36,825 bases of DNA from a virus. The stretch lies in IMG/VR virus record IMGVR_UViG_3300020219_000035, positions 1 to 36,825 of that record; one strand, written 5' to 3'. The translations under genes were made by a program, and so were the position numbers. Of this stretch, positions 1 through 36,825 are shown one piece after another (the first letter of the stretch is position 1; each line of letters starts with the position of its first letter). The notes under the pieces are model-generated. The model was given only the letters and a program-made list of their open reading frames with translations. It was not told the origin of the DNA and searched no databases.

Positions 1-2
1 TG

Positions 3-62
3 CCATCTGGCGATTGCGCCGCGCTCGACAAGGCTGCGGAGCCGAAGGATACGCCAAAGTGA
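3..62 (+). CDS. C-terminal end of a truncated small protein (5' end outside window)
   Basis: An open frame enters from the left edge and stops at TGA 60-62. Its last residues read AALDKAAEPKDTPK. The stop overlaps the GTG start of the next gene by the GTGA pattern used throughout this window, which supports it as the end of a real gene. The tail is almost identical to the AALDKAAEPKETTE tail found at 521-565. Too little remains to assign a function. Confidence 0.35.
   Translation, partial: PSGDCAALDKAAEPKDTPK
18..49 (+). repeat. 32-bp direct repeat, copy 1
   Basis: Identical over 32 bp to 521-552. It encodes the AALDKAAEPK C-terminal tail of the truncated first gene. Confidence 0.9.
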
Positions 63-502
63 GCACACGCGATGAACTGCTGCGCGCCGTCGGGGAGGCG
101 GTGCGCGATAAGTGTCGCTTCTGGTCTGGCTTTCCAGCGGCCACGAAGGCTGAACCCCACGGCGTCGTTTCTCACGAGGCTAGGAGTGCCGACGTCACAG
201 GATCGGCGCCGAGCCCCGTGGTGGCGACCACGGCGACTGAGAAGGACGATGCCATGCCGCCTCCGAACTACGAGCGTCGGCTCACATACCGATTCCTCAC
301 GCTGCCATTCCGCCACCAGATAACCGTCGCCAAGAACCTCGACGTACTCACCGACGCCGATCGGGCGCTCAGCGACGGGGCGCTCTTGCGTGTCCTGTTC
401 AAGCGTGCCGCCGAAAAGAGCCTCCTCGGGAAGCTCTGGGCCGAGACGGAGAAGCTTCACGACGATCCGGCGGACTTCAACCCTTTCGAAACCTCAAAGT
501 AG
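59..502 (+). CDS. Small protein with compact helical C-terminal domain; amber-terminated
   Basis: 147 aa if started at GTG 59, which overlaps the preceding stop (GTGA). The N-terminal ~25 residues (STRDELLRAVGEAVRD) look helical, followed by an Ala/Thr/Pro-rich linker to about residue 65. The last ~80 residues form a charged helical module with a conserved-looking LTLPFRHQITVAKNL stretch, then LFKRAAEKSLLGKLW. This reminds me of the small death-like or effector-associated adaptor domains seen in bacterial conflict systems, but I cannot confirm that without a profile search. An internal ATG at 254 would give only the helical domain. After TAG 500-502 the same frame stays open to TGA 563-565 and encodes a tail duplicated from the upstream gene. 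It belongs to a plus-strand cluster opposed to the virion operon. The function is unknown. Confidence 0.5.
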   Translation: MSTRDELLRAVGEAVRDKCRFWSGFPAATKAEPHGVVSHEARSADVTGSAPSPVVATTATEKDDAMPPPNYERRLTYRFLTLPFRHQITVAKNLDVLTDADRALSDGALLRVLFKRAAEKSLLGKLWAETEKLHDDPADFNPFETSK

Positions 503-520
503 ACGGGAGCAGAGCTGTTC

Positions 521-552
521 GCCGCGCTCGACAAGGCTGCGGAGCCGAAGGA
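521..552 (+). repeat. 32-bp direct repeat, copy 2
   Basis: Identical over 32 bp to 18-49. It lies in the same reading frame as the 59-502 gene but beyond its amber codon. It again encodes AALDKAAEPK, and the frame again ends in a TGA that overlaps a GTG start. Confidence 0.9.
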
Positions 553-561
553 GACGACCGA

Positions 562-720
562 GTGATCACACCAGGCAAGTTGGCGTGTTCCCGCTGCGGC
601 TACGCCGACGCGAGCGTGAGGCATAGCTGCGTGCCGAAGCTACTACCGCCGCACGTGCTCGCCGATGCCCGGCAGGATACCCTACACGGAGCGGGAGTCG
701 TCCCCGATGAGGACACGTAG
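562..720 (+). CDS. Small Cys-containing hypothetical protein
   Basis: 52 aa, starting at GTG 562, which overlaps TGA 563-565. The N-terminal part reads CSRCGYADASVRHSC, with a CxxC pair and one further Cys, suggesting a small metal-binding knuckle with an incomplete ligand set. The end overlaps the next gene, whose ATG is at 707. Overlaps at both ends support a translationally coupled plus-strand operon. No family recognised. Confidence 0.45.
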   Translation: MITPGKLACSRCGYADASVRHSCVPKLLPPHVLADARQDTLHGAGVVPDEDT

Positions 721-946
721 CCAGGCCGGCGTACTCTGGGCAGAGCGCGAGCGTACCGTGCGCATCGTGCGCGCGTGGGCGTCCTGGCTACGGAGTCAGG
801 GCGTAGACCCGGTGGTCGTGCTCGCGATGCGGACACACATGGAGGAGGCGATCAGGGGTAAGCGTACCAGCGAGCCGCATGACGTCGCCGTGATGCGCTT
901 GGACGTTACTCCTCGTCCGAGGACAGTAGCTCGGTCATCCAGCTAG
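707..946 (+). CDS. Hypothetical 79-aa basic protein
   Basis: The ATG at 707 lies inside the end of the preceding gene (14 bp overlap). The product begins MRTRSQAGVLWAERERTVR, is rich in Arg and Trp and probably helical, with a basic Ser/Arg-rich tail. Its last 41 bp overlap the 3' end of the convergent virion gene at 906-3752, so the plus-strand cluster and the late operon meet tail to tail. A short inverted repeat (CCTCG-tc-CGAGG, 911-922) sits in the overlap without a T-tract. Function unknown. Confidence 0.5.
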   Translation: MRTRSQAGVLWAERERTVRIVRAWASWLRSQGVDPVVVLAMRTHMEEAIRGKRTSEPHDVAVMRLDVTPRPRTVARSSS

Positions 947-3752
947 CGACCGGTGCGCCGTACATGGGGACGCGCGAGTCGTAGAGCCCGCCGAGTCGCA
1001 CCGCGCCCTGGATGCCGCGCGCCGGGTCGTGCATCGTCCCGAGCGCATCTACGCCGGCATCCATGATGACGCCCAGCGCTGGAATCTCCTTGAATTGCTC
1101 CGCCGGGTCGTCGCCGTACTTCTGGCCGAGGACTGGCGTCGCCGCCAGATAGGCAGCATCGCCAGCGGTGCCAGTCGTGCCCGTGAGACTGGACCGAGCC
1201 ACCGTCTGCCAGGCCGGCAGCCGCCCCGTGGTGGCGCTCTTGGCGACAGAGGTCGCGGCGTTGGCGGCACCGCCGTACAGCGCCATGCCGCGCATACGCT
1301 GCCAGCCAAGGTCGATGAGTGATTGGTCCTGCGCCTTGTAGCCGTCAAGTAGTGGCCTGATCACGTCGTCCATCATGAGCTGCGTCTGCTTGATGCCAAA
1401 CGTCTTGTACTGCAACGCGAGCGCACCCAGCGGGTGCTTTGCCAGCGCCGGCAGCTCGCCCGCACCCGCGACGTGCTGCCAGCGGTTGGCGAGCGTCTGG
1501 ATGCTGTTTAGCCACGTCCCCTTCGACAGCTGGCCCTGCGCGAGCTCGTCGGCGAGCGCCTGTGGCGTGGTGCCCATCTCCGCGGCCCGCTTCGTCAACG
1601 CACCGGAGAACGTCCCGCCCGCCTGCGTGACCTGCAGCGCCTCGTGCGCCACGTCGTCGATCGCCGGGACGGCAGCATAGGACGCCGGCCCGCGCAGGAA
1701 ATTCTCGGCCTTCTTCATCATGCCCAGCGGCGTGACCCAGCCACCCACCGTCGAGTCGCCGGCACCCATGCGGCCGAGCGTCGTGTACTCCGTCAGGTCG
1801 GCATTCTGCGGCCCAGCCGCGAAGAGTTCCTTGAGCACGGGGTTCCGCTTCACCATGGCGTTGCCGCGCAAGGCCATCTTCGGGCCGCCGGCCATGACCA
1901 TGGCGGTCGCCGCCTGCCCACCCTGCGTCATCCATGCCTTCGACAACGCCACGTCCGACGTCTTGCGCGCGAGTGTCCGCGCGAAGTCGCCACCCACTTC
2001 AGTCTGTGGGACGTGGTAGTCGGCGAGTGCCGTCAGGAACCGGTTCGCGCCCGCGTTGTTCCCGGTGTTCCGCATGTGCTCATAGAGCGTCCTCGCCTCT
2101 CCCGGCACCACGAAGTCGCGCGCACCGCCACGCGACACGGGCATCGTGATTTTCACCGGTGCGCCACTGAACGCAGCGGCGCTACCGATGCGCTTCGCCT
2201 CCTGGTGCAGGTAGCCAGGGACCGTCTCGTGTAGCGCCTTGTTTACCGGGTCCATGTCGTTGCCGGTGCGCGCATGACCGACGGCGCTACTCTCCGCAAG
2301 CCCGCCCAGCCGTCGCTCGGCTTGCCCGACCGTGAGCTTGGGGTCCTTTGCCAGCATGCGCTCGATGCCGCTCAGGCCCTCGAGCTTGGGGTCGGTGACG
2401 GCGCGGCGCGGCGCGTAGTTGCTGGCCCGTTGCGCTTCGGCGTAGTACGGCCCGCCCGTGTCCTCGCCACCGAGGAACTGGTATTTGACGCCACGGTCGC
2501 CCAGCTCGAATGCGCGCTCGCGGGCGTCCTGGCCGTAGCCGAGGTCATCATAGACCCCAGCCGACCGACGCCCCTCGTCTACCTCGTTGAACAGGTCGCG
2601 CAGCGGACGCGACTGTACCGCTGCGGCGCTCGGGTTCTTGAGCCGAGCCGAGAACTGCGCGGCGAGCTCGCCCTGTGACGGCGCGCCGGCGCGATGCGTG
2701 AGGTTCTGGCCGGTCAGCTCGTCGTAGACGGCGGCACTCTCACGCCCCGGCTGGAACCCCTCCAGCGCATCGTCTCCGCGCTGGCCGTAAAAGTTCTTGG
2801 CACTCTTGAAGACGTTGTTCTGCCGCTCCAGCTTGTCCGCAACCATGCGCTCGATCGGGTCGTCGCTCTTGCGCATGGCGCGGATGGACCCATCCCAGAG
2901 CGACTCGCGGACATTCTGCGCGGATGTGCTCGGCGGGCTCGCTGGGTAGCCCTCGGCGCGCTGGGACACCAAGGATGCCTCGTCGTACTCGATCTTTGGC
3001 CGGTTAAGGATGTCCTGGATGTTGAGCGGCGAGTCGTCCATCAACTGCTCGCCGTAGCGTGGCCCACGGCGCGCTGCCCAGTCGGACGCCTTGTCGATCG
3101 CACGAGACGCCAGCCCGCCCGCTTTGTTGCCGACGTAGCGCGCCGCCGAGCCGACCGGCTGCGCGATGGCGTCCGGCGTGATCGCCCGGATGCCGCGCCC
3201 TGCTGCCTTCGCGCCCTGCCACGCAAGCGGGATACCCGACAGTGCCGCGTCGATGCCGATGCTCTGGGGGTCGAGCACCGCGTCGCTCACGTCGTCGCCA
3301 CGGATCGCCGCCGTACCGCCACGCGCCGCCGCGCCGAGCCCGAGCCCGGTCGCCAGTACCCCGGCAGCACCCATCGCCGGCAACGCCAGCCCCGTGGCGA
3401 GCGCCGCAGCCGGTGGGCCATACGTGGCAAGGTTGTCGGTATCCTCGGGCGTCCACAGGGACGGGATGCCCTTCTGCACGCCTGCCTCGTCGGCGAGGTG
3501 CCCGAACCAGTTGCGCGCGCCGGGGTTGTCGAAGGCGTCGGCTGCTGGCTTCGACAGGGCGTCGCCGGCCGTGTCACCCAGGAGCGAGCCGGGAGCCTTC
3601 ATCGCACGGATGCGGTCGAACGCGCTTAGCTGACCGCCGTTCTTCTCGGCACGGATGCGGTCGAACGCGCTAGCTCCAGGTTCGCCAAGGTCGGTGCTCG
3701 GCTCAGCCAGGCGACCCGACCTCTCGGCACGGATGCGGTCAAATGCGTTCAC
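906..3752 (-). CDS. Large internal virion / DNA-ejection protein candidate
   Basis: 948 aa, started at GTG 3752, which overlaps the upstream stop by 4 bp (GTGA). The N-terminus carries three copies of AFDRIRA (residues 3-9, 29-35 and 44-50), then a hydrophobic Ala/Gly-rich stretch around residues 110-150. The rest is a long mostly helical region with no enzymatic motif I recognise. Size, position as the last gene of the tail/internal-protein cluster, and the hydrophobic segment fit a podovirus internal virion (ejection) protein, which forms a channel or is injected with DNA. This role is inferred from gene order, not from a family match. The triple N-terminal motif may be a packaging or docking tag. 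Confidence 0.6.
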   Translation of the reverse strand: MNAFDRIRAERSGRLAEPSTDLGEPGASAFDRIRAEKNGGQLSAFDRIRAMKAPGSLLGDTAGDALSKPAADAFDNPGARNWFGHLADEAGVQKGIPSLWTPEDTDNLATYGPPAAALATGLALPAMGAAGVLATGLGLGAAARGGTAAIRGDDVSDAVLDPQSIGIDAALSGIPLAWQGAKAAGRGIRAITPDAIAQPVGSAARYVGNKAGGLASRAIDKASDWAARRGPRYGEQLMDDSPLNIQDILNRPKIEYDEASLVSQRAEGYPASPPSTSAQNVRESLWDGSIRAMRKSDDPIERMVADKLERQNNVFKSAKNFYGQRGDDALEGFQPGRESAAVYDELTGQNLTHRAGAPSQGELAAQFSARLKNPSAAAVQSRPLRDLFNEVDEGRRSAGVYDDLGYGQDARERAFELGDRGVKYQFLGGEDTGGPYYAEAQRASNYAPRRAVTDPKLEGLSGIERMLAKDPKLTVGQAERRLGGLAESSAVGHARTGNDMDPVNKALHETVPGYLHQEAKRIGSAAAFSGAPVKITMPVSRGGARDFVVPGEARTLYEHMRNTGNNAGANRFLTALADYHVPQTEVGGDFARTLARKTSDVALSKAWMTQGGQAATAMVMAGGPKMALRGNAMVKRNPVLKELFAAGPQNADLTEYTTLGRMGAGDSTVGGWVTPLGMMKKAENFLRGPASYAAVPAIDDVAHEALQVTQAGGTFSGALTKRAAEMGTTPQALADELAQGQLSKGTWLNSIQTLANRWQHVAGAGELPALAKHPLGALALQYKTFGIKQTQLMMDDVIRPLLDGYKAQDQSLIDLGWQRMRGMALYGGAANAATSVAKSATTGRLPAWQTVARSSLTGTTGTAGDAAYLAATPVLGQKYGDDPAEQFKEIPALGVIMDAGVDALGTMHDPARGIQGAVRLGGLYDSRVPMYGAPVASWMTELLSSDEE
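3602..3751 (-). repeat. Triple AFDRIRA-coding repeat
   Basis: Three near-identical 20-25 bp units, reading CGGATGCGGTC on the plus strand, begin near 3606, 3653 and 3732. They encode the three N-terminal AFDRIRA motifs of the large virion protein. Confidence 0.85.
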
Positions 3753-5341
3753 CTACCGCGACCCTTGTTCCAGTAGGCTTCGGCCAGGTCCATCGGAATC
3801 CCGGCCCTGTCAGCGGTCTGCGCGAAGGTACTCTCGTCCGCATCACGCAGGGAGGGCAGCAGCCTAGCCATGGTCTGCGCGAACTCGGCCTTCTCGCCCT
3901 CGCTATAGCCGCCCAGGCCGGAACTCCTGAAGATGTCCAGTATGCGGGAGACATCCGCGCCGCTCACGTACGAATTCGCCGTGCTCGGCATCGGCAGTAG
4001 CGGGATCGCCTGGCCTGGCCTGCTGGTCGGTGAATCGGACTCCAGCGACTTGAGCGCCGATGGCCCAGTGCGGTAGTCGGGCACGTCGTCGCTCCACCAG
4101 TGCGCCCCGGACTTCATCGGGATATCGAACAGCGACGCAACATCGTCGGGGGTCTGAGCCGGGCGTCCGTTGGTTCCACTGCCCGCGAGCGCGTCCGCGA
4201 CTTCCTTGCGGATCTGCGTCTCCCGGCTACCTGGACCCTGCGACCCGGACGCGACGCCACCCGTGTTGCCGTAGACGCCCATTGCCTTGTTAGTCTCGGC
4301 AACGTCCCTGTTCGCGGCCGCGATCTTGGCAGCCAAGGCTAGCGGATGTACCTCGGCGCCCTGATCTAGCTCCTGTTGCTGCTTCTCGATTCCGAGGCTG
4401 TCCGACGTGACCTTGGAGTTCCAATACTGATCCTGGCTGCGCGAGTTCATGTCGTAGACACCCTGCGACTTGCCCTGCTGCTCGCTGACCAGCGAGGGTC
4501 GCATCTCGTCGATCGTCTGCTGCCGCCCGCGCGACTCGGCGGCGTTTGCGTTACTGGCACCAGCCTGCGCGAGGTTCGCAGTCGCACCTGTGCCCTTGAG
4601 CCGAAGGTCGGCCTCCTGCTGCCGTGGCATGTAGGTCGTGCGGACATCCTCAGTCTCGGTCTGTTGCCGCACCAGTCCCGACTGGTCCTGGTCTAGCTGC
4701 GCGCTGGCTACCTGCTTGAGTCGCTGCGCTTCCTGCAGCCCGATCTTGCCGGTGGCGTACGCCATCTTGATCGCAGCGTGAACCTGGTTCATCTGCTGCT
4801 GCGCCTTGTCACGGCCAAGGTTGTTCGTCCACTCGACGAAGCCCTTCATCGTGGACTGCGGCGCACCACCAAGGCTCGACGGCGCACCAGCCGTGCCGCT
4901 AGCCTCGCCGGAGCCAGTGCTCTGCGTCTGGAAGCCCGAGATCTGGTCGATGCCGAGCGCCTGCCGCTGCGCCTGCGGCATGTTCTGCAGCATCTCGTAC
5001 TCGCCCTGCGCCTGCTGCCGCCCCTGCGCGCCGGGCAGGTTGAGCGTGTCCTGTACGAAATCGCGACCCTCGTTGAGTAGCCCGAACGGTAGCTTCAGGA
5101 TCGCCTGCGCCACTTCCCACGCGCTGGTTTCGTCGTCTGGCACGCCCTGGTTGCCGCGCTCGTGGCTCGACGCGCGCCCGTACGCGGCGTCAGGTAGCTG
5201 CTGCGAGCGCGGGTCAATCATGCGTTCCACGGCACTCGTCGCCGCCGGTACAAAGCTCGGGTCTTGTTCCGCCATGAGGCTGTAAGCGGACTGCGGGACG
5301 GCCCGCGTCGCGTTCGCTAGCGAGTAGTCCTCGTAGTTCAT
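3749..5341 (-). CDS. Ala/Gln-rich internal virion protein candidate
   Basis: 530 aa, starting at ATG 5341 in an ATGA overlap with the upstream gene and ending in a GTGA overlap with the downstream one. The sequence is rich in Ala, Gln and Ser. It has helical, coiled-coil-like stretches in the middle (residues ~170-330, many QQQ and charged residues) and no membrane segment or catalytic motif that I see. Position between a Gly-rich hydrophobic protein and the large terminal virion protein suggests an internal core or ejection protein. No family was recognised, so the role is inferred from synteny with podovirus late operons. Confidence 0.55.
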   Translation of the reverse strand: MNYEDYSLANATRAVPQSAYSLMAEQDPSFVPAATSAVERMIDPRSQQLPDAAYGRASSHERGNQGVPDDETSAWEVAQAILKLPFGLLNEGRDFVQDTLNLPGAQGRQQAQGEYEMLQNMPQAQRQALGIDQISGFQTQSTGSGEASGTAGAPSSLGGAPQSTMKGFVEWTNNLGRDKAQQQMNQVHAAIKMAYATGKIGLQEAQRLKQVASAQLDQDQSGLVRQQTETEDVRTTYMPRQQEADLRLKGTGATANLAQAGASNANAAESRGRQQTIDEMRPSLVSEQQGKSQGVYDMNSRSQDQYWNSKVTSDSLGIEKQQQELDQGAEVHPLALAAKIAAANRDVAETNKAMGVYGNTGGVASGSQGPGSRETQIRKEVADALAGSGTNGRPAQTPDDVASLFDIPMKSGAHWWSDDVPDYRTGPSALKSLESDSPTSRPGQAIPLLPMPSTANSYVSGADVSRILDIFRSSGLGGYSEGEKAEFAQTMARLLPSLRDADESTFAQTADRAGIPMDLAEAYWNKGRGR

Positions 5342-6174
5342 CGGTAGGGCTCCCTTTCGTAGTAGGGGACTGTGCCGTAGGACGAGTACACCCCAGCAGG
5401 CGGCACGCCTGGCGATGGCGTCATTGCACTACCGACCGCCTGGCGCGTCGCCATGTTCGCCCCGCGCACGCCCAGGCTGCCCGCCGTGTTCATCGCCCGC
5501 GTGCCCAGGCTCGGCCCCATGCTCGGCGGCGCGTAGCCCGAACTCGGCGGCATGACCGACGACGAATCGGCCGAGTAGCCCATGTTGCCACCCGGCTGGA
5601 AGTTGGCTTGCGGTGAGGCCGACAAGATACCAGTCGCCTGGCCGGCGGAGGTGAGCCCGCTCGTGACGGCACCGCCCGCCGCACCCATGAGCGCGCCGCG
5701 ACCGGGGTTCTCGAGGTCGCCCAGCGCGCCCATGGCAGCGCCGGAGATCGCCTGCTGGCCGATGTTGATGCCGGCGCTCCCGAGCTGACTGAGCCCCGAC
5801 GCACCCTGCGCTCCAGCCTGCAGGACCTGGCCTGCGGTAGCGCCGAGCGGGATGCCGGCCCCTCCTGGTACTGCTGCACCAGACGCAGCCGCGATGGTGC
5901 CGACGTTCGACCCGATGCCCAGCGCACCACCCGCCGCGCCCAGCGCCGGCCCCAGTGCGCCACCAACCGCACCCATGCCGATCCCCTTCGCCTGGTTCAA
6001 GAAGAACCCGCCGGGGTCGTCCCATGGGTACTGTTCGTTCACCGCGCTCATCACGCCGGCGGAGATGCCGCCGATGCCAGCCCCGACGATGGCACCACCA
6101 ACGATGCCCGCAGCGACGCCGGTGGCCCCGACGGTAGCCCCAACAGCAACCAGTGCGGGCACGATCCAGGCCAT
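5338..6174 (-). CDS. Gly/Ala-rich hydrophobic virion protein
   Basis: 278 aa. I chose ATG 6174 because an AGGAG ribosome-binding site lies just upstream and the open frame beyond it is the shadow of the GNAT gene. Residues 1-45 are strongly hydrophobic and Gly-rich (VAAGIVGGAIVGAGIGG), followed by more Ala/Gly-rich segments to about residue 170. The C-terminus is Ser/Pro/Tyr-rich. Such hydrophobic glycine-zipper-like proteins are common among short-tailed phage internal proteins that enter or cross membranes during DNA ejection. That function is inferred, not shown. Confidence 0.6.
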   Translation of the reverse strand: MAWIVPALVAVGATVGATGVAAGIVGGAIVGAGIGGISAGVMSAVNEQYPWDDPGGFFLNQAKGIGMGAVGGALGPALGAAGGALGIGSNVGTIAAASGAAVPGGAGIPLGATAGQVLQAGAQGASGLSQLGSAGINIGQQAISGAAMGALGDLENPGRGALMGAAGGAVTSGLTSAGQATGILSASPQANFQPGGNMGYSADSSSVMPPSSGYAPPSMGPSLGTRAMNTAGSLGVRGANMATRQAVGSAMTPSPGVPPAGVYSSYGTVPYYEREPYR

Positions 6175-6175
6175 C

Positions 6176-6610
6176 CTAGAACTCCTTTCGCACGAGCTGC
6201 CCGACCACCTTGAAGCCGAGCCGCATAACCGACTGGAAGCCCGCCACGTTGTCGTTCGCCGCGCAGCCCTCGACGTAGCGATAGCCGCGCCCCCGCGCGT
6301 GCTCCTCAGCGAACTTGCGCAGGTCGCGCGACACGTACTCCTGCCGCATACCATCGACGACGTAGGTGCCGAGCCCCTCCACCTTGCCCGGTGGCGACAA
6401 CGGCAGATGCACCCACGCGCACCAGCCGATCAGCTCGTCGAACTGCTCCGCGACCACCACCGCCTCGCCGGCACGGATGCCGTAGAGGATCGCGTCGAGC
6501 AAGAGTTCGTCGTTGCGCTCCGTGCCCTGCGCGGCTGTCTCGATCGAGTACGCCCCGACCAGCGGCCGGAGCGCCTCGATATCGTCGGTGTTCGCGAGTC
6601 GGATGATCAA
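6176..6610 (-). CDS. GNAT-family N-acetyltransferase
   Basis: 144 aa from TTG 6610, which overlaps the upstream TGA (TTGA); a longer in-frame start at 6670 would run into the upstream gene. The order is typical of GNAT proteins: an N-terminal beta strand and helix (IIRLANTDDIEALRPLV), a central AVVVAEQFDELIGWCAWV strand pair, a GLGTYVVDGMRQEYVSRDL segment at the acetyl-CoA site, and a C-terminal NDNVAGFQSVMRLGFKVVG motif characteristic of the fold's end. It would transfer an acetyl group to an amine; the substrate is unknown. Its place inside a virion-protein run suggests co-expression with structural proteins and possible modification of a virion or host protein. Confidence 0.8.
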   Translation of the reverse strand: MIIRLANTDDIEALRPLVGAYSIETAAQGTERNDELLLDAILYGIRAGEAVVVAEQFDELIGWCAWVHLPLSPPGKVEGLGTYVVDGMRQEYVSRDLRKFAEEHARGRGYRYVEGCAANDNVAGFQSVMRLGFKVVGQLVRKEF

Positions 6611-8064
6611 CTGTTGACCCACTTTGAGAAGTCGAGGGCAGTCTGCTGGGGTCCACCGCCCGCCAGCCATTGAGAACCGAGACTAGCGGCACCATTGGCG
6701 AGCGCAGCACCCCAGGGCGACGTGCGCGCCGGGGCCGGCCCGGATGGCGCGGTCGTGCCGGTCGCGATCCGCATCGTCGAGTCGAACGGCAACATGCCTG
6801 CCGACAACATCTGGTTGCGACGCTCCTGCTCGATGCTCCGGTACTGGTCGGCAAGCTGCAGGTACTGGTTCAGCGAGCTGGATTGCGTCTGGTTGCGGTC
6901 CGCCTGCAATCCAAGCCAGTCGCGTAGCGCACCCGACTGGCCCTGGTCCTGCATCGTAAGTCGCCGGTCGAGCTGGTCGCCACTCATGCCGAGCGAGCGC
7001 AGCAGCGCGTCCTGGTCGTACTGGTTCTTGGAATAGCGGTTGTCGATCTGCTTCGACCAGAGCGCCTGCTCGTTCTGCCGGTTCGCCTGGTTCATCGAGA
7101 ACTGGTCACCCATGCCCTGCATCGCCGCCTGCCCCTGCCGCCCGGCGTAGTTCTCGTAACCCTGCGCGCCGATCTGCGAGGCCAGGTTGATCGCACCGGA
7201 TCGCCGGCTCGCCTCGCGGTCGGTGAAGTCGGCCATCGTGCGGTTCTTGTCGCGGTTCGCCTGGTTCAGGATGTCGCCCTGCGCTTGCTGCATCTGCATC
7301 TGACCGGCACCACTGCGCCCGAGCCCGGCGGCTTCCATCATCTGCTGCACTTCCGGCAGCCGGTTCGCGAGCGACTCCTGCGCCTCGCGGTCGATGCCGC
7401 GCGACAACTGCCGGAGGTTCGCGCCCGCAAGCTCGTTGGTCTGGTCAATGCCACGCTGGCCGTAGAAGTCAGCTTGTCCAGGCCCGCCTTGCGCTCGTGC
7501 CATGGTGGAGACGTAATCGCGAGGGTCGGGGCGCGCGTACGGCGAGTTCTCGTTGAGCCCGCGCATCCCGGCCAGTGCCATGGTGGGAGTCAGCCATGGG
7601 TCCTGATTGAGGTTGTTGCGCACGCCCTTGAACGCGTTGAAGATGTCGCCCTCGGATGCCTCGTACGGGTTGCCGTCGTCGCCACGCGCGCCGTAGTTCT
7701 GCGATACGCGCAACCCGGTCTGGTGCACTGGCGAGAATAGCGTGCGACCATCCGGGCCGGTGACATCGGTCGCGTTCCACTGGTTCCAGCGGTCGGACCA
7801 TGACGCGTTGTTCGGCCCGCCAAGATAGCGCCCGCGCGCCTCCAACATGCCGGCCTGCAAGGCCTCTGGCGCGTCAAGTACGCCGTAGCCGAGGCGCGAC
7901 ATGTTCCACGAGTCCTGTGCCGGCCCGAACGACCCCCGCCCGTCGCCAGTGTCGAAGATGTTGGTGACGTCTTGCGGGTGCCCGCCTGGATCCTCGCCGG
8001 TGATCCCCCGGTAGAGATATTCCCCAGAGGGGATGACGTACTGCTTGGCTGCGTTGACAGCCAC
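6607..8064 (-). CDS. Asn/Gln-rich virion protein candidate
   Basis: 485 aa, starting at GTG 8064 directly after the upstream stop. The first ~180 residues look globular, with aromatic and Gly/Asp residues. From about residue 200 onward it is a long helical, Gln/Arg/Asn/Asp-rich region (repeated NQANR, RNQ and DRR clusters) resembling coiled coil. No enzymatic motif recognised. Translational overlap with the GNAT gene downstream and the Gly-rich gene upstream puts it in the virion operon. An internal core or tail role is inferred from context. Confidence 0.55.
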   Translation of the reverse strand: MAVNAAKQYVIPSGEYLYRGITGEDPGGHPQDVTNIFDTGDGRGSFGPAQDSWNMSRLGYGVLDAPEALQAGMLEARGRYLGGPNNASWSDRWNQWNATDVTGPDGRTLFSPVHQTGLRVSQNYGARGDDGNPYEASEGDIFNAFKGVRNNLNQDPWLTPTMALAGMRGLNENSPYARPDPRDYVSTMARAQGGPGQADFYGQRGIDQTNELAGANLRQLSRGIDREAQESLANRLPEVQQMMEAAGLGRSGAGQMQMQQAQGDILNQANRDKNRTMADFTDREASRRSGAINLASQIGAQGYENYAGRQGQAAMQGMGDQFSMNQANRQNEQALWSKQIDNRYSKNQYDQDALLRSLGMSGDQLDRRLTMQDQGQSGALRDWLGLQADRNQTQSSSLNQYLQLADQYRSIEQERRNQMLSAGMLPFDSTMRIATGTTAPSGPAPARTSPWGAALANGAASLGSQWLAGGGPQQTALDFSKWVNS

Positions 8065-8065
8065 T

Positions 8066-9343
8066 TCAGTAGCCGCCGCCGGTCGGTCGGTATCCGAACT
8101 GCTGCATACCGCCCATGCGCTCTATGGGCATTTGCCCCTGGAATTGCCCCGGCCGAAACTGCTGCTGTGGTCCGTTCCACGGCTGTCCGCCGGTCGGGTT
8201 CTCGAAGTCGATCGGCCTGCCACCACCACCACCGCCGACGTTGAACGGCGGCGTGCCCGGTGGGAAGCGATCGAAGGACGGCGGGTTGAAGCCGCCATCC
8301 GGTCCCCACGGTGGCGTTCGGCCACCCTGCGCGAACATCGGGTCCTCGTACGTGGTGCCCGTCATCCCGCCACCAGTGCCCATGCCGCCTCTAGGGAAGC
8401 CGCCACCGCCACCACGCCTGAACATCGGGTCCTCGTACGTGCTAGCCTTCATGCCGCCACCAGTGCCCATGCCGCCTTTAGAGAAGCCCTCATCCAGTCC
8501 CCACGGTGGCGTTCGGCCACCCGTGTACGACATCCAGTTGTCGTACATGGGACGCGTCTCGCCGCCACCAGTGCCCCTGTCGCCTTTAGAGAAGCCGCCA
8601 TCGCCACCGCGCCTGAACATCGGGTCCTCGTACGTGGTGCCCGTCATCCCGCCACCAGTGCCCCTGCCGCCTCTAGGGAAGCCGCCACCGCCACCACTCG
8701 GCTGGTAGCCCTCGATCTCAATCGGCCCGCGCTGCGGCGGAGCTCCACCACCACCACTAGCGCCACCGCGAGAGACGCCCGGAGGCGTAGGTCCAGGCCG
8801 GCCAGGGCCGTACTGGTAGTTCCCGCTCGGCGAGCGCGGAACGGGCCACGCCGTGTCGTTGCGACCCTGCCACGTCTCCGCAGAGCCACCCTGATCAATG
8901 AACCGCTGCTGCTGGCCCTGCTGCTTCATGGCCTGTATCGCCTGAATGTAACCACGCATGTCGCCAGCACCGCGCGCCGCAGCTATGGCCGGGTTCGCCC
9001 CGTAGGCTGCACTCTGCGCCGCGTTGCGCTGGTCGTTGCCAGCCTGCCACAGCGCCTGCTGCTCAGGCGTCTCCTGCGTGTAGTACGCATCGTTCGCCGG
9101 GTTCCCGGCGTCCGGTGTGTAGAATGGCGTTCTCTGCCCTCGCTGCTGCCCATCGGGACCACTCCACGGCAACGGATTGCCTTGATCGCCGAACCATGGA
9201 GAGTCCCCGTACTTCTCGCGCTTCTGGTCGAAACTGTCTTGCTGGCTACCCTTGCGCGGGCCGTAGTCGATCGTACTACCACCGGGGCCGTCCCTATTCG
9301 TGTACTGCTTCGCCGTCCTGAACTCATTCGTTCGTGGTGCCAT
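8066..9343 (-). CDS. Gly-rich repeat protein (low complexity, virion cluster)
   Basis: About 425 aa from ATG 9343, preceded by GGAG. The N-terminal ~160 residues are Gln/Gly/Asn-rich. Residues ~185-360 consist of degenerate repeats alternating EDPMFRRGG, GGFPRGG or GGFSKG, GTGGG and TGGRTPPWG. The C-terminus is Gln/Gly/Pro-rich. Such composition suggests a disordered or collagen-like structural component. The gene lies in an unbroken run of late genes, but no family can be named. Confidence 0.55.
   Translation of the reverse strand: MAPRTNEFRTAKQYTNRDGPGGSTIDYGPRKGSQQDSFDQKREKYGDSPWFGDQGNPLPWSGPDGQQRGQRTPFYTPDAGNPANDAYYTQETPEQQALWQAGNDQRNAAQSAAYGANPAIAAARGAGDMRGYIQAIQAMKQQGQQQRFIDQGGSAETWQGRNDTAWPVPRSPSGNYQYGPGRPGPTPPGVSRGGASGGGGAPPQRGPIEIEGYQPSGGGGGFPRGGRGTGGGMTGTTYEDPMFRRGGDGGFSKGDRGTGGGETRPMYDNWMSYTGGRTPPWGLDEGFSKGGMGTGGGMKASTYEDPMFRRGGGGGFPRGGMGTGGGMTGTTYEDPMFAQGGRTPPWGPDGGFNPPSFDRFPPGTPPFNVGGGGGGRPIDFENPTGGQPWNGPQQQFRPGQFQGQMPIERMGGMQQFGYRPTGGGY
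8279..8712 (-). repeat. Internal tandem-like repeats in Gly-rich gene
   Basis: Several copies of an imperfect unit coding for an EDPMFRRGG - GGF - GTGGG pattern. Near-identical DNA blocks such as CATCGGGTCCTCGTACGTG recur near 8337, 8424 and 8618. The copies could recombine with one another. Confidence 0.8.
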
Positions 9344-9352
9344 CACATCTCC

Positions 9353-9877
9353 TCAGAACCACCATGCCCACATGGACAGGCCGGGGTTGGTTGCACACCG
9401 CGCGTCGTCAGGGTCGAGCCATACTGTCACGCCCCACTTGCCGCGCTCGAATTTCACGTTCAGGCCCGGTGCCGGGCCGGAGGTCGTCGATACCTTCCCG
9501 CTCGGACTGGTCAACGTCACATGGTGGATGTTGCAGCTTGCGTTCGAGTGATTGACGCTCATGGTCGTCAGGATGCCGGCCGGTGCCACGGCATCCGCCG
9601 GCACCGTCATGCACAGGCGGTACGTCAGCCCGGCCGTGTAGACCTTGCGCACCAACGCAAGTGTCTGGCCTTCCACGCGGAAGTTCCCGTCGCCGCATTC
9701 CATCGTGATCGGTGGCGATGTTGGCGTAGGTGCTGGCGTGGCGAGCGGCGAGTGCGTGTTCTCGCAGCGCCGGATGCACCGCTCCAGCCTCGTGCCCGGG
9801 TCGTTCAGCAAGCTGAATTGCGCGAGCGCGGGCGTCGGCAATGCCGTGAGCGCCAGCAGCAATGCGAGCACACGCAT
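9353..9877 (-). CDS. Exported Cys-rich small protein
   Basis: 174 aa from ATG 9877 (TGATG overlap with the upstream stop). A clear signal peptide, MRVLALLLALTALPTPALAQ, has a likely cleavage site after ALA. The mature part holds about seven cysteines, including a CIRRC pair, a CGDGNF motif and CNIHH, plus a Thr/Pro-rich linker, and ends in a Trp-rich tail. It resembles a secreted or periplasmic beta-rich protein. Unexpectedly for its place among virion genes, it is predicted to leave the cytoplasm. Function unknown; superinfection exclusion or host-envelope modification are possibilities only. Confidence 0.6.
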   Translation of the reverse strand: MRVLALLLALTALPTPALAQFSLLNDPGTRLERCIRRCENTHSPLATPAPTPTSPPITMECGDGNFRVEGQTLALVRKVYTAGLTYRLCMTVPADAVAPAGILTTMSVNHSNASCNIHHVTLTSPSGKVSTTSGPAPGLNVKFERGKWGVTVWLDPDDARCATNPGLSMWAWWF

Positions 9878-10863
9878 CACCGGCGGACCCGCTGGAACTG
9901 CTCGTACACGTTGCCGACGTTCGCGTTCCCACGGTACTGCTCGGGGTCGTAGTAGCCCTGCCCCTGGTTCGCGCCGTCGCCATAGCCGCGGTACTCGTCC
10001 TGCGTCATGGACTTCCAGCCCTGGTCGGGGTTGTAGTTGTAGAGGAGGTCGCCGCCGCCATTCTGCTGGAAGATCCGGCCATCGCCCACAGACGCCGTAG
10101 TGAGCATGCCGAACGGCGTATTGTAGAAGCCGCCCTTGTAGGCGCTCGGTGCCTGCCCCTGCTGGTGCTGCGGCGCTTGCCCCGAGTACCAGCCATCATA
10201 ACCGGGGATGCCCGCGCCCTGCTGCTGCTGCGGGGCCTGCTGCTGCGCTTGCCCGTTCGCCTGGCGGCGTTCCTGGCGGTACTCCATGCCGGGCCGGTTC
10301 GCGCCCTGCGGTGCTTGCTGCTGCTGCTGTGCGTCCAGGTAGCCGGGCATGTCCAGGAAGCCGGGCCTGTTCGCGCCCCCCTGCTGCCGGGCCTGCTGCT
10401 GCGCTTGCCCGTTCGGAAGGCGGTGTTCCTGGCCGTACGCCATGCCGGGGAGGTTCGCGCCCTGCGGTGCTTGCTGCTGCTGCGGGTTCTGGCGGTAGTC
10501 GTCATACCTCATGTTCTGCCAGCCCTGGTCGGGCCGGTTCGCGCCCCACGGTGCTTGCTGCTGCGGCGAACCAGCCATCTGCGGCTGCCTGCCACCAGCC
10601 ATCGCGTTGTTCGCCTGCCGCCGCTCCTGACGCCAGCCGAAGTTCTCGCGATTCGCACCAGTCGCCGTGCCCTGCTGCTTATCGAACCGACCCTGCAGCC
10701 CAGTGATGCGATCCCGCAAACCCTGCTGCTGGTCGCTACCAGCAGACTTGTACTGCTCCTCCAGTCCGCCGATGCGGTTCTGGAGATTGCCCTGCTGCTG
10801 CTGCTGCTGCTGCGCGAGCGGAATCTGCTGCTGCGCGCTCTGCATCCACTGTGGCTGATACAT
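9877..10863 (-). CDS. Gln-rich repetitive virion-cluster protein
   Basis: 328 aa, starting at ATG 10863 after a GGAG site and ending in an overlap with the exported protein. Very rich in Gln, Asn, Gly and Arg. It has poly-Gln tracts of 5-7 residues and degenerate repeats of the type QQQAPQGANRPG, QERRQANGQAQQQ. The last ~90 residues look more globular (aromatics, Gly, Asp). Low-complexity composition suggests a disordered or aggregation-prone structural component. No family recognised. Confidence 0.55.
   Translation of the reverse strand: MYQPQWMQSAQQQIPLAQQQQQQQGNLQNRIGGLEEQYKSAGSDQQQGLRDRITGLQGRFDKQQGTATGANRENFGWRQERRQANNAMAGGRQPQMAGSPQQQAPWGANRPDQGWQNMRYDDYRQNPQQQQAPQGANLPGMAYGQEHRLPNGQAQQQARQQGGANRPGFLDMPGYLDAQQQQQAPQGANRPGMEYRQERRQANGQAQQQAPQQQQGAGIPGYDGWYSGQAPQHQQGQAPSAYKGGFYNTPFGMLTTASVGDGRIFQQNGGGDLLYNYNPDQGWKSMTQDEYRGYGDGANQGQGYYDPEQYRGNANVGNVYEQFQRVRR
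10300..10820 (-). repeat. Poly-Gln / triplet repeat tract
   Basis: Runs of CTG on the plus strand (CAG in the sense strand), the longest around 10791-10812, and recurring blocks such as TTCGCGCCCTGCGGTGCTTG. These encode Gln tracts and QQAPQGAN repeats. Prone to replication slippage. Confidence 0.8.
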
Positions 10864-10866
10864 GTG

Positions 10867-12951
10867 TCACTCCGAGATTGACGCCCCGGTGACGTCGGTT
10901 AGGGGTAGCGTGCCCTCTTGCTGCACGACCTCCGGTTGAATGTCCGAGATCCGGAACGGTGCCTGCACGTAGCCGGCAGTCGTCGCCGCAGCCGTGAGCG
11001 CATTGGAGAACACAAACTTGAACTGCCGCCCGTGCGCGCGTGGCGTGAAGTCCTGCACGAGTAGCGCCGACTGCGCGAACTCGGTCAGGTCGCTCGCCTG
11101 TGCCGTCTCCGAGTCGTAGATGCACCCAACGTCAGCGCGTGCCGTCAAGCTGTTGTAATCGACGTAGACGCGCATCCTGAGCCACAGGTTGCCAGAGATG
11201 CCGGTGATGCCGTCGTAGAGCCCTTCGCCAGCGAGCGCGCGAGTGATCACCTCGACGCGCGGCACGCTCTTGCGCGAGAGCCCGCCGAAGTTCACCCACG
11301 GCGTCTCCACCTGCGCGTTCACCGCGATGTCGCTACCGGATGTCTCCGGCGCGGCGATGCTCGCGTCAAGCGCCTTGTTGCGCCCGCTCGCGCGCACGAT
11401 CGTCCCGTCGATCCTCGACAGGTGGAGCTGCGCCGGTAAGCCGTTCGCCGTGCTCGCCATGCCCGCGCCTGCCGCATAGGGCCGGTCCTCGAACCAGCTC
11501 GATCCAGTCAGGTAGTCGAACACGAAGACGGGGATGTACTCGTCGTAGGCGTTCCCGTCAGCAGAGGTCTTGCCCGCATTCGCAGGCAGCGCGTCCTGGT
11601 GACGGGCGCCAGACGTGGCCCAAAAATAGACGCGCCGCAACAGCGAATCATGCGCCATCAGCGTGACCGGCGTGCGGATCTGCGCGAAGCGTTGCGCGAA
11701 GATCGCCCGTAGCGACTCGGGCGCGATCGGCGACACGCGACGCCCGTCGAACACCATCGGCCCCTGCGTCGTCCACATATAGTGCGCGTCGTTGGCGACC
11801 ACCACGCGGTTCGCGCGTACCGAGCCACGGAGCCCGATGCCTTGCCGGTTCGTTTGGAAGGCGAACGGCTGCGCGGCCGATTGCGTCGCGCTACCGATCT
11901 CCTGCGAGTCGTCGCGGTGCATGACGATATCCTCGCCAAGCACCGCCACGCCCGCGATAGCGTTGCCCTCGCCGTCGAACGTCTTGTAGTTCGGCGCGGC
12001 AGTCTGCCCGGCAATGCCGACGTGCCACTTCAGCGCGTCGCCGATCTGTGACCACCAGACGGTACGCGAGCCATAAGCGCCGTTCGCGTCGCTCGCGGCA
12101 CCGATAAAGAGCCTACCCTTGTAGACATCGGCGAAGATGCCGCGCGGCTTCAGCCCGTCGCTCGCCGTGTCGCTGCCGATCACCGTCGGCGTGGATAGGT
12201 TCGTCTTGTAGAAGATCAACCGTTTGACTGCGGCCGGAGAGGCGGCGAGGTAGGCCGTCAGGTCGATCGCGACCGGCACGCCCTGGTTGCTCGTGATCAC
12301 CAGTAGCAGGTTGCCACCCGTGATCACCGGGCTCGCCGCGTGGATCGCGGTGGCTGTGTGGCTCACGAGCTGCTCGAAAACGACCGCACTACCGAGCACG
12401 CGCGCCCCGTCGCTGTGCGTCGTGGCTGCACCCGTCGTGTCACGCGCGAGCGGGTCGTAGAACGCAGTTGACTTCGCCCCGCTCGCGCCCTCGTAGGCTC
12501 GGTCGAGCGTGATCGTCGTCCCACTGCGCGACTTCACGCGGTAGACTTCAGACGTCGGCTGCGTCCCGATCAGCATCAACTGATCCGCGACGCGCGTCGT
12601 CGCGGACGTACAGGTCGCAGACGCGAGTGTGTACGTCACGCTTTCGGTGATGGCGGCGGCGTAGGGTGAACTCACCTTCGATGCGGTCGCCTCTGTCTGC
12701 GACGAGAGCACGAGCGCGTACCAGGCGTTGCAGATGATGATCAGGTCCTGGTTGACGTCGATGATCCACCACCACGGCGTCGAGCCCAGCCTCGCCGCGA
12801 TATTCGCCTCACCCTTTCGTGTCCACCATTCGCCGTCGCGCGCCTCGACGTTGTAGCCGCCACGCATGAACGTGCGATCCAGCGCGCCATCGGCGATGCG
12901 GGCCGCATTCGTGCCCATCAAGGGCGCGAGCGATACGCTCCGGCGTGGCAT
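10867..12951 (-). CDS. Tail nozzle / tail tubular protein B-like
   Basis: 694 aa, ATG 12951 (TGATG overlap with the upstream stop). The N-terminus RSVSLAPLMGTNAARIADG followed by a Gly/Trp-rich segment, and a beta-rich body with motifs such as VVWWSQIGDALKW and DGEGNAIAGVAVLGEDIVMHRDDS, match the general pattern of podovirus nozzle proteins that read like a beta-propeller (T7 gp12 type). Its place two genes after the adaptor fits the usual adaptor-nozzle order. Identification rests on gene order, length and fold impression rather than a definite family signature. Confidence 0.65.
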   Translation of the reverse strand: MPRRSVSLAPLMGTNAARIADGALDRTFMRGGYNVEARDGEWWTRKGEANIAARLGSTPWWWIIDVNQDLIIICNAWYALVLSSQTEATASKVSSPYAAAITESVTYTLASATCTSATTRVADQLMLIGTQPTSEVYRVKSRSGTTITLDRAYEGASGAKSTAFYDPLARDTTGAATTHSDGARVLGSAVVFEQLVSHTATAIHAASPVITGGNLLLVITSNQGVPVAIDLTAYLAASPAAVKRLIFYKTNLSTPTVIGSDTASDGLKPRGIFADVYKGRLFIGAASDANGAYGSRTVWWSQIGDALKWHVGIAGQTAAPNYKTFDGEGNAIAGVAVLGEDIVMHRDDSQEIGSATQSAAQPFAFQTNRQGIGLRGSVRANRVVVANDAHYMWTTQGPMVFDGRRVSPIAPESLRAIFAQRFAQIRTPVTLMAHDSLLRRVYFWATSGARHQDALPANAGKTSADGNAYDEYIPVFVFDYLTGSSWFEDRPYAAGAGMASTANGLPAQLHLSRIDGTIVRASGRNKALDASIAAPETSGSDIAVNAQVETPWVNFGGLSRKSVPRVEVITRALAGEGLYDGITGISGNLWLRMRVYVDYNSLTARADVGCIYDSETAQASDLTEFAQSALLVQDFTPRAHGRQFKFVFSNALTAAATTAGYVQAPFRISDIQPEVVQQEGTLPLTDVTGASISE

Positions 12952-13439
12952 CAGGCGTTCACCTCGGTGCCCCAGAGCACGCCGGTGAACCGAATTATGC
13001 CCGCCCCGATGTCGTTACCCGTCGCGAGCTTGAGCGTCGTCCCGACACCCGACCCGCGCACGCCATCGCGCAGGTCCAGCGTGAACGGAGCACCGCCGTT
13101 ACCGGTGACGTACGTGCTCAAGGCCGCGACGTCAGGGTACGTGCCGACCGGTGCCACGATCTGCGTCGCACTCAGCGAGTCGTGGAGAAAGAGCGCGTGC
13201 GCCGTCGTGCCCGCCGGCAACACCGTGCGCACGATCGCCGAGATCGAGAAGCCGCGCAGCAGGTAACTCTTGCCGGTGGCTGGCGTCCAGACGGTCGCCG
13301 CCGTTGTGCCTGTGACGGAGCCCTGAATGCCGATGAACACGTCATTCGAGCGGTCGGCGCTGCGTGTCGAGACCTGGAGCCCACCCGCAATCGAACGGGT
13401 CAGCTCGGACAGCGCGCGAATCAGGTCCGGGTCGCTCAT
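12951..13439 (-). CDS. Beta-rich minor structural protein
   Basis: 162 aa from ATG 13439; TGATG junctions at both ends couple it tightly to the adaptor and nozzle genes. The product begins MSDPDLIRALSELTRSIAG (helical), then is strand-rich with Thr/Val/Gly (VTGTTAATVWTPATGKSYLLRGFS), resembling small jelly-roll head or tail decoration proteins. No catalytic motif. Function inferred from position only. Confidence 0.6.
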   Translation of the reverse strand: MSDPDLIRALSELTRSIAGGLQVSTRSADRSNDVFIGIQGSVTGTTAATVWTPATGKSYLLRGFSISAIVRTVLPAGTTAHALFLHDSLSATQIVAPVGTYPDVAALSTYVTGNGGAPFTLDLRDGVRGSGVGTTLKLATGNDIGAGIIRFTGVLWGTEVNA

Positions 13440-14152
13440 CAGAGCCAGTCGTACGGCGAGCGCCGGTGGCGAATGCCGCCGGTCAGGCCGGGCTCCGGCG
13501 TGCCAGCCGCAGCCGACACACGCATCGTCATCTTCGCGGGCGACAGGCGCTTGCGGTCGATGCCGACCGCCTTCGCCAGCTCGCTCACGTAGGCACCCTG
13601 CCAGAGCTGATAGGCAGCCTCCTCGCCGTAGAACAAGCACGCGCGCGCCGTCACGCCGTACTCCAGGAGCTTCGGCGTGTAGAGCGTGACGAAGTTGGTG
13701 GACGAGTCGCCGCTCAGCGCAGCCGGGTACTCCCACACGCGCTCGCGCACGGCGTAAGCAGCGTCGGGGATCGGGCGCAGCACGTAGCTGTCACCGTCGC
13801 GCGCCCATACGCGCGGGATGCCTTCAGTCTGCTCGGTGAAGTACGACGGGTCGTGGATCGTGTCGAGCGCGACCTCATCGAGCAGGAAGTAGTCTGTGGC
13901 CGCTACACGCTGGAGCATGATCCAGCGGCAGTCTTTGAACACGCTGGCGTTCGCGAATGCGTACTTGTCAGTCGAGATGGTCAGCGCGCGAGTGCGTGTG
14001 AACTCCATGCCGGACCACGAATGGTCGGCGCAGATATCCTCGCGGATGATCTCCTCGATCCAGTTGTTGACGGACGTGTCCTCAGCGGTCGTCACTCCGA
14101 CCCGGCCGAGGTTTGCCTGCACGCGCGCCCTGATTTCCGCTCTGGTCGCCAC
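13439..14152 (-). CDS. Head-tail adaptor (tail tubular A-like)
   Basis: 237 aa from GTG 14152. The N-terminal helical region (ATRAEIRARVQANLGRVG ... VNNWIEEIIREDIC) and the following aromatic-rich strand region (DCRWIMLQRVAATDYFLLDE) match the pattern of podovirus adaptor proteins (gp11/gp4-like) that bind the portal and start the tail. C-terminal YGVTARACLFYGEEAAYQLWQG is also typical of that group. It sits directly before the small beta-rich and nozzle genes. The match is by pattern and order; a profile search would confirm it. Confidence 0.65.
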   Translation of the reverse strand: MATRAEIRARVQANLGRVGVTTAEDTSVNNWIEEIIREDICADHSWSGMEFTRTRALTISTDKYAFANASVFKDCRWIMLQRVAATDYFLLDEVALDTIHDPSYFTEQTEGIPRVWARDGDSYVLRPIPDAAYAVRERVWEYPAALSGDSSTNFVTLYTPKLLEYGVTARACLFYGEEAAYQLWQGAYVSELAKAVGIDRKRLSPAKMTMRVSAAAGTPEPGLTGGIRHRRSPYDWL

Positions 14153-14267
14153 TGGTCGTGCGGTACCCCTTCCGCACCCAATCTCTCAGGTGCTCGTTAC
14201 GCTCGGCGCGACGGTCGGTATGTGGACCGAGCTTCCGCCCGCCGAGCGCCTCAGTGAAATTGCTCAG
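14082..14267 (-). CDS. Possible small coupled gene with CTG start
   Basis: The 110-bp gap between the 14264-14512 gene and the adaptor is covered by an open frame of 61 codons beginning at CTG 14267. This would overlap the upstream stop by CTGA, mirroring the ATGA/GTGA/TTGA overlaps of its neighbours. The product starts (M)SNFTEALGGRKLGPHTD and is hydrophilic and basic. It would overlap the adaptor gene by 71 bp. CTG starts are rare, so this is a weak candidate. Confidence 0.25.
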   Translation of the reverse strand: MSNFTEALGGRKLGPHTDRRAERNEHLRDWVRKGYRTTSGDQSGNQGARAGKPRPGRSDDR

Positions 14268-14512
14268 TACGCCCCCGGCTTCGCGTAGTCGGGACGCTTC
14301 CACGGGTCCCCGGTCGGAGCTTCGGGCCGTAGCGGCGTCTTCTTGACGACGCTCGTGCCTTGCCCGGCCTGCTTGATATCGACCGGCCCGCGACGCAGGT
14401 TCGCGTCCTCCGCGTATGACTTCCCGGCGAACGCGCCGGAGCGAGCTTTCGCGAGCCGCTCCGAGCGCGTGTTGCCAGGCCGACTGCCCTGCTTGCCAAG
14501 GCTGTCGTTCAT
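14264..14512 (-). CDS. Small basic hypothetical protein
   Basis: 82 aa from ATG 14512, or 84 aa from GTG 14518, which gives a GTGA overlap with the upstream gene. The product (MNDSLGKQGSRPGNTRSERL...) is Lys/Arg/Gly/Pro-rich and likely disordered. It lies between the decoration candidate and the adaptor, where small head-completion or scaffold-accessory proteins are often encoded. No family recognised. Confidence 0.5.
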   Translation of the reverse strand: MNDSLGKQGSRPGNTRSERLAKARSGAFAGKSYAEDANLRRGPVDIKQAGQGTSVVKKTPLRPEAPTGDPWKRPDYAKPGAY

Positions 14513-14514
14513 GA

Positions 14515-15021
14515 TCACACCTCAGTCCCGATGAGGCTCTTGTAGCTGCCGACTCCCGAACGCGGCTTCGCCACCGACGGAGCGGCAGTCGTGCCGTCGC
14601 CGGTACTGAACTCGGTGAACTCGTAGCCACGGATGCCAAACCACGCAGTCGTGGTTGGATCTGCCTCGCCGCCCGAGGTGAACAGCACCGATTCGCCAGC
14701 CGCCAGCTCAGTGTCTCCCCATGCCGCAACCGGGATGTCGAACACGTCACCCAGTGCCGCGCTGATGGGGATAGTGAACGTGCCAATACTGACGGCACTG
14801 GTAGTGAGTCCCATCTTGATTTCGCGCGTGACCGTCACCACGGTCGCGGTCGCTCCCGTGTAGGCGGTCTGCATCCCAACGCGGAAATGTGTGATCTTGA
14901 AGGCTGCGAGCATCGGCGGGATTCGCATGATTGCAGTCCCGTCGATGTTGATACCCACGGAGGCACCGGAGGTGTTGACTCCAGTGATCGTCTGAGTGCC
15001 ACTGTAGCTCTGCTCTGCCAT
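14515..15021 (-). CDS. Probable head decoration protein
   Basis: 168 aa, ATG 15021 with GGAGAG upstream, 13 bp after the major capsid gene. Strand-rich, with many Thr/Gly/Ala/Val residues (SYSGTQTITGVNTSGASVG, VVTVTREIKMGLTTSAVS) and few charges. Size, composition and location right after a major capsid gene suggest a capsid-binding decoration or cement protein. The function is inferred from context. Confidence 0.5.
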   Translation of the reverse strand: MAEQSYSGTQTITGVNTSGASVGINIDGTAIMRIPPMLAAFKITHFRVGMQTAYTGATATVVTVTREIKMGLTTSAVSIGTFTIPISAALGDVFDIPVAAWGDTELAAGESVLFTSGGEADPTTTAWFGIRGYEFTEFSTGDGTTAAPSVAKPRSGVGSYKSLIGTEV

Positions 15022-15034
15022 TTGCCCGCTCTCC

Positions 15035-16027
15035 TCAGCTCGACCCGAGTCGCACGACTCGGTTGTCGGGCTCGGTCGTTGCGTTATAGGACCAGATGTG
15101 CGCGAAGCCGCCGAGGTAGTACCAAGCGAGCGCCATGTCGCGACCGAAGTCGCCAGGGATGGCCTCCCGGATCTCCTCCATCGTCGCCACGACCTCCATC
15201 ACTGGGTCGTTGCCGAAGATGATGGCCTCGCCCTTGTACGCGGTCGTCCCGATCTTGCCGCTGTTGCCCAGGTTGTCGTTGTTGTTGGCGACACAGCGAG
15301 TCGAGTAGAGGCGTCCAGTCTCACCAGAGAAGAGCTTCTCCGGGTCGCCGTAGTAATTCGCCTTCTCCCAATCCGGGTCGTCCTTCAGGGCACGCATCGC
15401 CGGCACGGAGCCGACGCAAATGTAGTTGACGCCATCCCACGGCTCGACGGGCGCTGACGCGCTGGAGCCATAGACGCCGTACTGGAGGCCGTCGATGATG
15501 TTGCGCAGGTCCCAGACCTGCCAGTCGCGCGAAGCTGCCGTGCTCGCGGTGCCGTCGTTGTCCCACGTCGCCGTCGGCGTGTCGGTCGAGCCGGTCGGGA
15601 TGTAGATCACCTTGCCGGCGTAGAACGCATTGCTCGCACGCCAGTCGAGTGCCTTGACCTCATCGTCCGACAGCCGCGACGAGATCGGGTCGCGCACCTC
15701 GAACTCCGAGAACGTCTCGAATTCCTCCATCCAGGGGATAGCGAAGCCTGAAGGCGTCGCAGTGCATGTGCCCTGCGTGATCAGGAAGTTGCCGCGAGGA
15801 ATCGGGTCGCCGAAACCCAGAATACGGCCACCACTAGGCGTGCCGCTGGCGTTGCCGATCTTGTCGAACAGGAGAATCTGTCCGCTACGCTTGCCGTACT
15901 GCGGGTCGCGCTTGCAGAACTGCCGAAACCTGACCTGCGGTTGGCCCATCGCGCGCGACTTGCGCGACAGCGTGTTGTTGGAGAAGAACTTGCCGGTCGC
16001 GTTACTCAGCCAATCCATTCCTGGCAT
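15035..16027 (-). CDS. Major capsid protein, N4-gp56 family
   Basis: 330 aa, ATG 16027 (a second ATG lies three codons in). The middle and C-terminal parts carry the pattern I associate with the N4-gp56 capsid family: FSEFEVRDPIS, then NYICVGSVPAMRALKDDPDW, then LFSGETGRLYSTRCVAN, then YKGEAIIFGNDPVMEVV. Family members are 300-400 aa HK97-fold proteins that build podovirus-type heads. It follows a scaffold-like gene and precedes a decoration candidate, the normal order. Notably, a second capsid gene of a different family lies at 28948-30225. Confidence 0.85.
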   Translation of the reverse strand: MPGMDWLSNATGKFFSNNTLSRKSRAMGQPQVRFRQFCKRDPQYGKRSGQILLFDKIGNASGTPSGGRILGFGDPIPRGNFLITQGTCTATPSGFAIPWMEEFETFSEFEVRDPISSRLSDDEVKALDWRASNAFYAGKVIYIPTGSTDTPTATWDNDGTASTAASRDWQVWDLRNIIDGLQYGVYGSSASAPVEPWDGVNYICVGSVPAMRALKDDPDWEKANYYGDPEKLFSGETGRLYSTRCVANNNDNLGNSGKIGTTAYKGEAIIFGNDPVMEVVATMEEIREAIPGDFGRDMALAWYYLGGFAHIWSYNATTEPDNRVVRLGSS

Positions 16028-16107
16028 ATCAGAACACCCACATCTCGGGACGCATCAGGAGTTGAACCAAGCGAGTGAACGACTCGCGACGAATTGCCAA
16101 CGGACGC

Positions 16108-16911
16108 CTACCGTCGCCCATTCGCGACGTACCGGTCCTGCTTCACGCGATCCTCGCGCGTGCGAGCCTGGTCCCGGTACTCCGGAGTGTCGATCTTGTC
16201 CCACATCTTCTTGTTGCGCTGCGCGGCCAGGTCATTGACCGCCTCTTGCAGCTCGGCCTTAGGGTCGCGGCTCTCGGGTGCGCGCTCGCTACCCTGTGGG
16301 CCGTACTGGTAGTTGCCACCCTGCCCGCCGGACGCCTGCCTGGCACCGTTGCGCTGCCGGTCGGCGGTCTGCTTCTCCCACTCGATCCGCTGCGCGATCG
16401 CACCGCGAATCTGGTTCGCAGCCTGGTCGGCGTAGCGCGACAACTCCTCGCTGCGCCCCTGAGCGATCATCTGCTGCGCGTCCACGCCGCCGCTGCGCAG
16501 GTTCGCCTCCACCTGCGCGCCAAACGCCGCAACATCGGTGTTGTACTGCGAGAAGCCCGCCCAGAAGTTCTGGTACGAGGTCGAGAGCTGCTGCATCCTG
16601 CGCTCGTCCTCGATGATCTGCCTGGCTGCGGCTGACGCCTGCTGCGTGGCAGTCCCAATGACCTCCTTGGTGTAGCCGAGGGGGTCGCTGATCACGCGCT
16701 CGCGTAGCTGCGCGTTGATCCGCTCCAGCTCTGACAGGTTCGGCGCGGCCTGCGGCTGTGCCGACGGCTGTGCCGGCTGCGCTACGCGCTGCTCGATCGC
16801 GTTCAGTCGCTGCGAGACGTTCTGCGAGAACTGACCAAGGTCCTGACGGAGCGCGTGCGAGAACTGCTCCATCTCTGAGGGCTGTCGCTGCTCTTCGGTA
16901 GGTTCGGGCAC
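16108..16911 (-). CDS. Scaffold-like protein
   Basis: 267 aa from GTG 16911, just after the upstream TAA; GAGGAAC lies about 10 nt before it. Highly charged and Gln/Ala-rich with long predicted helices. It has a Pro/Gln-rich linker (residues ~45-60) and a basic C-terminal tail (QARTREDRVKQDRYVANGRR), as in scaffolding proteins that bind the capsid through a basic end. It stands immediately upstream of the N4-gp56-type capsid gene, the expected position. Inferred from composition and order. Confidence 0.7.
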   Translation of the reverse strand: MPEPTEEQRQPSEMEQFSHALRQDLGQFSQNVSQRLNAIEQRVAQPAQPSAQPQAAPNLSELERINAQLRERVISDPLGYTKEVIGTATQQASAAARQIIEDERRMQQLSTSYQNFWAGFSQYNTDVAAFGAQVEANLRSGGVDAQQMIAQGRSEELSRYADQAANQIRGAIAQRIEWEKQTADRQRNGARQASGGQGGNYQYGPQGSERAPESRDPKAELQEAVNDLAAQRNKKMWDKIDTPEYRDQARTREDRVKQDRYVANGRR

Positions 16912-16912
16912 C

Positions 16913-17470
16913 TTACATCGCGTTCCTCGGGACCATATCGGGGGAAAGGGGGTGACTCCCAACGAGAGCCGTGCGATTGCGCTGCCCGGTTACGAGCCGC
17001 GCGTCTGTCTCTACCGCGTCGAGGAACGCGAGCAGCTCCTCGAGCTCGGCGGCGAGCGCCAAGTTCTTGTTCGAGTCCGTGTCGGCTTCCCACTCGGCGA
17101 GCGCCAGTTGCCGGCGTCGCTCGATCGCCGGGCGTCGCGTGGATCGCCAGTTGAGAGGAGTGAGCAGGTACGAGAGCGCGACCTGGTGGTCCTCGCGTGA
17201 CATCTGCGGCGTACGGGCGATCGTCTCCTCTGCCGCCGGGTCAACTGCCCCGATCTCGGCACCGAGCGTCTGCCCGACCTCCACGAGCACCTTGAGTCGC
17301 TCGCGGATGCGCTCGGCGTCGAAGCTAGGCTTGGTCGTGACGCCCTGCATCAGGATGCGTCGCCGGCGCGCGAGGTAGCCCGCCACTGCGTCTAGCCATG
17401 TGGCGTGCTGCTCGCCGGCAATCTCCTGCGAGGCGTCGCCAGGCTGGTACGTATCGCGGAGCGTGCTCAA
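16913..17470 (-). CDS. Helical hypothetical protein upstream of scaffold
   Basis: 185 aa if started at TTG 17470, which overlaps the upstream stop (TTGA). The product begins MSTLRDTYQPGDASQEIAGE. Charged and helical throughout (AERIRERLKVLVEVGQTLG; LALAAELEELLAFLDAVETD). No membrane segment or catalytic motif. In podoviruses this slot often holds a portal or small pre-scaffold protein; this is far too short for a portal. Function unknown. Confidence 0.55.
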   Translation of the reverse strand: MSTLRDTYQPGDASQEIAGEQHATWLDAVAGYLARRRRILMQGVTTKPSFDAERIRERLKVLVEVGQTLGAEIGAVDPAAEETIARTPQMSREDHQVALSYLLTPLNWRSTRRPAIERRRQLALAEWEADTDSNKNLALAAELEELLAFLDAVETDARLVTGQRNRTALVGSHPLSPDMVPRNAM

Positions 17471-17655
17471 TACGACCCCTTGGGCATCTTGCTGTCGTAA
17501 CCACCCTTGCCGCAGGTGCCGCAAGTCTCGTCGCCCTTGGCCTGCAGGTGCTTGCCGTCCGGATTCGAGCCCGATGCCCCCGGCTTTGCGGGCATCTCGA
17601 ACGTGCGTGCCTTCTGGTTCTTCAGCTCGCCACCCGTGGACTTGGTTCCGTGCAT
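17467..17655 (-). CDS. Small CxxC protein
   Basis: 62 aa from ATG 17655, preceded by a G-rich ribosome-binding site (GGGGGG). Hydrophilic Lys/Gly/Ser-rich sequence with one CGTCG (CxxC) motif, so possibly a half zinc site. The stop overlaps the next gene's TTG start. It follows a pair of tandem hairpins (17677-17715) that may control it. No family recognised. Confidence 0.5.
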   Translation of the reverse strand: MHGTKSTGGELKNQKARTFEMPAKPGASGSNPDGKHLQAKGDETCGTCGKGGYDSKMPKGSY

Positions 17656-17676
17656 GATTAGTCCCCCCTACTCTTA

Positions 17677-17715
17677 ACCTTGCAGCGATGCAAGGTGAAT
17701 CGTGCAGCGTTGCAC
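17677..17715. promoter_or_regulatory. Two tandem stem-loops with related sequence
   Basis: First stem: ACCTTGCA - GCGA - TGCAAGGT (17677-17696), perfect 8-bp arms. Second stem: GTGCA - GCGT - TGCAC (17702-17715), perfect 5-bp arms. Both share a GCAGCG core and 4-nt loops. On the plus strand the second is followed by TGTTTTT, but the genes here are on the minus strand. In the sense direction the pair lies between the small membrane-protein gene and the CxxC gene. It could be a terminator/attenuator, an mRNA-processing signal or a dyad operator. Confidence 0.6.
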
Positions 17716-17720
17716 TGTTT

Positions 17721-17819
17721 TTAGCTCACAAACGCCGTCAGCACTGCGATCAGCGCCTTGATCAGGAAGCCGATCCACGCGCCCTGGCTGTTCGGGAGCA
17801 CGTTGTCGTTGCGCGCCAC
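17721..17819 (-). CDS. Very small single-TM protein (lysis cassette)
   Basis: 32 aa from GTG 17819, 3 bp after the upstream TAG, ending at TAA 17721-17723. The product begins MARNDNVLPNSQGAW and continues into one hydrophobic segment, IGFLIKALIAVLTAFVS. It fits the free space between a membrane protein and the tandem hairpins. A small transmembrane peptide next to holin-like genes suggests a lysis-accessory role. It is short, so chance cannot be excluded. Confidence 0.4.
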   Translation of the reverse strand: MARNDNVLPNSQGAWIGFLIKALIAVLTAFVS

Positions 17820-17822
17820 CCG

Positions 17823-18035
17823 CTACAACCGCCCGTCCTGGATCGCCTTGCGCAGCTCGGGCTCGGTCTTGTCGCCGGCGGCGAGCATGGAGAGGATCAC
17901 GGCGAGCGTCGCGGCCACCTTCGTACCGCCACCGTCGATGCCCGTCGGGATGGTGTCGGTCGCGAACAGGACCGCGAGGAGCATCAGCGCCCCGCGAATC
18001 AGCGTCACAGCCTGCGTGGATAGGTTGAAGTTCAC
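17823..18035 (-). CDS. Small membrane protein, holin-like
   Basis: 70 aa, ATG 18035 in an ATGA overlap with the upstream gene. One hydrophobic segment around residues 12-27 (IRGALMLLAVLFATDT), a Gly-rich turn, then a second weaker one (VAATLAVILSMLAAG), and a charged C-terminus (DKTEPELRKAIQDGRL). Two membrane segments in 70 residues and a place two genes after a cell-wall hydrolase fit a class II-type holin. Inferred from topology and context. Confidence 0.6.
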   Translation of the reverse strand: MNFNLSTQAVTLIRGALMLLAVLFATDTIPTGIDGGGTKVAATLAVILSMLAAGDKTEPELRKAIQDGRL

Positions 18036-18343
18036 TGTCGCACCCCCTTGTCCTGTAGCGCCTGCTCGCGGCGCTCCGCTTCACGCGCCAGGTGTGTCAT
18101 CAAGGCCTTCGTGCCTTGCTCATCGATCCGGCTCAGGATCGCCGCCGTGATCCGGTTGTTCGCCGTCGCCTCCTCCATGGATTTCGACGTAGCGCGCTGC
18201 TGCTCGTTCAGGTCGTTGATCAACGTGCGTTGCTCCGCGTCCACGCCGCCCTGGAAGTAGACCACCGCGATCAGCGCCATGGCGATGATCGTCGGACTCA
18301 GCAGGCCCTTCTCGGCGAGGAACTCGAACATCTCCTTGATCAT
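18032..18343 (-). CDS. Membrane-anchored coiled-coil protein (holin or i-spanin-like)
   Basis: 103 aa, ATG 18343. A short N-terminal helix, one membrane segment at residues ~14-33 (LLSPTIIAMALIAVVYFQGG), then a ~70-residue charged coiled-coil region (EQRTLINDLNEQQRATSKSM...). This topology is that of an inner-membrane spanin subunit or of some holins. It lies 12 bp after the SleB hydrolase. No separate o-spanin lipoprotein was found. Confidence 0.55.
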   Translation of the reverse strand: MIKEMFEFLAEKGLLSPTIIAMALIAVVYFQGGVDAEQRTLINDLNEQQRATSKSMEEATANNRITAAILSRIDEQGTKALMTHLAREAERREQALQDKGVRQ

Positions 18344-18355
18344 CAGCGTCGTCTC

Positions 18356-18811
18356 TCAGAGGAACAGAAATTCGTGGTCGTCGATCTTCGCGACCACCTT
18401 GCTGGCGTCGTACCAGCGCGGCATGAACTTCAGCGACTTCGGCGCGAGGTAGTGATTTGCGCCGCTAGTCGGGTCGGGGTCGAGTCCGAACACCGCCCCC
18501 ATGGCAGCCTTGAAGCAATCGTTCCACAGGCGCTCCTTGATCGTCTTCCTCGGGTTGAACATCGAGTGCAAGCGCGAGCTGCCGACGTTCCAGCATGAGA
18601 ACTGGAGCTTCTGCAGGCACACCGCGCCGGGCTCATCCGGCCAGCGCGAGTCGGCCACGCGGTTCATCACCACCCACGCCACCGCGAGCTTGCCGATGTA
18701 GCTCTCGCCCTCTGCCTCGCCGAGCACGGTAGCGGCGAGCGTGACCAGGTCGGGCCAAAGCTCTGGCGTCTCGCTCGAGTCGGGCGTCGGTGCCCACCAT
18801 CTGCGGCTCAT
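18356..18811 (-). CDS. Cell-wall hydrolase, SleB family (endolysin)
   Basis: 151 aa from ATG 18811. The SleB/CwlJ-type pattern is clear: LAATVLGEAEGESYIGKLAVAW (catalytic Glu candidate E32), VVMNRVADSRWP, and LQFSCWN. SleB-family enzymes cleave the peptidoglycan glycan strand. The enzyme has no signal peptide or wall-binding domain, so it would depend on a holin for release; holin-like genes follow immediately. It most likely serves host lysis. Confidence 0.85.
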   Translation of the reverse strand: MSRRWWAPTPDSSETPELWPDLVTLAATVLGEAEGESYIGKLAVAWVVMNRVADSRWPDEPGAVCLQKLQFSCWNVGSSRLHSMFNPRKTIKERLWNDCFKAAMGAVFGLDPDPTSGANHYLAPKSLKFMPRWYDASKVVAKIDDHEFLFL

Positions 18812-18867
18812 GACAATGCTCCTGCGAGCGCGAGTAGCAGAGCGATGGCGGTCAGTTTGGCGAACAT
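18808..18867 (-). CDS. Possible 19-aa hydrophobic leader peptide
   Basis: A 20-codon frame starts at ATG 18867, overlaps the end of the tail-fibre gene by 16 bp and stops at TGA 18808-18810, which overlaps the hydrolase ATG (ATGA). It encodes MFAKLTAIALLLALAGALS, a signal-peptide- or TM-like helix. The coupling to the hydrolase start makes a translational-control role conceivable. The size makes it a weak call. Confidence 0.3.
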   Translation of the reverse strand: MFAKLTAIALLLALAGALS

Positions 18868-20834
18868 GAGATCTTCACCCAGTTCGACAGCACCGCGACC
18901 CACATCACCGTGAGCGTACCACCAGAGTTGAGCGCGCAGTTCGCGCCACCCAGGTCGGTATTGCCGCCGTCGTCGATAGTAATGATGTCCGGTGTCGTGT
19001 CCACGTTGATGATCACGAAGAGTTGCCCGTCGCTGACGCCATCCACGATCGCCGTCGTCGTGTCCGACGTTCGCGCGGCTGCGGCATCGAGCTTCTGCGT
19101 GGTCGCCGTAGCCGTGAGCGAGAATGCAGCACCCACCGTGACCGTCGTCGGCGGCGTGAAAACCGTCGTGTCGGCGTTCCTGATGCCGATGTTCGTGGTC
19201 GCCGACGATAGTGCCGCAATGTCCACCGCGACTTGCGACGTTAGCGTCTCCGTACCAGCACCACTCAGTGCCGCATCCGCGAATGAGAACCCGTAGCGGT
19301 TCGGCACGATGATGATGCCCGTGCCAGTGGACGTCACATTCATGCGGCTACGGATCGTGTAGGCGTCGCCAGACGTCCACTGTCCGCCGCTGCCGGTCGT
19401 GGTCCAGAGCGCGTTGTCGTCCAAGACCATGACGCTGCCGCCGCTACCGGTGCCAGACGTCGCCGAGTAGCGGTAGGTGTTGCCGTGCCCTAACAACACC
19501 ATGACATTCAGCGGCTCGCGGCCCGCGGCGGTCGCGTCAAACACGATGCTGGTCGCGAACAGGCTGACCGACGGGAATGTGTCGGACGCGGCGTTGCTCG
19601 TCCACGTACCATCGACCCGTAGGGCCTCGATGATCGGCACCGTGGTACCCGTTCCGAACGTGTACGTCGGGTTCATCCTGATCAGTTGCGACGCCCCGTT
19701 GCCGTGCGCGGTCGTTGGCGAGATTTTCAGCACACTGAATGTGCCGCCCGTGACATCGTGTGTAGTTGACGCAAACGACATCATGGCGACCGTACCGGCC
19801 GCCAGGTCCGGCATGGAGGGCCACAACTCAACCGCGTCGTCGAGGAACAGCGTGCCCTTGGTGGCGTTGCTCGTGGACTGGAGCGTCAGGTCGTCGCCCG
19901 AGGCCGTGCCCCCGATGAGCGTCTGCCCACCGCTGCGGCCCGGTAGGAGCGCGATGTTGGTGGACACGTCCCCGCTGTCGATCAGCCCGTGGCCCATGCC
20001 GATCAGCTCTACGTAGCTGCTGCCGCTCAGAGTGTCGGTGATCGCGCGGCCGAACACCTTGTCCGTGGCTGCCGTCACGGTCACCAGCGTGCCACTCGTG
20101 CTGCCGATCTTGACCAAGTCTCCGGTGACCACGGACGAGGACGCGCACCGCGCGATGCCCGCCGTCTGGACACTGACCGTGGCCCCGGTGAGCACGCTCG
20201 ACCCGCTGGCGCTGCAACCGATGAAGTCCAGGTCGGTGGACGTGGCCTCGACCACCTCGTCGTCGTCGGTGCCATCGAGCTGGACCGCCCTGTAGGCGGC
20301 CACTGTGGTCGCGCCGACCGTCATCACGCGCGCGGCGTACTCCGGCGCACCGGGTGCAATGACGCACGCCGGCACGCCACTCGCGTCGGTCGAGACGTAG
20401 CTGCACGAGGTGGCGTTGATGGACGTCGCCTTGCCGCTGTCATCGCCCAGCGCAGCTTGCTTGATGGTCGAGCCGGTCGATGCGCACCAGGCTAGCGTTT
20501 CTGCCGTGGTGTCGATGATCAGCTTACCGGCGGACGACGAGCAGGCGACCGACGAATCCGACGCAAGGAAATTGGTCGAGTTGGAATTGGTTGAGATCAA
20601 CCCATTGTTATCCGTCGTGCCAGAGCCCGCGATGAGAGCGTGCGCAGGCGCGACCGAGAGCGCGAGCCCCATGCCGAGTAGGCACAGGATGAGAACGCGG
20701 CGCCACACCTTACGAAGTGCGCTTTCAAGCTGCGGCCCCGAGTAGCCGTTCAGCCCATCGAGCAGCGCGGCGGGCGTGGCGCTCGCGAGCAATACGCCCA
20801 CGAGCGCCGTAAGGAAGATAGACCAGCGACGCAT
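18852..20834 (-). CDS. Tail-fibre-like beta-rich protein with export signal
   Basis: About 660 aa from ATG 20834. Thr/Ser/Gly/Ala-rich throughout with regular short strands (TTVPIIEALRVDGTWTSN; NTYRYSATSGTGSGGSV), as in phage fibre shafts and tips, and ending in a Cys-containing C-terminus. The N-terminus is unusual: hydrophobic segments at residues ~5-24 and ~46-66, the second reading VLILCLLGMGLALSVAPAHA, a good signal peptide. A GTG at 20708 would start exactly before that segment, so the true start is uncertain. Probable receptor-binding or fibre protein. Confidence 0.6.
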   Translation of the reverse strand: MRRWSIFLTALVGVLLASATPAALLDGLNGYSGPQLESALRKVWRRVLILCLLGMGLALSVAPAHALIAGSGTTDNNGLISTNSNSTNFLASDSSVACSSSAGKLIIDTTAETLAWCASTGSTIKQAALGDDSGKATSINATSCSYVSTDASGVPACVIAPGAPEYAARVMTVGATTVAAYRAVQLDGTDDDEVVEATSTDLDFIGCSASGSSVLTGATVSVQTAGIARCASSSVVTGDLVKIGSTSGTLVTVTAATDKVFGRAITDTLSGSSYVELIGMGHGLIDSGDVSTNIALLPGRSGGQTLIGGTASGDDLTLQSTSNATKGTLFLDDAVELWPSMPDLAAGTVAMMSFASTTHDVTGGTFSVLKISPTTAHGNGASQLIRMNPTYTFGTGTTVPIIEALRVDGTWTSNAASDTFPSVSLFATSIVFDATAAGREPLNVMVLLGHGNTYRYSATSGTGSGGSVMVLDDNALWTTTGSGGQWTSGDAYTIRSRMNVTSTGTGIIIVPNRYGFSFADAALSGAGTETLTSQVAVDIAALSSATTNIGIRNADTTVFTPPTTVTVGAAFSLTATATTQKLDAAAARTSDTTTAIVDGVSDGQLFVIINVDTTPDIITIDDGGNTDLGGANCALNSGGTLTVMWVAVLSNWVKISCSPN

Positions 20835-20847
20835 CAAGCCTTCGCTA

Positions 20848-21852
20848 TCAAGCGCCAGCGGTGCGCTTCACACTGCAACGGATGATGACCTTGTTGGCGT
20901 CCGCGCTAGCGGTCGAAAGTTTGAACACGCCGCACTGACCCGTAGTAAACGATGACGATCCGGTTTGCGCAGTCGGCGCAGCCCATCCAGTCACGCTCAT
21001 TACAGCTTGCCCCGTACCCGTCGAGAGCGCAGCGCCGCAGGTGCCGAAGTCGAGATCTACGGTGATCGCCGTGCCTGTCGCGGAAGTCGCGCGGCAGTCG
21101 ATCGAGTCGAACGTGCCGGTGCCCGTGAACGGCGTCTGTACATCCGCGCCGTTCGCCGTAGCCGAGCACGACCCATCGAAGCCACAAAAAATATCGGTCG
21201 CATCCGTCACAGTGAGTGACGTGATCGGCGAGAAGTCCATGTGGGTGAGGACCGCGGCGCCGCCGCCGATGTTCGTCGCGGTCGCTTCCAGATTGCCGTT
21301 CGCGTCGAACTGCACTTGCTTTCCGGTCGTCACCAAGCCACCCGCGGTCAACGCGAATTTCGTCCCGCCCGTGCCCTGCTTGATCGCGGCCGCGACCTCG
21401 GTGATCGTGTCGATGAAGTCGGCGGGCAGTACCCAGTTGCCCGTGACCGTGGGCGCACCTGCGCGCACGAACTCACCCGTGCCAGTAGGGGTGCCGATCT
21501 TCGCGGCCCAGTTCGTCGCCGTGTCGGCAGGAATGTCGCCAATCGCGATTGAACGGAACGCGGGATTGGCCGACGAGCCCGCCGAGAACAGCGCTTTCGT
21601 CGTCGAGGCGTCGGGGCCGACGACGCCAAGTTCTTGCGTCGTGCTCCACACGGGGAGTCCGTACTGCGTCGGAGCTGCTTCAGTGGCGCACGTCGGGCAC
21701 GCGAGGATGCCGTTGTTCTGCGTCAGTGGGGCAGTGGCCTCGAGCGCAGCGAGTGCGGAACTCGGGTTCAACAGGGACGTGCAGAGGATCGCGAGAAACG
21801 CGACGAGGCCGGTGTGCCGTCGAATCCTCCGACGGAGTCGAATCGTGCTCAT
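20848..21852 (-). CDS. Fibre-like beta-rich protein with signal peptide
   Basis: 334 aa from ATG 21852; a longer start at 21885 adds 11 residues. A basic start and hydrophobic core (LVAFLAILCTSLLNPSSALA) form a classic signal peptide with cleavage after ALA. The mature part is Thr/Gly/Ala/Asp-rich (CGFDGSCSATANGADVQT and similar). The composition resembles phage fibre or adhesin proteins, and it is adjacent to another such protein. No family recognised. Confidence 0.6.
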   Translation of the reverse strand: MSTIRLRRRIRRHTGLVAFLAILCTSLLNPSSALAALEATAPLTQNNGILACPTCATEAAPTQYGLPVWSTTQELGVVGPDASTTKALFSAGSSANPAFRSIAIGDIPADTATNWAAKIGTPTGTGEFVRAGAPTVTGNWVLPADFIDTITEVAAAIKQGTGGTKFALTAGGLVTTGKQVQFDANGNLEATATNIGGGAAVLTHMDFSPITSLTVTDATDIFCGFDGSCSATANGADVQTPFTGTGTFDSIDCRATSATGTAITVDLDFGTCGAALSTGTGQAVMSVTGWAAPTAQTGSSSFTTGQCGVFKLSTASADANKVIIRCSVKRTAGA

Positions 21853-21907
21853 CGAAAGGATGTCCTTGGGGCGCGGCCCCGGCATCGGTGAGCGTGATCG
21901 TGATTCA

Positions 21908-22459
21908 TTACGCCAACTGGAGCTTGACCGACCAGAGATGGTAGGCCTCAGCTGCCCCGGAGTCCGTGACGAGCGTGACGGAGAGCTTGTCGCCGGCCGC
22001 GAACACCACAGATCCCGTGTCGGACGACTCGACCGCCGAGTCCGACAACGCGACCTGGAGCGTCAACTGGTCGGCGGAGTTCTTTCGGAGTGTGTAGGTG
22101 AACGATTTCGCCGCGCCCGGCGCGACGGTGGATCGACAGCGCAGCTCCGTGATCGTGCACGCCGGCATCGGAATCGAGACCCGGCCCTCGTTAAGGCTGC
22201 CGAACAGGCCCAGGTAGAACGTGGAGCCACCCGTCACTGTGGTGAGCGAACCACCTGCGATCACGTCGAACTCCCCCATCGGGTCGGGGGTGAGGTTCGG
22301 GATCGAGATCCAATCCGCTCGAGGGTAGTAGGACGGGCCGTAGTGCCGCGAGGTGACGGACCGGTGCGCCACATCCCCGCTCGGCGCACGGGCGACGATG
22401 CCCGTTGCTCGGGCGGTCGTGGCGCTGCTGAATTCTCCCCGCGGCTGCGCATTCGGCAC
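21908..22459 (-). CDS. Beta-rich hypothetical protein (fibre cluster)
   Basis: 183 aa from GTG 22459; an alternative start, GTG 22372 (MAHRSVTSRHYG...), preceded by GCGGGG, would give 154 aa. Strand-rich sequence (VIAGGSLTTVTGGSTFYLG; CRSTVAPGAAKSFTYTLR) resembling virion surface or fibre-associated proteins that form jelly rolls. It is the first gene of the left block and has the shared regulatory motif and 33-bp repeat directly upstream. Confidence 0.55.
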   Translation of the reverse strand: MPNAQPRGEFSSATTARATGIVARAPSGDVAHRSVTSRHYGPSYYPRADWISIPNLTPDPMGEFDVIAGGSLTTVTGGSTFYLGLFGSLNEGRVSIPMPACTITELRCRSTVAPGAAKSFTYTLRKNSADQLTLQVALSDSAVESSDTGSVVFAAGDKLSVTLVTDSGAAEAYHLWSVKLQLA

Positions 22460-22478
22460 GCGCTCTCCGAGCGTCGGA

Positions 22479-22500
22479 GTGAACGTGTCGAGTGAAGGTG
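22479..22500. promoter_or_regulatory. Shared motif GTGAWCGTGTCGNGTG, copy at left-block start
   Basis: Reads GTGAACGTGTCGAGTG followed by AAGGTG on the plus strand (TTCAC repeats in the sense strand). Matching sites occur at 30319 and 33965. It lies 20 nt upstream of GTG 22459, or 107 nt upstream of the alternative start 22372. Likely a promoter or operator element. Confidence 0.6.
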
Positions 22501-22509
22501 ATGCGGGCG

Positions 22510-22542
22510 GTCGCAGCTTCGAAGCCGCTGCGCAGGCACGGT
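22510..22542. repeat. 33-bp interspersed repeat, copy A
   Basis: Begins GTCGCAGCTTCGAAGCC and ends TGCGCAGGCACGGT. It contains the inverted arms GCAGC...GCTGC and the palindrome CTGCGCAG. It matches the copies at 33994 and 36672 with 1-2 substitutions and lies between a glycosyltransferase and the first left-block gene. Confidence 0.85.
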
Positions 22543-22584
22543 CAGCGTCATGCCGATCCTCCCCGCGAGGTCAGGCGGAGACTA

Positions 22585-23340
22585 TCAGTTTTTTTCGTCC
22601 TCGGCTACGACCCGGTCATGGTCAAACCGCACTTCGCGCCTCCACCGCGAGTAGAATGTGCGGATGTTCAAGAACTCCGCGGCGAACCGCCCTTCGGTCT
22701 GCCCCTCGTAGTGCGTCAGGACGGACCGCGGTTCGTATCTGACCCTGCCTCCATCTCGCCTCGCCCGCATGCACAGGTCGACGTCCTCGAATCCGTTGAC
22801 GTAGTTCTCGTCGAATCCGCCAAGCTTGGCGAAGTCTGCCTTTCGGATCGCGATGCACGCACCGGTCACGGCCTGGAGGTCCTTCGCGCGGCGGATACCG
22901 GGGATGGAGTCTGGGTCCTTTCGCTGGTGGACGTGGAAAAATTGAAGGGTGCGCAAGGCCGTCATTCCCGCATGCTGGACGGTGCCGTCGGGGTAGAGCA
23001 GGAGCGATCCCGCGACCCAGATCGATGGGTCCGAGAGTGCCTCGACGAGCGGATCCAGCCATCCGGGGTGCGCGACGGTGTCATTGTTCAGGAACACGAG
23101 GACCTCGCCGCCGGCGATCTTCGCTCCAGCATTGCAGCCCTTGGCGAATCCCTGGTTCGAGTCGAAGTGCAGCACCGCGACATCTCGGAAGCCCGACGTG
23201 ATGTTGGCCAGCGTGTCGTCGGTGGAGCCATTGTCAATGACGATGAGTTCTGCTTCGGGAGCCGTATCTCTCAGCGAGTAGAGGCATACCTCGGTCAGAT
23301 CCCAGCGGTTGAGGACGGGTGTGATAATGCTCGCCTTCAC
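22585..23340 (-). CDS. GT2-family glycosyltransferase
   Basis: 251 aa from GTG 23340, which overlaps by GTGA the end of the frame that continues the preceding glycosyltransferase. The GT-A core is complete: KASIITPVLNRWDLTEVCL, LIVIDNGSTDDTLANI, GFAKGCNAG, FLNNDTVAHPGWL (metal/nucleotide site, NND in place of DxD), and GFDENYVNGFEDVDLCMRAR. It resembles rhamnosyltransferase-type GT2 enzymes. It would transfer a sugar from a nucleotide donor; acceptor unknown (cell surface, virion protein or DNA). Confidence 0.85.
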   Translation of the reverse strand: MKASIITPVLNRWDLTEVCLYSLRDTAPEAELIVIDNGSTDDTLANITSGFRDVAVLHFDSNQGFAKGCNAGAKIAGGEVLVFLNNDTVAHPGWLDPLVEALSDPSIWVAGSLLLYPDGTVQHAGMTALRTLQFFHVHQRKDPDSIPGIRRAKDLQAVTGACIAIRKADFAKLGGFDENYVNGFEDVDLCMRARRDGGRVRYEPRSVLTHYEGQTEGRFAAEFLNIRTFYSRWRREVRFDHDRVVAEDEKN

Positions 23341-24195
23341 TGACGACGACCGCCGGCAGATCCGGCCATCATAGGCGCCTCGACCCACTCGATCGGCCGT
23401 ACGTCATCCACGATCAACAGCCGCAGCGCACGCCGCTTGTCTTCTGGTGAAAACTGGCCAGTGCTGCTCTCGGGCACGTTGCGACTCGAGCGACATCCAC
23501 TCTTGGTTGCTGTGCTCGATCCCCGATCGCGAGCGGAGGTAGAGGCCCAACACCTCGGGGACGTGGATGAAGCTCGCCCCCTGCGAGACGCATCGCAGGT
23601 AAAACTCGTAGTCGTTTGCCAGCAGGGTCTCGTCGTAGAGCCCGAACCTGTCGTGCATGCTCCTGCGGTAGACCGGCTGCGGACCGACAAAGCACCGATC
23701 GAATAAAGCAGCGGGGTCGAAGTCCGGCCAGCGGAAGTGGTCGACGATCGCCGTGGTCGTGAGCAACGTCTGGTTCTCGGTCTCCGTGACCGCACAGTCC
23801 GCATAGGCGAGGTCCTTCTCTGGGTGTTGCTCGAGCACCTCAACGAGGCGCCCGAGAGCACGGGGGTCGTGGCGATCGTCGGCGTTCGCCATCGTGAGGT
23901 ACTTGCCGCGGGCTGCCCGCACGATGGTGTTGGTTGTGGCGGCGCAGGTCTCACGCGTCTCGGTCCGGTGGTAGGCAATGTCGACCCACGGGAGGCCGTG
24001 CATCGCGGCCTGGACGATGTCGCGCTCCCGCTCAGGTGACGCGGCATCGACGACGAGGATCTCCATTTGTCGCAAGATCGTCTGGTTCAGCAGGTCGGCG
24101 ATCAGGCCGGCGACGAACCGCTCGGCGTTGTAGAGGCTGACCATCGCGGTCAAGATCGGCTCAGCGCAGCGCTCCGGTGTTCGCTCCCAGTTCAA
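23337..24195 (-). pseudogene. GT2-family glycosyltransferase with apparent frameshift
   Basis: TTG 24195 overlaps the upstream stop (TTGA). The GT-A core is intact: PILTAMVSLYNAERFVAGL, ILVVDAASPERERDIV, LTMANADDRHDPRALG (DD site), and LLANDYEFYLRCVSQG. In frame it ends at 23404 with a tail, TRRQAACAAAVDRG, that looks unnatural. Dropping one base from the four-A run at 23450-23453 joins it to SPEDKRRALRLLIVDDVRPI, which continues to TGA 23337-23339, exactly overlapping the next gene's GTG. This indicates a one-base insertion (mutation, slippage site or sequencing error). The catalytic region precedes the shift, so activity may survive. Confidence 0.75.
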
Positions 24196-24935
24196 GCTGC
24201 AGCTCTAGGCGCGCGCCACCCGGGCGCCGCACGCTTGCCGTCCGTCCCTGCGTCGCGGTGACCGGAGGAGTGCATCCGATACGTCAGCAGCACCTCGCCA
24301 ACGCCGATGCCGTAGAACCCCGCGTCGGCCATTCGCAGCCACATCTGGTGATCTTCGGCGATCGGCACATCAGGGAAGCCGCCGACATCAACGATAGCCG
24401 ACTTCCGGAGTACCGCAGATCCGTGGATGAAATTGCCGCCTCGCAGCCGGTCCACATCCCACGCCCCGAGTCCGACCACCAGTCCGTCGAGCTCGGGGCG
24501 GTCCGTGGGATCGTGAGTCTTGGTGTACCTGGCCCCCGAGAAGACGATGCCAAGCTTCGGGTCGTGACCGTGCTCGCTGATCGCGCGAGCGTGCGCGGCG
24601 GCGAATCGTGGCAAGACCATGTCGTCGGCGCTTACCATGCAAACCCACTCGGTCGAGAGCGTCGGCAGGTAGGTGTTGAGGTTCCAGACGATGCCGCGTC
24701 GCTCGGTGTTCCTGACCAGATCGACGCGCCCGTAGGACTGCGCAATCTCCGACGTGGCGTCCGTGGAGCAGTCGTCGACCACGAGGACCTCGGCGAACCC
24801 CGGGGCGTCGCAGGTGAGTATCGAATCGAGCGCCTCGGGTAGGAAGTGCGCATAGTTCCACGAGCAAACGAGCACGCCGATTTGACATCCTCCCCGCCCT
24901 GAAGGGACGGGGATTCCCCGGAAGTTACGCGGCAC
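24192..24935 (-). CDS. GT2-family glycosyltransferase with IS-derived N-terminus
   Basis: 247 aa from GTG 24935. The GT-A core starts at about residue 19 (IGVLVCSWNYAHFLPEALDS), with VLVVDDCSTDATSEIA, VCMVSADDMVLPRFAAAH (ADD metal site) and IAEDHQMWLRMADAGFYG. The first ~18 residues, including RNFRGIPVPSGRGGC, are encoded by the right end of the tnpB element, and the start codon lies inside the last codons of tnpB (11-bp overlap). The insertion therefore removed the native start and replaced it. The enzyme could still be made by coupling to tnpB. It belongs to the same glycosyltransferase series as its two downstream neighbours. Confidence 0.8.
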   Translation of the reverse strand: MPRNFRGIPVPSGRGGCQIGVLVCSWNYAHFLPEALDSILTCDAPGFAEVLVVDDCSTDATSEIAQSYGRVDLVRNTERRGIVWNLNTYLPTLSTEWVCMVSADDMVLPRFAAAHARAISEHGHDPKLGIVFSGARYTKTHDPTDRPELDGLVVGLGAWDVDRLRGGNFIHGSAVLRKSAIVDVGGFPDVPIAEDHQMWLRMADAGFYGIGVGEVLLTYRMHSSGHRDAGTDGKRAAPGWRAPRAAA

Positions 24936-25050
24936 GGCGTACCTCCCGAGTAGGTTCGCGCTTCAGCGGCACCGTTGTGCCTCCACGCGCATTGACGGCA
25001 CGCCCTGCCGCCAGGATATTCAGCGCCGCGTTGGTGTCTGCGTTCGCTGA
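24883..25050 (-). ncRNA. Predicted omega-RNA (reRNA) scaffold region
   Basis: In TnpB elements the guide RNA overlaps the 3' end of tnpB and runs through the right-end hairpin; its guide is the flanking DNA immediately outside the element. Here that flank is the start of the glycosyltransferase (ATCGGCGTGCTC in the sense direction). The position is inferred from the family. The extent is approximate and no promoter was identified. Confidence 0.35.
24891..24913. repeat. IS right-end hairpin
   Basis: An imperfect palindrome of two paired blocks (TCCCCG/CGGGGA and CCCT/AGGG) with one bulged A. It is followed outward by the ATGTCAA-type end that borders the glycosyltransferase coding sequence. 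Confidence 0.85.
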
Positions 25051-26115
25051 GCGGCCACACGATTGGCATCTGAATTTCGCTTGGCTCTCGCGATTTTCCG
25101 GTGCCGTGTGGCCGCACGCATAGCACTGCTGCGACGTGTACGCCGGGTTGACTTCGATCAGCTCAACACCGGCTAGTTCCGACTTCTCTCGTAGGCGCCT
25201 GGCAAACAAGCCCCAGCGCTGCGCCAGGATCACACGGCTCAGGCCCGCCTTCTGGCGGACGTTCTTGCCGGGCTCCTCGATGGAGCCCTTGACGCTACGC
25301 ACCATGTTCCGAATCTGAAGCTTCTCGATCACCACGAGACGCGACGCGCGGACGATCCGCGTCGTCTGCTTCTCGACCCAGTCTTTTGCGCGGTCCGACT
25401 CGCGCGCCCGCAGCCGAGCGATGGCGAGCTTGACCCGGCCACGACGGACACTGCCCTTCACCCGCCGCGCGAGTTTGCGCTGTAGGCGCAACAGGTGGCG
25501 CCGTTCGGGCAACGACAGCGACGGTGTCTGACTAAACGTCCCGTCGGAGAATGCTAGCGACCGTGCGACGCCACGGTCGATACCGACCTCGCCTTCGCCT
25601 CTCGTGAGCGCCTGCGGCTTGACCGCGAACGCCAGCCACCAGCGACCCGCCGCGTCCCGTCGGATGCGATACGACTTGATGCCGAGCGGCACCGGTCGTG
25701 TGATTCGAAAGCGTACTCGACCAACCTTGGGAACGAAGACGGTGGCCGCCCTCCGGTGCAGAATCTCGACTGACCTCTCGGTGACGTTCACGACGCGGAA
25801 GCCTTCGTGCTGCCCACGCTTTCGCCAAGTCGGACGCCCAAAGTGGCCCGGACGTTTCCACCAGTTAATGAACGCCTGCGCCAGGTCTTTGAGCGCCTGC
25901 TGCTGAATGCTTGACGATCCCGTACCAATCCAGTTGTGCTCCGCCCGAAGTTGCACGAGTTGGCGGCATTGCGCAGCCCATCCTGGCGTCGGACCACGAT
26001 CGTGGCGGTACTGGTTCGCCTGCTCAAGGGCGAGATTCCAGACGAAGCGTGCCTGAGCAGCATGCTCCAGAAGTGCTTCGGCTTCGTCCGTCGTGGGCTG
26101 TAGGCGTTGACGCAT
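24925..26115 (-). CDS. tnpB: TnpB RNA-guided endonuclease
   Basis: 396 aa from ATG 26115. An N-terminal helix-turn-helix region (RQRLQPTTDEAEALLEHAAQ) is followed by a wedge-like region to ~170. A split RuvC domain has all three catalytic acids: D180 (GIDRGV), E264 (VVIEKLQI) and D360 (NADTNAALN). The zinc site is CYACGH (C331, C334) with CQSCGR (C350, C353). Length is normal for TnpB. Known TnpBs cut DNA guided by an omega-RNA copied from the element's right end and help the element persist. All key residues are intact, so it may be active. Confidence 0.92.
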   Translation of the reverse strand: MRQRLQPTTDEAEALLEHAAQARFVWNLALEQANQYRHDRGPTPGWAAQCRQLVQLRAEHNWIGTGSSSIQQQALKDLAQAFINWWKRPGHFGRPTWRKRGQHEGFRVVNVTERSVEILHRRAATVFVPKVGRVRFRITRPVPLGIKSYRIRRDAAGRWWLAFAVKPQALTRGEGEVGIDRGVARSLAFSDGTFSQTPSLSLPERRHLLRLQRKLARRVKGSVRRGRVKLAIARLRARESDRAKDWVEKQTTRIVRASRLVVIEKLQIRNMVRSVKGSIEEPGKNVRQKAGLSRVILAQRWGLFARRLREKSELAGVELIEVNPAYTSQQCYACGHTAPENRESQAKFRCQSCGRSANADTNAALNILAAGRAVNARGGTTVPLKREPTREVRRAA

Positions 26116-26129
26116 TTATGGCTCGCTTA

Positions 26130-26149
26130 CCCCGCCCTAAAGGACGGGG
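26130..26149. repeat. IS left-end hairpin
   Basis: A CCCCG/CGGGG stem with a small internal loop, nearly matching the right-end hairpin. It lies 18-35 bp from the stop of the sigma-54 activator and just upstream of the tnpB start. Confidence 0.8.
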
Positions 26150-26166
26150 CCTGCGCTCGCTGTTGG

Positions 26167-27105
26167 TCAGCGACCATCGTCTCTATCTCCTCCGTAGATC
26201 GCGAGCTTATTGCGGATCGTGCGCTCCCCGATTGCCATCATCTTTGCCGCCGCGATGCGATTGCCGCCCGTCGCGATCAGCGTGTCCTCGACCAGTCGCC
26301 GCTCGACCTCTGCGAGCGTCAACCCAGCAAGCGAACCCAGTGCGCGGAACTCCTCAGGCACCAGCTCGAGCTGGATGTCCTGCCCTTCGATCACGTCGCC
26401 GGCGCACAGTAGTACTGCCCGATGGATCACGTTCTCGAGTTCGCGGACGTTCCCCGGCCACGGATGTTGACGGAGCATGATGCTCGCCTCCGGTGATAGA
26501 GACAGCGGCCGCGCCGAGAACTGCCCGACCACGTGCTCGACCAGTGGGATGATGTCGTCGCGTCGTTCTCTCAGCGGCGGGATCGTCAGCAATAGGACGT
26601 TCATCCGGTAGTACAGGTCAGCCCGGAACGTGCCGTTGTCGACCATCTGACGCAGGTTGCGGTTGGTGGTTGCGATGATGCGCACGTCTAGGGGGACGGG
26701 GGACGACCCGCCGAGCCGATCGAGTTCCCGCTCCTGCAACACCCGGAGCAACTTCGCCTGCAGGACCGTCTCCATCTCGCCGATTTCATCGAGGAGCAAC
26801 GTCCCGCCGTTGGCCTGCTCGAACTTGCCGAGCTTCCTCATCGTCGCGCCGGTGAACGCTCCGCGCTCGTAGCCGAACAGCTCGGACTCCAGGAGGTCGC
26901 GGGGGATGGCGGCGCAGTTGATCGCCACGAATGGCTTATCCTTGCGCGGGCTCGACTCGTGGATGAACCGAGCGAGAAGTTCCTTGCCGACGCCGGTCTC
27001 GCCGCCGATCACGACAGGCACGGCACGCTGCGCGGCGATCTCAGCGACGCGCAAGATGCGCGCCACGAAAGCGGAGTGGGTGATAATCTGGCGACTCACG
27101 AGCAC
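26167..27105 (-). CDS. Sigma-54 activator (bEBP) without sensor domain
   Basis: 312 aa from GTG 27105 (GTG 27099 also possible), 10 bp after the upstream stop. A complete AAA+ core: Walker A GETGVGKE (35-42), the sigma-54-contacting GAFTGA loop (82-87), Walker [13 protein letters not shown] (100-111), the arginine-finger region FRADLYYR (160-167), and WPGNVREL (216-223). A C-terminal Fis-type helix-turn-helix follows (~264-303, [21 protein letters not shown]). There is no receiver, GAF or PAS domain, as in PspF, so it would be constitutively active or controlled by a partner. It would hydrolyse ATP to open sigma-54 promoters. It is unusual inside a phage late region. Confidence 0.92.
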
Positions 27106-27115
27106 GCTGCCAAGT

Positions 27116-27379
27116 TCAATGCTGCGTCTCTTTAACCAGCAACGCGTCGAGCACGGTTTTCTGTGCGCCAACCTTTGCGACCAGCGCCGCGACAACTGCC
27201 GCAATCGACTCCTGTGTCAGTTTCGCGAAGTCGGGCGCCTTCTTGGTCAGGATCGCGCGGTAGACCTCGCCCGCGAGGTCGATGTCGAACGACACCCTGA
27301 CGTGGCCTACGTCGGTAAATTCCATCGTCCCAGACGCGGGAAGCGGAGCGGTGAGCGCGACTTCGACGTGAGTACTCAT
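27116..27379 (-). CDS. Hypothetical protein upstream of bEBP
   Basis: 87 aa from ATG 27379 (ATGA overlap with the upstream gene). Two parts: a strand-rich N-terminus ([32 protein letters not shown]) and a helical C-terminus ([18 protein letters not shown]). No family recognised. The tight spacing to the sigma-54 activator (10 bp) makes it a candidate partner or regulator of that protein. Confidence 0.6.
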
Positions 27380-27567
27380 GCGTCGTGATCCTTTAGCATG
27401 ACGATAACTTCGTCGTCTCGGTACACTTCGCGAGTCCAGCCAGGCGCCAATATGATCGTCTCCACATCGAGCCCCCTCTTGGCCAGCTGCTCGAGCTGAA
27501 TCATCGCCGTCTCTGCGTCGATTGCGTCGCATCCATCCGGCGGCATCAACAGAACCAATGTGCGCAC
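27376..27567 (-). CDS. Small alpha/beta hypothetical protein
   Basis: 63 aa from GTG 27567, chosen because AGGAG lies 11 nt upstream; a longer frame to TTG 27627 lacks such a site. The product reads VRTLVLLMPPDGCDAIDAE with alternating strands and helices ([30 protein letters not shown]). No family recognised. It ends in an ATGA overlap with the next gene. Confidence 0.5.
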   Translation of the reverse strand: MRTLVLLMPPDGCDAIDAETAMIQLEQLAKRGLDVETIILAPGWTREVYRDDEVIVMLKDHDA

Positions 27568-27639
27568 GTCCGATGATACTCCTGAACGCGCAAGATGTTG
27601 CGCGCGGTTCAGCGCGAAACGCGCCAACAGTGGCGGAAT

Positions 27640-28650
27640 CTACGCCGCGGCCTTGCGTTCGAGCTGCTCAAGGACAGAGCGTAGCTTCTCGCCGGCGTGC
27701 TTCCATGTCCATGCCGAGTGCATGCGCAGCGCCCCCCGTGCGCCCTTCGCCAATGCCCTGGGATAGTTCCGGTACACGTCGAGCATCTTCCGCCCGAGTG
27801 ACCCGACGTCGGCGAATGCCTCACGATGCGTCCACCCCAAGATATCCGTCGTCTCGTCGAAGGTGTGCGTCACGAAGGAGCACACGCTCTCGTCGAGGAA
27901 GTCCAACTGCCCGCCGTACTTCGTGGTGATGAGCGGCAGGCCGGTCGCGAGTGCCTCTTGCATGATGAGACCCCAGCCCTCACCGGTGCTCGGCAGAACC
28001 GCGCAGTGCGCCTCGTGAAAGAGCGTGACCAGGTCGTGGCGGGGGAGCTTCCGGCTGTCGAAGATCGTGTTGCCGAGCTTCACCATCTTGCCCAGACCAT
28101 TCTCATCGGTGGTCTTCAAGTAGAGCAGCAGGTCGTCGCACTGGGCGAACCCTGCGAGCTTCCATGCGTTCGCGAGGCGGATCGCACCCTTGCGGGCATT
28201 TGGTGCGCCGCAGTGCTGGAACACGAACGGTCCCCGCAGACCCTCATCCCGAGGTGGACGTCGTAGCTCGTAGGTCCACAGCTTCGGGTCGAAGCCCAGC
28301 GGGACAACGGAGCAGCGCTTGCGCGTGGCCTTCAGGGCAGGGGCAAAGAGGTCGAGGCAGAACTTCGACGGCGTGATGACGTGGTCGGCCTCGGCGAACC
28401 CGCGCTCAAACTCAGGCGGTACGGGCATCGCCTCGTACATCGTGAAGAGGTAGTTGACCTTGCCCGGGATCGGCTCGAAGTTCGCCGGGTGGCAGAAGTG
28501 CAGCGCAGTGTCGGCGTCGTTGGTGACCTCGACGCCGGCCGCAGCCACAGCGTCGCGCAAGGCAACGGACGCCGTCCGGTAGCCCAATGAATTCCCGGCC
28601 GCGTCGGCGTCGGTGTTGAGCATCGCCCAGTGCAGGCGCACCGGACTCAC
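27640..28650 (-). CDS. GT4-type glycosyltransferase
   Basis: 336 aa from GTG 28650, overlapping the upstream stop (GTGA). A GT-B organisation: an N-terminal domain (LNTDADAAGNSLGYR, NYLFTMYEAMPVPPE, DHVITPSKFCLDLF), a linker, then a C-terminal nucleotide-sugar domain with an EX7E motif (E224 and E232 in STGEGWGLIMQEALATGLP) and VTLFHEAHCAVLPS before it. It transfers a sugar to an unknown acceptor. It is the first gene after the head module and one of four glycosyltransferases in 6 kb. Confidence 0.85.
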   Translation of the reverse strand: MSPVRLHWAMLNTDADAAGNSLGYRTASVALRDAVAAAGVEVTNDADTALHFCHPANFEPIPGKVNYLFTMYEAMPVPPEFERGFAEADHVITPSKFCLDLFAPALKATRKRCSVVPLGFDPKLWTYELRRPPRDEGLRGPFVFQHCGAPNARKGAIRLANAWKLAGFAQCDDLLLYLKTTDENGLGKMVKLGNTIFDSRKLPRHDLVTLFHEAHCAVLPSTGEGWGLIMQEALATGLPLITTKYGGQLDFLDESVCSFVTHTFDETTDILGWTHREAFADVGSLGRKMLDVYRNYPRALAKGARGALRMHSAWTWKHAGEKLRSVLEQLERKAAA

Positions 28651-28871
28651 CGCGTCATCGCGGACTTGATGGAGCGATCCATTCCCTTGCGCGGGAAGCT
28701 GTCGCGCTTCTCGTCGTCGGGGGAGACGAACTCCACCTTATCGGGGAACATCCCGACCAGGCGCTCGGCCTCTGCTTGCGGGAGGTCGCGGTCGACGAAC
28801 GACGCCCGAGGGCCGGGCTTGACCCAGCCCTCGATGGTGTAGACGCGACCGGTGATGCGAACTTGAGCCAT
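28647..28871 (-). CDS. Small protein following the HK97-type capsid gene
   Basis: 74 aa from ATG 28871, preceded by GGAG at good spacing. The sequence (MAQVRITGRVYTIEGWVKPG...) is mixed strand and helix and acidic in the middle, with a basic tail. Separated from the capsid gene by a strong hairpin. It could be a head-completion or decoration protein by position, but no family was recognised. Confidence 0.55.
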   Translation of the reverse strand: MAQVRITGRVYTIEGWVKPGPRASFVDRDLPQAEAERLVGMFPDKVEFVSPDDEKRDSFPRKGMDRSIKSAMTR

Positions 28872-28894
28872 ACTTGTCTCCTGTGAAGGTGAGT

Positions 28895-28925
28895 CCGGGA
28901 GGGGCACATGGGACGCCCCTCCCGG
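28895..28925. terminator. Strong hairpin after the HK97-type capsid gene
   Basis: Perfect 11-bp stem, CCGGGAGGGGC / GCCCCTCCCGG, with a 9-nt loop, between the capsid stop and the next start. There is no T-tract on the sense strand, so it may stabilise the abundant capsid mRNA or partly attenuate transcription rather than terminate it. Confidence 0.7.
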
Positions 28926-28947
28926 CTGTTGCGTTACCTGGCGACGA

Positions 28948-30225
28948 TCAGCTCGCGGCTGTCTTAATGCCGGCAAAGGCGGACGCGACCATGACCTTCG
29001 CGGCGAACATCTCGAAGAACATGATAGCGCGCATGCGCTCCTTGAAGAGCACGCTGTCGTCGAAGCGTAGGCCCATGTTCAGGCCGTCGACAAACACGGC
29101 CTTCTTCATGTCGCCGACAATCGCAAAGATCCTCGACACGGCGTTGGAGTTCGGCATCTGCTCCGAGAACCAGCAGGGCTTTCCGAGCAGCCGGGCCGGA
29201 GCCGCGGTGATCGGACTCGGCACCGGGTGAGTGAAGAACCCGTCGGCGTAGTTCGTGCCGTAGATCGGGTTTCCCGCGGTGTCGGTGAGCAGCATCGGAT
29301 AGATGAAGATGTCCGGATGCATCACCCACTCGGCGTTGCCGCGACAGTTCGACGCGACCTGATTGAGGGTGTTGACGATGTCGGCAAACGACACCGCGGA
29401 GTAGTGCGTCTTGCCCGAGGTGGCAGAGCCGCCCTCGTTCCAGTTGCCAATACCCGTGGTCTGGACGATGCCGGTGAAGGGAGTAGTCATCGAGAACAGC
29501 GCCGCGTTCTCCTTGGCCGCGATGGCCTCGGCGAACAACTCGGCGAGGACCGGCTCGAAGCTCTCCAGCGCGGCACCGCGGAGCTGCTGAGACACGGACG
29601 TGTAGACGACGCACTCGTCGAGAGTGAGCCTGCTGGCGGACTTCGAGGAGTAGACGACATCCGAACCAGTCGGAGCTGTACCCTCTCCCGGGAACTCGGC
29701 GGTCAGGCCCGAGACCACGGTCGGGACCTCGACCTGCCGCTGACCGGGAGCGGAGATGTTCCGCGCGCGCTGGCGCGCGATCGACTGCTCCTTGATGATG
29801 CGGATGGTGTCGTTGATCGTCTCGATCGGGGCGTACACACCGCCGGCGGTATCGGTGCCGGCCGTCGCGGCGCGGTACTCGTAGCCATCGGGCAGGTTGC
29901 GCGCACCTTCCTCGGCGGCAGCAGCCACCGAGAACCACTTGCCCATCGAGCGGAGGCGGCCCTCACGAGCGGACTCGAAGTTGCCGAACGGATCGGCAGT
30001 GTAGGTTTTCCCGCCCCGCGGCTGGTGCTCGTCGAGCCACTTGACGCGAAGCTCGATCTCATCGAGCTTGCGACCCATGTTCTCGACCTGGGGAGTGAAC
30101 TTCTGCAGCGACTCTTGGGTCACGAGGTTCGGGATCTCGCGCTTGAAATCCCTGTGTCCCTCGAGGACTAGCTCGAGGGCATCGCGGATCTTGTGAAGTT
30201 CGGAATTCTGGTCGATGTTGAGCAT
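28948..30225 (-). CDS. Major capsid protein, HK97 type
   Basis: 425 aa from ATG 30225 (an in-frame GTG at 30288 would add 21 residues). The N-terminal ~70 residues are charged and helical (NSELHKIRDALELVLEGHR), like the HK97 delta region. The body shows the usual pattern: GTDTAGGVYAPIETINDTI, VPTVVSGLTAEFPGEGT, LTLDECVVYTSVSQQLRGA, WVMHPDIFIYPMLLTDTAG, and a C-terminal VGDMKKAVFVDGLNMGLRFDD segment. The prohead protease gene lies directly upstream, as expected. This family is distinct from the N4-gp56-type capsid protein at 15035-16027. Confidence 0.9.
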   Translation of the reverse strand: MLNIDQNSELHKIRDALELVLEGHRDFKREIPNLVTQESLQKFTPQVENMGRKLDEIELRVKWLDEHQPRGGKTYTADPFGNFESAREGRLRSMGKWFSVAAAAEEGARNLPDGYEYRAATAGTDTAGGVYAPIETINDTIRIIKEQSIARQRARNISAPGQRQVEVPTVVSGLTAEFPGEGTAPTGSDVVYSSKSASRLTLDECVVYTSVSQQLRGAALESFEPVLAELFAEAIAAKENAALFSMTTPFTGIVQTTGIGNWNEGGSATSGKTHYSAVSFADIVNTLNQVASNCRGNAEWVMHPDIFIYPMLLTDTAGNPIYGTNYADGFFTHPVPSPITAAPARLLGKPCWFSEQMPNSNAVSRIFAIVGDMKKAVFVDGLNMGLRFDDSVLFKERMRAIMFFEMFAAKVMVASAFAGIKTAAS

Positions 30226-30318
30226 TGGCGCTTCGCCCGGATGGGTCTGCGCCGGAATCTTCGTTTCTACGACTGCCACGACTGACACTCCAGTCTGTCC
30301 TCAATCGAGGACCGGAGC

Positions 30319-30345
30319 GTGAACGTGTCGTGTGAAGTGAAGGTG
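30319..30345. promoter_or_regulatory. Shared motif upstream of HK97-type capsid gene
   Basis: Reads GTGAACGTGTCGTGTG then AAGTGAAGGTG, giving three GTGAA units. It matches the sites at 22479 and 33965 and lies 94 nt upstream of ATG 30225, in a 140-bp intergenic gap. Likely a promoter or operator. Confidence 0.6.
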
Positions 30346-30365
30346 AGATGGCAGCGTGACAGCCC

Positions 30366-31682
30366 TTAGGCGTCGCTGGCCGCGGAAGACGGAGCGACGA
30401 TAGCACGAAGTTCGTCAGCCTTTGAGAGTAGGTCGCCAAAAAGTTCGGCCACGTACTGCTTCTGTGGCGACACTTCGTCGGCCAATGCGTCGGCGAGGAG
30501 CCGTAGTGCACTCAGGTCGAGCGGTGCCGTGGCGGCTGCAGTCTCCGACTCAGCAGCGGGCTCCTCGGCCTGGCCCTCAAGCTGCGCGATGAGCGCGCTG
30601 ATTCCCTCGGTCACAGAGATCAGCGAGGCGCGGTAGCCCTTTAGTTCCTTGAGTCGCTGGCCGGCCATCTTCTTGCCGATGCGAATCTCGGGGACGAGCG
30701 CCGCTGTGGCCTGCCCCGGATCCGGAGCAGTCGGAACCGGCTCCTCGGCAGGCTCCGGCACAACGGGCGTTGCTGGCGCGAGTTCAGGCTGCTCGGGAGT
30801 CTCGGGCTCCCGGGGTGCGACCGGATAGACCGCGGGCTCGACCGGTACCGCTTCCGCTTGAACAACCGACGGTGACTCGTCCATCGACAGTGCTTCCATG
30901 TCCATGAGTGCGACTCCACTCTTCGTGCGAAGCGAGCGCACGAGCTCGGTCGGGGCTTCGCGGTGGTCGAGGACGTAGGCCACGCCTCTCGAAAACTCGT
31001 GCACCCGACGTCCATTGAACGCATCGAGCTCTTGCTCGTTCAGACCCTCGTAGGCCTGGAGAGAGTTACGCACGCCCGCATCCGGGTCGGCGCCGATGAC
31101 GACCCACGAGCACTCGTAGAGCTCGTTCAGCGTGAAGACCCAGCCCGCCTGCTGGCCGGTGTCGTCGAGCAACTCCTCGAACTTGAGCGGGTTCCAGCCG
31201 ATCGAGACGGCACGGATCGAGCCGCTCTGGATCCGGCGCCAGATCTTTTCGGGAAACTCGTCGTCCTCGAGGTAGCCGCGCATACAGAGAGCCTTCGAGC
31301 CCTTGTACTTTTCGATGCCCCACGATCTCCAGAATCCAGTGGGCAAGCCCGGCGGCGCGAATGCCGAGCCGTAGTCATGTGACCACAGCATCGCCGGCAC
31401 CTTCGCGAAGTTGGTGAAGTCCCACGCGGCGTCCGAGTGGTAGATCGCGTTGCCGTCGCGCTTGACGCCGGATGTCGACGCGACGATCTCGACCTCGCGC
31501 GATTTCTTGTCGATTGCGCGGATCTCGGCAACGCCCGGTCTGCGGAGCAAGATGCGCCGCCCGTCGTCGAGGTCTCGCTTCAGCGAGCGACGGTCGCCAC
31601 CACTCGGAGCGTCGAGCCCAAAGAGCCCAAGGGGACCGCGTTCGGTTCTGCCGAGGAATGATCTGACGACTTGAGATTGCAT
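30366..31682 (-). CDS. HK97-family prohead protease with scaffold-like extension
   Basis: 438 aa from ATG 31682 with a strong GGAGGAAA site. Protease domain at residues ~50-215: REVEIVASTSGVKRDG, FAKVPAMLWSHDYGSAF (catalytic H102 candidate), SGSIRAVSIGWNPLKFEE (catalytic S160 candidate) and ELYECSWVVIGADPDAGV. It is followed by a Pro/Glu-rich linker (~285-335) and a helical Ala/Glu-rich C-terminus. Typical HK97-type proteases are ~200-250 aa, so the extension may act as a fused scaffold domain. It processes the capsid precursor and itself during maturation. Confidence 0.85.
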   Translation of the reverse strand: MQSQVVRSFLGRTERGPLGLFGLDAPSGGDRRSLKRDLDDGRRILLRRPGVAEIRAIDKKSREVEIVASTSGVKRDGNAIYHSDAAWDFTNFAKVPAMLWSHDYGSAFAPPGLPTGFWRSWGIEKYKGSKALCMRGYLEDDEFPEKIWRRIQSGSIRAVSIGWNPLKFEELLDDTGQQAGWVFTLNELYECSWVVIGADPDAGVRNSLQAYEGLNEQELDAFNGRRVHEFSRGVAYVLDHREAPTELVRSLRTKSGVALMDMEALSMDESPSVVQAEAVPVEPAVYPVAPREPETPEQPELAPATPVVPEPAEEPVPTAPDPGQATAALVPEIRIGKKMAGQRLKELKGYRASLISVTEGISALIAQLEGQAEEPAAESETAAATAPLDLSALRLLADALADEVSPQKQYVAELFGDLLSKADELRAIVAPSSAASDA

Positions 31683-31694
31683 GGCTTTCCTCCG

Positions 31695-33830
31695 TCACTC
31701 TGGTGCGTGAGCTAGCGCGACACAACGACAAGAAATGATTTCGCTTGCTGGACCATTCGGATCGTGCGGCGCATCGAGGCCGTTTGAGAACTTTTGCGCG
31801 AAGGGGATGATGCCCTCCTGCCCGGCTGTGACATGGCTCTCGCGGACGTGCTCATCCGCTGCGGTTAACCAGCTTTTCCGCGCGACCCCGGCGTCCTTCA
31901 TGATCTCGTGTCGGGCGTTGTTGTTGGCCGAGTTGATCTCGGTCCGCGCGATCGTCCTGGCTCTTTGCGCGCCCGCGTTGAACACGCGCTGGATCCTCGA
32001 CACCAGCTCCGACAGCCCTTCGCCGCTCGCGTAGCCTTGGGCCAACGTCTTGCCAACGGCTTCGCGGATGTGGTCGCCGATCTCGACCGTGATTCCCATG
32101 CGCTTCTCGCGGTAGCTCGACGCCAACTGTGGGATGTTGGTCTCGAGAATGTCCTTCGCGACGCTGGACTCGATGCCGAGCTTTGCCAGTTCAGCGACGA
32201 CGGCAACGCTGGCCGTCGCGTAGGCATCCTCAACAAGCGGGAGAATCTGGTTCGCCAGGTCGCGCGAATCGAAAGCACTCGCCGCTTCCTCGACGTCCTG
32301 TTGCTTCGGCTTTTTCCGCGCCTGTGGATCACCGCGCAACGCGGCCAACACCGCCGCTCGCTGTTTGAGCAGGTTCCGCCTGATCCGCCCGAGGAGCTTC
32401 TTCTCTCCCGGCTGCAGAGCGCGCATGTGCGTCCGCCACAGCTCCAGTTGAGCAGTGGTCAGATGCGGGAACTCCAGCGATGCGGTCTGGTCGTCGGGCT
32501 TCGGCTGGTCGACGACTGGATCAACTGCGGGATCAGGTTCGGTCCCATCCGCGGGCACAACTGCGGGAGCGGGTGGGCCGTCGACTGCCGGGTCGGGCTC
32601 ATCCATCGGCAGGGAAGCAAGCTCGACAATCGACGTCCGCGTCGTCTTCCCGCCATCGACGAATGACTCGCCGCCCCACGCGGTGTCCTCTTGGCCAAGC
32701 TCCAGTGACTTGTTCGCCTGGTTCTGCGTCCACCCGAGTTCTAGCAGCTTCGCTGCGGTGTCAAGCTTCGCGTTGATGTCGTCGCGCAGGGCATCGACGG
32801 CGTCGCGGTCGAACCAGACCGACAAGTTGGGGTCGAACGGCCGAAGGACCCCAAGCGTGAGGGCCTGCTCGATCCTGGTGACGAAGGGTAGGGCTGCGTT
32901 CCGGTAGAGCAGCTTCTCCTGTGTCTTGACCCCCGCCTCTGCCCAGCCGGCGTTGTCGTAGATGCCCGCGAAAATCGGCGGGATCCGGTAGATCCGACAC
33001 GCACCCTCGAGATCGAGCTTCATCGCCGCGGCCCACTCGAGGTCGCGCATTGACATCGAGAACGATCGATACTCGAAGTCGCCACCGAAGATCGGGACGT
33101 ACCCGGCACCATCGGGGCCGGAGTTCTCCTCGAGCTGATCTTGGACCTGGTTGACCTGGTCCTCGTCGAGTGTCCCGGTCCCCCTGTAGAAGAGCCCACC
33201 CTCCTTGCGGCCGTCTCTATCTAGGAGGGAGCGGTTCCGTTCCAGCCCGAGGATTCCCATCTCGATCGAGCGACGGGCAACACCAACGGGGGACACGCCC
33301 ATCAGTGGGTCGTTGGGGTCATCTGCGTACTTGACGAGTACGATCTCATGCGGCTGCAGCTTCTGCTTCTGCCCGTTGTTCGCAACGAACCACCCGTCGA
33401 GTTTGAACAGGTTGTTGCTCGGACGATCTGGTGTTGCGCCGTCAGGGCCGAGGGGGATCAGTTGCTCCGCCAGCCGAGTCTTGGCGGTCTCGCCGATCTT
33501 CTGGATCTTGGTCGTTCCGCCGAGCCCCGCCTGTAGGACCACCGTGCGGATGAAGTCAGGTTGCTCCTGCACCTCGTTCGGTCGCTCGAAGAGCTTGACC
33601 ACGGGGCCGTTGGTGACTTCCTTCGCCGTGCGCCGGTCGCGGCCGCTGTAGATCCGCACCGGCATCTGCACAATCGCATCCGCCAGGATCGACGTGCAGG
33701 TAAAGACGGGGATTGATTCCTTGTATGGATTTACCGAGATCGACCGCCGGCGCCCCCTGGTAGATCTGGAGTGTGCCCACTCCGCAAGCGCATCGTTCGA
33801 GCGACGCTGTGTCGGTTCAGCAACGCGCAT
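31695..33830 (-). CDS. Portal protein fused to a MuF-like minor head domain
   Basis: 711 aa from ATG 33830 (no clear ribosome-binding site). Residues ~30-400 form an HK97-type portal (SIPVFTCTSILADAIVQMPV, PLMGVSPVGVARRSIEMG, RDLEWAAAMKLDLEGACRI, GVKTQEKLLYRNAALPFVTR). A Pro/Asp-rich linker follows (~408-450), then a helical region, and a C-terminal SPP1 gp7/Mu gpF-type domain in the last ~110 residues (ARTIARTEINSANNNARHE, DEHVRESHVTAGQEG, SEIISCRCVALA). These are usually two adjacent genes. The portal is the DNA channel; the MuF domain is injected or helps assembly. Confidence 0.88.
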   Translation of the reverse strand: MRVAEPTQRRSNDALAEWAHSRSTRGRRRSISVNPYKESIPVFTCTSILADAIVQMPVRIYSGRDRRTAKEVTNGPVVKLFERPNEVQEQPDFIRTVVLQAGLGGTTKIQKIGETAKTRLAEQLIPLGPDGATPDRPSNNLFKLDGWFVANNGQKQKLQPHEIVLVKYADDPNDPLMGVSPVGVARRSIEMGILGLERNRSLLDRDGRKEGGLFYRGTGTLDEDQVNQVQDQLEENSGPDGAGYVPIFGGDFEYRSFSMSMRDLEWAAAMKLDLEGACRIYRIPPIFAGIYDNAGWAEAGVKTQEKLLYRNAALPFVTRIEQALTLGVLRPFDPNLSVWFDRDAVDALRDDINAKLDTAAKLLELGWTQNQANKSLELGQEDTAWGGESFVDGGKTTRTSIVELASLPMDEPDPAVDGPPAPAVVPADGTEPDPAVDPVVDQPKPDDQTASLEFPHLTTAQLELWRTHMRALQPGEKKLLGRIRRNLLKQRAAVLAALRGDPQARKKPKQQDVEEAASAFDSRDLANQILPLVEDAYATASVAVVAELAKLGIESSVAKDILETNIPQLASSYREKRMGITVEIGDHIREAVGKTLAQGYASGEGLSELVSRIQRVFNAGAQRARTIARTEINSANNNARHEIMKDAGVARKSWLTAADEHVRESHVTAGQEGIIPFAQKFSNGLDAPHDPNGPASEIISCRCVALAHAPE

Positions 33831-33939
33831 TGGCGCGCGCGAACCGATCAGGCCTCGAAGCCGATCCGCAGCGGCGTCAAGAAACCGTGGAATGGCGATG
33901 CCCTCTGAGCGGCGGACGTCGAGACGCAGCTATTTTCAT

Positions 33940-33955
33940 CGAGAGACACCTCTCG
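33940..33955. promoter_or_regulatory. Short hairpin upstream of portal gene
   Basis: A perfect 6-bp inverted repeat CGAGAG - ACAC - CTCTCG lies between the regulatory motif pair and the portal start. No T-tract. Possible 5'-leader structure. Confidence 0.45.
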
Positions 33956-33964
33956 GGTATCGAC

Positions 33965-33997
33965 GTGATCGTGTCGGGTGTCGCCGTGATCGTGTCG
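33965..33997. promoter_or_regulatory. Shared motif pair upstream of portal gene
   Basis: GTGATCGTGTCGGGTG (33965-33980) and GTGATCGTGTCG (33986-33997), spaced 21 bp apart (about two helical turns). The second runs straight into the 33-bp repeat. It lies in the 236-bp gap between the terminase and portal genes, 135 nt or more upstream of the portal ATG. Single-copy matches occur at 22479 and 30319. Confidence 0.65.
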
Positions 33998-34026
33998 CAG
34001 CTACGAAGCCGATGCGCAGGCACGGT
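33994..34026. repeat. 33-bp interspersed repeat, copy C
   Basis: GTCGCAGCTACGAAGCC followed by GATGCGCAGGCACGGT. It differs from copy F at one position. It lies between the terminase large-subunit stop and the portal motif pair. A weaker partial likeness (CGAAGCCGATCCGCAG) occurs near 33856. Confidence 0.85.
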
Positions 34027-34066
34027 CCGCCGGCTGACCGTGGGGAGAATGTATCATAACGAAGGT

Positions 34067-35551
34067 CTACCTACGAACACGACCGACGAAGATCTGCGAC
34101 TGCAGGTTGGCTCTCGCTCTAGCGGAGAATGCCAACATGATCGATTCCGCCCGATCGGGAGACTTCGCGCCGCGCCTTCTGAGGGACTCCTTTGACTCGA
34201 ACTTTCGTCGGCCTTGGCTGTCTGGCGCGTAGCGAATGTTGGCGAGTTGGCGAAACGCCTTCTCGTCCACGAGGCCGCCGAACTGCGCCATCCCGTCCGC
34301 GTCGGGCTTCATCCGATCGCGGAGAGCCCAACTCAGCTCATCGCGCAAGAGGGGGAAGTTCTCCTTGTCGGTCGGTGACTCTGACACCTTGATCGGCACG
34401 CACCGGAAGCCCGCTTGCTTCAGTGGGGTGGCGAAGTACGCGCCCACCCCGATCGCGTCATACGCGACGATGATGTCCTTGCCCCTGAACGGCTTGAGGG
34501 CCTCGATCATCTCGCCCTGGATCGTCTCGGGGTTCTTCGACCATGAGATCGGGAACCCCGGCTGGATCATCGGGCCGTGACGGACGGTGAGCACGGTCTC
34601 GTCCTCGCCGGCCTCCGCCACGTCGATGCCAGCCTGCCAGTCGGCATCGGCCGGGACCTCGATCGTCCGCTTCTTCGCAGCTTCGAGCCACGCCAAGGGA
34701 TAGGCCGCGTACTGGCTCTGGCTCGGGAACTGCGCGAGCACCCTCGACTCCCAGAGCGGGGAGTCGACGCCACATTCGACGTACATCTCCTTCACCCAGT
34801 GACGGGTGGCGAGGTAGGGGCGCACGTTGTCCTCGAGCGCGTCGGGCGACAGCTCGAGCAGCGTCTTGAGCGTCTCCTGCCACGGCTCCTCCGGGCGCTT
34901 CTTCAGGGTCGTTAGGTTCGGCGTGTCGAAGGCCGAGATGGTGTAGCAGCGGTATCCGCTTCCGACCGCGGTGAACGCCTCGCTGTACGGACCGCCTTCG
35001 ACGTCGGGATTGCCAAGCATCAGAATGCGGACGTCGCCGCCGGCGCGGATACCACGGACGGCGTCGAAGATCCCCGTCCCGATGCCGGGGGCCTCGTCGA
35101 TCACGACCAAGATCCGGCCGTGGAAGCCCAAGGCGTTGACGCCGGCGTCGGTCGACATGCCGAGCGCGAAGATATCCGGCGCGATCTGCAGCTCGGTGTT
35201 GAGCAGCTTCCCCCCGAGCGGGTATCGGGCTTTCGTGTGGGCCGTGCGGATCGCGGGCCACATCGTCTTGGTGACCTGACGGAACGTCGGGGCGGTGGTG
35301 ATCGTGATGCCGCCATGGATCGTCCACCATAGAACGGTGTCTGCGGATAGGTTCGTCTTCCCGGTGGCGTTCGCACCCTTGACGGCGATGCGCGCTCGCG
35401 GGACGGTCAGGTCATCCGCGATCTGCTTCTGGACCTCCCACCGGTCCCGACCGAGGACGTACTCCCCGAAGAAATTAGGGTTGGCTTCAGTCTCACTGAC
35501 GAAGTCGAGTTCGTCAGCCGTGAGTGGACGTGGCTGCTTCGCGCTGCGCAC
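34067..35551 (-). CDS. terL: Terminase large subunit (TerL)
   Basis: 494 aa from GTG 35551 with GGGAGG just upstream, overlapping the small subunit by 38 bp. ATPase domain: Walker A KGANATGKT (58-66), Walker B ILVVIDEAPG (147-156), and a coupling-type ILMLGNP (176-181). Nuclease domain: GIDVAEAGEDETVL (D310), IIVAYDAIGVG (D365), and a C-terminal acidic segment near SPDRAESIMLAFS. It pumps DNA into the prohead and cuts concatemers. Together with the portal and small subunit it forms a complete packaging set. Confidence 0.93.
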   Translation of the reverse strand: MRSAKQPRPLTADELDFVSETEANPNFFGEYVLGRDRWEVQKQIADDLTVPRARIAVKGANATGKTNLSADTVLWWTIHGGITITTAPTFRQVTKTMWPAIRTAHTKARYPLGGKLLNTELQIAPDIFALGMSTDAGVNALGFHGRILVVIDEAPGIGTGIFDAVRGIRAGGDVRILMLGNPDVEGGPYSEAFTAVGSGYRCYTISAFDTPNLTTLKKRPEEPWQETLKTLLELSPDALEDNVRPYLATRHWVKEMYVECGVDSPLWESRVLAQFPSQSQYAAYPLAWLEAAKKRTIEVPADADWQAGIDVAEAGEDETVLTVRHGPMIQPGFPISWSKNPETIQGEMIEALKPFRGKDIIVAYDAIGVGAYFATPLKQAGFRCVPIKVSESPTDKENFPLLRDELSWALRDRMKPDADGMAQFGGLVDEKAFRQLANIRYAPDSQGRRKFESKESLRRRGAKSPDRAESIMLAFSARARANLQSQIFVGRVRR

Positions 35552-36095
35552 GAGCCTCCCGTGCTCGAGCTGCGAGGTCGGCGAGGCTCAGGTCGTTTCC
35601 GGCGCCGTCGGTCTGCGCCACCTTGTCGACCACCACGCCCATGATCTTGGCCCAGTCCATGGTTGACTGCCGGGCGAGGTTCAGAGCGGCGACCTTCTGA
35701 CCCTTGAACGAGGCTGAGTCGTTGTCGTCACGGCGGGCGGTTCGTTTCGTGCCGCGGATCTCGACCTCTTCGCCGAACAGGACCGATCGCTCGCATTTCT
35801 CGTCGAAGTCCGCAGCCTCAAATGCTCGGCGCGCGACTTCCTCAAGTACGGCCGCGGCCCTTGCCCGATGCGCTTCCTGGCTGTCCCCGACGCGCTCGAC
35901 CCACAGCTCGGCCAGGCGAGCTACGTCCATGCGGATCGTCTTCTCGTTTACGCCGATCGACTGGCTGATCGCGCGACATGACGCCCCCGCCAGGCGGAGT
36001 CGCTCGACGCGCTCCATGCGGTCGAGAACGTCGCGATCGCGTCGCCACGGGAGCTGTCCCTTGCGACCTTTCGGGGCTCCGCGCCTAGCTGGCAT
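35514..36095 (-). CDS. Terminase small subunit (TerS) candidate
   Basis: 193 aa from ATG 36095. Basic N-terminus (PARRGAPKGRKGQ), then a helix-turn-helix at ~33-62 (LAGASCRAISQSIGVNEKTIRMDVARL), a long helical oligomerisation region and an Arg-rich C-terminus. Position directly before TerL and the DNA-binding N-terminus fit a TerS that recognises the packaging site. TerS proteins diverge strongly, so the call depends partly on location. Confidence 0.8.
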   Translation of the reverse strand: MPARRGAPKGRKGQLPWRRDRDVLDRMERVERLRLAGASCRAISQSIGVNEKTIRMDVARLAELWVERVGDSQEAHRARAAAVLEEVARRAFEAADFDEKCERSVLFGEEVEIRGTKRTARRDDNDSASFKGQKVAALNLARQSTMDWAKIMGVVVDKVAQTDGAGNDLSLADLAARAREARAQREAATSTHG

Positions 36096-36132
36096 CAGGT
36101 TTCATCACTGCGGATTCATGAAACGCGAGTAA

Positions 36133-36435
36133 TCACGCGCTCCGCCTCGCCCACATGTCCGCTTCGGTCTGCCTCGGGCGCGCCCTCTCGACGTGGATTC
36201 GCATACCGCAGAACTCGCGCCCATAGGCCGACTCGATCGTCGTCGCTAAGTCGGCGAGTGACAACATTCGCACGACGGCGAACCCCCTCGACTTGCCGTC
36301 TTCGTCCTTGCCGATATGCACGCGAGAGATCTTCCCGAGGTCAGAAAGAGCCGTCGCCAGCTCTTCCTCCGTGACGCTGTAGTGCAGTTGATTCAGGAAG
36401 ATTTCAACCGGTTCTCTGATTTCACCCACACCCAC
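36133..36435 (-). CDS. RRM-domain RNA-binding protein
   Basis: 100 aa from GTG 36435 (GTG 36429 also possible). One RNA-recognition motif spans nearly the whole protein: RNP2 IFLNQL (12-17), a helix VTEEELATALSDLGKI, the strand SRVHIGKDEDGKSRGF with RNP1 RGFAVVRM (50-57), a second helix ADLATTIESAYG, and a last strand MRIHVERARP. The aromatic residues F13 and F52 expected to stack on RNA are present; the third RNP1 aromatic is V54. Small single-RRM proteins occur in some bacteria but are rarely reported in phages. It sits just before the terminase genes. Confidence 0.85.
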   Translation of the reverse strand: MGVGEIREPVEIFLNQLHYSVTEEELATALSDLGKISRVHIGKDEDGKSRGFAVVRMLSLADLATTIESAYGREFCGMRIHVERARPRQTEADMWARRSA

Positions 36436-36444
36436 AACCCCCTT

Positions 36445-36478
36445 GTCGCAGCAACGAAAGCCCCTGCGCAGGCTTGGT
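36445..36478. repeat. 33-bp interspersed repeat, diverged copy D
   Basis: GTCGCAGCAACGAAAGC followed by CCCTGCGCAGGCTTGGT, one base longer than the consensus. It lies 10 bp upstream of the RRM gene start. Confidence 0.65.
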
Positions 36479-36539
36479 TGCTGCTTCGAGTCTACACCCG
36501 ATCAACGCGAATGTTGCGCGCCGCCGCAGAGGAAAGTTC

Positions 36540-36572
36540 TACGCAGCTACGAGGCCGCTGTGCGGGCTTTGA
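36540..36572. repeat. 33-bp interspersed repeat, diverged copy E
   Basis: TACGCAGCTACGAGGCC followed by GCTGTGCGGGCTTTGA, with several substitutions from consensus. It lies in the 160-bp gap between the RusA-like gene and the RRM gene; I see no gene in that gap. Confidence 0.55.
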
Positions 36573-36595
36573 AGACATGGACCCTGGCACTGGTA

Positions 36596-36823
36596 TCAAC
36601 CTGGGGGCGATCGGCGCGCACGGGCCGCCGCTGCTCGCGTGGGGGGGTGATTGCTTCGGTTGGACTCTCCGGTCGCAGCTACGAAGCCGCTGCGCAGGCA
36701 CGGTGACTCCTTCCGTGGCAGAACCATCACTAGAATCTCGCAGCGTGGCTCCCCGTAGTGCTTCGACGCGTTCTCGTGCACGACCTGTGCGTCGTCGCGC
36801 CAGATGATCCCGGTGAGCGCATC
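36596..36823 (-). CDS. RusA-like Holliday junction resolvase, C-terminal part
   Basis: The frame enters from the right edge (5' end missing). Its first visible residues, DALTGIIWRDDAQVV then HENASKHYGE, match the conserved C-terminal region of RusA-family resolvases, where the DALNG-x-x-xxDDxQV segment carries catalytic aspartates. The domain appears to end near LVMVLPRKESP; the remaining ~36 residues are Arg/Ala/Pro-rich and encoded partly by repeat copy F, so the tail may be an acquired extension. RusA resolves branched DNA before packaging and is often found upstream of phage terminase genes. Confidence 0.75.
   Translation of the reverse strand, partial: DALTGIIWRDDAQVVHENASKHYGEPRCEILVMVLPRKESPCLRSGFVAATGESNRSNHPPTRAAAARARRSPPG
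36672..36704. repeat. 33-bp interspersed repeat, copy F
   Basis: GTCGCAGCTACGAAGCC followed by GCTGCGCAGGCACGGT. It lies inside the 3' end of the RusA-like frame, coding for its C-terminal extension in the minus direction. Confidence 0.85.
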
Positions 36824-36825
36824 TT

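Follow-up and report, generated by a model that had tools for sequence, protein, structure and literature searches.

A single-RRM protein with a degenerate RNP1 motif encoded beside the terminase genes of an uncultivated phage

The window, by which we mean the whole stretch of 36,825 nucleotides analysed here, is a linear contig of unestablished completeness and, judging from its genes, a genuine phage. The gene order is RusA - RRM - small terminase subunit (TerS)-like - large terminase subunit (TerL) - portal - protease - capsid (Table 1), and the PHROGs families matched downstream of the RRM gene are those of TerL, portal or head morphogenesis, protease and capsid. The TerS role is probable, from position and from a helix-turn-helix match. 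Two further contigs, L002 and L003, belong to the same phage species. They are the only close relatives recovered when IMG/VR was searched with the window protein, and a TerL scan for sister phages returned the same two. L003 is 99.9% identical to the window over the shared part and extends its other side, with sulfatase, SNF2-methyltransferase, replication-type and RusA genes. The sulfatase-family enzyme is encoded upstream in this phage (L003 11-1210; PF00884, E 6.9e-40).

Other genes of the window may be mentioned here. A TnpB gene (RNA-guided nuclease family) occupies 24925-26115 (-), with about 53% identity to mycobacterial TnpB; a perfect 60-bp copy of tnpB-end DNA is found at L003 3723-3782, away from any tnpB, like a stripped transposon end. 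Between tnpB and the head genes, 26167-27204 (-) encodes a sigma-54-type AAA+ transcription activator (phrog_7998, E 1.9e-53; about 50% identity to bacterial sigma-54-dependent regulators). Four glycosyltransferase-like genes lie among the late genes (22585-24935 and 27640-28650, both (-)); one matches phrog_2170 (E 8.6e-22) and the other three were judged by eye. Hints on the host from plasmid comparison conflict, TnpB being of actinobacterial type and the sigma-54-type protein proteobacterial or acidobacterial. A host search by TerL in 349 Pseudomonadota genomes gave a best match of 27% identity.

Table 1. Coordinates of the features discussed (window positions unless a contig is named).
Feature	Positions	Strand	Basis
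RRM gene, 100 codons from GTG 36435 or 98 aa from GTG 36429	36133..36435	(-)	Pfam RRM_1, predicted RRM fold
RRM domain, residues 12-81	36193..36402	(-)	Pfam match, complete profile
RNP2, IFLNQL, residues 12-17; position 5 Q for N	36385..36402	(-)	alignments
RNP1, RGFAVVRM, residues 50-57; position 5 V for F, position 7 R for E/D	36265..36288	(-)	alignments
Shine-Dalgarno-like AAGGGGG	36438..36444	(-)	read from sequence
Hairpin repeat copy, ends at RRM Shine-Dalgarno	36445..36478	(-)	nhmmer E 9.8e-9; fold -14.9 kcal/mol, z -1.2
Hairpin repeat copy	36542..36572	(-)	nhmmer
Hairpin repeat copy, within rusA frame end	36672..36705	(-)	nhmmer
Hairpin repeat copy, between terL and portal	33994..34027	(-)	nhmmer
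Hairpin repeat copy, between two later genes	22510..22544	(-)	nhmmer
Hairpin repeat copies in sister contigs	L002 3063-4836; L003 3447-7222		
rusA, 3' part, cut by window end	36596..36825	(-)	complete in L003 6541-7071, PF05866 E 1.6e-18; L003/window alignment
Probable terminase small subunit	35514..36095	(-)	phrog_645 and phrog_3855 matches, helix-turn-helix; before terL
Terminase large subunit	34067..35551	(-)	phrog_2 E 1.1e-18; phage terminase matches by tblastn
Tail-linked RRM loci L019-L095	e.g. L039 5164-5972, L095 250-1011		

An open frame of 100 codons is unremarkable in the window (about 7% expected by composition); it is the RRM family match, not the size of the frame, that excludes a chance reading frame. 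GC by codon position (0.60/0.45/0.77) is like that of the neighbouring genes. The Shine-Dalgarno-like sequence stands 8 nt from the GTG at 36429 and 2 nt from that at 36435. Because the longer spacing fits, GTG 36429 is probably the start. The gene is nucleotide-identical across the window, L002 and L003, three contigs too alike for measuring selection on it. A scan for sigma-70 promoters and terminators around the gene found none, and Rfam gave no match at the gathering threshold.

From the family match and from prediction, the protein can be said to fold as a standard RRM. Pfam RRM_1 (PF00076) matches over its full profile (1-70/70) at E 1.2e-12, with 47.9 bits for a curated cut-off of 20.7. 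A phmmer search of the PDB retrieved 56 distinct sequences (E<=0.001), almost all of them from RRM proteins. An AlphaFold model, computed from an alignment of the window RRM with 22 RRMs of viral contigs, has the strand and helix order E10-15, H23-31, E36-43, E49-57, H60-70, E81-84, that is beta-alpha-beta-beta-alpha-beta, with a core pLDDT near 90. Foldseek with this model yielded 813 PDB matches at E<=0.001; the matches listed are RRM proteins superposing at an rmsd of about 1 A, among them bacterial PG1 (7jly) at 1.1 A. The earlier note had read a phage-encoded single RRM adjoining the terminase genes from the sequence and had proposed a profile search, a structure prediction and a search for viral homologues; the first two agree with it, and the placement of the gene is as it described. 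The third is considered below.

The nearest sequence relatives, with 31-40% identity, come from bacteria and from bacterial plasmids; they are single-RRM proteins, many of them cyanobacterial. No close cellular relative was found among the bacterial sequences searched, and an alignment of about 75 residues with 30-40% identity is too little for reliable phylogenetic placement. The window protein consists of one RRM and no other domain, and its 98-100 residues fall within the size of the Rbp type (about 80-100 aa). Proteins of that type, namely Rbp1 and Rbp2 of Synechocystis and those of Acaryochloris, Nostoc and Chondrocystis plasmids, likewise have one RRM of about 80 residues without a second domain. 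The window protein differs from them in being phage-encoded, in having no glycine-rich tail and in its RNP motifs: RGFAVVRM does not fit the Rbp-type RNP1 pattern [RK]GF[GA]FVEM, and RNP2 has Asn-Gln where Gly-Asn is usual.

These motifs were compared with 35 RRM domains from sampled Pseudomonadota genomes, collected without RNP1 seeding; the tallies leave out loci from the RNP1-pattern-seeded scans (IMG/VR and cellular). RNP1 position 5, V in the window, is F in 35/35 of these domains; position 7, R in the window, is E or D in 33/35; and RNP2 position 5, here Q, is N in all 35. RRMs of plasmids and phages agree with this sample, RNP1 position 5 being F in nine of nine. Of the three aromatics that usually stack on RNA, two are kept, F13 (RNP2 position 2) and F52 (RNP1 position 3). 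The earlier note had RNP1 and RNP2 both present, and so they are; a fully canonical form of the two is not supported. On this comparison RNP1 appears degenerate, with one of the usual RNA-contacting residues lost.

The earlier note also held that RRMs are rarely described in phages. For annotated records this is right. PHROGs v4 contained no match for the window RRM, nor for single-domain RRMs from six other viral contigs, and BFVD contained no significant phage protein, its 12 matches at E<=0.001 all being proteins of eukaryotic viruses. Three RRM queries run against 50,697 phage records of GenBank retrieved only Microcystis phage MaAM05 and two records of 'Acinetobacter phage MD-2021a' (CAKLQH020000005.1, CAKLQF020000005.1). 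The latter were rejected as evidence of a phage RRM because genes for ribosomal proteins L28 and L33, topA and rep surround the RRM gene, which looks like host chromosome. MaAM05 is therefore the one genuine GenBank phage found with an RRM. In this 274-kb phage, a 217-aa protein annotated as hypothetical (L004 2992-3645) has two RRM-like stretches in tandem. In uncultivated viruses RRMs are numerous: a pattern search of IMG/VR gave at least 102 RRM-encoding contigs, a lower bound set by the pattern, some of which may be host DNA. TerL was present on 14 of 30 tested IMG/VR RRM records; phage RRMs therefore exist well beyond the window. The data thus support the view that RRMs are rare in annotated phage records, yet recurrent in uncultivated viral contigs.

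Many of these RRMs share one setting. Of the 78 other IMG/VR loci retained, 51 have their single-RRM gene directly after a probable tail-assembly chaperone gene, on the same strand in every one of the 51, and in 49 of them at a distance of 159-243 nt. Tail and baseplate genes follow where the contig continues, and in L095 a single open frame encodes both chaperone and RRM. The chaperone identity is probable, from sub-threshold Pfam matches (PF10109, E 2.7e-4) and from position. In the gap between chaperone and RRM lies a second frame resembling a chaperone frameshift product (L039 5331-5624), without Pfam match. This arrangement suggests that the tail-linked RRM acts on the translation of tail genes, perhaps on chaperone frameshifting. 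A literature search found no paper combining an RRM with a tail-assembly chaperone. In a search of Acidobacteriota for a cellular counterpart, RRMs occurred in 153 of 199 genomes, and a tail chaperone accompanied none of the 20 best loci. The tail-linked proteins are, like the window protein, phage-encoded single RRMs, but they differ in their place in the tail module and in a canonical RNP1, and are 25-36% identical to it. Another pair, from the 41-kb phages L018 and L057, has a single RRM (83 aa) about 6.5 kb upstream of a terminase gene; it differs from the window in a canonical RNP1 and in the glycosyltransferase operon that comes after it. These two RRM genes are syntenic, with 60/84 positions identical, and a dN of 0.23 against a dS of 1.02 indicates purifying selection. 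By position, with RusA and TerS as neighbours instead of a tail chaperone, the window RRM fits neither of these groups.

The flank of the window gene is variable. A 34-nt palindromic repeat, CACMGTGCCTGCGCAGSGGCTTCGTASCTGCGAC, occupies about a dozen sites over the window, L002 and L003, always in gene orientation, and the RRM gene sits in its densest cluster. In the viral contigs scanned, the exact repeat core occurred only in contigs of this phage species. The stems show a compensatory change in two copies and a broken or shifted pair in three; their folding energies are not exceptional and no better than those of shuffles. Immediately after the stop codon of the RRM gene, L002 contains a 48-bp insertion that includes a repeat copy and is absent from the window. 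L002 also carries about 1.1 kb of its own between rusA and the RRM gene (L002 3229-4331), just upstream of the latter and flanked by repeats on both sides. Two small ORFs in this segment (3676-3891 and 3903-4187) could be a toxin-antitoxin-like pair; neither matched a Pfam family above cut-off. The sober reading is that the repeat is a mobile palindrome marking a cargo site.

Considering these properties, we give about even chances to a model in which the protein is a bacterial-type single RRM carried as phage cargo, which would bind RNA and act post-transcriptionally on phage or host RNA, by analogy with cellular homologues. A divergent gene, probably of bacterial origin, would have been acquired by the phage or an ancestor and kept as cargo at the border of the recombination (rusA) and packaging (terS-terL) genes. 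Single-stranded RNA would most likely be bound on the beta sheet by F13 and F52 together with R50 and R56; since RNP1 position 5 lacks its F, binding would be weaker than that of a canonical RRM. In RRMs generally, loss of this aromatic weakens binding and need not abolish it. Bacterial single RRMs do bind RNA in the cases studied: Synechocystis Rbp1 and Rbp2 (PMC9333190), the Bacteroides single RRM-1 protein RbpB, whose binding to the multicopy FopS RNAs was shown by CLIP (PMC11697453), and A. baumannii AB-Elavl, in which both RNP motifs are divergent and AU-rich RNA is still bound, with lower affinity (PMC9313427). By analogy with Rbp1, Rbp2 and RbpB, the protein may change how well phage or host transcripts are translated, or how stable they are, during infection. 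RNA binding by the window RRM is plausible; degeneracy at positions invariant in the bacterial sample and a net charge of about -2 speak against it. These same features, V at RNP1 position 5, N and Q for G and N in RNP2 and the acidic charge, would be expected if the RRM fold had lost RNA binding by its beta sheet and served for protein-protein interaction, a role that some eukaryotic RRMs have. Such a loss seems unlikely, given that F13, F52 and the basic ends of RNP1 are retained and that AB-Elavl binds RNA despite its divergent motifs.

Other models give the protein a more particular task. RNA binding might neutralise an RNA-based host defence, as does T4 TifA, a small phage RNA-binding protein that counters ToxN (PMC10853763). 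The variable, cargo-like site would suit such a protein, and TifA offers a precedent in being small, phage-encoded and RNA-binding, the last being presumed for the window RRM. However, TifA makes its RNA contacts with a basic helix at the C terminus and has not been reported to be an RRM protein, and no defence-related neighbour was shown; we regard counter-defence as very unlikely. There is a slim chance that the protein binds the hairpin repeats of its own phage and controls the genes bearing them, with autoregulation through the copy at 36445-36478. The position of this copy at the RRM Shine-Dalgarno, the dense cluster around the gene, the constant orientation and the compensatory stem change fit this idea, as does RbpB, also a single RRM-1 protein with a multicopy family in play. 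However, FopS are RNAs bound in CLIP, whereas the repeats of the window, about 34 nt long, are elements of phage DNA; pairs are broken or shifted in three copies, folding is no better than in shuffles, one copy lies within the rusA frame, a single RRM usually favours single-stranded RNA, and the insertion polymorphism also suits a plain mobile palindrome. Slimmer still is the chance that these mobile repeats, in front of phage genes including the RRM gene itself, form a phage-encoded RNA regulon; if true, each repeat insertion would place further genes under RRM control. In many temperate phages, the slot between rusA and terS houses a late regulator (RinA, ArpU, Q), and the RRM protein, placed there, might be imagined as a late-gene regulator acting on RNA. 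This is highly improbable: the regulators known from this slot bind DNA, the RRM genes of other phages are placed elsewhere, and the sigma-54-type activator is an alternative candidate. Least probable of all, and close to negligible, is a packaging factor assisting the adjoining terminase. In L002 a repeat insertion separates the RRM gene from terS, and no recurrent RRM-terminase pairing appeared among the other phage RRMs examined; given this and the variable, cargo-like spot, nothing favours such a role.

The RRM is the commonest and main RNA-binding fold of eukaryotes, plants and animals alike, and is little understood in bacteria. The survey raises the question of why an RRM gene is retained directly behind the tail-assembly chaperone in dozens of uncultivated phages. 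For its part, the 98-aa protein of the window, whose fold is clear and whose RNP1 carries a lesion, is a small system in which to study RRM function in prokaryotes and their viruses.
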